From assembly GCA_963971405.1 (NCBI GenBank), contig OZ020487.1:33713371-33777370 (forward strand): a stretch of 64,000 bases of DNA, read 5' to 3'. Under the pieces are notes generated by a model that saw nothing but the letters and a program-made list of their open reading frames with translations, had not been told where the DNA came from and did not search any database. Source of the DNA: Psococerastis gibbosa. Lineage: Eukaryota > Arthropoda > Insecta > Psocodea > Psocidae. A program made the position numbers and the translations under genes. Shown here in pieces: positions 1 through 64,000 of this stretch. Position 1 is the first letter of the stretch, and each line of letters opens with the position of its first letter.

Positions 1-49
1 AGAAACAAAAAGATGATAGAGAAAAAAGCTTATAGTATACTATGTTAGG

Positions 50-227
50 ACATGTAGAGTAGTGGAACAGACTTTAACCCGAAAGGTTGTTGGTTCGAGT
101 CCTACACATTTTCAGGCCATGCTTCGGAGGGCGGTCCCGGTCCCAAGTTGAGAGTAAGAGTTGTAAGGGCTTTATATCCCTAACTCCGCTAGGTTGGCTT
201 AGTAATAGAACAAAAGAAGTCATTATT
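50..227 (+). mobile_element. tRNA-derived SINE (family SINE1)
   Basis: The head holds a Pol III B-box match, GGTTCGAGTCC, after an A-box-like TAGAGTAGTGG. The body contains CTCCGCTAGGTTGGCTTAGTAATAGAAC and ends near AAGTCATTATT. The same head-body order recurs at 6911-7110, 11735-11914, 14470-14628, 15750-15974, 24771-24982 and 41562-41740, so this is a dispersed family. It abuts an R1 element directly on its right. Confidence 0.8.
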
Positions 228-1072
228 GCTTTCCAATTTATACGTAGTATAAGGAATGCTTTGTGACGTTCGAAATTTTCGATTCCGAGATTTCAACGGA
301 TTTACACGTTTTGAGGTCCCAGGAACCTAAAAAAGTGGTTTTTACGAAATGTCTGTCTGTAGCTCTGTCTGTCTGTTCATCGATTTGCGGGCAAACTACT
401 CAGTCGATTTTGATGAAATTTAGCATGTAGGTTCACAAAAATCATACCTCGAAGCAATTTTTTTTTATTTTGGGCAAACTCAATTTGGGGGGGTTTTATT
501 CTCAAAAAACTCAATAAGACGTCTATAAGTTATTTCTCAAAAACGGCTCAAACGATTTCTTTTAAATTCACATATCTTGTAGTTGTTATTAATATTGATA
601 AAATGCGGGGGGTCGCTTGCCCCTTGATAGTTTGCTTCTGGGGGTAAAAAAATAAAAATAACTAAATTTGAATGAAAAAGTACTAAAAAATAATTTTTCT
701 GCGAAACCTTTCAATCAATGATTTCTACCTTCTGGCATGTTTTAGTTGTTAAATTGAGTAAAGAAACCAGACAGGTTGCTTTCCCAAAAATCTATTTGGT
801 GTGGGGAAAAAAATTATTTTTTGAAGAAATGATAGAAATTTCGCGCTCAAATGCATTGCGCGCCCTGCCATTATTGCTGTGTAGTAATATGTTGGTCTGA
901 CCTGTCTAGAATTTATCTCCCCTCCAGTGACGCCAGGTGGACAACCCCCCCCCCCCCCTGAGATATCCGAAAAATTACCATAGGAAAATTATTTACCATG
1001 AAACTACTAATTTTCTCTATCTACTAATGTTGATAAATTGGAAAGCATGTTCGAGTAAACTCGGACCGGTTC
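228..1072 (+). mobile_element. R1 element, full-length copy a (inverted-terminal-repeat orphan repeat)
   Basis: It begins GCTTTCCAATTTAT and carries the inverted copy ATAAATTGGAAAGC at 1033-1046. A non-inverted tail follows, containing CGAGTAAACTCGGACCGG. Internally there is a TCTG/ACAG microsatellite near 350-375 and a C-run near 945-958. The octamer TCATTATT sits immediately left of the start and again just after the tail, a possible 8-bp target duplication. No coding capacity is seen, so it is probably non-autonomous. Related copies lie at 21030, 29415, 49936 and 61048. Confidence 0.75.
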
Positions 1073-1281
1073 ATTATTTACGATATGTATAGCAGTTAGG
1101 CCTACCACAGAGCACAAAGTTACGAGCTCAGTAGGATTAGGACTATATAGGTATTTTTAATTACATCCCGCTATGTTACAACCACGCGCGAGCGTCCATT
1201 ATTGTATATTCTGCGGTGCCTATATACCCAACACATACAGTACATATAGGTAGTATGTACTATGTCTACTAAACCGACAAT

Positions 1282-1370
1282 AGAGGATCTAGAATAAAAT
1301 CTGGACTTGGCAGGATTCTAACCCACGATCTATGTCTTGTCATTGTCTTAACCTCCAGACCACAAGCCCA
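1282..1370 (-). mobile_element. tRNA-like SINE (family SINE2), copy 1
   Basis: Read on the minus strand this matches the tRNA-like element at 27137-27209. It shares the GGGCTTGTGGTC start, the GATCGTGGGTT T-arm and a CCAAG acceptor end. The downstream TCCTCTA motif is also shared, so homology extends beyond the tRNA part. The B-box is mutated (GGGTTAGAATCC). Confidence 0.55.
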
Positions 1371-1446
1371 CTCAAATACATAGAGTTTGCTAAATCCTGT
1401 ACGTATTTGCTCTTCGTCATGTTCACACTGTCAGACTGGTTAGCAC

Positions 1447-1764
1447 CAGTGGCGGAGCGTGCCTGTAAGGCGTGCAATTCCGCATTACACTAAAAGAAAC
1501 CAAGGAATGCATTATGAGCTTTGTTGAAATCTATAGGAAGCCGTGAGCAAATAAGATTGTATGAGCATAATTTTAACAACGCAGTCTAAGAAAATTAAGA
1601 ATCTAGTCACGTTAGAATTCAAATGCTTTCTTTTTTGTTTTCAAATTTTTACATTTTTTAGAAGATAGAAGAAGCTATATAAAATGATTCGTGTTTTTTT
1701 TAAACTTAAATAGCCTTATGAATTACAAGCATTACACTCGCAATTATCCCACGCTCCTACACTG
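1447..1764. mobile_element. hAT-type MITE
   Basis: The inverted ends are CAGTGGCGGAGCGTG and CACGCTCCTACACTG. They are flanked by 8-bp near-identical repeats, GTTAGCAC (1439-1446) and GATAGCAC (1765-1772), the target-duplication length of hAT elements. It is 318 bp long with no ORF, so it is a non-autonomous copy. Confidence 0.7.
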
Positions 1765-1821
1765 GATAGCACATGCTACACACCAATATAACCAAACTCT
1801 GAGCTAACATTATTGCATAAA

Positions 1822-2205
1822 GGTGCCCATTCCACCGACCGGCTAGGGCTATTTACAAAAACGGTGACGTGGTAGCAGACATTCAAGACTTAGGCGGGGT
1901 TTCCATCGATTTCGCATTGCAGAATGCAAATGACATTGACGGAAATTAGAATTTTTCTTTTTATAGAAATCTATTAAAATGTTTGTACTTAAAATATCCC
2001 ATGACGCCATTTTTTAATTTTAGTTTGTTTGTTTGTGATTTTCCTTTGTGATCATTGATCAATTTTAACTATGGCATAGAGGAAAATAAACATTTCCGTC
2101 AATTCTGCAATGCGAGGTCGGTGGAATCCCCGCCTAAGTCTTGAATGTCGGCTACCACGTCACTGTTTTTGTAAATAGCCCTAGCCGGTCGGTGGAATGG
2201 GCGCC
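1822..2205. mobile_element. Foldback MITE with long inverted repeats
   Basis: The arms run inward from GGTGCCCATTCCACCG at the left and CGGTGGAATGGGCGCC at the right. They stay complementary for about 120 bp through the motif AAGACTTAGGCGGGG. A short AT-rich loop separates them. TAAA flanks both ends (1818-1821, 2206-2209). The outer sequence GGCG-CC resembles PIF/Harbinger-type MITE ends, but the 4-bp flank leaves the superfamily open. Confidence 0.7.
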
Positions 2206-2209
2206 TAAA

Positions 2210-3145
2210 GGCAATATATTGTAGTATTATGTGTATCTACTTAACGTTGGTAGTTTGACGCGGAGCCACGTGAAATCAATCTTATAGATAATAATATATA
2301 ATCTTTAAGAGATGTCAATATTACAGAAAACGCAAAGCCAAACATATACTGTATATGAGTTGGTGCTACCTCCGTCTTGCTCCCAATATTTATTCCAAGT
2401 ATTTATTGCAAGTAAAATAGGGTACAGCAAACAAGCGAAAAAAGTAATTTAATAAATTTACTTTTACGTCCAAGTTATGGAAAAAGAAAAAGTTTCTCCA
2501 AAAAATGTAAGAGAATGAAATATCTAAATTATCGATTTATTGAGGAATACAAACTTATATTTTTTCGAAACATTCTCGTCTTCTGGCCCAATAGAAATAG
2601 TGGAAAAACTAGCCAGACGGGTTCGAAGACAGTGACAAATCAAAGATTGACCGGTAAAGTGGTTGTTTCTGGCAACAGTCCAGACAAAATGCTACTTGAA
2701 GTGGCGAGAACTTTATGCGGGCAAAGTTGAAAATCCTTGGGCTACGATGAAATGAAATTCCAGAGCTGTTTCGCCCCATTCCCATGTTCTCTTTCTCTTT
2801 TATACAACACTTAACTTACTCATTCATATGCCGCTGTCGTAGCTTGCTCAAAAGTATCCATTCACTGCACCAAAACCGCATCCATACGAGAGAGACATAA
2901 ACAAGAATGCGTTATATTTCTCTCAACGTGTTCAGGTTCTGGACTTCTGAAAACCCTGCGCTGGGAAAGCCCACCAAGGAAAATTTTTTTGAGTTCATGG
3001 AGACACCTGTCACATTAAATTTCTCTTTAGACAAATCATAGCCCGAGACGGACACAGCAACCGGCACTGAGGGCAATTCCCCCCCCCCCTTTTGGCCAGC
3101 AGTTATATTCTTTGCCTCTAAAATCTAACTGCACTAATCTACTGC
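2210..3145. other. Intergenic, nothing recognised
   Basis: This is AT-rich sequence with only chance-length ORFs. The 71-codon frame at 2515-2730 has no splice context or family resemblance. A C-run lies near 3078. Confidence 0.4.
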
Positions 3146-3147
3146 AC

Positions 3148-3360
3148 TCAAAATGCGCAAAACCTCACTATTTCAGCCCTATTTTTTATTTTTGATAACA
3201 AATCTCCCGGGGGAGACCCCCGAGCACCCCTTGCTCCCAATTATATTTTATTTTATAATTTATATAATTATGATTCTTTGTAATATATAAGCCTTATTGC
3301 TCTCAAAATGCGTAAAACCCCAATATTTCAGCCCTCTGGCTCCTGAGCAACTTTTATGAA
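3148..3360. repeat. R8 repeat, two degenerate units
   Basis: The phrase AAAATGCG-AAAACC-C-ATATTTCAGCCCT occurs twice (near 3150 and 3306). It is joined to a CTCCCGGGGGAGACCCCCGAG palindromic block. The same combination occurs at 41965-42050 and, inverted and several times over, at 43190-43650. Class unknown. Confidence 0.5.
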
Positions 3361-3827
3361 AGTGGGTGGGTGGAGAGGTGCCAAATTAAACACCCTTGAA
3401 AACCTATCGTTACGCCACTGACAAGTTCCTCCCCCTTTTATGAGGTCTGGGGCCACCTCTGATCATAGCACGTCTTGTACACAACCAACCAAGAATAAAT
3501 CCTGTCGTGGCTGCAAAGCGTGCTCTGATTGGCCGAAAGAAAACGTAACAATTGGCTGAAGCTCTGAAGAAGGCGCGGAAATTAAAAAATATACTTCGCG
3601 TGAGCGAATGTCCCATCTCTTCTATAGTTCGAGAACTCAAGGACATATTTGTATAGAATTGAGCCATTGGTCTTAAATCAATTTTTGTCAGATTTTTTGC
3701 CGTAAGCACCTATATTCAATTCAAATGAAATTGTCAAATTGAATTAAAAAACAACTTTATTTAAAAACCAAAAGGCGTACAATAAGACTATAAAGTCTTG
3801 TTTTCATGCTAATCCTAAATCCTAATG

Positions 3828-4179
3828 TTGTTTCTAACGCCTGCTTTCAGCATTTCTGCTTTAAGCAACTCTGTCAGCCTGGCGGGGAGAGTGAGTCTGT
3901 TTGTTAACTTGAGGCACCCTAAGGGCAGACTCTTTCACCTCAGGGAAAGGGGAGTTGACTAACAGGGTGGACCTCCTGATTATAGTGGATTCCGAACCAG
4001 TTGGGGAACATGGTAAAGTCACACGATTAAATCGGAGGTGACCAGGACTCGACTTATACTGCCTAAGCGAGTTATCATGTCCCACCAGGTTCCCCTGCCA
4101 ACGCTGGGCACACTACCAAGTTGCCGCAGTTTGAAACAAGCTCTGCTCTAATGGAATCAACATGGTAAGGCCGTTGGCT
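3828..4179 (-). mobile_element. R3 SINE-like element, full copy with 16-bp target duplication
   Basis: A perfect 16-bp direct repeat, ATCCTAAATCCTAATG, flanks it at 3812-3827 and 4180-4195. That is the hallmark of LINE-driven retroposition. The body, on the minus strand, starts GCCAACGGCCTTACCATGTT and includes the blocks ATCCACTATAATCAGGAGGT and CTTGAGGCACCC inverted. It ends in GCAGGCGTT. The same body recurs at 13782-14144 and 55803-56178. Confidence 0.8.
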
Positions 4180-4199
4180 ATCCTAAATCCTAATGATAA

Positions 4200-5640
4200 C
4201 CCCTTCAATATAATTCAATATTCAATTACTGTATTTATTACCAACACAAAAAATGTAAATTATGGCAGCATCATCTATCTACCGCAAGGCATTGGCCCGT
4301 GGGCGGATTAACGTTGGTTAGTTTGTTACCTATCTCGGCTATATGAGACGATTAATTTTTAAAAATTACATAGTTAAAAACAGTTCATTTAACACGAAAT
4401 CGTCCTGTGGGAACGAAAAGAAATGATGTTTAAATGAAATTTACATACAGGAACCTATGTAAATCGGAGGATGGGGGGTATTTTTTTATTTTTATATTTT
4501 TATGAAACCCATTTGTCGATTTTTTTCAATAAAAAAACTTTATAATATTTATTGTTTTTGACTCAAAAGAAATAGTAGGTAACTAGGCCTAGCTTAAACT
4601 TGTAGCATGCAGGACTGGTGAACTGTCCCAAGTCCTCAAAGATCTGAATTCTGGAACAACAGAGGCAGCCTGCGTTTCTGCACCCCAAAAGGTACACTAA
4701 ACTTTTGAAATTCACGCCAAGAAAAGGCAATCACGGCCCCTATTGTTTTGGAACCCTCTTTCTTTTGTGCATCTCCCCCCAACACCTGGGAGACGTTTAC
4801 ACTCGCAAACTCATCCAGATCTTTGAGACCTCTCGGGTATATAACAGTTTAAGTAGATTAAATAATTGGAGAAATACGGAGAGTACCGAATGTTTTAAAT
4901 TGTTTCTTAAAACTATCCTCTTTCTGGTTATGAAAATTATAAGAATTTTCCAGACATTAGAGACTCATTTCCGGACAATTTTCCTGAACCAAGACGATTC
5001 TAGTAAAATGGTTGGCTGTATCGCTACCTACCACAGACGCAGACATTTTGAAAAAAGCTGTGGGCAAGGGGAAATACAAAGGAAAACAGTGGGAACACAA
5101 TGGGGATAATAAAAGAATGGCGTTCTCTTTAAGTTTTTCCATTATATCTTCTATCCTTTTGCTTACGCTAGCCTTATATTTCAGCAACCTAAAAACTTAT
5201 ATTTTTACCCTTATACGTACTTTTGAGTAAATGGGAAAATTCAAGTTAAGTGCATTTTGAAAACATTAGGGAATTCATGGTCAGAACACGAACGTTCCAT
5301 GCGGCGTGAGATGCTGAGAAATTTATCATGGAAATAGATGGGCTGGTGATAGGTTGACGCAAATAAGACACTGTAAGTTAATTTTTGGACGCACTTCCAA
5401 AGTTTTGTGACGTTGACGCGTGTTCGGGGCGTGTCAAGGGATTAGTTGGGCAATACAGGGAGCTGTGAAGCGGCGATGCAACAGGGACGGTTTCAGAAAA
5501 AGTTTTCGGCCTGAAAAATATCGCGTTTCCCTTACTTGAGCAATAATTTTTCCTAATTTCCTTCAAAAGTCCATTCTATCTAGTATAAAGCTATTTCTCG
5601 GGCGACCGCTCCCACAGCCCCCCCCCCCAAGGATCCGTCC
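4200..5640. other. Intergenic; weak ORFs only
   Basis: The longest frame is 134 codons (4705-5109, +). An overlapping 72-codon frame at 5012-5230 ends in a hydrophobic stretch (SIISSILLLTLALYF). Neither shows a recognised family, and no convincing splice sites or polyadenylation context were found. They are recorded as unexplained, not as genes. Confidence 0.3.
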
Positions 5641-5644
5641 CTGC

Positions 5645-5790
5645 GATGCAAGGGGTGAAGCCACCACGAAGCGAGGTTGAAAACCGAACTACGACCGACA
5701 CAGGAGGGAATGACCCTGCTCTAATATGCGGCACGGCGTCAAATGGCCCACCAGCCAAGGACGGCCGTTAGTTGAAGAAGAAGAAGAAGC
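5645..5790 (+). mobile_element. R6: retroelement 3' end with GAA tail
   Basis: This block contains GGCACGGCGTCAAATGGCC and GCCAAGGACGGCC and ends in GAAGAAGAAGAAG. An inverted homologue lies at 31527-31690. The (GAA)n tail is shared with the LINE fragments in this window, so it is likely the 3' untranslated end of such an element. Confidence 0.5.
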
Positions 5791-6069
5791 AGCAGAAGAT
5801 TGGGTTTTTAATCGCATAGCATAGCACTCGGGTCAGCTCTGGAGTCTTAGAGACATAATATCGTTCGGGAGAAGCCTCACAATGACATGCCACCCGGAGC
5901 CACACAATGGGTAAGGCCGTCCCTGCCCCCTGATCCTGTGTCTCTATTTTATAAACGATAGTGGAATATTCGTGTAAGGGTGCAAGACGTTTCTGCCCGA
6001 GAAAAGGCCTCCACAGGCCACAAGGCCAAACCCGGCACTAGAGCGAAAGGAAGGCTGCACGCCTACAAC

Positions 6070-6437
6070 GAGTGACCTCAGTAAAATAAACGCGACTCAG
6101 TTGAAGTGCCTACTTGTAAGATGGATTGCCGGTCAAACAAGGTGGGACCGAATCCGAAAAGACCGCATCATCTGTAAGTGGTTCCACAGAGAGAAGAATG
6201 GAGAACAAGCACCTGCAATGGTGTGACCACGTCCAAAGGATGGCGGAAGCAAAGCCAAGATGGAAGACCCATCGGCAGACCAAGGACAACCCTCGAGGAA
6301 AGAATTAAACAACTCGCCGGAGCAGGAGGAGAAACAATGGCCGAGCTCAAGGCGTTAGCGTCCGACCGGGTGGAGTGTAAGGAATGGGTCCGGGGCGGCA
6401 CCAAGAGGGAAGAGGAAGAAGAAGTAGCTTGCTGATT
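6070..6437 (+). pseudogene. LINE reverse transcriptase C-terminal fragment (family C)
   Basis: Translated pieces resemble the end of non-LTR retrotransposon ORF2 proteins: RWIAGQTRWDRIRKDR, then LQWCDHVQRMAE, then GRPRTTLEERIKQLA. The pieces fall in different frames, so the copy is frameshifted. It ends in a GAAGAGGAAGAAGAAG tail. 5' truncation removed all catalytic motifs. Confidence 0.6.
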
Positions 6438-6910
6438 CATTTCCTAACCTTTCCTCTTAAAAGAATGGCAACGTTATTTATTCAATAAAAATATAGATTG
6501 ATGATAACATGGGACACGGCATATAATATGCTTTACTATCCACGCATGCAGGATATTCAAAGATGTTTATGGGTTTTAGCTGCTTGATGTTCATTTGAAA
6601 GTCCAACAACAGAGAAAAGTAGTAAATGCAATTGCTTCAAGTCAGGGAATTGCTGTGGGGGTTCTTTAATTAAGGGCGGTTTCAGATAAACAGTGCTAAA
6701 CACGCACACTTCGTTCAATGGTGCCATTTAGATAGCTTTTCTTTTGCTACGTAACATAGCGCCAGCGTTTCTGATAAAATGATAGACGATAGGTCGTAGA
6801 ACCAGCCCAATTTTAGTTAAGATGTATTTAGTGTAGAAAATTCAATTGAAATGAAATGAGGCATACCCTATAATATTGTAATATGCACGAAATACATATT
6901 ACTTATGTAA

Positions 6911-7110
6911 AAAATAAATAAATAAGGACTTTTTTTTGTTCCATTACTCAGCCAACCTATAAAGCCCTCTCTTACACTCAACTAAGAAAGCCCGGGACCG
7001 CCTGCTGTACATGCCCTCCGAAGCATGGCCAGAAAATGTAGGAAGTGTAGGACTCGAACCAACAACCTTTCGGGTGAAAGTCAGAGTCCGTACCACTACT
7101 CTACATGTCT
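6911..7110 (-). mobile_element. tRNA-derived SINE (SINE1)
   Basis: This is a full-length minus-strand copy. The B-box appears as GGACTCGAACC (inverse of GGTTCGAGTCC). The tail reads AAATAAATAAATAAGGAC on the + strand, so the element ends in an AT-rich TTATTTATTT tract. Confidence 0.85.
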
Positions 7111-7186
7111 TGACATGTAGCCTACAGTATTATGTTAGTTCGTAATGTATATTATATTGTATAATTGATTATTGAGCGTTTTTCAG

Positions 7187-7359
7187 CAACTGACAATAAT
7201 TTTATTGCCACTAGCATCAGATTAGGACATGAAGTAACTATCGAGTACGACGAAAATACAGTGAAAAAGCTGCAAGGTACTTCCTGTATACCTAGGTGTA
7301 CTCCAACTGTAATTGAAACCTCTAAACAAGGACAGACCATACTGAAGCCTAAGCAATAA
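7187..7359 (+). CDS. Possible terminal coding exon, unknown protein
   Basis: A pyrimidine-rich acceptor (GAGCGTTTTTCAG) ends at 7186. An open frame then runs to TAA at 7357-7359 with a coding-like residue mix, for example RLGHEVTIEYDENTVKKLQG and SCIPRCTPTVIET. AATAAA overlaps the stop (7355-7360). The frame would be entered in phase 1. No upstream exon with a matching donor was found, and the opposite strand is also open across most of it. No family is recognised. It could be the 3' end of a gene upstream, or chance. Confidence 0.3.
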
Positions 7360-7559
7360 ATAAGGCACATTCGCACACAAAAACATTTGAGGAGATAAGT
7401 TATTGGTCTCCATTGTAAATTTTTTGAAATCACCTGATGTACATATGTTATGATGACATTTTCTGTGCGACGAAGCAACGTGTCGCATTCGTGTTTGTGA
7501 TCCATACGAATCAGGAGAATGTTAGACTATGTTAGAAAGAATCGCGAATCGCCACCACA

Positions 7560-8120
7560 ATAATAAAAATAGACAAATTCAACTCAATTCAATTGTTTAT
7601 TACCAACACAAAGTCCGTCATCTACCGTAAGACAATGTTTGCAATGTGAAACAGACAATTTTTTTTTTTTCATTTTCACCATGACTAGGTTCTACAGTTC
7701 ATTTTGTACTGAAGGAAATGATTTGTAAATGAAATGGCACCAAAAGCTGTCTGTCGCGAGTTTTCCACCTGTCACCGGAACTAGGACTGCCGAGCTCAAG
7801 TTTTCCAACATAATTATTTACCAGTCTGTTTCTTCATTTTCATTTGAATTTTAGATTAAAAACGAAATTGTCTCCGATTTTTTTGTTTCAACTAAATGTT
7901 CTCAATGAAGCGCATGGAAATTTCATTTTTTTCTTCAAAATCAGACAACCCTTCTGGTGCCTTCCAGGCCAGTAGCCCTCACTAACACAGTAGTTTATTT
8001 CTATACACAATTTGCCCCGTCAAGGCTTAATTAATCCTTATTCTTAGATCCATGGCATACCTGTACAGTACATCTGTATGTATATAAACATAAAGAGAAA
8101 AATTGAGTTCAAAGTCATCT
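7560..8120. other. Intergenic, nothing recognised
   Basis: AT-rich sequence without repeats that I could match elsewhere in the window. Confidence 0.35.
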
Positions 8121-8125
8121 TAATG

Positions 8126-8631
8126 ATCAATGTTGCCCCAGAGCCAGGTGAACAGTAGTAATGTCGCTGTAGAACAGAATTCATAGAATGTCAAACAATG
8201 AATTATCAGATGCAGCAACTGCTATATTCCGTTGACAGTTGACGTAGGTACTAACAATCGTGAATATCGAAAATATTTTCTATTACAAAACGACAATAGC
8301 TGTAAAATAACGTTTTAATTCATCTTCAACAAATTGAGCAATGTCGCCCAGATGATCAATAACCAGAATGAGCCAACCTTCGCCATATAACAGAATGTCA
8401 AAATCAGATGCAGCAATTCTTATTTTTATCGTGGCAGTTGACGTACAAACAACAGTAACTATCGAAAATATTGTCTATTACAATAGCTGTAAAATAACTA
8501 ATTTTCAACGAATTGAGCAAAGTCAAGACGATCAATGTTACCTGAATGAGGGACCCTTCGCTATAAAACAGAAGGTCAAACATCAGAAGGAGCAATCCCT
8601 AACTTTTCTTGGCAGTTGACGTATCAACTGC
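8126..8631 (+). repeat. Degenerate tandem repeat, about 2.5 copies
   Basis: Units start at ATCAA near 8126, 8355 and 8531. Shared landmarks in order are ACAGAATGTCAAA, CAGATGCAGCAA, GGCAGTTGACGTA, ATCGAAAATATT, CAATAGCTGTAAAATAAC and AATTGAGCAA. Units are about 229, 176 and 101 bp long. They differ by indels, so the duplication is old. Confidence 0.65.
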
Positions 8632-9135
8632 CCAAAATAATGACGCTAGCTTGGGGGTAAGTTTTCTCAAGGGACGCTGCCTTTTCTACCAGATTCCCGT
8701 GTCCTGCCGGCCCAACTTTCTTGTTGGAAATCCCCTTTGCAGACTATGCAGACCATGAAATTGCTTGGGAGGGACGCGGGTGTTAAAGGCCTCGGAAAGG
8801 GGTCTAGCTGACCTAAATGTTTACGACATTCATGTGGACAGGAAAATCTCAGCGTGAATTTTCGTAAGAGAAAGGGCCACCACACAATTCCGACTCAGGG
8901 GCCTCCACAAGGTCAAATCCGGCACTGTCACACGTGTAGGTAGCCAGATAAGATAACCTATCATAAATGAGCGCAATGTACAATGACGGATTGATTTTTT
9001 TTTTTTTTTTTTAAACGTTTATCGTCATTATCAAAATTGCATAGAGAGAATTCAATGAATGTACTCGGATAACCTTTTACTAATTCAGCTCTATACAGTT
9101 ATTCAAAAGATGTGATAACGGCAATAATGAAAAAA

Positions 9136-9155
9136 ATATATATATATATATATAT
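9136..9155. repeat. (TA)n microsatellite
   Basis: An uninterrupted alternating TA tract follows an A-run. Confidence 0.8.
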
Positions 9156-9424
9156 TGTAAAAATTACTGATTACGGAGGAATAGTAGGTAAAATCATTAT
9201 TTGTGAAGAACATTTCAAATCGATCATACCGGTAAGAAAAATTTCTTTAAATTAAATTTATTAATAAAGGCCATTTTATCTAGTGTTCCAATTCAAATAA
9301 ATGGATTCCACTTCTTCAAACAATACAGGTCTACATGAAACGATAAATTTTATCCCTAAAATATAAAATTAAATTTGTGTAAAGCCCTTTTATTTCGGGG
9401 GAGGGCGGTGTCCGGACACCTTAG

Positions 9425-9690
9425 TAATAGTAGTAGTGTTCGTCGGGTTAATAACGACTTAGGCCTCATATTTGGGCCCACTGTCCTATGCCAGCCCATA
9501 GGACAGTGGACCTCCTAATTATAGTGGATTCCGAACCACTTGGGAAACACAGTGAAGTCACACGATTAGTTCGGAGGTGACCAGGACAAGTCCTACCATG
9601 TTTCCCTACCGGCACTGTGCACATGACCAAGTTATCTACAGCTTTGAACCTGCTCTGGTCCGCTGGATTCAACTTGGTATGGCGGCCGGC
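9425..9690 (-). mobile_element. R3-head SINE, copy b, upstream of FAR exon 1
   Basis: It is flanked by a 16-bp near-perfect repeat, TGTCCGGACACCTTAG (9409-9424) and TGTCCGGACCCCTTGG (9691-9706). On the minus strand the head matches R3 (CCTTACCAAGTTGAATCC region, then ATCCACTATAATTAGGAGGT). The 3' part is unlike R3 and ends in ACTACTACTATTACTA instead of an AAC tail. Confidence 0.75.
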
Positions 9691-9823
9691 TGTCCGGACC
9701 CCTTGGACCACCCCCTGGGCACGGCCATGCAGGCACAAAAGGGGGGGGGGTCACCACCCCAAAATTTTGAAAGTAAGGTGGCAAAGATACATTAAATATG
9801 GAAAATGTGTTTGTACCTTTCAG

Positions 9824-12800
9824 GAAAGTATGGATTCCGAACCTCAAAATTTGCCGACCTTTTACACGGGTGCCCATGTGCTTATCACCGGGGCGACTGG
9901 GTTCATGGGAAAAGTTCTTATAGAAAAGTTACTGAGATGTTGCCCTCAAGTCTCCAAACTTTACCTCCTAATTCGCTGCAAGAAGGGACAGGAGCCAGGC
10001 GAACGATTGAAAGTATTATTCAACGATGCCGTAAGTAGAGTATGTCAACATAAAGACGAGACTGAAATCAACGATCTATATCTTTCCAATCCTAAGGAAA
10101 GCCTACCTCCATTTAGTAAAAAACAAAAATGAAAAAATCAATTTATTTCCTTCAAAAATGTTTTTACAAAATTATGTAACAATAAATTCTAAAAGATAAG
10201 TAGTAGTAGTATGGTTGGACACAGTCCCAGGCCACGGTGTGGGCCCATACGACAGGGGACCTCCTGATTATAGTGGATTCCGAACCACTTGGGAAACACA
10301 GTGAAGGCACACGATTAGTTCGGAGGTGACCAGGACAAGTCCTACCATGTTTCCCTACCGGCACTATGCACACTACCAAGTTATCTGCATCTTTGAACCT
10401 GCTCTGGTCCGCTGGATTCAACTTGGTAAGGCGGCCGGCTAAAAGATAAGTATAGTAGTATATTAGTAGGAGGGAACCCCTCAGACCGAGCCTGGGTAAC
10501 CTGTCCAACCTGAAATAAAACTTAAAAACTAAATATAAGGCTAGAAGAAGCTAGAAAAATAAGAAGCGACTCTTAATGATAAATTGCAACATGCTTTTGT
10601 AGATTTGAGCGTGTATAGGCTATGTTGTTAATTTGAGTTTTGTAAATAGTTAAATTTAAAGCCCTTTTAACTGATAGAGGGAGCAAATTATAAACATTTA
10701 CTGACAGATACTAGTGTGGTTTAAGTGATCGTATTAATTTTTTTGTTTACAGAAAGCGGTACGAGTGAATCCTATTTATCAATTGGTATAAGTACCATAA
10801 TAGATAATATGAGTAGTTCACAGTAAACCACATTGATGTGACGCTTGCATTGTCTGTAACGGGGGGGGGGGGGGACGGCCACCATTATAATACCATAGAG
10901 TAACAATAGTTGCCCGTTGGGTTTGCAATGTATTGGGGCATTATCAATATATATTTATTTTTTTAATTTTCTTTAAAAACAAATCCGTGCTGGTAGAAGA
11001 TTATTTAATTCTATTTAGCTCATAACACATCTGAAGTTAGAAAACATAGTATGTATAGATTCCCCCGAAAAATTGATTTTTAGTCATTTTTCATGTTAGA
11101 TTCCTCTTAATTATCAAAAATAGCCCAATTATTGTTTGACATGCACTCTCATTCTCTATACCTGTATGAATACAGATGGACTTGAACGATATGTAGGTAT
11201 ATACTTAAGTAATAACTGCCATTTTATAATATTCCAGATTTTTAAGCAGCTAAGTGTGGAAATTCCCAATTTTTTGCAAAAAGTATGCGTTATACCAGGA
11301 GACTGTGGTCTTCCCAGCCTAGGTCTTGATCAAGAGCACGTGACAATTATTCAAGAAAACATAAATGTGATATTTCACGGCGCTGCCACAGTTCGAATGG
11401 ACGAGAATCTGAAAACTGCCTACAGCATCAATGTTGGGGGCGTTAGAGAGCTGTTGCATATATGTCAACAGATGAAAAATTTGAAGGTAGGCTGTAAATA
11501 CGAGTAACGAGTAAAAACAAACATTCGCCTTTAGGGCAGTCAGGATATGAAAAAGCCCTGGAGCTAACATGTCGAATTGAATTTTTTCCTATTGACCACT
11601 TGGCAGCAATGTTCATGGAAAGGAACGACAGGTTTATTTTTTCATGTTTACCTCAACGTGCTCACAACGATCTAATTTATATAAAGGGGTATTCACATGT
11701 AGCGTGGTACTGTGCGAAAAAAGAATTGATAGAAGACGAAACACAGACTCCGACTTTCACCCGAATGGTTGTTGGTTCGAGTTCCACACTTACTATATGT
11801 ATGTATGTATGTAAAGCAGGCGATACCTGGCTTTCCTAATTGAGTGTAAGAGAGGGCTTATAGCCCTAACTAATAGAACAAAAAAAGTCATTATTTATTT
11901 ATTTATTTATTTAACTGTTTCCTGTTCTTTCACAATTCCTGGACGCCCTGAATCGACGAGAACTCAGTCAAAATAAACTTAAAAATTGATTACAATAAAA
12001 ATAACAAATAAAACACAAATACAATGCAAATTTTGTTCATTTATTTTGAATTAGACATTTTGATGTTTTGGCTCACGTTTTCCACGTTACCATCCAATAT
12101 GTGGGTATATGGGATAGTGGGTACCTTGATTAAAGTACAGGTTCCTAATCTTTTCATTGCTATCTGGTTTTATTGTATTGAAACACCTCGGTGTAAACAA
12201 TATGCACAATAATTAAGGATTATTTATTTATTGGGACCCATTCGCACTGCTCTACGTCTCAGTACTGGTAGAGGGAAATCTCTCTTGACCACTACTCTAT
12301 TCGACATGTTGTAATCAGCAATATGCAGTGAAGGCAAAGTACCCATTAGGGTTGCGTGGACCCAGGCCAGACCGATAATTTACCATTTATAATGAGTTTC
12401 GAACCTCAACCTTCCGTTTCTTAGTGTAGCTCTCTACCAAAATGAACTAGGCCTATTCCTGACCATAGGGTATAGACTAAGGTTAATTTCATGCCATATT
12501 GGCTGTATTTTGACATTAATGTCTCGGATGATTTCATAATAACACACAATTTAGAAATATATATTGATTTTTAGGCCTTCGTTCACCTGTCCACAATGTA
12601 CGCTAATTGGAGTGAGTCTTGTATCAAAGAAAAATTTTACGAACCACCCTCATGCACACCACGACTTGAGCAGATGACGCAATTACTGACCCCAGAAGAA
12701 CTTGATATACTCACTCCAGGATTAATAGAAACTTGGCCTAATACGTATACAATGACAAAAGCAATAGGAGAGCATTTGATTAAGCAAGAACAAGGAAGAC

Positions 12801-15800
12801 TGCCGGTCTGTGTATTTAGACCAGCAATTGGTGAGTTACTGGAATTATCAAATTAATGATCCGATGGAAGGAGTTAAGCCGCTTAAAAAAAAGGTTTAAT
12901 CACATACTACCCGACCACGATAAAATCGAATAAACTCGTTGTTCCGCTTATTAAAGTTTTCAAATAAATAAATGAAGTGTTTCAAATGTCTTTCTTACTT
13001 CGTCGGGTAGTACAGTATAGTTCTCTATTTGCGTACTACCACCTTCTTCTACTGGTCTCATATATCTCATTTACGTGAAAGGGTGCGTTATACAACACCC
13101 TCTTTCATACAGTACTTTCTCCCATCTGTCCAAAACTCAAGAAACTTAGGTGCCCCTAGAAGATGAGCAATAGGGGCCAAGCCGTTGTTTATTCAAAATT
13201 TGAGTTAATGAGCCTTGGTGAACATGATAGTAAACTTCAAAGCATTTCATTGACAGCTGCGTTTTACTATAACACTATAAGACTTCACACAAAAAATGCA
13301 TCAATAATAATAGTTATATAGAAGAAAAATATATACTGTAGGTATTCATAACTTTTGTGTACCATTGGTTCCATTACCTAATGCCATCTTTCCATCTACT
13401 CTTTCAAGCAAAGCCTTCTCATAAAGCATTTCTTCCAAAGATTGGATGTAACAAGTTTTGCTTCTTTTTAGGAATTCCACTCAGTACTAGTTTCTCATTG
13501 TATCTCGGCAAAAGTACCACGGGTACTTGTATTCCATCATTATTAAAGATCATACCATTTTTTAGTGTTTCCTACCTATAAGGAGCCAATCTCAGGATGG
13601 ATCGACAACTACTACGGACCTGTAGGCATGACAGTTGCCGCATGGCTTGGAGTTTTGCGAGTTTTTTGGGCGGACGGCAATCAAACGTCCAGCTTTGTTC
13701 CAGTCGACATGGCTGTAAATGCAATGTTAATACTTGCAAGAAACACACACTTGGCATTTAGGTAAGTAGCCAGAGACATCTTTGCCAACGACCATACCAA
13801 GTTGAATCCCCACCAGAACATAGCCTCTTCCAAACTGCAACAGACTTGGTAGTGTGCGCAGCGTTGGCAGGGGAGCATGGTGGGACATGATAACGTGCTG
13901 AGACTATACTAGCTAGTCTGAGTGCAAGTCCTGGTTACCTCCAAATTAATCGTGGGCTTTACTAAGTTCCCCAAGTGATTCGGAATCCACTATAATCAGG
14001 AGGTCCACCCAGTCAGTCAACTCCCCTTCTCCCCGAGGTAAAAGAGTCTACCCTTAAGGTACCTCAAGTTTATAAACAGACTCACTCCCCCCACCAGGCT
14101 TACAGGGTAGCTTAAAGCAGAAATGCTGAAGGCAGGCGTTGGAAAACAAATAAACATCTCTCCTGTACATTAAACCCCAGTAAATTTTTTATAATAATCA
14201 AAACGTAATGTCCTTTCGGGCTTCTGCGTTGTGCCGTATGTTTGTGTGATAACACACAGTATTGTGCTTGCTCTTCACCCGTGTGGTTCAGCAAACTGCT
14301 ATCAGGGGCGCACTAGACAACGAGGTTGCTTAGAGAACTCAAGTTGTATTGATTGCTATGTTGCAGCTCTGGCGACGAAACAATAAAAATTTACAACTAT
14401 GACTCTGGCCGTGACAACCCTATCAAATGGGGTGACTACAAGGATCAAGTGATTGCCAATACAAAGGTATGTTAGGTAGAGTAGTGGTGCGGACTGTGAG
14501 TGTAACCCGAAGGTTGTTGGTTCGAGCAACGCACTTGTTACATTTTCTGGCCATGCCTCGGAGAGCTTGTAAAGTAAGTTGGCTTACTACTATAGTAGAA
14601 CAAAAAGTCATTATTTAGTTATTTATTGATATAAATAAAAATGCTCACTTCAATTTCATACTGTATGTCGTTAATTTTATTTAACCGACTACGAGGCTAA
14701 ATGAGATATAAGTACCTTTAAACTTGAAAAAAGAACCTCAAGACAGTCTCAAACTTTTTCATAGACCAATTCCCGATTACTACTTTGCTACTTGCTTTTA
14801 CTTTATCCGCACTTTATCCCCTACGAGGGGTTGGCGGTGCGGCATTCCAAAGCTCTCCTTCGAAGGCGTCTTGGTGAGAGCGTATGGGTTCTTACATATT
14901 ATATGCCCGGATCTTTCTCGGCCGCTCGATCACTCCTAATTCTACAGTAATTACGGTATATAAAATCTATGGGTCTTGTTTGAGTGGAAAAAAGGAAGCC
15001 TCATTCATTCGTGTTTAGCCATGTTACACACACTCGTTATGACTATTTTCATGTGACCGGTACCTACTTCTTTTCAGGTGCCAACTATTAAAGCGATGTG
15101 GTATTACTCTTGTATCTTCACGAAACGGTATTACATCTTTTGGATCCTATCGCTGTTATTGCATTACTTCCCAGCGTACGTAATAGACGGCATAGCCTCA
15201 CTGACCGGCAAGAAGCCGCAGTAAGTCATTAAGTTAGCGATTTAAGTGAATCAGTTTTATTACCTATGAAAAGTTCCAGAAAATCGTACAACTCTCTTTA
15301 AGCACCTTCGAGGAAAGTTAAACAAAACTTCGAATTTATGCTAACGATTATGGCTGTTTTCCCCCATATTGTAGTCTATAGAAGAAAAGATGAAATCATC
15401 CACGCACCTTTATCAAAGTTTTAAGATTAAGTTAATTAACAAAATCGCAATGTCATTTATAGCCTAATTAACATATTTCCACTACATTGTCGAAACTTTC
15501 AGGGAGCTGCCCTATTCGGGCTCTATATATGGTCTCCTAGTTGAGTGTAAGAGAGGGCCTTATAACCCTAACTCCGCTAGGTTGACTTAGTAATAGAACA
15601 AAAAAGTCAATATTTATTATTATTATTATTGTTGAGGGGCTTTTTATGGACGTAGCTCGCGTCCATTGAACCTTGCCCTGCCAACGACCCCATCGGTATT
15701 CGGTCATTATCGGTATTGTTTCCGAATGAATTTCTAGCCGCGTTGGCAAACTGGTTATAAATAAATAAATAAATAAGGACTTTTTTTGTTCTATTACTAA

Positions 15801-17858
15801 GCCAACCTAGCGGAGTTAGGGCTATAAAGCCCTCTCTTACACTCAACTAAGAAAGCCCGGGACCACCTGCTTTACATGCCCTCCGAAGCATGGCCAGAAA
15901 ATGTAGGAAGTGTAGGACTCGAACCAACAACCTTTCGGGTCAAAGTCAGAGTCCGCACCACTGGTCTACATGGCTCACTCTTTGATGTCAACCCACACCA
16001 ACTACAAGTGGAAATGGGCAAACTCACCTTACCATTGACATTGCAACAGGTGTTAGCTCGACCTAACCAAGTATGGGTTCCTATATCCGGGTCCTATACT
16101 GTATTTAGTTGAACATGAGCAATTGAGCATGAAAAGGAGCCATTTATGGTAGAAAAAGCCATAAGGCGAGAAAATGGGGACTGACACGATGAACAATAAT
16201 TAGGTGGTTTAGAAGCAAAACGGGCAAAGTCCATTATACGACCGTAGTTAATATAGTATTTCGTGAGAGCCAAAAAACTATAGCTAAGTGCCCGGTGATT
16301 GCATCTAAACCCAATTTTTGAACTACTTTTACGCTGAAGTATGCCAGAATTAGCTTCTAATAATTAATTCAATGAATAGATTTCAACCAGACGAATCTAT
16401 ATTGGCGCCAAAAACTTCAAAATTTCAGAATTGTTGACTTAGCCAGTTTTGCTTCTATAACACTCAAATGTACATTTTACTTTCAGGATGGTGAAAACGT
16501 ATGACAGAATAACAAAATCTAATGTAGCTCTCGCAAGGTTCACACTCCGAACTTACAAATTCGACAATAATAATGTACGACAACTTGTTCAAAATACTAG
16601 TCTTGAGGACCAGCAAGTCTTTTATATAGACGTTAAAGTATTAGACTGGAAGAAATATTTCAATGACATGATTTTCGGCTGTAGGTTGTACCTCCTCAAG
16701 GACCCCTTGGAGACATTGCCTCAGGCCCTTGTCAAATGGAGAAGGTGAGAGTTTCGGGTAATTGGATTATTGCCGTCGTTATTGCCTTTTTAAAATAATT
16801 TATAATCAAGTTCAATAACTGTAACAGCAATATTTTTCGGTTCCATCAGAGGTAGGTACCGTAGTTGTAAAGTTGACATGCAGCTAATAGACCTGTCAAA
16901 ATGGCCATGAAAATAGTGATAAAGTTTATGAATATTTAGTGAATATTGTCGATGAATGGTTTAGTTTATACATGAAAGAGACACGATTAGGCATGCCTAA
17001 TTACCTAATATGTACATACGTGACCGTATGTGCATATTATGTGGGGCGTGACTGTTACAAGCGCGATATCTCAGGAATGGTGGCCCTAAGAAAAAAAATG
17101 TTAAAAACCTGTTTTATTGAAAATTTAAAGATCTACAACTGTGGGTAAAATACTTCTTTGATACAACTAACCGTTTTTGAGAAAAACACCAAAAACCTGA
17201 AATTGTGACCTTTGACCCCGAATAACTTTTTTAGCACACGTCGATCGATGACTTTTGACATTTTATTGATAATGGTAAACCCAAGGTCTGTACCAAAATT
17301 TGGCTCGGTCGGAATTTTGTTACTTGATATGTCTAAATTGATTGGACTATTAATATAAACACATATATAAACGGTACACATCAGATAAATATTTAATATT
17401 AAATTGGGCATGGAAACAGTTCTTTTCATAATTCATAAACATGATTAGTATTTTACTAGTGGCATTATGATTAGGCGGTGTTTCCACATACGTCAATTGT
17501 CAATGAGAAATATGGTTTTGACGTGGCAGCAGAATTTTTAGTATGTCTTTAATGTCTGCTCAACCTTCAATTTCACTTTTTTCATTGACGTATGTGGAAA
17601 CACCGCCTTAGCATATACAGTCGAGATATAATTACCAAACGACGGAAAATATGCATTTAGTCTACATATTGTTAAGCTAAGTTAAGATAAAAACAATAAC
17701 CTATAGTACAGTATTGATGATAACACCAGATAATTTTTTAATTGTTTTTTTTCAGGTTGTATTGGCTGCACAATGCTACAAAATTTCTCCTTTTTTGTGG
17801 CTTTGCTTTCTTATGTTATATCCTTCATTTGAAATTACGAGTATATTCATTCTTTTAA
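9824..17858 (+). CDS. Fatty acyl-CoA reductase, complete eight-exon gene
   Basis: The product is an alcohol-forming fatty acyl-CoA reductase. This family reduces acyl-CoA to fatty alcohol with two NADPH at ER or peroxisomal membranes, feeding wax, cuticle and pheromone lipids. Coding exons are 9830-10030, 11238-11486, 12575-12830, 13566-13761, 14367-14466, 15078-15220, 16487-16744 and 17756-17858. All introns are GT-AG with phases 0,0,1,2,0,2,2. The spliced frame is open for 501 residues, the usual family length. The dinucleotide-binding motif TGATGFMG is at residues 20-27. FVHLST is at 152-157 and the catalytic YxxxK (YTMTK) at 208-212. The C-terminal sterile/FAR_C domain spans about 380-468. 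A hydrophobic tail, about 474-495, suggests membrane anchoring. There are no stops or frameshifts. The start ATG at 9830 has A at -3 and G at +4 and lies 6 bases after an acceptor, so a noncoding first exon lies upstream, not located. The specific paralogue and chain-length preference cannot be told. Confidence 0.95.
9830..10030 (+). CDS. FAR coding exon 1 (residues 1-67)
   Basis: The acceptor TTTGTACCTTTCAG ends at 9823 and the donor GTAAGT starts at 10031. It encodes the N-terminal Rossmann strand and the TGATGFMGK nucleotide-binding loop, then the helix VLIEKLLR and strand LYLLIR. The exon lies between two SINE copies of the same family in the same orientation. Confidence 0.93.
10203..10438 (-). 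mobile_element. R3-head SINE, copy c, in FAR intron 1
   Basis: A perfect 14-bp direct repeat, CTAAAAGATAAGTA, flanks it (10189-10202 and 10439-10452). The head is nearly identical to the copy at 9425-9690. The 3' end carries CATACTACTACTACTT on the minus strand. Confidence 0.85.
11238..11486 (+). CDS. FAR coding exon 2 (residues 68-150)
   Basis: The acceptor ATATTCCAG ends at 11237 and the donor GTAGGC starts at 11487. It encodes the family segments VIPGDCGLPSLGL and NVIFHGAATVRMDENLK and AYSINVGGVRELL. Length is 83 codons, phase 0 at both ends. Confidence 0.93.
11735..11914 (+). mobile_element. SINE1 copy in FAR intron 2
   Basis: It has the B-box GGTTCGAGTTCC, a GTATGTATGTATGTA insertion, the SINE1 body (GAGTGTAAGAGAGGGCTTATAGCC) and a TTATTTATTTATTTA tail. 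The head is partly degraded. Confidence 0.75.
12212..12460 (-). mobile_element. tRNA-like SINE in FAR intron 2
   Basis: On the minus strand an A-box-like TGGTAGAGAGCTACAC is followed by a B-box GGTTCGAAACTC. The element ends in a TTATTTATTTA-type tract (12214-12232 on the + strand). The body differs from SINE1, so it may be a separate or older family. Confidence 0.5.
12575..12830 (+). CDS. FAR coding exon 3 (residues 151-235 plus 1 base)
   Basis: The acceptor TTGATTTTTAG ends at 12574 and the donor GTGAGT starts at 12831. It carries the catalytic region: FVHLSTMYAN, then the variable substrate-facing segment, then PNTYTMTKAIGEHL with the Tyr and Lys of YxxxK, then VCVFRPAI. Confidence 0.93.
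13566..13761 (+). CDS. FAR coding exon 4 (residues 236-300)
   Basis: The acceptor CATTTTTTAG ends at 13565 and the donor GTAAGT starts at 13762. It encodes the conserved KEPISGWIDNYYGPVGM block and the FVPVDMAVNAML block that ends the reductase domain. Confidence 0.93.
13782..14144 (+). mobile_element. R3 SINE-like element in FAR intron 4
   Basis: This is a nearly full copy, from GCCAACGACCATACC to GGCAGGCGTTGGAAAACAAATAA. It begins about 20 bases after the exon-4 splice donor. ACATCT occurs on both sides as a possible short target repeat. Confidence 0.75.
14367..14466 (+). CDS. FAR coding exon 5 (residues 301-334)
   Basis: The acceptor ATGTTGCAG ends at 14366 and the donor GTATGT starts at 14467. 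It encodes IKIYNYDSGRDNPIKWGDY, the family's YNY...NPIKWGE-type block. Confidence 0.93.
14470..14628 (+). mobile_element. SINE1 copy in FAR intron 5
   Basis: It is shortened, with A-box GTAGAGTAGTGG, a mutated B-box (GGTTCGAGCAAC) and the tail TTATTTAGTTATTTATT. It starts within the first bases after the donor GTATGT. Confidence 0.7.
15078..15220 (+). CDS. FAR coding exon 6 (residues 335-381 plus 2 bases)
   Basis: The acceptor TTCTTTTCAG ends at 15077 and the donor GTAAGT starts at 15221. It encodes a hydrophobic segment (IFWILSLLLHYFPAYVIDGI), the likely membrane-associated helix before the FAR_C domain, then LTGKKP. Confidence 0.92.
15536..15622 (+). mobile_element. SINE1 3' fragment in FAR intron 6
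   Basis: Only the SINE1 3' half is present, from TAGTTGAGTGTAAGAGAGGG to the AAAAAGTCAATATTTATTATT tail. Confidence 0.7.
15631..16097 (-). mobile_element. R2 SINE-like element split by a SINE1 insertion
   Basis: The two halves, 15631-15749 and 15975-16097, together match R2 copies at 29032-29278 and 54585-54805. Shared blocks are CCAACGACCCCAT...GGTATTGTTTCCG and GTCAACC-ACACC. The interruption is exactly a SINE1. Confidence 0.65.
15750..15974 (-). mobile_element. SINE1 copy nested in R2 (FAR intron 6)
   Basis: A complete minus-strand copy with intact B-box (GGACTCGAACC on +) and an ATAAATAAATAAATAAGGAC tail end. It shares both boundaries with the break in R2, so it inserted after R2. Confidence 0.8.
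16487..16744 (+). CDS. FAR coding exon 7 (residues 382-467)
   Basis: The acceptor ATTTTACTTTCAG ends at 16486 and the donor GTGAGA starts at 16745. It encodes the FAR_C/sterile domain: FDNNNVRQL, then VKVLDWKKYF, then GCRLYLLKD and LPQALVKW. Confidence 0.93.
17474..17607. mobile_element. PIF/Harbinger-type MITE in FAR intron 7
   Basis: The inverted ends GGCGGTGTTTCCACATACGT and ACGTATGTGGAAACACCGCC are perfect. TTA flanks both sides (17471-17473, 17608-17610), the 3-bp duplication of this superfamily. It is 134 bp long and noncoding. Confidence 0.8.
17756..17858 (+). CDS. FAR coding exon 8 (residues 468-501 and stop)
   Basis: The acceptor TTGTTTTTTTTCAG ends at 17755. It encodes RLYWLHNATKFLLFCGF and a hydrophobic C-terminal helix, then stops at TAA 17856-17858. 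The nearest clear AATAAA downstream is at 18579-18584; the 3' end is otherwise not defined. Confidence 0.92.
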
Positions 17859-17869
17859 AGCATGGTTCT

Positions 17870-19060
17870 TGATTTATCTATAGGTACGCGTTGCATTGTA
17901 TACCAAAAAAAAAATAGTGATATTATTGTACCGTATAATACTATACATAATAATTTATTTACTTTATTTTATTATTTATTAACATTATTATATATTATTA
18001 TTTTATTACCTCAACTTTCTCATTTCCGTTTTCTTTCCCGCCACAATTAGAAATGACTTGTTAAGGCATATCTGCAAGTTCCAATGCATGGGTTTTATCC
18101 AGATCGAGTATGTGTTACGGTTTACATTACAATACATACTATAGGCTACATCCATATACGCGCTGCAACATTCCGTATATTCGAGGTACCGTATAGCACT
18201 CACCAAGAAATTTCTAATGTTGGTGGGAACGGCTACTGGTGTATAATTATAGTGATTGAACAGTAATTATTGTGTTTAAGGGCTCGTAGGACAATCAAAA
18301 TGATTTGGGAATTGGATGCATATTTTGCGTGTGTGAGCAGAACACGATCCTGCAAGAACCCCCTATAGCCTCTAGGCAAACTTACCGAAAGTGGAATTAA
18401 ATGAATAGTATTACAGTCCGAATCCCCTTATTTTCACATTCGTTGAATTCTCAATATAGATGGTGAAAGTGGCCCTTTTAAAGCTTCCTCTTCCCATCGC
18501 ATATCTGGGCATAATTATGGCCAACTTTAAGTTTCACCAATCACCATAGGAATCTTTTTGCTTGCTTGACTCTGACCTAATAAAAACTGGTTTTCATACA
18601 TTGCCTATAGTACAATAGTAGACAATCACTGGAAATATATATTTTGACCCTTTATATTGTATTATATATATAACTGATAAAAAAGGGACAGTATGAACAT
18701 TAAAATCTATATGTTTAAGAGACGAGGCACTACCTACGTTATTGAGGTTTGTTTTATTGGATTTCCAAGTTCAGGCACATTATTACGAGTATTTGAATAG
18801 GCGTCATTTTCCTATTCATACAAGATTAATTTTTACGACCGCGTCGTGAGAAACACCAGGATTGGAAAGTGCGTGCAGAGATATGGAAATGGGCAAGTCA
18901 GGTTGATGGCAGCGTTTTCTATCTCGCGTGCCCATCTAGCCCGCTTCTATTTACGATTTCACGTTTCCGGTTTCTCTACAAAATATTAAATTAGTATGAA
19001 TTAAATCCAAGGGAGTTACTTAAGCAGCAATCAGTGTTTCCTTGCAATTACTCAATTGCT
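17870..19060. other. FAR 3' flank, no gene recognised
   Basis: The first part is AT-rich and probably includes the FAR 3' untranslated region. A short GC-richer patch lies at about 18835-18960. No ORF or repeat match was found. Confidence 0.35.
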
Positions 19061-19070
19061 TACTACATTA

Positions 19071-19452
19071 GAGGTATTCACTGTGACTTGGTTTACCCTA
19101 AGGGAATGTAGGAATAGAACTCCAGTTTATCTAGAAAAATAGAAAAATAATGCCATAAGGAAACGTATTTTAGAACATTTCCACACTTTACCCAACCACT
19201 TGGTTCGGTAAACTGAGCCTTGGGGAATTGAAAACGCCAAACGGCCATATTTGTTGTTGTTTTGCATTTGAATTTGATTTAATTAAATAAAATTCATGAG
19301 TTAATAGCGCAGGCGAAAACACTTAGGAGGTACCGTAGGTTAGGTTAGGTCGGGTAAAGTCGAAAACGTAGAGACACACGTTTCCATGGCAATTATTTTT
19401 CTACGTCGAAAAACTGTGGAGTTCTATTCAAACCAAACAAAGTGAATACCCC
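19071..19452. mobile_element. Tc1/mariner-type MITE (TA flanks)
   Basis: The inverted arms start GAGGTATTCACTGTGAC at the left and end AAAGTGAATACCCC at the right. Complementarity continues inside (AATAGAACTCCAGTTT versus AACTGTGGAGTTCTATT). TA occurs on both flanks (19069-19070, 19453-19454). It is 382 bp long with no ORF. Confidence 0.7.
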
Positions 19453-19797
19453 TATTGTTGTTCGAAGGCTAATTTCATTTGTCAAATTATGTTTGCGTAT
19501 GAAAGTGATGGGATAGTAGAGTTGGGTAGTTGTAGGCTTGTAAAGTAAAGTAGCTTACTTACTTTGCCATACATTTTTATTGGAATCGTTCCATTATACG
19601 CATAATTTCAATTTGATTGAAACTATATGCTACCACAAGGGTGCGTTCAAAATATATCCATTAGTGCGAGGGCGAAGCAAAGGCAGAACGTCCCACTCGC
19701 TTAGCATTGTGAACGACAAAGTATGTAAATATACGTATATTATTATTATTATTATTTAAAATTATAAAACAAAATTATTTCAATGATAAATATAGAG

Positions 19798-20030
19798 CAG
19801 CTGAAAAAACTAGATATACGAGGAGATATAACAAAGGTTACAGATACCAATTAATTACATACAATAAAGGGGACAGAGAAAATAAAGTACTAATACCAAA
19901 TTTTTTTAACGAAATCCCCCAATCTATAAAAAAGGAAGAAAAAATTGGAAAAGCAACAAAAAGCAGTAAAAATATGATTACTAGAAACTCAATAGGCAAC
20001 ACCTATTTAACATATAGTATATAAAAAAGT
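19798..20030 (+). pseudogene. Possible LINE ORF2 tail remnant
   Basis: An open stretch reads TRYTRRYNKGYRYQL, then VLIPNFFNEIPQSIKKEEK. This resembles the last residues of some LINE ORF2 proteins (an arginine-rich stretch, then F-N-IP--IK). Resemblance is slight; it could be chance in AT-rich DNA. Confidence 0.3.
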
Positions 20031-20429
20031 TGCAACATTTAGGTAAGAAGACGCCACCACCGACAAGCGGAAGCATTGGAGTGGTCGTTTGTAATTATAT
20101 TTAAATTACTTTGTATTAATATAATCCCCTAGCTAGTGGAGTAACCAGTTAGGGGGAAGAAAAAAATTGAGATAGATACACGCTGTATGAATTGCAGCAA
20201 CTATTCGTGACTATTCATGTTCAGGAAATTACTGTCATGTTTGAACTTTGAACTTTTTCGAATGAATAAAACCAACATTGTGAAAGTCTTAGTCAGCTAA
20301 TTTTACAAAGACACCAGGAAAAATCTCTGGGCACTGTTTTTAGTATAGCTAACTGAAGGCCTAGTTTAGCTCTGAACATTAACAATCTGTTTGAATTTTG
20401 TGGACTCTTCCAGCTACAGTAAATAAAAG

Positions 20430-20488
20430 AAAATAACTTTGTCACGTATCACAAACAAAAATTTAGCAATACTTGACAAAGTTATTTT
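20430..20488. repeat. Inverted repeat (15-bp arms)
   Basis: AAAATAACTTTGTCA at 20430-20444 pairs with TGACAAAGTTATTTT at 20474-20488. Confidence 0.7.
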
Positions 20489-20938
20489 ATTTTAATCACT
20501 ATGACGAAGTATAATAAAGTGAATGTGGAAAATATCACTGAAATGTTCCCACTAGACTAGGCTATTGGCCAGCGACATAGCTTGCGGAAGAACAATGCTT
20601 CTATTTGGTAATGGCTTACACCTACAGTCTGAGTAATTTTAACGCTGTGCACCTGATTTCTACTATGTCTAATGGTCTCAAAAACCGTGTGCGATGTACG
20701 TGTTGATTATTGCTGCCAAGAAAACTACCTCTTGCTGGTCCGATAGGATTTGTTAATTGTAGGGGACGGTTGTTGAGCGAAAGTATGAAGTTGAAGCAAA
20801 AGTATGAACTATTGTAGTTCAGCTACCTGAGCTAAGAAAAGATTGGGGAGAGCGGTAATGATGAACAAACAGCAGTAATACTCATGCTTACAAATACTAC
20901 TTAAGTCCCTACGAAAAACCATAACCCAAAATAAGAAA

Positions 20939-21029
20939 AAAAATTGCCTCTTGTGGTAGCCTAATAAATTGTATTCAGAATGAATCAGTACCGATACTAT
21001 ATTTTCTATTCTATTTTATCTCATTGCTG
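20939..21029 (+). repeat. 91-bp direct duplication, left copy
   Basis: From AAATTGCCTCTTGTGG to TCTCATTGCTG. It is identical to 21864-21954 except one base (G to A in CTTGTGG). It abuts the R1 element at 21030. Confidence 0.9.
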
Positions 21030-21863
21030 GTCCGAGTTCACTCGAACATGCTTTCCAATTTATCAAAATTATTAGATAGAGAAAATTAGTAATTTTATGG
21101 CAAATATTTTTCCTATGGTTAAATTTCCGATATCTCGGGGTTGTCCACCTGACGTCACTGGAAGTGAGGTAAATTCTCGATAGGTCAAACAAACACATTA
21201 ATTACCACACAGCAATAATGGCAGGGCATGCAATGCATTTGAGCGCGAATTTTCTATCATTTTTTTTTTTTTTTAATAATTTTTTGGGCAAAACCAAATA
21301 TTTTTTGGGAAAGCAACCTATCCGGTTTCGTTACTCAATTTAACACCTAAAACATGCTTGAAGGTAGAAATCATCGATAGAAAGGTTTCGCATTTTTTAG
21401 TCATTTTTTCATTAAAATTTAGTTATTTTTATTTTTTTACCCCCAGAAGCAAACTATCAAGGGGCAAGCGACCCCCCGCATTTTGTCAACATTAATAACG
21501 ACTACAATCTACGAGAATTTAAAAGAAATCGTTGGAGCCGTTTTTGAGAAATAATTTTTTTAGACGTTTTTTTGGAGCTTTTTGAAAATAAAACCCCCCC
21601 AAATTGAGTTAGCCCAAAAAAAAAAAGGTCCCGAGGTATGATTTTTGTGAACCTACATGCCAAATTTCACTCAAATCCACCGAGTAGTTTGCCCGGAAAT
21701 CGACGAACAGACAGACCGACAGACCGACCGACAGACAGACATTTTGTAAAAACCACTTTTTTGGGTTCCTGGGACCTCAAAACGTGTAAATCCGTTGAAA
21801 TCTCGGAATCGAAAATTTCGACCATCACAAAGCTTTCCTTATACTACGTATAAATTGGAAAGC
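21030..21863 (-). mobile_element. R1 element, copy b
   Basis: The minus-strand copy carries the tail GTCCGAGTTCACTCG at its left and ATAAATTGGAAAGC at its right end. It keeps the ACAGACCGACAGACC microsatellite (about 21705-21740). Both ends coincide with the flanking 91-bp duplication. Confidence 0.8.
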
Positions 21864-21954
21864 AAAAATTGCCTCTTATGGTAGCCTAATAAATTGTATT
21901 CAGAATGAATCAGTACCGATACTATATTTTCTATTCTATTTTATCTCATTGCTG
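21864..21954 (+). repeat. 91-bp direct duplication, right copy
   Basis: The second copy of 20939-21029, offset by 925 bp, starting one base after the R1 end. Confidence 0.9.
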
Positions 21955-21959
21955 CGGAA

Positions 21960-22690
21960 AATTGGAACCCCGAATGAGGTTGTATGTCAGTAAAGCATCA
22001 ATAAAAAAAATCTTTCTACAACGTATTTAACAGAGTTTTAATGATTCCATGAGATTGCGATTACTTGTGGGCACGGAATCACGCATTGCGACCCCATTGC
22101 GTGCACAACAATTCCCTAAATAACTGGTATATACTGTATTTATAAATTTATTAATCAACAAGTGTAAGGCACCGGAAAGAAAGATTTCGGAAATGGAAGA
22201 AAAATTAACAAAGTTAATTAATAGCGGGATTAAAGTGGAGAAGAGGCGTTAATATTGCGAGTTAAAGGGTGATTTATCGTTGTAGGAAAACATGAAAACT
22301 TTCAGTCTGTTAATTACGGTCAGTTGCGGGAAAGCGCTCACGCTAATTCTGAATATATTGTAGTAGTAGTACAGTATTCAAATTATAACCACTTAAGTGT
22401 TCATGTAACTTTTAGCTGATTTTTTTGAAATTGGAGTCCAACAAGCTCAAGTTGGTAAAAATATTGTAAGTATTGTAAGTGTAAGGCAAGTCAGATGTCA
22501 AAGTTAAGGTCGAGTGTACAAAAATTGATTCTAGGGCAACAGATCTAAAGCAGAATGGACATCTTCCCAACAGGATAACGAGGGGGAACCACGTGAAGAG
22601 TGAAAGTGAAAGAGAAAGAGTGATAGAGGCTATTGAAGAAGAGAGGCAGCTGTTGTTTTATATAAAAAGTAGAAGAGCGATATAGGTAGG
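21960..22690. other. Intergenic, nothing recognised
   Basis: No ORF, repeat or fold was identified. Confidence 0.35.
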
Positions 22691-22699
22691 GGCATTATG

Positions 22700-22890
22700 A
22701 AGACACGAAAATTTGGCACACGCCATTGAGAGCATAGTGGAAGGAACGAGTAGAGGAGGGCGACCGAAGAAGGAATTCATGGATTAACTGAAGGAGGACG
22801 CAGGAACTGAAGCAAGAGCTGAAGAGGAGGGCGTGGGACGTTGCTGCCAACCAATCGTTGAGATTGTGATCTCAGGAGAACAGACAGTTA
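22700..22890 (+). pseudogene. LINE ORF2 3' fragment (family A)
   Basis: This matches the last part of the ORF at 59386-60099: the KIWHTPLRA, then GDRRRNSWIN and ANQSLRL pieces. Internal stops are present, so it is dead. The 3' end of the element is at about 22870. Confidence 0.6.
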
Positions 22891-22940
22891 CTGAAAACAT
22901 ATAAGTGAGCCAAGTCGGTTGTTAAAGTTAAGGTCCCGTG

Positions 22941-23034
22941 TACATGCTCCCCTTCTCCCCGAGGTGAAGAGTCTACCCTTAGGGTGCCTCAAGTTAATAA
23001 ACAGACTTACTCCCCCCGCCAGGCAGGTGTTAGA
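22941..23034 (+). mobile_element. R3 3' fragment
   Basis: It holds only the last third of R3: CCCCGAGGTGAAGAGTCTACC, GGGTGCCTCAAGTTAATAAA, CTCCCCCCGCCAGGC. Confidence 0.7.
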
Positions 23035-23210
23035 AAGAAGAAGAGATTCAGGGAAAATTTTAAGATTTGAAGCATATTGGACAACTTTCCTATTGAATAA
23101 CCTGCTGTGATTGGAGGCCAATTTCCAATTATAGCACCCATGTTTAGCTAATGGAGAATCTTCGCTCTAATATAGTTGATTGGCTGGATTGAGCAGAGTC
23201 AACGACATAC

Positions 23211-23576
23211 TGTCAGGTGCTCCAGGCACCTGCCTGTGGGCACCGTATATTAATGTATAGTTGTTGGCACATTCTGTATCTATCTCATGTATTGTAACAC
23301 GCTGTACAGCTGTCAATGAATTGCTTTCTACGGTCTGTGCTAGAAGAGTGCTGAATTAGCAGCGCGCCTTCGGTGCAGTCCGTGAAAGCCTGTTCATGTG
23401 ACGTAGCTAGGCGAGGTTATAAATAAGAGTAGCGACAGAAAGTGCGTAGCTCTTTCTCGGATGACTGTCGTTCTTTGTCCAAGTGCTCGAGTGTTCAATA
23501 TAATGTAAATCGGCGAATGTCTTAATATATGTATTGTATATAATGTAAAACCTATAAAGCTACATTTACTACAACA
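23211..23576 (+). mobile_element. Candidate LTR of a retrotransposon
   Basis: It begins TGTCAGG and ends CTACAACA (TGT...ACA). It contains a TATA-like GTTATAAATAAGAG about two-thirds along. No second LTR was seen in the window, so it may be a truncated copy. The sequence just downstream has primer-binding-site-like TGGTGGCAGCGGAAGGA at 23645-23661. Confidence 0.5.
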
Positions 23577-23910
23577 GCCCCCCCCCCCCATCCTTGCGAA
23601 GGTTAGGTGGCTACCCCCGCAGCGGCAGGATTTGCCACCTAATAGTTGGTGGCAGCGGAAGGATTAGCCACCCAATAATACCTGGGGGAAAGGTTTTTCA
23701 AAAATAGGCGCGATTTTAAAGGCAGTAAAGTTTATATTGTACAAAGCTTACAGAGGAAGGTTTATTGATATTACTTAAACGGTAGTGGGAAGCCAGATTC
23801 AAGCAGAAATTAAAATTCATGTGTTAGAATGTGTAATTATTTCGTAATGGCAGAAGATGCAAGCACTTAGAAGCTGCTGCGGCGAAGGGAAGCGATGACA
23901 ACTCATATCT
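23577..23910 (+). other. LTR-retrotransposon leader remnant
   Basis: A C-run is followed by two tandem versions of a GCAGCGG-AGGATT-GCCACC block (about 23619 and 23650). The second includes a TGGTGGCAGCGG tRNA-complementary type sequence. A short ATGGCAGAAGATGCA start at about 23848 stops after a few codons, possibly a decayed gag. Confidence 0.35.
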
Positions 23911-24765
23911 GCTGACAATTTGTCTAAGTGCACGAGAACTTCGTCAGCATTGCGGTCCTAGAACTTCCCAAGAGTACTGCTTACAATCACATCATCAATT
24001 TATCTTCACTAGAATCTATAATATTCCCTTATGTCACATCATTACCAACGCTTTCATAAGATATGAGGCTTAGACATGCAAAGGAGAGTATTCCACACAT
24101 CAGTAAAATTTCGCTTTGTGACGTAAATGGCCAGGAACAGATTAAAAATATTCAGTTCACAAATACAATACTTTTGACGGAATTGATTAATTGTTTGTTC
24201 CGGAACCAATGAGATGAAAAAAAAGTGAGATCATTCTAGCTTTTAAAATAATTTTTAAACAATTTTAAAAAACAAATTTTCCGACTGTTTTACAACTATT
24301 CTATATAAAATCGGCTTAACGCACTTTATCGGGGGTTTTAGAAGTAATAATATTACAGCAGTCGGATCGAGGCGATTATAATACCGGGGTTAAATAAATA
24401 CCCTAGGATTATAACTGTAAACAAACAAATTTTGAATAGCACTTTCCATTATAAAATTATCTTGTTTACCAGTGGATTAAATAAATACCGGTATTATAAA
24501 TGCCCCGATCGGGCTGTTGATGGGAAAATATAAATTTCCTTCGAAAGATTGCACTTTTTATTAATTTTTCGATTTACTACTTACATAACTTTATGGCTGT
24601 GGGACGAGGAAATTAATAAGTCGTCAAAAATCCAAGGTCATTTCTTGTATACAAAGTATTTTGGAATCTCTCCCTAAACTAACGGAAGATAGACACAACT
24701 GACAGAACCAAAATCTGAACATAATAAATCTGTCAGATATTCATTTTATCCCAAAAAGGAAATGA
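23911..24765. other. Intergenic, nothing recognised
   Basis: AT-rich sequence. CCGGTATTATAA-like phrases recur near 24385 and 24488 but no repeat could be delimited. Confidence 0.3.
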
Positions 24766-24770
24766 GGAAA

Positions 24771-24982
24771 TGCAGAGTAGTGATTCGGACTGTGACTTTC
24801 ACCCGTAAGGTTGTTGGTTCAAGAATCACACTGTTTGAATTTTTTGGAGGGCATGTAGAGCGGGAGGTCTATAGCTTTACAAGTTGACTGTAAAGTAAGG
24901 CTTTATAGCCTTAAGGCCCCTAACTCCGCTAGGTTGGCTTTGTACAGTAGAACAAAAGTCATTGCTTATTTATTTATTTAAG
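24771..24982 (+). mobile_element. SINE1 copy, degenerate B-box
   Basis: The head has GCAGAGTAGTGATTCGGACTG. The B-box has become GGTTCAAGAATC. The body CTCCGCTAGGTTGGCTT and tail TTATTTATTTATTTA are clear. An internal GTAAAGTAAGGC segment is expanded. Confidence 0.8.
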
Positions 24983-24999
24983 TAAAAAATAACCTGGAC

Positions 25000-26040
25000 T
25001 GATTGGAACTCGAACACTCGGTCTGTGCGTTTATGTCAAACTGTTTGGATGGAACGTTTTCAGATAGAAGATGTTACGATGTTAACAGGAATTGCTGCTA
25101 TACCCAACGAAAATGAAAATTGCGTCCCAGACAATAACCTAAAAGACGACCAGCAGAGTAGCAATGACCTCTAACAATAAAAACAAATACTACAAAAACC
25201 AGAAAATACTTTTAACCTCACCATCTTTTGAGTAATGACTGAAACTGCACAAAAATATGATCTGCCACAGAATTGAAAGAACTGAGCAAACCACGAGTAT
25301 CTTCTATTATATCAGCAATGACTTGCAGACACGCAATGAAGGGTTCTCAACCCCACTGCTGATGGCGTTCACTCGAGCTTAGAAGCAAACCCCTGAAAGC
25401 TGTAGCTGACGTGTAATCAGCCGACGCGAAGAAGTGTAATTTGCCGTCTCTGGCATTAGAGTGTGTATAAATAACTCAATTTATAACAGAGCTTTTGCAG
25501 GAAGTGCTATGAGGTGTTTGGGGGTGTGGTGCTTTGCATGTTATTCGAAAGGCCCATTTTTCTCCCTCAATTTTGTTTTTCGGCCGACCTGGACACGTGG
25601 CCGCGTACAAGAGCACGGCTGTCGGGCGCGGGTGACTCGTATCTGTACTTTGGTTAAGTCATTCTTTCACCTGTTTCATTGCGTCAATGATAAGCTGATC
25701 TCAGCTTGTCCTTTATCGCTTGTAGCCGTTCTATAGGTTGAGAGCGAGGACATATTATACCAGTTTGCCAATGGCCACATATTTAAACGGAAACAATACA
25801 AATAATGTCAGAAATCCAACGGGTCTTTCTTCATAAAGAAGTACTTCAGGACATTATTAAATTGTTACATACATCGGGCGCAGATTGGCCAACCTGACAT
25901 TTAAATGTTTTCTTTGCTTAATTTCTGTGACGACGCCTTTTGTTGCCAATTGTGCTTTGAATTAAGAAGATATGGAACGAGATAGTGGCCACCCCTGAAT
26001 CACTCAAAAGTGTGCCAGTTTTATATTCTTTATTTAATTA
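25000..26040. other. Intergenic with a GC-richer patch
   Basis: A TATAAATA at about 25467 precedes a GC-rich stretch (25580-25640) with a 91-codon frame. No splice pattern or family was recognised, so it is not called a gene. Confidence 0.3.
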
Positions 26041-26044
26041 CAGA

Positions 26045-26318
26045 AGACGAGTTGCTACTGATGGCTAAGAAACGGAAACTAACGTACTTCGACCATGTCA
26101 TAAGGAACGGAAAGTACCGCCTGCTGCATGTAATAATCCAAGAGAAGATAGAAGAAAATAGGGCTCCAGGGCCCAGGCAGAAGAAGAACGTCCTGGTTGA
26201 AAAACCTGAGGCAGTGATTCGGCAAGAGCACGACTTCCCTTTTCAGAGCAGCAGTCTCCAAGGTCCAAATTGCCATGATGGCCGGCAATAAAAGTGGCAT
26301 TAAAAGAAGAAGAATTTA
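26045..26318 (+). pseudogene. LINE ORF2 C-terminal fragment (family D)
   Basis: The frame reads DELLLMAKKRKLTYFDHVIR, then KYRLLHVIIQEKIEENRAPG. This is the typical tail of non-LTR retrotransposon reverse transcriptases (KRRKL-YLGH--RN-KY-LL--I--GKI-G-R-PGRR). A frameshift follows, then a purine-rich AAAAGAAGAAGAA end. Confidence 0.65.
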
Positions 26319-26524
26319 ATTAAATATTCAAAATTTATGGTCTATGCAAGTTGTAGAGTCTGTATATTTGCATACATATTATCATTTTTTTTTAAAATCA
26401 ATTATACTTCGCGTGAAATGTTAGTCCCCATGAAATAATTACAACCCCAAAAATTGAAAATTCCTTTTGATATAATGTATAACAGTTGCTATTTAAGGTA
26501 TTGTTTATGAGTTTAGTTATTATT

Positions 26525-26640
26525 ATTAAGGGGGGCCCAGTACGGGAGAAATCCTTTGGGTCACCCCTATTTTTTATATTCTCACTTTGTATATGTAGCC
26601 GATTATTGAAAAAACACAATACATTTATTTATTTATTTCT
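26525..26640 (+). mobile_element. LINE 3' untranslated fragment
   Basis: The block GGGGGGCCCAGTACGGGAGA...GGGTCACCCCT resembles GGGGGCCCAGCACAGGCTCG...GGGTCCCCT at about 59203-59238. There it follows a LINE ORF tail. It ends in TTATTTATTTATTT. Confidence 0.45.
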
Positions 26641-26947
26641 TCAAAGTCCTCTTTAATCAGGAGGCTCCGTCATTCATGTCATAGCATGTTAAAACACGTA
26701 GGCTTGGCGTTGTATAAGTTCCATTGTTAAAATAGCAAAATAATCTTATGCATGCAACTGAGCTAACAAGGTAGACAAAGAAGTTCGTACAATATACTTT
26801 TAGAAGAAAAATATATTTACACAATAATATGTAAAGCCTTGCCTTTATGGCATTAAGTAAGCTCACAGACTTGTTCGGTTAGATAGTTGTGTAGCTATGC
26901 TAACCTGTCTAACATTACGAATCATTTCAATACGAGGATAAAAGGAC

Positions 26948-27090
26948 TTCGATGGCATACTGGTAGCTTGTTCGTACTTGTACGAATCTTTACACACCAT
27001 GCGATCGGTGACCTGTCGTAACTCAACACAGGAACAGAAGCGACTGAAGAGGTTATTCGGATTCATTCATTGCATTGTTTGTATGCAAAT
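26948..27090 (+). mobile_element. R5 SINE-like repeat
   Basis: Contains GGCATACTGGTAGCTTG, CTTTACACACCATGCGATCGG and CAACACAGGAACAG, and ends ATTGTTTGTATGCAAAT. Homologues lie at 31350-31512 (-), 49497-49685 (-), 53670-53850 (-) and 56343-56470 (+). The TGGTAGCGTGC start resembles a Pol III A-box. Confidence 0.6.
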
Positions 27091-27109
27091 GATAATATTA
27101 AAAAAAGTA

Positions 27110-27246
27110 GAGGATATACATCAACTGTTCTTGCCAGGACTTGTGGTCCAGTGGTTAAGGCGACGCGCCAGTTAGGCGTAGATCGTGGGTTCGAATCCCG
27201 CCAAGCCCTGTTTTTCTATATCCTCTAATTTAGGTAAAAAATGTAT
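27110..27246 (+). mobile_element. SINE2 tRNA-like element with 12-bp target repeat
   Basis: It is flanked by identical TTAAAAAAAGTA (27098-27109 and 27247-27258). Inside are the tRNA-like fold (27137-27209), a T5 Pol III terminator (27211-27215) and a perfect 10-bp inverted repeat AGAGGATATA/TATATCCTCT (27109-27118, 27217-27226). Confidence 0.6.
27137..27209 (+). tRNA. tRNA-like fold, degenerate tRNA-Thr(AGT)-like; likely SINE head
   Basis: 73 bases fold as a cloverleaf. The acceptor GGACTTG/CAAGCCC has one A-C mismatch. The anticodon stem is ACGCG/GGCGT with its inner pair lost, and the loop CCAGTTA puts AGT at 34-36. The T-arm is GTGGG TTCGAAT CCCGC. Position 33 is C instead of the invariant U, and the D-stem has a mismatch. 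A related copy at 1301-1370 shows this is a dispersed repeat, so a working tRNA is unlikely. Confidence 0.35.
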
Positions 27247-27259
27247 TTAAAAAAAGTAC

Positions 27260-29010
27260 CTATACTTTGAATTCCAGCACATGCCTTAGGTTTATCTACA
27301 CTTGATAGGAGCTGCCTTAAGTCACAAAAGAAATAAATCTATTAATTTTCATTCTTCTATTCATGTCACAGCATCCCTTAACAAAGTAAAATAAGATGGG
27401 CAAATCCCTGAGAGCATATTACAGTAAATAAGAACAGACTAAAATGAAAGTAGCATCACTCACTCAATGGTATAGCGATTCTGGGACAGTGGCGTACGCC
27501 GAATATAAATTAGCCCCCCCCCCCACGGCGCCCCTTATCCCCATCTCGTGTCATGTTCTTTTAAAGACGGGACATAATCCTCATCTACGTGACAAGCCAA
27601 CCTTAAATTGAAACGTGAAGGAAAAAGTGAATTATTTCTTGCTGGGGAATTTTCAAAAAGACTTTGAAAAACGCCAGCATTGAATAAATGGGAATGTTAA
27701 ACGAATCGGCTGCTATTCATGAGAGTTGAAAATATTTGTATACAAATCTTTCACTTTTATTTAATAAAGAACTATTGTGTAAAATTGTGCTTAAGTTAAA
27801 TAAAGTTAACCGCCCCTTTGATGTTTTACTCTTGAATTTTTTTTCAACTTACAACATTCAAGAATATTTTATCATTTTTAGATTATCAGTAGTAATTTGC
27901 AATTACCTACATTCTTTTCCACATCATTAGGCGGCTATTCCACTTGTCATGTTTTCTTCATATGTGTGCATTAAAAAATGATGAGATTTTTGTTTTAAGG
28001 AGACTATTATGTAGATACTTAACTTATCTATTATAAATTAAGTTATAATATGGTAGAGACTTATTATTGACGTCTATGCTTTGCCCATTTCGGTGGTATG
28101 GATGTCAAAACCAACAGCTTAGGGTAAAGTATTAGTTTTTGCTTTAATAGCGGTTTGGGGAGTCTTTTCAATATTTTTCAAGGGGGGGGGGGAAGATGAA
28201 AATTAGGTACATTTTTAAACAAGATGCAACGATTTCTTCGTTAATCAATGTCGTATTTGTTTTATGGCAGGGGACAATTGACTCCAACTGACGCCCCTGA
28301 TAGCAGTTGCGCCGACTTGTATAGTGCTAAGGGGGCTAAATTCATTAAAAGTCATACCAAATAATACCATACAGTATGTGTTTCTATTGTTTCTTTAAAA
28401 ACCTACAAACATTATAAAGCTTTTAACATATGTAGCCTACCTACCTAGGCGCTTCGTGCCTTTATTTTCCATGAGGACGAATTTTGGGCATTACGGTCCA
28501 CTCTTACAACTAACCCTAATACGATATTGGGACAAATTCATAAGCCAAAAAAAAAAAAAACACCTGAGTACCCCCATTGTCGGCGCCAATGCTAGCTAAT
28601 ATATCATGCAACTGGATTAAGCCTATGCACATTTATTATAGATTTGCACCATTAGCAGAGGATGGAGCCCTTGATGCGTGGGAAGTAGCGGAGGCGTTTT
28701 GGTTTCCTTGACAACAGCCATAGCCAGAGTTGATTTCTCATCCCTTGCAACCGACAGTAGGCGCCGTCCTTTATACAGCACATCACTATTACCGTATAAT
28801 TGATTATTTAGTTTAAAAAGAAGATGGCCGCTGCGCATATTTCGGGGAAAGGTTCTAACCCCAGCACTGCCTGAGGATTCTCTTCCTTAACCACAGTGCG
28901 ACTGCCGAGTTCAGATGGATAAACGATCGATATGAACTAAGGAAGGCAGAAGACCTCAAGCAAGCGGAACAGCTTAGAGCTCAAAAGAACGGCCAGAAAG
29001 GACAGAGATG
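27260..29010. other. Intergenic with MITE-end fragments
   Basis: CAGTGGCGTACGCC at about 27487 and TTAGGCGGCTATTCCAC at about 27930 look like single MITE ends without partners. At 28860-29000 short frames resemble LINE ORF2 ends but are too short to call. Confidence 0.3.
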
Positions 29011-29031
29011 AATGGGGAAGGTGGAATGATA

Positions 29032-29278
29032 TTATTATTAGGAGTAGTAATTGAAGAACTTCTTATGGACCCAGGCCCAAGGGTCCCTTGTCCAATGCCA
29101 ACGAGCCCATGGCTTTCGGACATTATTTGTATTGTTTCCGTGTGAATTTTTGGCCAACTGGTATATGTTCTCGGTGTCAACCTACACCGGCTACAAGCGA
29201 TATAGGAATAGCTGAGACCAGCTTGCCATTGACGCATGAAACAGGCGAAAGCATGACTTCCAAGTACAGACACGGGTC
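29032..29278 (-). mobile_element. R2 SINE-like element with 13-bp target duplication
   Basis: A perfect AGGTGGAATGATA flanks both sides (29019-29031, 29279-29291). The body shares GGACCCAGGCC, CCCTTGTCCAATGCCAACGA, GTCAACCTACACCGGCTA and ACAGGCGAAAGCATGACTT with 54585-54805. Confidence 0.8.
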
Positions 29279-29414
29279 AGGTGGAATGATAAGCTATTTA
29301 ATTAGGTTAGAAAGAAAAAAAACATGAAACCATTAAGAACTATTAACCCAGAATGTACACTGGCTGACGGGCGGCAAGAACGTCGAACTACCCAGCGTGA
29401 CAAGTCATTTTTTT

Positions 29415-30280
29415 GCTTTCCAATTTATACGTAGTATAAGGAAAGCTTTGTGACGGTCGAAATTTTTTCGATTCCGAGATTTCAACGGATTTACAAGTTT
29501 TGAGGTCCCGGGAACCCAAACAATTGTTTTTTACGAAATGTCTGTCTGTCGCTCTGTCTGTCTGTCTGTTCATCGATTTCCGGGAAAACTACTCGGTCGA
29601 TTTTGATGAAATTGGTTCTCAAAAATCATACCTCGAGACTATATTTTTTATTTTGGGCTAACTCTATTTGGGGGGGGGGGGTTTATTCTCAAAAAAACTC
29701 CAAAAAGAAACGTCTAAAAATATTATTTCTAAAAAATGGCTTCAACGATTTCATTTAAAGATTTCTTTTAAATTCACATACATATATTGTAGTCGTTATT
29801 AATGTTGACAAAATGCGGGGGATCGCTTGCCCCTATATAGTTTGCTTCTGGGGGTAAAAAAATAAAAATAACTAAATTTTAATGAAAAATGACTAAAAAA
29901 TAATTTTTCAGCGAAACCTTTCTATCGATGATTTCTACCTTCAGGCATGTTTTAGGTGTTAAATTGAGTAACGATACGGGCCAGGTTGCTTTCGCTTAGT
30001 TTTGTGGAAAAAGTTTTTTTGTTGAAAAAATGATAAAAAATTAATGGTCAAATGCACTTTTCGTGCCCTGCCATTATTACCATGTGGTAATGTGTTGGTT
30101 TGACCTATCTAGAATTTACCTCACCTCCAGTGACGTCAGGTGGACAACCCCCCCCCCCCCCCTCGAGACGAGACATCCGAAATTTAACCATAGCAAAATT
30201 ATTTACCATGAAATTACTCATTTTCTCTATCTACTCATTGATAAATTGGAAAGCATGTTCGAGTAAACTCTGACCGGTTC
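29415..30280 (+). mobile_element. R1 element, copy c
   Basis: Full-length, GCTTTCCAATTTATACG to GATAAATTGGAAAGC then CGAGTAAACTCTGACCGGTTC. It has the TCTGTCTG tract near 29540-29570 and a C-run near 30149-30163. Confidence 0.8.
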
Positions 30281-30605
30281 TTGTACTTAGTGCTTATGCT
30301 TCGCATTTTTTTGATTGTTGAATTATATATATACTTACTTACTTTACCAATGTGCCTTCACCACCGCCCAGTTTACAGGCCATAAAATTAGCATTGGCTC
30401 AAAACACTGTACCAGTATTTTGGCGTCTCTACATTATGGCGATACCGTGCCCCTTCAACCTGAAAGTTCTATATAGGAGAGATGGGACATTCGAGCGTGC
30501 CTGCTACGCTTTTCCAATGGTTGGTCATAGAAATTAAAAATTATTTTTTGGAATGAAATGAAAAACGCCTTTGTATTAGGCGAGCTTTAGCTTTTACTAT
30601 ACCAC

Positions 30606-30888
30606 CAAGGGCGACGCCAGGAAGGGGCAGGGGGCCGCTGCCCCCCCCCCACCCTAGACCATCCACTGCCCCCCCCCCCTTTAGAGCCTGCTTGGGGAGT
30701 GTTTTGTTTCATAAAATAATTTTTTACAGAATTTGTTCTCTTTTTATTCAAAATTACACTTATTTTTGTAGTTAGGTGTAGTATAGTGAGATACTGCACT
30801 ACTATCACATAATCATTCTTTTCCGAAATAACTTTTTACCTCCTGCCTACCCCCCCCCCCCCCAACTGAAATCCTGGCGTCGCCCTTG
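30606..30888. mobile_element. hAT-type MITE
   Basis: Ends CAAGGGCGACGCCAGGA and TCCTGGCGTCGCCCTTG are perfect inverts. The 8-bp flanks TATACCAC and TCTACCAC match 7 of 8. C-runs lie just inside both ends. Confidence 0.8.
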
Positions 30889-31036
30889 TCTACCACCTAA
30901 CCTATTTTAGTTCCCAAATTATTTTTCAAATTAAGTACATAAAAGTTTTCCTGAAAAAAAAGTATAATAATAAAACAGAAGAAAAAGAGAGAAAATAATA
31001 ATAATGGAACCGGCACTCATTCATTCATTCTTACAC

Positions 31037-31260
31037 TTCACTCCCCAGAAACTGATGGCAGAATGCCCTAAATCTCCCCAAATTGTTCTCTGTCCTCGTT
31101 TCTTCTGGCAATGAATTCCAAAGCCTAGAGGTGTTCACTGCGAAGCAATGGTTGTAGTAATTTGTTCGGCTTTTAGGAATAAAAAGTTTGCTATAAGCTC
31201 TTCTGTTAAAATTATGGTAATCAGAGAAGTATACGGATGATAGGTAAGATGGGTTTTTGG
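31037..31260 (-). pseudogene. LINE ORF2 C-terminal tail (Jockey/CR1-like)
   Basis: The minus-strand frame reads YFSDYHNFNRRAYSK, then IPKSRTNYYNHCFAVNTSRL, then WNSLPEETR. This is the canonical end of Jockey/CR1-type ORF2 proteins (P-SRT-YY--SF----RLWNSLPEE-R). Upstream sequence is lost. Confidence 0.75.
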
Positions 31261-31349
31261 CATGTACTGTCTTAAAAAGGTATATACAGTATATGTACAA
31301 GGTATGTATGTATATATATGTATGCATATATTTAAAAAAAAAAAAGGTT

Positions 31350-31512
31350 AAATCGCATACAAACAATTCAATGAATGTATCCGATTAACCTCTTCAATCG
31401 CCTCACTAAGTCACTTAATAGGCACTTGCGTCGAGTTGCGACACGTCTCCGACTGCAAGGTGTGTAGATACTCGCACAAGTACTAGCACGCTACAACCTT
31501 GCCACCGAAGTA
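31350..31512 (-). mobile_element. R5 SINE-like repeat
   Basis: Begins with GCATACAAACAATTCAATGAA and GTATCCGATTAACC, ends GCCACCGAAGTA on the + strand. Confidence 0.6.
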
Positions 31513-31526
31513 TATGTATTCAAGGT

Positions 31527-31690
31527 ATATACTTCTTCTTCTTCAGCCAACGCCCGTCCTTGGCTGGTAGGCCATTTGACGCTGTACCGCGTAATAGAGC
31601 TGGGCCAATCCCTCCTGTATCTCAGTTTTCTACCTCAATGTCAGTGCAGCTGAATAGGTGATCGGCATTCCCCTCCCCTTGGAAGCAGAG
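31527..31690 (-). mobile_element. R6 retroelement 3' end
   Basis: CTTCTTCTTC then GCCAACGCCCGTCCTTGGCTGG is the inverse of 5645-5790, with a (GAA)n end. Confidence 0.5.
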
Positions 31691-32149
31691 GGAGCCGAAG
31701 GAGAAGGTACATACAGTGTATGAGGAGCAAACTTTCAAAACGGCACTAATCTATTTTCGTAAAATGTTCAGGAAACACGAAAAACATAATTATTTTGGCT
31801 TTATTGTAACGGGAATTTTTATAACGAGAGATTTTAACCCTTCAGAAGACTAGGTTAAAATGATTTTGTTTTTGTTTTGATTAGCAATACTGATTCAACT
31901 CATCTTCAAGATGGAAAATCGATGATAAAATCAATTTTTAATTTTCATGGATTTGTGACGTTTTGTAAGTTTGCTCCTTATATAAGGTTTTTGGTGGGAT
32001 TCAAATGTCCCATCTCTCCGATATAGAACCCTAGTTGGCTCAGATTCCATCTTCTGCGGCTTGTTGAGTTATTGATACCCCTTAACCGCAGTTAACCTCA
32101 AAGTAAACAGATACAGTAGAAAGCAAACAGGAGCAAGGGGGTGGCAATT

Positions 32150-32340
32150 GGGTGTTCCCATTATCGACATTAATATTCCGCTGTAGCATTGCGAATGGTC
32201 GTCGCCGTCGACAGCTGCAGTTTCTGCCATTAGCACTTCCTTTGAAGAGGCCGCGCTGCAGTGAAGCCGCGGCCACGCAACCTAGTAATTGGCTTCACGC
32301 GAATCGGCTGCACTCACTCACAAATTCTTATTGATGGGGC
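32150..32340. other. GC-rich island, no gene recognised
   Basis: A CpG-containing stretch (GTCGTCGCCGTCGACAGC, GCCGCGCTGCAG, GCCGCGGCCACGC) stands out from the AT-rich surroundings. The minus strand is open for 64 codons. Neither strand gives a recognisable protein. It could be an exon or promoter of the minus-strand gene beginning at 34372. Confidence 0.3.
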
Positions 32341-32599
32341 CTTTTTTAAGGATACCATCAGCATAACTTGTGTAAACACACTATTTCTTACCGGTAATCA
32401 TGACTTGCAGCAACTTGCAGTCAGACCAATCTGAACACTCAATGACAGTGCATAATAGATATTGCCAGTAACCTGTTGGGCTGATGGGATTTGGTAATAT
32501 GTCGGGCGGTTGTTGATTAAATAGGTTTTCCGTTCTCTGTAATGTCACAGCGTTGGAGGAAAGAAGGAAAAAATTTGATAACTTACAGGTGTCAGTACA

Positions 32600-33370
32600 C
32601 GGTTTTTAGCATTTTCAGCTTATGTATTTCAGCATTGAAAATTTAAATTTTAATAACGTTAATATTTATGAAGTATTTTCTTATTGCTATAATGATGTTA
32701 TATGGTACCTCAGATTCACCATCAATTCTGAATGTGAGGAATCATACGACAGTGAAATTGTAAAGGACTTTCTGTTTAACACTAATTCATATCAATGGGT
32801 CCGAAATAAAAAACAAATAAATTACATTTGAATTTTTTTCTGTATAGTGCACATGTCAGGAGTTCTCTTCTATCATATCAATTTGTGTTATGTTGTCAAG
32901 CAGAGTTTCGTTCCATATTGCATGGAAAAAGAAACATATTCCCTTCCAATTCCATTTGTGGAAATATCATCTCTTTTTTGGATGAATTTTTATTTCGAAA
33001 GGAAACTGATAGTCTGGTTTTAAATTTTCAATATTATGGTTCCATTTCAAACGCAGACTATACGATTCATAGATAGAAAACTCAGGCACAAAAAAGTTAG
33101 AACACACAATACACTTATAGTAGGTTAGTTACGTGGGCTTTCGATTTTAACCACGTTTCCACGTAGCATTGACAGTATTACACAAACATATCGTATACTC
33201 TACAGTCGACAGCATTATTCAGGTATATGGAATAGAATATTTATTATATGCCAGCAACAGAAATAAATGGATCCAATAACGAAGGCATTTACAATAACAA
33301 CTTAGCAATTAGCAATTTACAACACAAATATTTAACAATTAAAATTAAAAGTAATTAGGTAAGTGTTAAT
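32600..33370. other. Intergenic; two adjacent weak ORFs
   Basis: Open frames of 69 codons (32622-32831) and 82 codons (32828-33076) follow each other on the + strand in AT-rich DNA. No family resemblance or splice signals are apparent. Confidence 0.25.
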
Positions 33371-33379
33371 AAGCAATCG

Positions 33380-33950
33380 TCAATTCATAAAACCCCGTAA
33401 ACAAATTTTAAACAGAGGTAGGCTACAAAAGGGGTCTAGATCACCGTGTTCGTTAATTGTTTTTAAAATTCTAGACAGTGGAGCCTTGGATAGTGAATCA
33501 GCCACAAAGAGAGTTCTTAATCTTGTGTTCCTCACATTGACTCTGAGCTGAACCCTTTCAAGTATAGTGGGGGCATCTAGCGTACTGTTTATTAACTTGT
33601 GGAAGAATATACAGTCCGCAGACACCCTCCTATTCCCGAGCGAGCTCATCTCAAACTCAGCAAGAAGCTGGGAGGTTCTGATCGGATGATTGGCGTAGTG
33701 GGGATAGATCCCGTGCTACCTGAAACGGAGATAGCGTAGAAAGCGCTTTTGAACCTTCTCAATCGAAATTGACAGACTCCGGTCGCCACACAACGGATGC
33801 ATACTCAAGTCTAGATCTGACGAGTGCGTTGTAAAGGAGCTTGTGCGTTGATGAATTTGAGAAATGGTAAGACATCCGAATGACAAAACTAAGAACTCTG
33901 TTTGCCGCCTTCACAATTTCCTCTACATGGGGTTTAAAGGTAAAATAGCC
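33380..33950 (-). pseudogene. LINE ORF2 C-terminal region, frameshifted
   Basis: The minus strand reads HVEEIVKAANRVLSFVIR, then KLLYNALVRSRLEYASVVW. After a frame change it reads KVQKRFLRYL, then CIFFHKLINSTLDAPTILER. This is the order found after the reverse-transcriptase core of CR1/Jockey elements. At least one stop and one frameshift make it a pseudogene. Confidence 0.75.
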
Positions 33951-34275
33951 AATATCACATCATAAAAAGACGACGACAAGTCATATTTGGCATGGGCGCA
34001 TGGCCTTTGCTGAGGACGAAGCAAACGTCAATCTCTTCTAACTTATTCCAATGTAATTTGAATTTAAAATATTTTTTAGTTTTCTTCCTGTTATCAGGGT
34101 ATTCAATGGACCCACCTACGTTTTTGGTCCTTCGGAACGACTGCCTATGTATTTCTGTTAATTTAGCTTGTGTATTCGTTCCCATACTTGGTTTGCTGGT
34201 CTCGGGGTTTTAATCCACTCTCTCAGCACCAAAGAGCAATGTGACATACCTTGATAGTAACTAAAAATAGCCTAC

Positions 34276-34468
34276 CTGAGACTGAAGCAATATAGATGAG
34301 TATGCCCAATAGTAGGTAGACGCGGCCGAGACTGGGGTCGGGGCCACGAAGATCAGCCATCAGCGACAACATTTCCGACACAAACACTTCACATCACACT
34401 ACAGTTTCACCACTGTTCTTCCACTCGCCAGCAGCCAAGTCATCTCAAGGTTTCCCCATTTTCAAATC
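34276..34468 (-). CDS. Candidate first coding exon, signal-anchor protein
   Basis: On the minus strand the acceptor CTTTCTTTTCAG is followed by the exon from 34468, and a donor GTAGGC starts at 34275. The ATG at 34372 opens 32 codons plus one base. The peptide begins MLSLMADLRGPDPS and runs into VYLLLGILIYIASVS, a good signal peptide or membrane anchor. A four-codon upstream ORF (ATGGGGAAACCTTGA) sits in the leader. No downstream exon was identified, so the gene is unnamed; the rest may lie across long introns toward lower coordinates or off the window. Confidence 0.4.
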
Positions 34469-34479
34469 CTGAAAAGAAA

Positions 34480-35310
34480 GAGAGTCATTTATATCACAAA
34501 TGTTCACATATTACCCGACCACATTACGAAGACATTTCGTAAATATCTGAATTTGGTCGAAGAGGTAAACTCCTCAGGACGATATAACCGAAAATATTAA
34601 CTCAAGAAGAAAACTGGACACTGCAGTAATTGGACTCACGAACTATGCAACGTGTCACAACTAACTCGCAGATCCCTGCCTCGTCCCGTCAGTGATTCCG
34701 TGGCCTACACTACACCCTCTTCCCTCCATTCTCGCCCCGTAAAAGGAGCTTTTCTCAACAATAACTCTCAACAATTGGACACTACAATAATACCGAAGGA
34801 ATTTAAAAACACTTCGATACACAATAAAAACATAAAATCCTTCCAACCTTGAAATTGCCTCCCAACGGATCGTTTTTCTCCCTCAAACAATATTGACAGG
34901 TCTCTCAACTCTCATTTTCATCGCTGAGAAAGCCTCCACACACCGTCCTTACTATACACATGGAAATTTTCTATTTACTAACTGACAGGATACATATATT
35001 TATATTTAAGCATTATCATAACAATAGACATCGCCAATATCACCTCCAGGTATATTCATGCACAGCCCAAAAATAAATTTTTACCCGAGGACAGGTAATA
35101 ATTGGAGATCAACCTGACACCATAGAGGCATGCGACTCAATACAGAAGAGGTCAACAATGTTTTTATCAAAGAGAGCCAAATGTCGAGAAAAATTAGAAT
35201 GGGACACTCTTCAAGAGCCACCACGTTGTCAAGCCTAAAAGTAAATAAATATAAATATCTTCAGTATCTATGAGAAATTGATACTCTCTATTCTATAATT
35301 ACAAAGGCTT
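34480..35310. other. Intergenic or 5' leader of the minus-strand gene
   Basis: Overlapping short frames on both strands (34652-34852) have no support. If the exon at 34276-34468 is real, an upstream noncoding exon and promoter should lie here or beyond. Confidence 0.25.
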
Positions 35311-35320
35311 TATGTTACGT

Positions 35321-35460
35321 GACGAATCAGTATGACAGACCGTGGTCGCTCTGAAAGCGTGCTTCCAAACGTTTCGCCAACATCTGCGCTTCAACCAAGC
35401 GTTTGGAAGTACGCTTTCAGAACGACCACTACCTATCATCCCTGATTCTACTGATTCGTC
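35321..35460. mobile_element. Foldback MITE-like hairpin
   Basis: GACGAATCAGTA (35321-35332) pairs with TACTGATTCGTC (35449-35460). An inner arm GTGGTCG-TCTGAAAGCG-CTTCCAAACG pairs with 35400-35429. A related inner segment occurs singly near 53455-53515. Confidence 0.65.
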
Positions 35461-36149
35461 AATATTCTACATTTGATCCAACATTACACTTAATGCCGGA
35501 AGCATTTTTAGGCATTCCTTATTTGATAAGTCGCACCTTGCCGGCCTCTACCTTACAGAAAATTGAGTTCTCCACACCATTTTAGATGATCAATGGGTAG
35601 AAAGCAAGTGTAAAACTTGAGAGATTTAAGTAAGTGATTAGAACGTAACGGGATAATTTTTATCTCTTGTATATCTAGAACTTTCGTAACGAGATACATT
35701 TACTATTTAACTCTTGTGAGAACAGGCTGTGACCCGAATGATTTATTGTAAAAAATGACATTCATAGCCTATATAAAACATGGCATATGTGTCTTCGCTA
35801 CGTCGTAGTACGGTAAATATTTGCTATATCATTCCTCGAAATAGAGCCAGGCAATTTAACGATTTTTGTACGACTATATTATTCCTTTTAATAGAAAAGC
35901 CTTCGTGCGCCGGATCGCATGCCTTGAAATATGGACCTAGCTTTACTAAATTCATATTTCAAGATATTTCGCCTAAATTATAACTTACAAATGAGGTCGA
36001 TAGATCAAGGTAACGGAATTTAGGCCATAAATCTACTGAGGATATCCACTGACTAACGCCTAACGCATTAGATAGCTGATAACTTTAAATTGCCGTAACT
36101 GCTGACTGGCAATTGCTGTGGAAGGATGATCGTTCGGCGAGTACCACCC

Positions 36150-36275
36150 AAGCCCGAGGTGAAGGAGTCTGCCCTTAGGGTGCCTCAAGCTAGTAAACAG
36201 ACTCTCTCCCCCGCCAGGCTGGCAGGGTTGCTTAAAAACAGAAAATGCTGAAAGCAGGCGTTAAAAAACAACAAC
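36150..36275 (+). mobile_element. R3 3' fragment with AAC tail
   Basis: Contains GGGTGCCTCAAGCTAGTAAA, CCCCGCCAGGCTGGCAGGG and GCTGAAAGCAGGCGTT, then AAAAAACAACAACAG. Confidence 0.75.
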
Positions 36276-36279
36276 AGTA

Positions 36280-37600
36280 TTTTTCTCTGAATTATTGGGC
36301 AAGTCTGATCCCATTGAAAATTCAAATCACCGTTCTTTCGATTGAACTTGCTGGTCTCTAATCATTCGTCCACTTGGGGGGTGAAGAGTAATGAGTCAAT
36401 CGGGCAGAAACCATCAGTCCTTATCAGGACTAAACCATCAGTTCTTCTCAGAACTAGGCCTGGTGATGGGAGTTGCATCCAAAACATCGCCCCCTTCCTC
36501 TGACTACGGGCTCTGCCTCTAATGAATACTAACACAAGGGACAACAACAAGGGGCACAAGTCCAACTAACCCTTTGTTAAATAATATTATACCATTGTCA
36601 TTAACCTTTACCAATAATACTACTAGTATAATATGTACAGTATGTATGTAATATACTGTAACAAAACTGTTGACGATTGCATTAGTCTTATTCATTAGAA
36701 GAGTAAAAGTGACAAAGGCCTGCGAGGCAATAACATTCCTTCATTTTCAATTGTAAATTTGCAAATAGTGAGCAAAAATCATTGCCTTTCCGTGATAACT
36801 GAAGGTATGCGGAAAAACATTTTTCCAGTTTCAAAGGAAATTGATGCATAATTGAGAAATTTTCCGCTTAACTGTGTAGGCTATTTGTTTTATCGAATGC
36901 TGCTCAGCCAGCCAATAACACCATTTTAAGCACGAACTATTGTATTATTAAGGAAGGGTCTTTAAGGGTGAAAAATATATCAATATCGATTAGTGGAGTC
37001 AGGAGTGTCAAAAGCAAAGAGGCGCAATACAATAAACATAGTTACAGCTACAATACTTCTTTATGGTCTCAATCCTCCCTTCTTTCTTTTCGTGTGAATT
37101 TATTGGGTTACGCAGGCTATGCATTAAGGCAGAGATTTACAAATATTGTGTAAACAGAGGTGGCCTGAGTATTTTTGATTCAATATCATATTGTAGTTAT
37201 GACTGCTTTGGAAGCGCCAGTACCGTATCAGAGGATAAGAAGAAACCGATAAGATAAAAAGTAAAATTAAGTATTACGGTATATTGTAATTTACAGATGT
37301 ACCTTATAATTGTAGTTCACAGAGTCTGTGGCCCTACTGCACAAAAGGATAAACTAACCCAGGTTACACTCTTATGTTTGTAAACAAAAAAGAAAAATGT
37401 TCCTTCCATATGGCGCATGTCTAGCATGGTTTCCGCATTAAGTACTGTAGGTAACCAATGTTACACCACACACAGGCCTTGTGATAAGGCATTGTATTTT
37501 GGGTTTGTTACGTTAAAAGTTACTTGAACAACATAGACAATTTATTTTTAATCCTAGTGTTAAAATTTATCTTTAGTGGTAAGTTAGCTTAATCTAGCAC
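36280..37600. other. Intergenic, nothing recognised
   Basis: Short overlapping frames only (36968-37257). No repeats were matched. Confidence 0.3.
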
Positions 37601-37621
37601 TGTCCCCAGGATATATATATT

Positions 37622-40562
37622 AGTCCGGGAGCCAGGGGGGGTCTCACTTGACGAAGTTCCGGAGAAGGTTTGAGCTCATGAGGCGCTTAGGATGTGTCTC
37701 TAGTCTGTAAAAAACCCTTTCTTACGAGCCGGCTCTGGGGCTTTTGGGTGCTACAAATTTTTTAAAGTGCCTAATTTTTGGAAAAACTTGACGAACTGGT
37801 GGGTCAAAAATTTTCAAAGAAAACTACGCTGAACTATGTACAGTAGACGAAATCTTGAAATCAGAGGATTCCCAGGGGACTTTCACCTCAAAAGAAGCAA
37901 TCCAAAAAGGGTGGGAACGGGAAAAATTTGACAAAGAGGTGGGCTTATAATTTCCTTATATATGATTCCCATCGTTCTCCTGAGCACAAAAACAAAAAAT
38001 AAGAAGTTTCTGTTGGGACATTCATCCCTTAAGAAGGGGACAAATTTTCGTCAAATTAAACTTGACAAACGAGATTTTGAGAAATCTCAATTTGGAACAG
38101 TGCATAGTAGTTTCTAGTATGTCAAAACGTAATTATAAGAAAATTCCGTTAGGGCTTTCAACCCTTAAGAAGCAATCCAAAAAAGGAGGGAACGGGAAAA
38201 ATTTGTCGAAGAGGAGGGCTTATAATTTCCCCCTATCTGAAAACCATGTTTTACCCAAGTCTGAAAACTGAAAATAAGAATTTTTCGTTGGGGCTTTCAT
38301 CCCTTAAGAGTGGTTCAAATTTTCGTCAAATTTTTCTTGACGAACGAGATAATAACATTTCTCAATTTTAAATAATACCTAGTAGTTTTTAGTATGTGAA
38401 AACGTAATTATCAGACAATTCCGTTGGGGCTTTCACCCCTTAAGAAGCAATCCAAAAGGGGTGGGATCGGGAAAAATTTGACAAAGAGGTGGGCTTATAA
38501 TTTCCCTATGTATGATTCCCACCGTTCTCCTGAGCACGAAAACGAAAAATAAGAAGTTTCTGTTGGGACATTCATCCCTTAAGAGGGGGATAAATTTTCG
38601 TCAAATTAAACTTGACGAACGAGATTTTGAGAAATCTGAATTTGGAACAATGCATAGTAGTTTCTAGTATGTCAAAACGTAATTATAAGAAAATTCCGTT
38701 GGGGCTTTCATCCCTTAAGAAGCAATCCAAAAAGGGAGGGAACGGGAAAAATTTGTCGAAGAGGAGGGTTTATAATTTCCCCTTATCTGAAAACCATAGT
38801 TCACCCACATCTGAAAACTGAAAATAAGAATTTTTCGTTGGGGCTTTCATCCCTTAAGAGTGGTTCAAATTTTCGTCAAATTTTTCTTGACGAACGAGAT
38901 AATGACATTTCTCAATTTTAAATAATACCTAGTAGTTTTTAGTATGTGAAAACGTAATTATCAGAAAATTCCGTTGGGGCTTTCACCCCTTAAGAATCAA
39001 TCCAAAAGGGGTGGGACCGGGAAAAATTTGACGAAGAGGTGGGCTTATAATTTCCCTATATATGATTCCCACCGTTCTCCTGAGCTCGAAAAAGAAAAAT
39101 AAGAAGTTTCTGTTGGGACATTCATCCCTTAAGAAGGGGACAAATTTTCGTCAAATTTAACTTGACGAACGAGATGTTGACAAATCTCAATTTTTAACAA
39201 TTCATAGTAGTTTCTAGTATGACAAAACGTAATTATAAGAAAATTCCATTGGGGCTTTCACCCCTTAAGAAGCAATCCAAAAAAGGAGGGAACGGGAAAA
39301 ATTTGTCGAAGAGGTGGGCTAATAATTTCCCCTTATCTGAAAACCATGGTTCACCCAAGTCTGAAAACTGAAAATAAGAATTTTTCGTTGGGGCTTTCAT
39401 CCCTTAAGACTGGTTCAAATTTTTGTATAATTTTACTTGACGAATGAGAGGATGACAAATATCAAATTGAAACTATGCGTAATAGTGTCTAGTATGTGTA
39501 AACTTAAATATAAGAAAATTCCGTCGGGGCTTTCACCCTTTAAGACGCTATTCATAAGGGATGTCATGGTGTGGTACCGGCCAAGAGTATCGGTGATGAA
39601 GTAAAGGAAAGCACATGTGGGCGGGGCTATATGTCAGCAATATAACCCAAGAACAAAATAACACATAGGACATTGATTTTGGGACGGCTGTCCATATACG
39701 AACTATTAAGCAATTTCATCTGAGACTTGCTCTCCTGAGCCTATAGCAATAATTGAGGACTTGAACTCTCTATTTTACGGTATGATTGAAAAAGACCGTA
39801 TTTTCCCTTTGCCTCGAAAACACGATATGAAGTTATTGCTTTAAAAGCATGCATTCCAATCATGGCTTTAGAGACATCGGGTCCCATTCTCTTAGCCAAG
39901 AGGGTGGCGTCAATAGCTCGCCTAATAAACACTCGTCCCAAAATCAATGTAGTAGGTGTTATTTTGTTCTTGGGTTATATTGCCGACAAAAAAAAAATTG
40001 GTTGTCTGTAAGTCGGTTGTAAAGTCGGTTTACGGACGATAGTTTTACGTGACAACCCCTAAATCAACTTAAACATAATTAACTAACTTACCCTAAACAA
40101 TATATGGCTGGAAAGAGTACCGTAGTTTGCATTTTTTAAATAGATAATAATGGGGCCGAAAGAGTCCTATTTCGGTTGAAAATCGTGTGCACCCCCTGAC
40201 GTTTCACACCCCCAAAGCGAAACCCCTTACTTGATCACCACAAGTATAGCATGGCCTGAAAGAGGAGAAATAGACGAAGACATGGGTATAATTTAAATTA
40301 AGGTAGGCCTTCCTCGTCAGCCTAAGAAAATTGCTTTAAACCCCCCATGCAATTCAAATGGGATTGCTGCTAATACGTCATTTTTTTTGTTCCACTCGTG
40401 TTGAAGGGGTGAAGGGGTGAATTTGAAAATATTTATTTGTACTCGTTTGAAACCATAATTTGTACTGCTTCTAATGAAATTTAAAAATTAAAAATTAATT
40501 TCGGTTGAAAATTGCAGGCTGTGGATTTTTTTTTACTTTATGCATATAAATTGAAAAGTACC
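37622..40562 (+). repeat. Giant palindrome, left arm (2.94 kb)
   Basis: It runs from AGTCCGGGAGCCAGGGGGG to TGCATATAAATTGAAAAGTACCT. It is the near-identical inverse of 43815-46775, with only scattered substitutions and a few indels mostly near the inner end. Spacer 40563-43814. The arm includes the 137-bp array (37866-39560), a 69-codon frame at 39741-39947 and its own flanks. Confidence 0.92.
37866..39560 (+). repeat. About 12 monomers of a 137-bp tandem repeat in 550-bp higher-order units
   Basis: The landmark GGG-CTTTCA-CCCTTAAGA recurs about every 137 bp (near 37872, 38010, 38149, 38290, 38423, 38562, 38700, 38835, 38973, 39112, 39249, 39385, 39523). Every fourth monomer is most alike, giving three 550-bp units. 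Two of them contain a near-identical 69-codon frame (38062-38271, 38612-38821), a by-product of the repeat. Confidence 0.85.
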
Positions 40563-40864
40563 TACCCTTTGAACCCGTTTTCCGCCGGTACAGTGATGGC
40601 TTACCCTAAATATATGCCTGGAAAGAGTAAGAAAGGTGGAAAAGAACTAACGCAGTTTGAAGTTTTCAAATTGATATTAACACCCCCGAAAGGACATATT
40701 TTCCATTAAAATCGGCAAATTTTGGCGTACCTCCTCACGTTTCCACCCCCCAAAGTCGAACCCCTTGCCCTATCACAACAGATATAGCATGGCCTGAAAG
40801 AGCAAGAATAGACGAACACATGGGTATAATTTCAATTGAAATGAATAAACCAGCCTTTAAACCA

Positions 40865-40923
40865 GCGTTACTGACCCGCGTTAGCGACCCGTGGTAGCGA
40901 CCCGCGTGAGCGACCCGCGTGGC
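40865..40923 (+). repeat. 13-bp CpG-rich minisatellite, about 4.5 units
   Basis: Units GCGTTACTGACCC, GCGTTAGCGACCC, GTGGTAGCGACCC, GCGTGAGCGACCC and a partial fifth. Confidence 0.8.
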
Positions 40924-41089
40924 CGGCCTGTGCTTCAATTACTAACAACAAATTGGCTGTATTGCTGGCCACAATAGAGCAGACTTAATTTTAGCGCGGT
41001 TTTTAAAAAATTTAGAAATGATGTATGGGAAGAATCAAATAATTGCACGAAATCAGGACTACCGAACTTGGTTAAGTCACTTAAGTCGA

Positions 41090-41460
41090 GCTGACGCCTC
41101 CTTTTTCTAACATAAATTTTAAATTTATGCTTAAGAATTGAGCTATTAGTCGGAAAAGTGGCCAAGAGTAAAGAGATTACCCAAAATTTTGGTTTTCACT
41201 AACTTCGCTCTAAATTACATTATTCGAAAATTTTCTTAAATTTCTGGTTCAGAATACTGTTATGGACGGAAAAATATGGCAAGAGCGGAACAATTGCCAA
41301 ATTTCAAGTTTAATTTTTATTTTAATAATTTCATCCCTAAATGCACAATTCGACAAATTAAATAATTAAATATCATAATCGATATCGCTGTTATTGGTTA
41401 GAAAAGTTGCCAAGAACGAGATAATTTTGGGCTTAATTACAGTATTTGAATATTTTTTAA
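41090..41460 (-). repeat. Diverged 120-130 bp tandem repeat, inverted block
   Basis: Phrases such as GTCGGAAAAGTGGCCAAGAG, CCCAAA-TTTGG and TAAATTATTCGA are inverse versions of those at 42430-42836. Three degenerate units are discernible. Confidence 0.6.
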
Positions 41461-41561
41461 TTTTCTAGTGCAAGCAGATTAGCCCCATTCAACACCAAGA
41501 GCGGCCCCTAAGCATCGTAGTTTCGTTAAAAACCCTCATTTTTTTTCCTTCCTTGCCGATT

Positions 41562-41740
41562 CATGTCTGTTGTTGGTTTGAGTCCCACATATGATAAATT
41601 TTCTCATCATGCTTCGGAGGGCATGTAAAGCAGGCAGGCCTGGGCTTTTCTAGTTGAGTATGAGAGAAGGCTTTATAGCCCTAACTCCACTAGGTTGGCA
41701 TAATAACAGAATAAAGTCATTATTTATTTATTTCAATTTT
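41562..41740 (+). mobile_element. SINE1, 5'-truncated, in palindrome spacer
   Basis: Has GTTGGTTTGAGTCCCAC (B-box with one change), GCTTCGGAGGGCATGTAAAG, CTCCACTAGGTTGGC and a TTATTTATTTATTT tail. Confidence 0.8.
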
Positions 41741-41964
41741 CGCATTCATTATAGGCCTAGCATATTATGTATTCTGTTAATGCATTTTTTTTTTCAATTT
41801 AAATACCTTCGTAGGCTAATCATCATGATTTTTTTCACACTTCACTATTTGTTACAACAGTTTTGCCTGTATTTTGTTTGCCAATATTATTGAATTCAAT
41901 TAATATATAGTTACTTAAATAATTAGTCACAGCTAGCCCAACTCGGGCTCGTCTGTAAATTCAA

Positions 41965-42050
41965 AACTTTAATGCTATAAAAATGCGTATTAAAACCCTC
42001 ATTATTTCAGTCCTATTTTTCACACATGAAATCTCCAGGTGACATGTAGC
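41965..42050. repeat. R8 unit
   Basis: AAAATGCGTATTAAAACCC, TATTTCAGTCCTATTTTT and GAAATCTCCAGG match 3148-3210. Confidence 0.45.
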
Positions 42051-42429
42051 CATGTAGGAAAAATGAAATCATCGTCGGTAAGTTCTCAGTGTTAATGCTA
42101 TCACAATATGTAAACCCACCTGATCGGGCCTATTATTCAAAAAATTGTAATTGTGAAGGTTGTGCCCTCACTCCATACTTGAAAGGTAAGATTAGATGTA
42201 AGGGAATAATGATACAATGTATCGTACCAGGAATGTGTAGTTCCCGCAGAATGAGCATGCATGGAGAGCAACTCGGACATCCCCAATGGCCATTTTATGT
42301 GACAAAATCAAATTTTACAGAAAATAACCATTTTTGAGCTGTTTTTCGTAAATCAAGTTATGCAACTGTGCCATAACATAACATACATATATTAGAACGA
42401 ATGATGAAAACGGTGTCAGAAAATAAATT

Positions 42430-42836
42430 ATTACTGCTTAGCATAAATTGAAGAAATTTTTCGAATTAGGGGGGAAGTTAAAGAAAACCGAATAGTTTAA
42501 CTTTGGGTAATTTCTCGGCCCTTGGCCACTTTTCCGACCAATAAGAGATCTTTGAAGCATAAATTGAAGAAATGTTTACGAATTGTGTAATTAGGGGCTA
42601 TGTTAGAGAAAACCAAAAATTTAACTTTGGGCTATTTCTTGGTCCTTGGGCAATTTTTCCGACCAATGACAGGACTCTGAAGCATAAATTGAAGAAAATT
42701 TTCGAATTGTATAATTAGGGGCGAAATTAGAGAAAACCAAAAATTTTAATGTTGGGTAATTTCTCGGCCCTTGGCCAGTTTTCCGGCCAATAACAGTCCT
42801 ATGAAGTATAAATTGTAGAAATTTTTGCTTTCCAAT
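42430..42836 (+). repeat. 120-130 bp tandem repeat, three-plus units
   Basis: GCATAAATTGAAGAAA, TTAGGGG, AGAGAAAACCAAAAATTTAA, GGGTAATTTCTCGGCCCTTG and TTTCCGACCAATAA recur in order three times. This is the inverse partner of 41090-41460. Confidence 0.75.
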
Positions 42837-42891
42837 TTATACGCAGTACTATAAGGAGCCCCAAGATTTCACCGGATTTACACGTTTTGAG
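42837..42891 (+). mobile_element. R1 fragment with internal deletion
   Basis: GCTTTCCAATTTATACGCAG joined to CACCGGATTTACACGTTTTG, then replaced by a CAGTAGCGTAAATAACTT sequence resembling a hAT MITE end. Confidence 0.6.
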
Positions 42892-43189
42892 CAGTAGCGT
42901 AAATAACTTTTGCTGCGCCCCCCCCCCTCCCCCCGCAAGACCTTTGGTGCGCCCTACCTTGTCTTATTATTTCATCTTTGTTATGAGTGATTGTCATTAG
43001 TGGAATGCAAGCCTTAGCCACGATTTTCTTCGGGGGTGGCTGTGATCCTATCCCAGGTTATGCAGGTTATGGTGTTACTCGTAGGCTATTTATGTTACCA
43101 TAGGTACATATAAAAAGCTAAATTAGTGGGGACACAGCCAGACAACGTTGATATGCGGACTAGATCTTATAGAAACAATATTGCACGTA

Positions 43190-43650
43190 ATCCAAAGAGG
43201 GGGGCCCGGGAGTCTCCCCTGGGGAAAAAAATTGATAATATAAGTGTAATATAGTCATTGGCGTAAATTCCCAACATTTCTGGGGGGGGGGGGGGATTTA
43301 GGACCCCAAAACCGGGAATCATTACTCATTCACTTCTGAAGTGAGAAAGAAGAAAGGGGGGCCCGGGGGTCTCCCCTGGAGAAAAAAAGAAAAGCAATTC
43401 ATAAATAGGCCCAAATTAGTGAGGTTTTGCGCATGTTATACCCTAGAAAAAGGGGGTACCGGGGCTCTCCCCCGGAAAAAAAAATCGACAAATAGGCCCA
43501 AATTAGTGAGGTTTTTCGCATTTTCCAAGCAGTAAAGTTGAGTTTTTACCGACCAATAAAACTACCACGGAGGGGGGCCCGGGGGTCTCCTACTTAGAAA
43601 AGTTTGAGAAAATAAGTCTGAAATATCGGAATTTTAAGCATTTTGAGTAC
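43190..43650. repeat. R8 repeat array, about four units
   Basis: GGGGGGCCCGGG-GTCTCC-C-TGG recurs near 43199, 43356 and 43573, with a variant near 43452. AAATAGGCCCAAATTAGTGAGG occurs twice between. It is oriented opposite to 3148-3360. Confidence 0.65.
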
Positions 43651-43814
43651 CTAACAAGTTTTTGTGAAAGTACTTGATCAATATGTCGATTTTTTTATGA
43701 TGCATGTAAATTAGGCATACCAAGAATTACTTTCCCTTTCGTTATTGTAGATGCTATGCCTTTTGCCTCCATAACGTCTTTGTCACCAAAAACCCCGGGC
43801 TTAGCCCCCCGCCA

Positions 43815-46775
43815 GGTACTTTCCAATTTATATGCATCTATTGAGCAAAAAAAATCCACAGCCTGCAATTTTCAACCGAAATTAATTTTTAATTTTTAAA
43901 TTTCATTAGGAGCAGTACAAATTATGGTCTCAAACGAGTATAAATATATATTTTAATTATTAATTAATAATTAATTCACCCCGTCACCCCTTCAACACGA
44001 GTGGAACACAAAATGACGCATTAGCAGCAATCCCATTTGAATTGCATGGGGGGGATTTAAAGCAATTTTTTTAGGCTGACGAGGAAGGCCTACCTTAATT
44101 TAAATTATACCCATGTCTTCGTCTATTTCTCCTCTTTCAGGCCATGCTATACTTGTGGTGATCAAGTAAGGGGTTTCGCTTTGGGGGTGTGAAACGTCAG
44201 GGGGTGCACACGATTTTCAACCGAAATAGGACTCTTTCGGCCCCATTATTATCTATTTAAAAAATGCAAACTACGGTACTCTTTCCAGCCATATATTGTT
44301 TAGGGTAAGTTAGTAAATTATGTTTAAGTTGATTTAGGGGTTGTCACGTAAAACTATCGTCCGTAAACCGACTTTACAACCGACTTACAGACAACCAATT
44401 TTTTTTTTGTCGGCAATATAACCCAAGAACAAAATAACACCTACTACATTGATTTTGGGACGAGTGTTCATTAGGCGAGCTATTGACGCCACCCTCTTGG
44501 CTAAGAGAATGGGACCCGATGTCTCTAAAGCCATGATTGGAATGCATGCTTTTAAAGCAATAACTTCATATCGTGTTTTCGAGGCAAAGGGAAAATACGG
44601 TCTTTTTCAATCATACCGTAAAATAGAGAGTTCAAGTCCTCAATTATTGCTATAGGCTCAGGAGAGCAAGTCTCAGATGAAATTGCTTAATAGTTCGTAT
44701 ATGGACAGCCGTCCCAAAATCAATGTCCTATGTGTTATTTTGTTCTTGGGTTATATTGCTGACATATAGCCCCGCCCACATGTGCTTTCCTTTACTTCAT
44801 CACCGATACTCTTGGCCGGTACCACACCATGACATCCCTTATGAATAGCGTCTTAAAGGGTGAAAGCCCCGACGGAATTTTCTTATATTTAAGTTTACAC
44901 ATACTAGACACTATTACGCATAGTTTCAATTTGATATTTGTCATCCTCTCATTCGTCAAGTAAAATTATACAAAAATTTGAACCAGTCTTAAGGGATGAA
45001 AGCCCCAACGAAAAATTCTTATTTTCAGTTTTCAGACTTGGGTGAACCATGGTTTTCAGATAAGGGGAAATTATTAGCCCACCTCTTCGACAAATTTTTC
45101 CCGTTCCCTCCTTTTTTGGATTGCTTCTTAAGGGGTGAAAGCCCCAATGGAATTTTCTTATAATTACGTTTTGTCATACTAGAAACTACTATGAATTGTT
45201 AAAAATTGAGATTTGTCAACATCTCGTTCGTCAAGTTAAATTTGACGAAAATTTGTCCCCTTCTTAAGGGATGAATGTCCCAACAGAAACTTCTTATTTT
45301 TCTTTTTCGAGCTCAGGAGAACGGTGGGAATCATATATAGGGAAATTATAAGCCCACCTCTTCGTCAAATTTTTCCCGGTCCCACCCCTTTTGGATTGAT
45401 TCTTAAGGGGTGAAAGCCCCAACGGAATTTTCTGATAATTACGTTTTCACATACTAAAAACTACTAGGTATTATTTAAAATTGAGAAATGTCATTATCTC
45501 GTTCGTCAAGAAAAATTTGACGAAAATTTGAACCACTCTTAAGGGATGAAAGCCCCCAACGAAAAATTCTTATTTTCAGTTTTCAGATGTGGGTGAACTA
45601 TGGTTTTCAGATAAGGGGAAATTATAAACCCTCCTCTTCGACAAATTTTTCCCGTTCCCTCCCTTTTTGGATTGCTTCTTAGGGGATGAAAGCCCCAACG
45701 GAATTTTCTTATAATTACGTTTTGACATACTAGAAACTACTATGCATTGTTCCAAATTCAGATTTCTCAAAATCTCGTTCGTCAAGTTTAATTTGACGAA
45801 AATTTATCCCCCTCTTAAGGGATGAATGTCCCAACAGAAACTTCTTATTTTTCGTTTTCATGCTCAGGAGAACGGTGGGAATCATACATAGCGAAATTAT
45901 AAGCCCACCTCTTTGTCAAATTTTTCCCGATCCCACCCCTTTTGGATTGCTTCTTAAGGGGTGAAAGCCCCAACGGAATTGTCTGATAATTACATTTTCA
46001 CATACTAAAAACTACTAGGTATTATTTAAAATTGAGAAATGTCATTATCTCGTTCGTCAAGAAAAATTTGACGAAAATTTGAACCACTCTTAAGGGATGA
46101 AAGCCCCAACGAAAAATTCTTATTTTCAGTTTTCAGACTTGGGTAAAACATGGTTTTCAGATAGGGGGAAATTATAAGCCCTCCTCTTCGACAAATTTTT
46201 CCCGTTCCCTCCTTTTTTGGATTGCTTCTTAATGGTTGAAAGCCCTAACGGAATTTTCTTATAATTACGTTTTGACATACTAGAAACTACTATGCACTGT
46301 TCCAAATTGAGATTTCTCAAAATCTCGTTTGTCAAGTTTAATTTGACGAAAATTTGTCCCCTTCTTAAGGGATGAATGTCCCAACAGAAACTTCTTATTT
46401 TTTGTTTTTGTGCTCAGGAGAACGATGGGAATCATATATAAGGAAATTATAAGCCCACCTCTTTGTCAAATTTTTCCCGTTCCCACCCTTTTTGGATTGC
46501 TTCTTTTGAGGTGAAAGTCCCCTGGGAATCCTCTGATTTCAAGATTTCGTCTACTGTACATAGTTCAGCGTAGTTTTCTTTGAAAATTTTTGACCCACCA
46601 GTTCGTCAAGTTTTTCCAAAAATTAGGCACTTTAAAAAATTTGTAGCACCCAAAAGCCCCAGAGCCGGCTCGTAAGAAAAGGTTTTTTACAGACTAGAGA
46701 CACATCCTAAGCGCCTCATGAGCTCAAACCTTCTCCGGAACTTCGTCAAGTGAGACCCCCCCTGGCTCCCGGACT
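43815..46775 (-). repeat. Giant palindrome, right arm (2.96 kb)
   Basis: Inverse of 37622-40562. The 69-codon frame at 44449-44655 is identical in translation to that at 39741-39947. The frames at 45576-45785 and 46126-46335 each differ from their left-arm partners by one residue. Confidence 0.92.
44835..46530 (-). repeat. 137-bp tandem array in right palindrome arm
   Basis: Mirror of the left-arm array with the same 550-bp higher-order organisation. The inverse landmark TCTTAAGGG-TGAAAG-CCC recurs at matching spacing. Confidence 0.85.
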
Positions 46776-46799
46776 ATATGTATCCAGAAAATTAATCTA

Positions 46800-47400
46800 C
46801 TTCTATTGGGGTAACGCCTGCTGTCTCAATTGAATGGAGACCCACAACTGACACAAATTTACATCACTTTATCGGCATCGGGGGATCTTACGATATCTTA
46901 TGATCTGAAGCGTTGCAAGCAATCCACCTAATTACAACAGTTTCAATAGAATTATGAGTACTGGAACGGGGTAAATTAGTATCTCTGCTGACAGGAGCAT
47001 CATAGATACGAGTTCCATAATGTATGGAGGAGGAAAATGGGTGAGCAACTCAAGAGGACTAATTAAGGAGGAGTAAGGCAAAGGCGGCAGGAGCGTCAAA
47101 GACCGTAAAAGCTTCTTAAGTTCTTACCAACATTAATGAAATGATTGCGACGGAAGAGACAGCTTCCCAATTTCCTATTGCTTAAAATCGTAGTTGGTAT
47201 CAAAAAACTAATATTTTCACAGCATACACTAATGAACTAGGCAGTTGATACAAGCAACAAATCCAGATTTGTAAGAAATAAACTTGAAGTGAATGTGATT
47301 TGTGATTTTAGGGAGATTCATCTACCTATTGAGACGGCGATCAATGTTCAACTTCGGGATAATTTCTTCACAACTTTTCATTTCATGGCCCCCTGAGACT
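46800..47400. other. Intergenic, nothing recognised
   Basis: Flank of the palindrome. No ORF or repeat match was found. Confidence 0.35.
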
Positions 47401-47422
47401 AAAACCACCCTCCGTTTAAAAT

Positions 47423-47551
47423 AAACATAATAGTCTCCTTAGTAACTTTGTAAAACTTGCTGTCACTCATTGTTAAAATTAACTTTGTATAGTTTTATGA
47501 ATAAAAAATTTTTTTATTCGTAAAACTATACAAAGTTATTTTAACAATGAG
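47423..47551. mobile_element. Hairpin element with 13-bp direct flanks
   Basis: Two arms of about 42 bp (about 47467-47508 and 47511-47551) are almost perfectly complementary, with a loop of only a few bases. The inserted segment is bounded by identical CTCCGTTTAAAAT (47410-47422 and 47552-47564). It could be a small foldback element or a retroposed hairpin. Confidence 0.6.
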
Positions 47552-47569
47552 CTCCGTTTAAAATGTTAT

Positions 47570-49080
47570 TTTTTTTAAATAATCATAACGCAACGCCCTT
47601 TGGGGCTTACGCGTGGTATGTTTATCTGTTGCAATGCTGTACTTTTTAAAATGTTACATATACAGATATTGTATATGTATGTGTATCGATTTTAGCTGAA
47701 ATACTGTTACTTCAATATTTGATTGTAACCAGTGGCGTATATAAAATATTTCCTCACAGACGAGATAAGATCTCTAATAGCTATTAATTTCATGCCACGG
47801 GTAGACGTCTGAATTCTGCCAACCAAACCGTTTGTTGACTCGAACATCTATTAGATCAGACAAATTATCCGCATAACAGCAACTCACATTAGTTGACCTC
47901 GCCTTACATTTCTGGGCATAGATGTTTTTCTTGTTGCTATCTCTGATTAGCAGTAATTTTTCAAAGTGGTCAATTTGAACACTGTTCATCCTGCTGCTGC
48001 AATGTTCGATGCTCGTGTGCATGACTGCCGAAAAAAAACTGTCAGAATGTGCATTCCACATACAGTTCTAATATAAGTGAGCAAGTTTGTGAGGGGGCCA
48101 CGCTACTGGGACGTTTGATACTTGGACTAGAGCGACGCAAAAACAGGACATAGTCCAGAGGCTGAAATAGCTACCTGAACTAGGGTTAGGTGTAACCAGA
48201 AAGACACAATGTGAAGTCTCAGGTTACAAAAAGGAGACAAATCGGGTAACAATAAGCGAAAGACTGCAGTAACTAGTAAGGGCTACCGACCTGACATCGA
48301 AAAAAAAACAATTCCCATTTTCGCAAAATTATACGCTGAACTGTCGAAACTACTCTATTTCTTTATGTTTCTCCACCGTTGTTACAGGCAATACGGAGAC
48401 GATTGAAGCTGATGTGTTTGAACAAGCATTTGAAGTGTAAATTAATAGTGCCCAAACTCGAGACAAAGGAGAATGTCCTTGATTGGTATTTTCATAGAAA
48501 AAAAACATCAAAAGAGTTGAACGTGAGGATGACACCTTGCTCTATATTCCTTCGCAGACAATTCTACTTGATACTCGCTGGATTGGGAAACTTTTGGTAT
48601 TCAACATGATAGAGTGGTTAACGGAAATATTGGAGGTAAAAATTGGAACACTTTAAAGTACGGTACCCAAGAACAGAACACACTTTCTGGTAAAGAATAA
48701 AGTGATGCAGTAGATCAAGTTGACACTGGCGTTAATATCGCTGGATGATGGATGCGGTAGAGGTAGACCTAAAACAGATATAGGGCTGCAAGGAGATGGG
48801 GTACAACCAACTGGTGGAGGGGGGATAATATACAATAGAACTGCCGTACAATTTCAAAGAGAATTAGGTGCCTACCTACCCAACTTAGTTTTATTAACTT
48901 TGATGAGATATTGCTGGCAGCCTAACTAACTAAGCCTGCCTTGGAACATATAGACAAGTACGGTATGTGCTTTGTTAAATGACGAAATATATTCATTGAA
49001 ACGACACCCCTTATTAAGAGAAAGCTTACAGTTGACATTGGCCTCCCCTGGATCACCCCAAAATAAGTTGGTTATTAGCT
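47570..49080. other. Intergenic; possible short exon-like frames
   Basis: Frames at 47774-48061 (-, 95 codons) and 48379-48609 (+, 76 codons, after a TTGTTACAG acceptor-like site) show no family resemblance and were not called as genes. Confidence 0.25.
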
Positions 49081-49084
49081 TTGC

Positions 49085-49495
49085 TTTCCTTACGATATTA
49101 TACGAGTATATTGAAAGTTTTGTGATGGTAGAGATTTTCCATTTCTGGATATCAACGGAATTACATGTTTTGTGGTACCAGAAACACAAAAAGACGGTTG
49201 CGAAATGTCTGTCTGCCTAACTTCCTGTCTATGACTCGATTTGGGGTCGAACCGCTCATAACATTTAGATGAAATTCGAAAATTTTAGTACTTACAGGTC
49301 TGTATTAATTTAAAATGAACCAACTAGGTCGCATCCCTCCTTATTAATAGTTTGATTCAGGACGAACAAAATAAAGTAGGCTGATTTTCATGAAAAAATA
49401 CTAAAAAAATTAATTTTCTGAGGAACGATTCTATCGATTGTAACCTCATTTGTGTTTTAGGAGCAAAATGGAGTTTTAAAACCGAATAGGTTGCT
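49085..49495 (+). mobile_element. Highly diverged R1 copy
   Basis: TTGCTTTCCTTACGATATTATACG, TTTTGTGATGGTAGAGATTTTCC, ATCAACGGAATTACATGTTTT and CGAAATGTCTGTCTG follow R1 order at low identity. Confidence 0.5.
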
Positions 49496-49496
49496 T

Positions 49497-49685
49497 TTTT
49501 TAAAAAAGATTAATTGCATACAAACAATTCGATGAATGTATCCGATTGCCCTTTTCAGTCGCCTCTGTAGGTTAGTACCCGTGTAGAGTTACGACACGTT
49601 GAGTTACGACACGTCTCCAATCGCATGATGTGTAAAGACTCGCACTAGTGCAAGTACGTTACCACCTGGCCATTGAAGTCAAGTT
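49497..49685 (-). mobile_element. R5 SINE-like repeat
   Basis: GCATACAAACAATTCGATGAA and GTATCCGATTGCCC, then an internal duplication of GAGTTACGACACGT. Confidence 0.6.
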
Positions 49686-49935
49686 TGCCAAGCAAGACTT
49701 TTGTTTTGAAGAAATTATTTTTTTAATGATGATATGGGTAATCCGAACCCCAATATAATAACATAACCTAACCATTATATTATTGGGTAGTGCATCTATT
49801 ACATAATTACATAATTACATAATTATATTATTGGTCTGTCTATTATAGACTATGCAATTGTCTTATCAATCAATCTAGTGCTGCAGGACAGTGAAAATCT
49901 ATAGGCAGCCAATATTTCACCATGTGATAATTATT

Positions 49936-51224
49936 GCTTTCCAATTTATACATTTTATAGTATAAGGAAAGTTTTGTGATGGTCCAAATTTTCGATTCCG
50001 AGATTTCAACGGATTTACACGTTTTGAGGTCCCAAGAACCCAAAAAAGTGGTTTTTACGAAATGTCTGTCTGTAACTCTGTCTGTCTGTCTGTCTGCCTG
50101 TTCATCGATTTCCGAGCAAACTACTCAGTCGATTTTGATGAAATTTTGCATGTAGGTTTAAAAAAATCATACCTCGGGACAATGTTTTCTATTTTTGGCC
50201 AACTCAATTTTGGGGGGTTTTATTTTCAAACAACTCACTGTAAACGATGCCAACAAACTACGGGTACTCGAAAGAAAGATAATAAGGAGGATATATGGAC
50301 CCCTTTACGAGTACGTAGAATGGCGTATAAGAAACAACGCTGAAATCGACTCCGCTCTCAACGGAGAAGACATAGTAAGGTTCATTAAAGCACAACGATT
50401 AAGGTGGCTGGGACACGTTGTAAGAATGTCTGAAGAACGCATGCCACGAAAAATGTACAAAGCAAGCATGACGGGAAGACGACTGCCAGGACGGCCAAGA
50501 AACCGCTGGAAGGACGAGTTAGAGAATGACCTTCGCGAGTTGGGAGTCTCCAGATGGTGGAGCGTTGTGCAAAACCGAGAAGAATGGAGGAGTGTTGTCG
50601 AGCAGGCCAAAGCCCACCAAGGGCTGTAGAGCCGGAAGAAGAAGAAGATTTTCAAAAAGCTCCAAAAAAAGTATAAAAAAAAATTAGTTCTAAAAAATGG
50701 CTCCAACGATTTCTTTTAAATTCACATATATTGTAGTCGTTATTAATATTGACAAAATGCGTGGAGTCGCTTGCACCTTGATAGTTTGCTTCTGGGGGTA
50801 AAAAAATAAAAATAACTAAATTTTAATGAAAAATTACTAAAAAACAATTTTTCTGCGAAACCTTTCTATCGATGATTTCTACCTTCAGGGATGTTTTAGG
50901 TGTTAAATTGAGTAACGAGACTGGACAGGTTGCTTTCCCAAAAAACTATTTAGTTTAGTGCAAAATTTTTTTTTTTTAATTAATGATAGATAATTCGCGC
51001 CCAAATGTATTGCGTCTCCTGCCATTATTGCTGTGTGGTAATGTGTTGGTCAGACCTATTTAGAATTTACCTCACCTCCAGTGATGTCAGTTGGACAACC
51101 CCCCCCCCCCCAAGATATTGGAAATTTAACCACAGGAAAATTATTTACCATGAAATTACTCATTTTCTCTCCCTACTAATGTTGATAAATTGGAAAGCAT
51201 GTTCGAGTAAACTCGGACCGCTTC
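49936..51224 (+). mobile_element. R1 element, copy d, split by a LINE insertion
   Basis: R1 sequence 49936-50230 continues at 50657-51224, ending ATAAATTGGAAAGC and CGAGTAAACTCGGACCG. The interruption is the LINE fragment below, so R1 was there first. Confidence 0.8.
50231..50647 (+). pseudogene. 5'-truncated LINE ORF2 tail inserted in R1 (family B)
   Basis: The frame gives KLRVLERKIIRRIYGP, then RLRWLGHVVRMSEERMPRKM, then GRPRNRWKDELENDLRELG, and ends at TAG 50627-50629. It resembles the C-terminal region of non-LTR reverse transcriptases. A GAAGAAGAAG tail follows. The target repeat ATTTTCAAA is at 50222-50230 and 50648-50656. Uninterrupted to its stop, so a young insertion. Confidence 0.8.
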
Positions 51225-51229
51225 TTTCA

Positions 51230-52600
51230 TTTGGAACTATTAGGCTACAATACCTATTTACAATACTTATTTTTCTATGAATACCTCTACTAATAGATAA
51301 ATAGGAATTCATGCATCGGTTCTTTATTTAAGTTAATACTTAACCTACAATGATTGGGTCCATTTAATTTTTTGAAGATTGCATTGAAGATTTCATGCAC
51401 AATATTATAAGGTGTTTTACATTTTGTCGCCTTATCAATATCACTGAAAAACCAAAACCAAAACCTACAAATTCCTCCTTATTCTGTATGAATGAACATG
51501 TCTTCTCCTGATTAAACAGACAAAATCGTTACAACTAAGTGTTAAATTAAATAAAAAACATTAAAAATAACCTATTTTGCGGTTATTTAGGGGCGGCCAA
51601 TGTCATAGTTTCATATTAAGTAATTTCGTCAAGTTGACACGGCTATTCTTTGTTTACAAAATCATTTGAAATCTCTGTCTTAAGTTATACAGTGTTACGT
51701 TGGCCACGTTATAACGTCAATATCTTTGCATGAAAAATGTACTAACTAACCAACCGAGGCAAAGATTGCATTCTGCTAGGTACTTTAGTGGTCCAATTCA
51801 GAAAATAAGAGCAGTAAATCTGGTATAGTTGTACCTGCACGTGACATAAAATAAAATGCAAGGCTAGTAAATTCCTTATCAGTTTGAATATGATATCAAA
51901 AACAGTACGTTGTAAACTTCAATCGAAAACCCTTTACTGTACCGTAAAATTAACCCCTCAGCAGATACAAGCCCCAATAATTAACCGGCAACCCCATGTA
52001 GTTCGTGAGCCTCAATCAACCAGTGTCACGTAATGCATTATTTATTACCGTACTATACAGTAGGGTACCTACGATAAACATGCCCGGCCAAAATAAAAGC
52101 ACGAAAAGGGATCTGAGGTGAATGCTTGAGGGTAAAAGACAAATTGGGGTCCTCAATTCGTGTTTCGTACAAAAGAACTTGGAGAGGAAAATTATGTTAT
52201 GGTACACAACAGAGTAATACCTGGGGTACATCACACCAGCAGGTCTGTATAATGCGTGCGGATGCTAATAATACTCAAACAGGTGCTGTATACACTTTAC
52301 AAAAATTGAGATTATACAATATACAGATTTCCAGAAAGCAGTCTCGCACAATACAATACTTCTCCAGCACACCATTCCTTTTCTTCACTCAGCAGCTCTG
52401 GCAAGCCTCATCTAACAAACAACACACTGGTTTAATACAAGCATCGGCAAACTGCCCTTAGACGGTCACTGGGCAACCCGCTGTCCAATGCCACACACCA
52501 CCAACTCATGCACACACAATACAGACAACACAACACTGGCAAACTAACTACAAACCAGAAAGCGCGTTTACCCACACGGGTCTAGCGCTTTAAAGAAAAA
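51230..52600. other. Intergenic; 111-codon frame without support
   Basis: The frame at 52126-52461 (+) and its reverse (52016-52234) show no recognisable family. The segment 52370-52580 is C/A-rich. Confidence 0.25.
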
Positions 52601-52608
52601 AAGAAAAA

Positions 52609-52865
52609 AAAATTGAGTTAGCCCAAAATAAAAATGAATGGGCCCGAGGCATGATTTTTGTGAACCTACATACCAAATTTAATAAAATTCTACTAATTAG
52701 TTTGCCCGCAAATCGACGAACAGTCAGACAGACAGTCCGACAGCGGACAGACAGACAGACATTTTGTGGGACCTATAAACGTGTCAATCCGTTGAAATCT
52801 TGGAATCAAAAATTTCGACCATCACAAAGCTTTTCTTATACCACTATACGTATAAATAGGAAAGC
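52609..52865 (-). mobile_element. R1 fragment
   Basis: AAATTGAGTTAGCCC to ATAAATAGGAAAGC, with the ACAGACAG tract. The other two-thirds of the element are missing. Confidence 0.75.
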
Positions 52866-53669
52866 AAAAAATGAATTTATTTACGGATTGAGCAAATTTT
52901 GGGACTTTTACCTCATGGTTAGTGGAGGTAGTCAAATAGTCTTTAGGCACATGCACATGCAGAATTCATGCAATGCTGGATTAAACAGTCAGAAAAATGC
53001 AGGAAGCTTGTCACAGCTCACTGCTAATGAAATAATCCACGGATTTACTAATTGCAGTACTTTGTGGGCATACGCTTAAAAAATGGGGACCGTTCTTTGA
53101 ATGAAGATTAAATTATTAAAAAAATCCGCGGTGGTTATTTCGTACTAAGCCATGGGTCGTAAGCATTAATTTTCCTAATTCGTCCCGTAATACCAGCATA
53201 ATTTCCTCTCTAATTTCGTTACTTTGTGCACCTACGCTTTTGGCGCCATAATATCTCCACTGTTTTTTATACCTGTATATTCATACCTTTGTAATGCACT
53301 ATGTTGCCTAATTAATGAGACTAGCTCGACGGTACAAAAGTACAATCCGTTTAACTCAATAGAATTCAATAGAACTGGTGTAATATATAGTAATTAAAAA
53401 CGCTTCTACGGTAGGAGTTAAATAATGGAGCTGGGCAATCCGGACTAATGGGCCATGGTCGATCTGAAATCGTAGTTGCAAACGTTTCTTCAACATCTCC
53501 ATTTAAAGTCATCAGTGGCACTGCTTAGACTCCGAAGAATGCATCTGAAGGCCTGAGCTCTCAAAATAAATACATAATAAGTTGGTCTCACAGATGCATT
53601 ACTAAGTCGACTAGAACTGTTGATGAAATGTTTCCAAGTAAGATTTCTGATCACCCATGGCACATTTTA

Positions 53670-53850
53670 TTTTTTAAGATTAATTGCATACAAACAATTT
53701 CATGAATGCATCCGATTAACTCCTTCAATCACCTCAATAGGTATTATGAAATTATTTGGGTTGAGTTACGACAGGCCCCCGATCGAATATTGCGTTGAGA
53801 CTTGCACAAGTCCAAACACGCTACCGCCGCCATACCACCGAGCCCTGGAT
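53670..53850 (-). mobile_element. R5 SINE-like repeat
   Basis: GCATACAAACAATTTCATGAA, GCATCCGATTAACTCC, GTTGAGTTACGACAGG, ending CCATACCACCGAGCC. Confidence 0.6.
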
Positions 53851-54584
53851 TTGCCAGCTCCATCATCTGATCGATGACACTGATCGTGTGGATTGAAAGA
53901 AAGGGATCCAAGGCATCACCCCCACACTGCGCATGCGACACGATACGGGGGAAGAAGAAGAAGAAGAAGAAGTAGAAGCAAAACACAGATGGTGGTGTCA
54001 AATATGAGTATTTTTCAACACGGTGATAAACAGCAAAAGCACAGGAACCCATGATAATATAATAAAGTTGAAGTTAGTCATGAAAGTACAAAAGATTCAT
54101 CCCGAGAAAAAAAGGCTCAACTAACTGGTGATGAGCATTATTTTTCCTGAAAAGTATCGAATGACACCGTCTCAGATGATATCATAAAGATGTCGTTAGA
54201 CGCGGAGGAAATGCGAGATGATAACAGCGAAAGATTGATTGAAATCCGTTAAAATATAAGAGGGAAAGTGCTCGAGTAAGTAAAGTATGTTGAGATAGGA
54301 AAATGTTTGTTCTCGTCGTTTTCAGACTGTTCCAGCTAAATCTTCTCACGATTTGCCAAAACTTGGTCGTTAACTTTCTGCAAATGGTTTTTATGTCCAT
54401 ACCAGCACGTTGGACGTCATGAAACATACAAATAATAGAGGGCGGGGAGGAAAGTCCTTTATTTACTGTTTAAATACGATATTTAACGATATCGTGTGTG
54501 TTATCAAATAAAAATATTAACGCAGTTGCCTATTCATGGTTTTCAGTCAGGGAAAGTAGTGAAATGAAAATATGGAAAAAAAAT

Positions 54585-54805
54585 ATGGACCCAGGCCTAC
54601 TTACCTGTAGGTCCCTTGTCCAATGCCAACGACCCCATGGATTTCGGTCATTATTTGTTTCCGTATGAATTATGGGCCATTGGGAAACTGACATACGTCT
54701 TCAATGTCATCCTACACCGGCTATATGGACAAGCTGAGACAAGCTTACCATTTAAGCAATGAAACAGGCGAAAGCATGACTTAACTAAGTACAGATAAGA
54801 GTCCC
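54585..54805 (-). mobile_element. R2 SINE-like element
   Basis: GGACCCAGGCCTAC, CCCTTGTCCAATGCCAACGA, CATCCTACACCGGCTA and ACAGGCGAAAGCATGACTT. Loosely repeated AATGAAAAATAT lies on both flanks. Confidence 0.7.
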
Positions 54806-54889
54806 CCGAAGGGCTACTCTACCAGCTATAATAACGTGAATGAAAAATATATTAAAAAAAAAAAAAAACTATCGGATTAAGGGCCTAGT

Positions 54890-55255
54890 GTGATCAACGT
54901 TGACGTACTACATCCTCTCCAGCAGTTTCAGTGGGGGAAGGGGGGAAAAAAACCTCATAAGTGCGTAACTGCGCAGCAGCAAGCTGGAACTAAGCGTTGC
55001 ATTCCAAAATCGTGCAAGCAGGATAATTATAGTAACATTACAAAGCTTGTGCCTGAAAAGCTCCCCTTCCCCGGTTATTGTTTTCCCCCTAACCTCAGTC
55101 GCAACATTCATTTGGGATTTAATTCCACCCACGAGAGTTTTGCCAATAACATTGACGCACCAGATTTTCCAATCATGAAGCCTGAAAATGTATTGTCAAA
55201 ACGGCTGAGAGCACAAAGCTGGTATTTTACTAAAGCTAGGCCTCATTTTATTTGA
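54890..55255 (+). other. 121-codon unexplained open frame
   Basis: One of the longest frames outside recognised genes and repeats. It begins with a non-ATG codon; the translation is Cys/Lys/Pro-rich, and contains KPENVLSKRLRAQSWYF. No family, splice site or promoter was recognised. It may be chance. Confidence 0.2.
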
Positions 55256-55269
55256 ATTTATCATTGAAT

Positions 55270-55800
55270 TAATTAATGTGTTTTACTGCCTGCAGTAAGG
55301 ATTCAATCAATTTCCGGAAGCCTCTATTATTTTCAGTTATAGGTGCAGTACGTGCATAGACAATTTTAATCCTTTATGGTAAAATCGATTATTATTAATT
55401 TGACTTTATTATTATTTGCATTTAACTCCAATAGTGCAATTACATACGGACTGACTTTGACGACTTAATCCGGTTATATGGTTACAAACATCCTTTTATA
55501 TTTGAATTTAAAATTAATTCATATTTTGCTATGAACAAAAGGCATGTATGTATTGGACCAATTTCATTGAGCGTTCATTTTCATATACAGTTGTACATAG
55601 ACAATTTCAATGTTTTATGGTACAATCGACTAATATTAATATGACTTTACTATAGTATTTACTTGCAACAGGCGGGATGTAATTGTATACGGGTTGACAT
55701 CGATGGCGTTGAGTACAATTTGCTTACTTACTTTACTTTTTCGAGTGCAACAGAACGTCCCAGAATTGGGTGAAGATGTAAGCAGCGATGTTGGCTAATT
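55270..55800. other. Intergenic, nothing recognised
   Basis: Two loosely similar blocks containing ACAATTT-AAT--TTTATGGTA-AATCGA-TA (about 55358 and 55600) suggest an old tandem duplication. Confidence 0.3.
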
Positions 55801-55802
55801 TT

Positions 55803-56178
55803 GTTTGCCAACGGCCTTACCATGTTGAATCGTTGAATCCACCAGAACAGAGCCTGTTTCAAACTGAGGCAAACTTGGTAGTGTGCACAGCGTTGGCAGG
55901 GGAACATGGTGGGACATGATAACGCGCTTAGGCAGTATAAGTACGTGTCGAGTCCTGGTCACCTCCGATTTAATCGTGTGACTTTACCGTGTTCCACAAG
56001 TGGTTCAGAATCCACTATAGTCAGGAGGTCCACCCTGTCAGTCAACTCCTCTTTCCCCGAGGTGAAAGAGTCTGCCCTTAGGGTGCCTCAAGTTAACAAA
56101 CAGACTCACTCCCCCCGCTAGGCTGAAAGGGTTGCTTAAAGCAGAAATGCTGAAAGCAGGCGTTATAAACCACAACAA
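55803..56178 (+). mobile_element. R3 SINE-like element, full copy with (AAC) tail
   Basis: GCCAACGGCCTTACCATGTT to GCAGGCGTTATAAACCACAACAACAACAG. Same block order as 3828-4179 (inverted) and 13782-14144. Confidence 0.8.
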
Positions 56179-56342
56179 CAACAGTTTAATTTAAATTTAA
56201 CATTAAATTACAGTAACTGGAAGGCAACTTTAATGTTTTGTGGAAGAATCGACTATTATTAATTATTATGATTAGATTAGTATAATATTTACGTAATTGT
56301 AACTTGTAATTAAATATTATAATAATAAACTATATTAATCAG

Positions 56343-56470
56343 CGGCGGTGGCAGGGTGGGAGCGTGCTTTTACTTGCGCGAGTCTCTACACACCATGCGA
56401 TGGGTCATAACTCGACACAAGTACCCATTAGGGATACATTCATTAAATTGTTTCAATGCGACTAACCTTC
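56343..56470 (+). mobile_element. R5 SINE-like repeat
   Basis: GCGGTGGCAGGGTGGGAGCG, TCTACACACCATGCGATGGG, CATAACTCGACACAAGTACC and CATTCATTAAATTGTTT. Confidence 0.6.
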
Positions 56471-56479
56471 CAAAAAAAC

Positions 56480-57265
56480 AAAAACGAAGTGACATGGAAG
56501 GTTTTGTTCATTGGTTTCAAATAGGCCTAATGTCATCATTAGAAAGAGAGTGAAAGGATTTCTATGTGGTAAGTAAGGGGTCTTCTCGACAATAAAGTGA
56601 TATGAAAAAATCAATAAAATTCTGCATTTCAATGTAAAAATGGGTTTATTTTCAATAGCTAATAGTATATTAATTATTAATAGACCCTGATTACACACTC
56701 GATTATTTATTATACCAAATATTTTTTCGATCGAAGAAATATTTGTAATTTTTATGTTGAAGTACCTATATACGATTTGAATCTGAAATTAGGTACAGTA
56801 CGTATTACACTTTCCAATTTTTTTTAGACCCATATTTATTGGATCTAATATTGTTCCAATATTCGATTGTGTAATAGGAGGGATATATTTTCATGTTTAA
56901 ATTCATCGTCTGTGTCTAATAATACGACATCTACTTGATCTACTCCAGTCAAACCCTCCAGTCCAGTCCAGTGCAACTTAGTACTTTGCATGATTCTGCA
57001 ACATGGCTCAAATTACATTGCAATAAAGTGCTGAATGCAGGCTCAGCTTACTATTGAAACGAAATGACATTCATGAGTCAACAACAGCAGTGTTTCTCTG
57101 ATGCGGATGACTTATTCACGCGCTGTGATGGGGGTTTGCGGGGTGCCAGACATAAGTTCTTAGTTGTAGTTTGGAATATACAGTACAACAGTCTTCCTCT
57201 AACCATTGGTATAATCATTTTGTTCCCTATATCACCCACATTCAGTATTTTTCTTAAGAAAATGT
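56480..57265. other. Intergenic, nothing recognised
   Basis: AT-rich sequence with short overlapping frames. Confidence 0.3.
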
Positions 57266-57271
57266 TTTTAA

Positions 57272-57402
57272 ACACATTAAAATATAAAGAAACTTAACCT
57301 TCCTGACGCACCATTGGCACATCTCCACTTTAGCATAATTCAACAATGCAAAGCAAGGTGTACAGTATAATCGACCATGACATGGTCACACCGCATGTGC
57401 TG
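57272..57402 (+). repeat. 130-bp direct repeat, first copy
   Basis: CACCATTGGCACA-CTCCACTTTA, ATAATTCAACAATGCAAAGC and ACAGTATAATCGACCATGAC match 57955-58085. Confidence 0.7.
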
Positions 57403-57422
57403 ACAATGTCCTCGATTGCATA

Positions 57423-57597
57423 CAAGGCCGTAGCCAAGGGGGGGTTCATGGGTGTTCAACCCCCCCTCCCCCCCGAAATGAAATTGCTTACATAGACTAC
57501 ATAGAATCGGATTTGGAGAGGAAAAATAAAAACCACTATGTAATATCCAATAAATTTTCTAAAAACCCCCCCGAAAAAAATTCTGGCTACGGCCTTG
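57423..57597. mobile_element. hAT-type MITE
   Basis: Ends CAAGGCCGTAGCC and GGCTACGGCCTTG. The 8-bp flanks ATTGCATA and ATTGCAAA match 7 of 8. C/G runs lie inside both ends. It is 175 bp long. Confidence 0.8.
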
Positions 57598-57713
57598 ATT
57601 GCAAATAATGATTCCCTGTGGACAGCTAGGTCTAAAGGTATTACATGTGTGTACTAGTGTACCTATAGCTTGCTGTCATCAATTGTGCGTCATTATTAGC
57701 GTCATTATCAGAA

Positions 57714-57789
57714 CGTTACATGTCTTTTAGACAACTGATGGGTAGGCACCCTGAAGTGATAAAACTAAAAGACTAAAAGACATGTAACG
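57714..57789. repeat. Inverted repeat (17-bp perfect arms)
   Basis: CGTTACATGTCTTTTAG (57714-57730) and CTAAAAGACATGTAACG (57773-57789). Confidence 0.8.
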
Positions 57790-57954
57790 GCGACTTGGAG
57801 GGCACTTCCAAGGCAATTCACAAAACAAAAGGAGAAGATTGAGAAGAAACGAGAGGGAGCGGCTTGAAGATGATATTATATATTGTAAATTTATAATTAA
57901 ATTCTTTTATTGAGTACAGCCTCCAACAAATGATGACTAATAGACAATAAAAAC

Positions 57955-58085
57955 TAAAAACATTAAAAGATAAAGAAATAAACCCTCACGTCGTACCATT
58001 GGCACAACTCCACTTTTACATAATTCAACAATGCAAAGCAAGGTATACAGTATAATCGAGCATGACATAGGCACACCGCAAACAT
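57955..58085 (+). repeat. 130-bp direct repeat, second copy
   Basis: Homologue of 57272-57402 about 683 bp away; roughly 85 percent alike by eye. Confidence 0.7.
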
Positions 58086-58829
58086 ACACAATATTTCATA
58101 CCCTTGACCTAAAAAATGCAGCCAGCAATAAAATATCAATAAGCTATTCCCAACAAATCCGTTTCTCTGAGCTCGGGATGATGAACGCCCCCAATTGTTC
58201 AACGGAGTCAGCAATAACTCATTCTGAACTTGCACAATGAATAGCTCCCTCCGAACCAGCAGTTGCATTGCTGAAGGTATACACAATATTGCGGGGCGAG
58301 TGTTCCGAGAAATGCATTTCACAATAATGGCAGCCCAGAGTTTCACTAGTTCGGACAAAACATTATTTCAATGGCAATAAACAATAAAAATTGATTTTAT
58401 TGTGTTTGAGAAAGGAAATGAAATTGTAAAGCTTTTTGGATAAAAATGGGATAAGCTTTCAGACGAAAAGGGATAGGCTATATGGCAAAATGCATTTCAT
58501 GCTTTATCGCTGAGTAGTATTGGAAAAGGATAAATTTATCCGTCTACAACAGCATTCATGGCTATTCAACATACGAATACATACGAATACATACGTATGA
58601 ATGGGATTCTCGACTCGTGTTTCGATTTCTGTAATATCTTCGGTAAATTAAAAAGAAGCTGACCGTAGATGTTGGCCACCCCTGGATATATATTTTTATT
58701 GTATTTAGTATGAAAGGTATAAATATTTTGTCTATATGCAAGTGGTAGAGGAATATTTTGAATAGGCTATCATATACTATATATTACTTTATAGATACAC
58801 ACACAACACTCCTGAAGGCTACATACAAC

Positions 58830-59320
58830 ACTCACAAGGAACCAGATTGACTGAACAGAGCTGCCTCAGAACCCCAGCTTTTAGAACTACCTTGTTTCAG
58901 CATTCACACTCTTTCCTCTCAGTAAAAGCTTACAATTTGCTCCCTCTATCAGTTAAATCAGCAATAAATCTAACTATTTACAACGCTGAAATTAAAAAAA
59001 CAACTCAGCCAATACCCAGAAATATACAAAAACCGTCCTTTATAGTCCTAACAGATACCCAGAATGTCAGCATGTTATTTTATTGCATTGCATGTTTAGT
59101 TATTGCAACTTAAATTTAATAATTATTGTTCGAATAACTTAGTTTTTAGTTTTTTAGTTTGTAGTTTTTAGTTTTTAGTTCTAGCTATTAGCAATTTTAA
59201 AAGGGGGCCCAGCACAGGCTCGTCCTAAAGGGTCCCCTCCTACTGATATTATACTTATAAAATAATTGTAAATGTATATTTTGAAGGAAATAAAAATTTA
59301 CTTTACTTTATATTATAAGG
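58830..59320 (+). pseudogene. LINE ORF2 tail and 3' UTR (CR1/Jockey-like)
   Basis: The frame gives CLRTPAFRTTLFQHSHSFLS then VKAYNLLPLSVKSA, the usual end of such ORF2 proteins. It is followed by GTTTTTAG repeats and a GGGGGCCCAGCACAGGCTCG 3' block shared with 26525-26640, ending in TTTACTTTACTTTA. Confidence 0.65.
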
Positions 59321-59382
59321 TATTTTCAATTTTGATGTTATAACTTTTCCTTTAATTTGATAGGCTTCTTCTTAAGGTTACA

Positions 59383-60150
59383 ATCTTAGCGATTGGTTGG
59401 CAGCAACTCCCTGCATATCGTCCTCCAGTTTACTCGGTCCTCGATCTTCCTCTTCAGTTGTTGATATGATATTGCTCCTGCGCCTTCTTTTACTTGATCC
59501 ATGAATTCCTTCTTCGGCCGTCTTCTTCGGTTATTTCCCTCTACTGTGCCCTCGATAATAGTGTGTACCAGATTTTCGTGCCTTAGCAAATGCCCCATCC
59601 ATTTCGCTCTCCTGATTCGTATCTGGGCTACTAACTGTCTTTCTTCCCCGATAGCGTCTAGCACTCTTTCATTTGTCACATGGTCCCTCCAGCTGATCCG
59701 TAGCATCCTTCTGTAACACCACATTTCGAAAGCTTCGAGTTTCTTTAGTTCCTTATCTGCTATAGTCCAGGTTTCACAGCCGTACAATAAAACACTCCAC
59801 ACACATGTTTTTAGAAATTGCTTCCTGATGGTTAGTTTTATTTTATAGGATTCCAGAATCTTGGATTTTTTATTGAATGCCACCTTGGCTTGTTGGATAC
59901 GGCTGTTTATTTCAAGCGCTGAGCTATTGTCTTCTGTTATTGTGCTGCCCAGGTACATAAATTGCTTGACACTGCTGAGAACTACTCTGTCAAGGGATGC
60001 ATATGCTTGGCTAATGACATTCTTATTCATCACAACCATGACTTTGGTTTTGCTTTTATTTATGGTCATATTATATCCTCTTGTCAATATGTCCTGCATT
60101 GTTTCTAAGGCACGCTGTAGTTCCTCTTCGTCGTCAGCGATAATTGATTT
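59383..60150 (-). pseudogene. LINE ORF2 C-terminal half (family A), longest LINE frame here
   Basis: A 237-codon minus-strand frame from 60099 stays open about 15 codons further upstream to a stop. It starts just past where the YADD catalytic motif would be (IIADDEEELQRALETMQDIL). It continues with MTINKSKTKVMVV, FMYLGSTITED, LLYGCETWT, WCYRRMLRISWRDHV and RRAKWMGHLLRH and stops after ELLPTNR. It is 5'-truncated, so not catalytically competent. A 26-A run lies at about 60218-60243, outside the fragment. The C-terminal half is uninterrupted, implying recent insertion. Confidence 0.85.
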
Positions 60151-60212
60151 GATAGGCTATTTCGGTAAATTTCTGTCCATTATCAGTTTAACAGACGAAA
60201 AATTACGCATCA

Positions 60213-60243
<31 letters not shown>

Positions 60244-60249
60244 TAGTAC

Positions 60250-61040
60250 TATGTATAAAATAGTCTTCTACTCATACTAAGTACTTGGATAGACCCAACC
60301 ATTATAATAAACAAATATTAACGGAACAGATTTTGGGGGTCATCCATTTTGACAGCATAAATTTTTCAAACAAATCGCATACATAAAACTAATAGCGCGG
60401 AATAAAAAAAATTTAAACAAAAATAGGCCTAAAATAGTTAAGATTAACGCATTTTGGTGGCAGCAAGTTTAGGTTTTACAATACTAAATGCGGTACTATT
60501 TTTTCACCTGAAAGGTTCATCTAGTAGAAATACTAACCAATTGCACTGGCGGATTTAGTGGGAAGAGGGGGGGGGGGGTCAACCAGTGAAGTTATAGGCC
60601 GATGAAAAATGTATTTTTGAGAATCCATACAATAGAAGTGAAAATATTTTTCATATTTTTATAATTTAAAAATGTACCCTGAGACGGCCTATGAAATTTT
60701 TTTAAACATCTGGCAAGAGATAAAATAGTCGCCAGAGGTCGGTTTGCGAAGAGAAGGGTGGAAAGCTGCAGCGACTAATTTCTCCACACTCCATTTCTCG
60801 GTGATAGCACCCCAGAGAAGTGAAATGATGATGGGTCGAGGAAAACGGGGAAATTTTTACGACATGTCTGATGCCTGCACTGGGGCCCTTCTCCTTTAAA
60901 GTTATTTCGCTATCCTTCGCTAATTCGCTTATGTCTCAGCCTAATTGTTTTCATCAATTGACATTCATTCATTTCATTGCTGGCAGGTGTACAAGTCTAG
61001 TGAAATGTTGTGCATTAAAATAGGAGCTAATACTAACGTA
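60250..61040. other. Intergenic with a single MITE-like end
   Basis: CACTGGCGGATTTAG followed by a G-run (about 60546-60580) resembles a hAT MITE end, but no inverted partner was found. Confidence 0.3.
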
Positions 61041-61047
61041 ATATAAG

Positions 61048-61946
61048 AACCGGTCCGAGTTCACTCAACATGCTTTCCAATTTATAAATTAGCAGATATA
61101 GACATGTGTAATTTCATAGGAAATAATTTCCCTTAAATTTCAGATCCCTCGAGGGGGGGGGGGGGGGGGGGAAGTCCACCTCAATAAATGAAAAACCCCT
61201 TAAAACTTAATGGCATATTCTGGAACGAACAGAACAAAACATTATAACAGTAGTAACAATGACACATGGCACGGAATGCATTGGAGCGTGAATTTTCCAT
61301 AATTTCTCAAAAAATAATTTTTTGCACAGAAGCAAATATTTTTTTGGGAATGCAACCTGTCCGTTTTTGTTACACTATTGAACACCTAAAACATACCTGA
61401 AGGTAGGTAGAAGGTTCCGAAAAAAAATATTTTTGTCATCATTTTTCATGAAAATTGAGTTATTTTTATTTTTTTACCCCTAGAAGCAAACTATCAAGGG
61501 GCAAGCAACCCCCCCCCCCCATTTTGTTAACATTAATAACGACTACAATATATGTGAATTTAAAAGAAATTGTTGGAGCCGTTTCTGAGAAATAATTTTT
61601 TAGACGTTTTTTTTTTTTAGTTTTTTTCAGAATAAAACCCCCCCAAATTGAGTTAGCCCAAAATAAAAATAATTTTTTCGAGGCAAAATTTTTGCGAACC
61701 TACAAGCAAAATTTCATCAAAATCGGCAGAGTTTGCCCGGAAATATATGAACAGACAAACAGACATACATACAGACAGACATACAGACAGACAGACAGAC
61801 AGACAGAGCGACAGACAGACATTTCGTAAAAACCACTATTTTAGGTTCCTGGGACATCAAAAGGTGTAAATCCGTTGAAATCTCGGAATCGAAAATTTCG
61901 ACCGTCACAAAGCTTTCTTTATACTACAACGTATAAATTGGAAAGC
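61048..61946 (-). mobile_element. R1 element, copy e
   Basis: GAACCGGTCCGAGTTCACTC at the left, ATAAATTGGAAAGC at the right. A G-run lies near 61148-61170 and a long ACAG/ACAT tract at about 61745-61822. Confidence 0.8.
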
Positions 61947-61952
61947 AACAAG

Positions 61953-62295
61953 CTTAAGTGAGAAACAACTCAAGAAACTCGAAGTATTTGAGATGTGGTG
62001 CTATCGTCGCATGCTACGGATACCTTGGCAAGCCCATGTTACAAATGAGGAGGTTCTAACCAGAGTAAACGAGACAAAAACACTCGCTCGCTGGAGAATT
62101 TCATAAGCTGCATCATAGAGGGAACAATAGAAGGCGTCAACCGACCTGGGCGCTCAAGGAACGAGTATCTGCAGCATGTTATGGAGGATATAGAGGCCAA
62201 TACATACGTGGAGCGTGCCAGGATCGAGGGGAGTGGAGGCATCGAAGCCACATGTTGCTGCCAACCAGCCAACCGGCTGTAACTTGAAGAAGCAG
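61953..62295 (+). pseudogene. LINE ORF2 fragment (family A), decayed
   Basis: KQLKKLEVFEMWCYRRMLRI matches the 59383-60150 frame, followed by stops and frameshifts. It begins within a few bases of the R1 end. Confidence 0.7.
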
Positions 62296-62384
62296 AAGAT
62301 GATGAACAAGCTGCTACCTCGTAAAAAACAGAAAAGCGAAATTGGTAGGGCATTTATTAAAATCATTGAATTCTTAGACTGACG

Positions 62385-62505
62385 AAGAAGGACACAGGAG
62401 CTCATACGTACCAAGAACGGAAGAGGAAGGTACAAGCCGAGAGAACTGCAGGAGGATATGCAGGGAGTTGCTGCCAACCAAACGTTGAGATTGTGAACTC
62501 AGAAG
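62385..62505 (+). pseudogene. LINE ORF2 3' end (family A), short remnant
   Basis: RELQEDMQGVAANQ and the following bases match the 3' end of family A. Confidence 0.55.
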
Positions 62506-62559
62506 TACAGTTGCCTCAGCCGTTCTGTGGTTACATTCAGATCAAAATAGAAAAAAAAC

Positions 62560-63400
62560 TACCATGCAAACCGGTCCTTTTATGTTGATACGTTTACTGT
62601 TTCAGCCTTGATTGCCATGGCGAAAGATTGGCACTTCAAATAGCGAATAGAGCAACTTATACGATATAATATGCGATATAAGATAATACGATATACATAT
62701 CGTACGTATATAAAAGAACCGAAAACAGATAATTACTGCAATAATCATGATTCAGTTATCTCCTAGTCTCCTAGTGAGTTGTTGCCCCTACTCTGTGAAT
62801 GAATTCCTAGCGACCAACCTCCCTCCATGCTGACATTCCCATCACATTCATAAGTGCCTATTGTATATTATTAAGTTATGGATTTTAATAGATAACAATA
62901 GAGGAGTTCGGGCGCTTTGGAGGGGCTTGGTGCGACAGGCGAGAGGTCCTCACGGGCCGATGGCGTCACCTTAATGTAATGCAATATAATGCATAGTTAT
63001 TTATAGTTTTGACGGTGCCGAGCACATGCAGTATCTCTACTGTAACACTGTACTGTATATGGTCAAAATGGCCAAATAAAATTTCATTTCACCTTTTTAT
63101 ACATGGAGAAGCCGCCAAAGGCCACTCAAACACGACGTTGGGCCACTGAATCTGAATTTCCAGACGAAAACACTTTTAAAGCAATTAAATTCGATAAAAT
63201 GAATGAAAGTAAAATCGATAAAAGGAATCATCGGAATTTCCTTTTAACAGGCTTGATTATTCTACGTCCTTCAAACGAATAAATTGTAATTTGTTTCATT
63301 TGTGACTGTCTTGTAAATGGTTTTCTAAGTTAAATGCTTGATCGAGTATAGTGCCATAATCATGGATGTAATATACAATGTTAAAATGTATCTTATGAGT
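62560..63400. other. Intergenic, nothing recognised
   Basis: No ORF or repeat match; TACGATATA-like AT phrases near 62655-62705. Confidence 0.3.
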
Positions 63401-63409
63401 TTCCCAGAA

Positions 63410-63650
63410 TAGCGAAATGGGTAGAACATTTATTAAGGCACGAAAATCTGGTACACACCATCATTGAGGGCACAGTGGAAGGAACCAATAGAAGAGGGCC
63501 CCAAAGAAGGAATATATGAATCAACTGAAGGAGGACACAGGATCTCGAACGTACCCAGAGCTGATGAGGAAGTCGCAGGACCGAGAGAGCTGCGGGATGA
63601 TATGTAGACAGTTGCTGGCAACCAATCGCTCAGAAGAAGAAGAAGATTGC
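63410..63650 (+). pseudogene. LINE ORF2 3' end (family A)
   Basis: Pieces KSGTHHH, RAPKKEYMNQLKEDTGSRT and ICRQLLATNR match family A with an internal stop, ending in GAAGAAGAAGAAG. Confidence 0.65.
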
Positions 63651-63784
63651 ATCTGACACCCTGAACCTGACAATATTTTTTTATTAGATTGTCTAAGCAA
63701 ATTTCAAAACATGTGGGTTGTAGCCTAGTCTGTAGAAGTCATAAAGACTATTTCATACATAACACATTTTTACCGTGATTACCT

Positions 63785-64000
63785 CACAGGAAATTCAAAT
63801 ATCTGGGAGCAACGTTACGCGAGAATGGCGGCTGTGGAGACGTATGAGCACGGGTAACCTCAGGTTGGGCCAAATGGCGAGATATCGTGAAGGATAGGTA
63901 AATGCCGAAGAAACTCAAAGGCCGCATATACAAGCAAGTGGTGAGACCGTGTATGACCTACTGAGCGGAGTGCTGGCCATTGTGGAAGGACGAAGAGCTA
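63785..64000 (+). pseudogene. LINE ORF2 segment (family F), cut by window end
   Basis: FKYLGATLRENGGCGDV, then SGWAKWRDIV, then KLKGRIYKQVVRPCMTY and AECWPLWKDEEL follow the reverse-transcriptase thumb order of RTE-type LINEs (FKYLGS-I---G----I--RI--GW-KWR...VVRPA-LYGAE-WP). At least three stops are present. It continues beyond the window. Confidence 0.7.

Follow-up and report, generated by a model that had tools for sequence, protein, structure and literature searches.

A 9156-bp palindrome in the genome of Psococerastis gibbosa is a real transposon of foldback architecture, probably a non-autonomous one

How does a near-perfect palindrome of about 9 kb come to stand in an insect genome: as a mobile element, as a single inverted duplication or as a fault of assembly? 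We addressed this question for a locus in a stretch of 64,000 nucleotides of Psococerastis gibbosa (assembly GCA_963971405.1, contig OZ020487.1, positions 33,713,371 to 33,777,370 of the forward strand), which is called the window here and to which all positions without a prefix refer. Foldback elements can give rise to inversions and to satellites, and the reason for their long and alike arms is unclear. As presented below, the palindrome is a real transposon, not a one-off inverted duplication or an assembly fault, and very probably belongs to a family of DNA transposons that have foldback architecture and are probably non-autonomous.

The element occupies positions 37621-46776 (9156 bp) and has the ends T-AGTCC...GGACT-A, the outermost pairing base, T at 37621 and A at 46776, being set by self-alignment of the arms. 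An earlier note on this DNA, made from the sequence alone, had given the span as 37622-46775, which was right as to the palindrome and one base short at either end. The flanks were therefore compared in the wrong register and a 3-bp target-site duplication (TSD) was overlooked; the mismatch reported for the 6-bp flanks came from a shift by one base. With the terminal T/A assigned to the element, the copy is flanked by TAT on both sides (37618-37620 and 46777-46779, plus strand). Since the left flank is an AT repeat, this match is weak taken alone, and it is the family-wide TSD data that carry the argument.

Self-alignment of the locus gave outer inverted arms at 37621-38843/45554-46776 (1223 nt, 99% identity), a second inverted block at 38831-40346/44050-45565 (1516 nt, 99% identity) and an inner inverted stretch at 40426-40533/43847-43954 (96% identity), with positions 40347-40425 and 43955-44049 falling outside the ungapped alignment, so that the arms are without full collinearity. 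Over the outer 2.6 kb one arm differs from the other by 9 substitutions and 2 gapped positions, which bears out the earlier description of inverse copies with scattered substitutions. The arms are also largely tandem repeats, as had been claimed: both carry arrays of 275-bp units (6.1 copies, 80% matches), in which two unit types, A and B, alternate and form a 550-bp higher-order repeat. Each arm is thus built of an outer domain (239 bp), six 275-bp units and an inner domain (~1 kb). In the left arm, on the plus strand, these are the outer, or flanking, domain of the terminal inverted repeat (TIR) at 37621-37859, which begins with TAGTCCGGGAGCC, the array at 37860-39547, whose inner edge was placed by eye, and the inner domain at 39548-40533, which contains the internal-deletion junction discussed below. 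The spacer (40534-43846) holds a 124-bp tandem repeat at 42464-42826. The right arm, on the minus strand, follows with its inner domain (43847-44848, positioned from the arm alignment), array of six 275-bp units (44849-46537, edges transferred from the left arm) and outer domain (46538-46776), which ends with GGCTCCCGGACTA and was defined by the terminus and matches of a 240-bp query.

Two smaller features were seen within the element. Imperfect 60-bp inverted repeats lie 237 bp apart in the inner domain (39632-39691 and 39929-39988) and are perhaps a small nested element. A dispersed repeat of ~165 bp, presumably SINE-like with a tRNA-like B-box, is present in the spacer (41569-41734) and at 6912-7076 and 15763-15940 of the window; another copy of it is the target of the insertion at C13:15746453.

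The sequence TTGACGAA was found 26 times in the arms (13 per outer domain and array), 0 times elsewhere in the element and 2 times in the 54,844 bp of the window outside it. In 500 shuffles of the left stretch its mean was 0.1 and its maximum 2, a test that overstates the enrichment since motif copies in tandem units are not independent. With one mismatch allowed, the motif recurs in the 275-bp unit at phases 68, 187 (reverse) and 202, while the two outermost exact matches are found 27 and 167 bp inside the element end (37648 and 37788 in the left outer domain). In Galileo, a member of the P superfamily, the transposase binds ~70 bp from the end and at further sites within the tandem repeats (PMC3688188). 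By analogy, TTGACGAA is a candidate transposase-binding site with a role comparable to the Galileo sites; repeated binding sites in the TIR are shown there and proposed here (PMC3688188). Derivation of the array from the outer domain, along the lines proposed for Tetris, is not claimed, the similarity being weak (1 of 300 shuffles reached the score for each unit type, same strand).

The family census covered the whole genome (409 Mb, 68 contigs). The 18-base terminus occurs 62 times (59 exact and 3 with one mismatch), so the structure in the window is not a product of chance; at up to 3 mismatches 149 places were found in the genome vs 73 for the reversed control, the best 100 being considered. 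Pairing by hand arranged the 62 termini into 27 inverted pairs and 8 unpaired ends, and the paired copies span from 2.5 kb (C2:47495002-47497548) to 20.1 kb (C14:40025630-40045761). A recent inverted duplication, the other possibility raised in the earlier note, is not supported as the whole explanation, the locus being one of 27 paired copies. With a 240-bp query for the outer domain, the best 40 of 72 candidates were all 99-100% identical to it. An older copy at C1:32284291, with arms about 91% alike, and decayed relatives at C15:2009884 and C12:30280632 suggest a long residence in the genome. A pattern search for the same end and motif returned 61 places, which comprise the known family, the old relative C12:30280632 and a few chance-like ones (control 14).

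Some loci of the family are irregular. C50:44988-49599 matches C21:3663103-3667303 at 99.9% from C50:45831 on, and its extra left terminus at 44988, before the start of the match and 1.07 kb ahead of the element, may be an allele, a duplicate or an assembly product. Three termini stand in a row at C3:49355036-49380205; as the third shares its right flank with the second, the right part and flank look tandemly duplicated.

TSDs were tested in 19 of the 27 pairs. The base outside AG was always T and the base after CT always A, and in this TAG/CTA register the 3-bp flanks matched in 18 of 19 pairs vs 24 of 342 mismatched cross-pairings, while matches of 4-9 bp were found in none of the 19. The single exception, C21:3664602-3679119 (AAG/GTA), is a possible product of ectopic recombination. 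The middle base of the TSD was A or T in all 18 cases (13 A, 5 T), with flanks of 57% A+T, and TAA or TTA made up 2 of the 18. Joined flank pairs were compared with the stretches of sequence that were read, the row of C13:22880741 being dropped as a match to its own flank. Paralogous empty sites, gapless at the junction and with one TSD copy each, were obtained for 4 of 19 joined pairs: C13:15746453, C15:13909961, C20:11532678 and C2:47495002. The clearest of these is C20, at 98.5% over 133 bases; in the C13 paralogues shown 1-2 of the 3 TSD bases differ, the C15 and C2 alignments are gapped away from the junction, and the C2 paralogue extends only about 8 bases to the left of the TSD. The checks proposed in the earlier note, a search for the terminus and a comparison of copies and empty sites, have yielded 62 termini, 27 pairs and four paralogous empty sites, and its term "foldback-like element" suits a dispersed multicopy family with long inverted repeats of tandem units, TSDs and empty sites.

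For the life of such an element we propose the following course. A DDE transposase encoded elsewhere would bind the repeated TTGACGAA in the outer domain and arrays, pair both arms and cut at TAG/CTA, and the element would insert at 3-bp targets whose central base is A or T. Damage in one arm would be repaired from the other arm by interarm gene conversion, and recombination between repeated segments of the inner domain would give rise to shorter copies, such as that in the window. As no transposase partner was found, mobilisation in trans stays a proposal.

The reading which competes best with a non-autonomous family is that the family is autonomous, its transposase being intron-rich or unfamiliar and encoded either within the interior (~7 kb) of the 12.7-kb copies or in another copy. 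The interior is kept in many copies, a 2541-bp probe having at least 44 matches (best 40 of 11588 candidates scored), and Pfam may miss some transposases; full reading covered 11 of the 27 paired copies and parts of three were scanned, so an autonomous copy could be hidden. Yet the coding potential that we found is small. The window element has a single ORF of at least 80 aa with an ATG, GTG or TTG start, and it is 82 aa long, which agrees with the earlier remark that no transposase is seen in the spacer, as does the lack of any Pfam domain in the scanned parts of larger copies. With X at stops and E limits of 0.1 or 0.05, these scans took in the interior of one copy and parts of two others: no match was obtained in six frames for the interior of a 12.7-kb copy (L016:3200-6694 and L017:1-3400), which includes the homologue of the spacer (E up to 0.1), in six frames for L013:3000-8500, or in five of six frames for L027:4700-8857. 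Stop-to-stop frames of at least 170 aa numbered only 8 in the 20 stretches examined for them. One of them, a 319-aa frame in a larger copy (L010:1073-2029), has a GIY-YIG match and is probably a nested Penelope-like retroelement; the remaining seven, from seven stretches, are of one 171-195-aa type, and the one example scanned had no Pfam match. Of the 45 indels that set the interior apart from that of the old copy, 4 have a length divisible by 3, which argues against a coding interior. We hold an autonomous family to be decidedly unlikely.

A partner elsewhere in the genome was sought through four Pfam families, among which only PF13359 (DDE_Tnp_4, Harbinger-type) is abundant, with 150 scored matches of 220 candidates. 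At six DDE_Tnp_4 loci from three groups, matches to the outer domain did not exceed 14 bp; their ends lie mostly beyond the 4 kb read. PF00867 (XPG_I) gave 6 matches, while PF02992 and PF07592 gave none in the genome and none in the control either. No DDE_Tnp_4 or PF00867 match was linked to the element termini, and neither was accepted as the partner. In the decayed relatives C12:30280632 and C15:2009884, inspection by eye of the stretches read revealed no recognisable transposase. Adjoining an old relative, the minus strand of L071 carries a 340-aa ORF (4307-5326 in reverse-complement coordinates) with PVDRPYPVHV-type repeats, which by eye is cuticle-protein-like.

Gene conversion had been suggested earlier as the process that keeps the arms similar, and this stands in a modified form. 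The arms of a copy largely evolve in concert, with 0-1 arm-arm substitutions in ~2600 positions in 6 of 10 copies, but the other four have 3, 9, 14 and 21, and in C13:22880741 there are 70 gapped positions between the arms. Between C1:33154006 and C19:20854389 the arms differ at 9-10 positions in ~2600 and the interior at 12 in 3397, which is about the same rate, whereas within these copies the arms differ at 1 and 0 positions, respectively. We aligned 18 arms of 9 copies, omitting C1:39795211, which has a longer array, and C50, which has one arm. Among 91 variable ungapped columns, 39 had a variant confined to the two arms of one copy and 41 a variant confined to one arm, the other 11 being more widely shared. 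Whenever exactly two arms carried the minority base they belonged to the same copy (39 of 39 columns; 1 in 17 expected at random). As two-arm variants may have been inherited, these columns are not 39 independent events, and 18 of them come from one copy, C3:49355036. The array number behaves in the same manner: from the end to the inner edge C1:39795211 measures 2483 bp in both arms vs 1932-1934 bp in the other nine copies, i.e., each arm is longer by 550 bp, or two units.

Interarm gene conversion or templated repair is the simplest reading of these patterns. That the TIRs of a single element can recombine with each other is an established idea, and ectopic exchange of this kind is reportedly treated for bacterial insertion sequences (PMC3004938). 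The family is suited to such a study, its copies being numerous and young and, in the pair compared, its arms diverging at about the rate of the interior yet staying near-identical within a copy; this divergence between copies, together with identity within copies and the gain of two units in both arms, makes interarm copying measurable. Speculative and rather unlikely is the further idea that the arms would be copied anew from each other in each cycle of transposition or excision repair (self-templated, by a hairpin or between arms), the pair of ends then being inherited as a unit, array number included, and served by an unclassified transposase with TAG...CTA ends and 3-bp NWN targets.

Concerted arms, and rearranged copies such as C3:49355036-49380205 and C50, would also fit a segmental or inverted duplication whose arms gene conversion keeps similar, without any transposition; we regard this as very improbable, contradicted as it is by termini that do not vary, by matching 3-bp TSDs in 18 of 19 pairs and by the paralogous empty sites. 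Long near-identical arms, such as these, are an assembly hazard, but one arm assembled twice in inverse orientation is hardly credible against an inverted layout at 27 places, 18 of 19 tested pairs with exact TSDs in otherwise different flanks and the 9 sites at which the arms of the window copy differ.

Within the transposon family, the window copy derives by internal deletion from a 12.73-kb copy such as C1:33154006. In the latter, a 748-bp segment of the inner domain lies inside the element and again in the arm, in direct orientation and 96.7% alike. Recombination between these repeats removes 3576 bp and predicts a product of 9154 bp, the window copy being 9156 bp long, and in its left arm the diagnostic sites are of the internal type on one side and of the arm type on the other. 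The map has its irregularities: sites are mixed at alignment columns 306-559, one site, at column 914, is out of place, and the alignment edges have runs that go the opposite way and were left uncounted.

As to known kinds, foldback-type architecture is a descriptive class, to which the element belongs by its kilobase-long TIRs, largely of tandem repeats, and its dispersed copies. Drosophila Foldback (FB) likewise has long inverted repeats of tandem units, but its TSD is 9 bp vs 3 bp here. The TSD of the P superfamily is 8 bp, and membership in it, or in Galileo, was rejected on 3-bp TSDs in 18 of 19 pairs and on the lack of any 7-bp or 8-bp match in three registers. CACTA/EnSpm elements end in CACTA or CACTG, and they were set aside on the terminus found here, TAGTCC at 59 exact places; PF02992, sought for this group, had no match in genome or control. 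AcademX elements carry an XPG-type nuclease; the genome has the 6 XPG_I matches mentioned and the scanned element parts have no Pfam domain. The AcademX TSD of 3-4 bp (PMC10045372) fits in length. Zator, with an ISAzo13-like transposase and a 3-bp TSD (PMC10045372), also fits in length; PF07592 had no match in genome or control. Polinton/Maverick, with a 6-bp TSD (PMC10045372), was rejected, since no pair matches at 6 bp in three registers and the scanned parts hold no Pfam domains.

The likeness to Galileo lies in very long TIRs with tandem repeats, in the similarity of the TIRs and in deletion derivatives (PMC3573991, PMC3688188). The TIRs within a Galileo copy are 98-100% identical, and a copying mechanism is proposed by the authors; copies of its F group have unequal array numbers in their two TIRs (PMC3573991), as opposed to C1:39795211, which is two units longer in both arms. 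Galileo also differs by a 7-bp TSD and copies with a P-type transposase (PMC3573991), vs the 3-bp TSD here. Tetris, a foldback element of Drosophila virilis, has a TIR in which ~220-bp tandem repeats stand between an outer flanking domain and an inner one (PMC4079207). Both families share this three-part TIR and a variable middle without coding capacity, and the autonomous partner was found in neither (PMC4079207). They differ in TSD, 8-9 bp (9-10 in rearranged copies) vs 3 bp, and in TIR length, up to 1,735 bp vs ~2.9 kb here (PMC4079207). Membership in Tetris was rejected, no pair matching at 8 or 9 bp in three registers. Tetris units also build long satellite arrays (PMC4079207); unlike them, 275-bp units formed no such arrays among the best 40 of 74 candidates.

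Judged by TSD length alone, compatible superfamilies are PHIS (Harbinger and kin), AcademX and Zator. MtPH-A6-4, a PIF/Harbinger element of Medicago, combines subterminal tandem repeats with a 3-bp TSD and non-coding derivatives (PMC2213677), but for PIF/Harbinger elements the same paper gives TIRs of 12-22 bp that start with GG and TSDs of TTA or TAA (PMC2213677), vs a ~2.9-kb TIR starting with TAGTCC here. Canonical PIF/Harbinger was not accepted, as the TSD fits in length and mostly not in sequence (TAA/TTA in 2 of 18, A or T in the middle in 18 of 18). The wider PHIS group has no TSD or one of 1-4 bp (PMC10045372), so a PHIS relative is possible. The element works like a foldback element and by its TSD is not Galileo, Tetris or Polinton, and the 3-bp TSD puts foldback architecture outside the long-TSD superfamilies. 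In literature searches that went by titles and the starts of abstracts, nothing was recognised as the present family.

Apart from the element, the mitochondrial COX1 was found to read with the invertebrate code and to have a trnL2-like motif and, judged by eye, a COX2-like frame after it, a gene order typical of insects and crustaceans. COX1-like fragments were noticed on many contigs (43 matches, one of which is the mitochondrial-looking contig C68), and at C14:11085363-11086704 two adjacent COX1-like rows jointly span nearly the whole gene.
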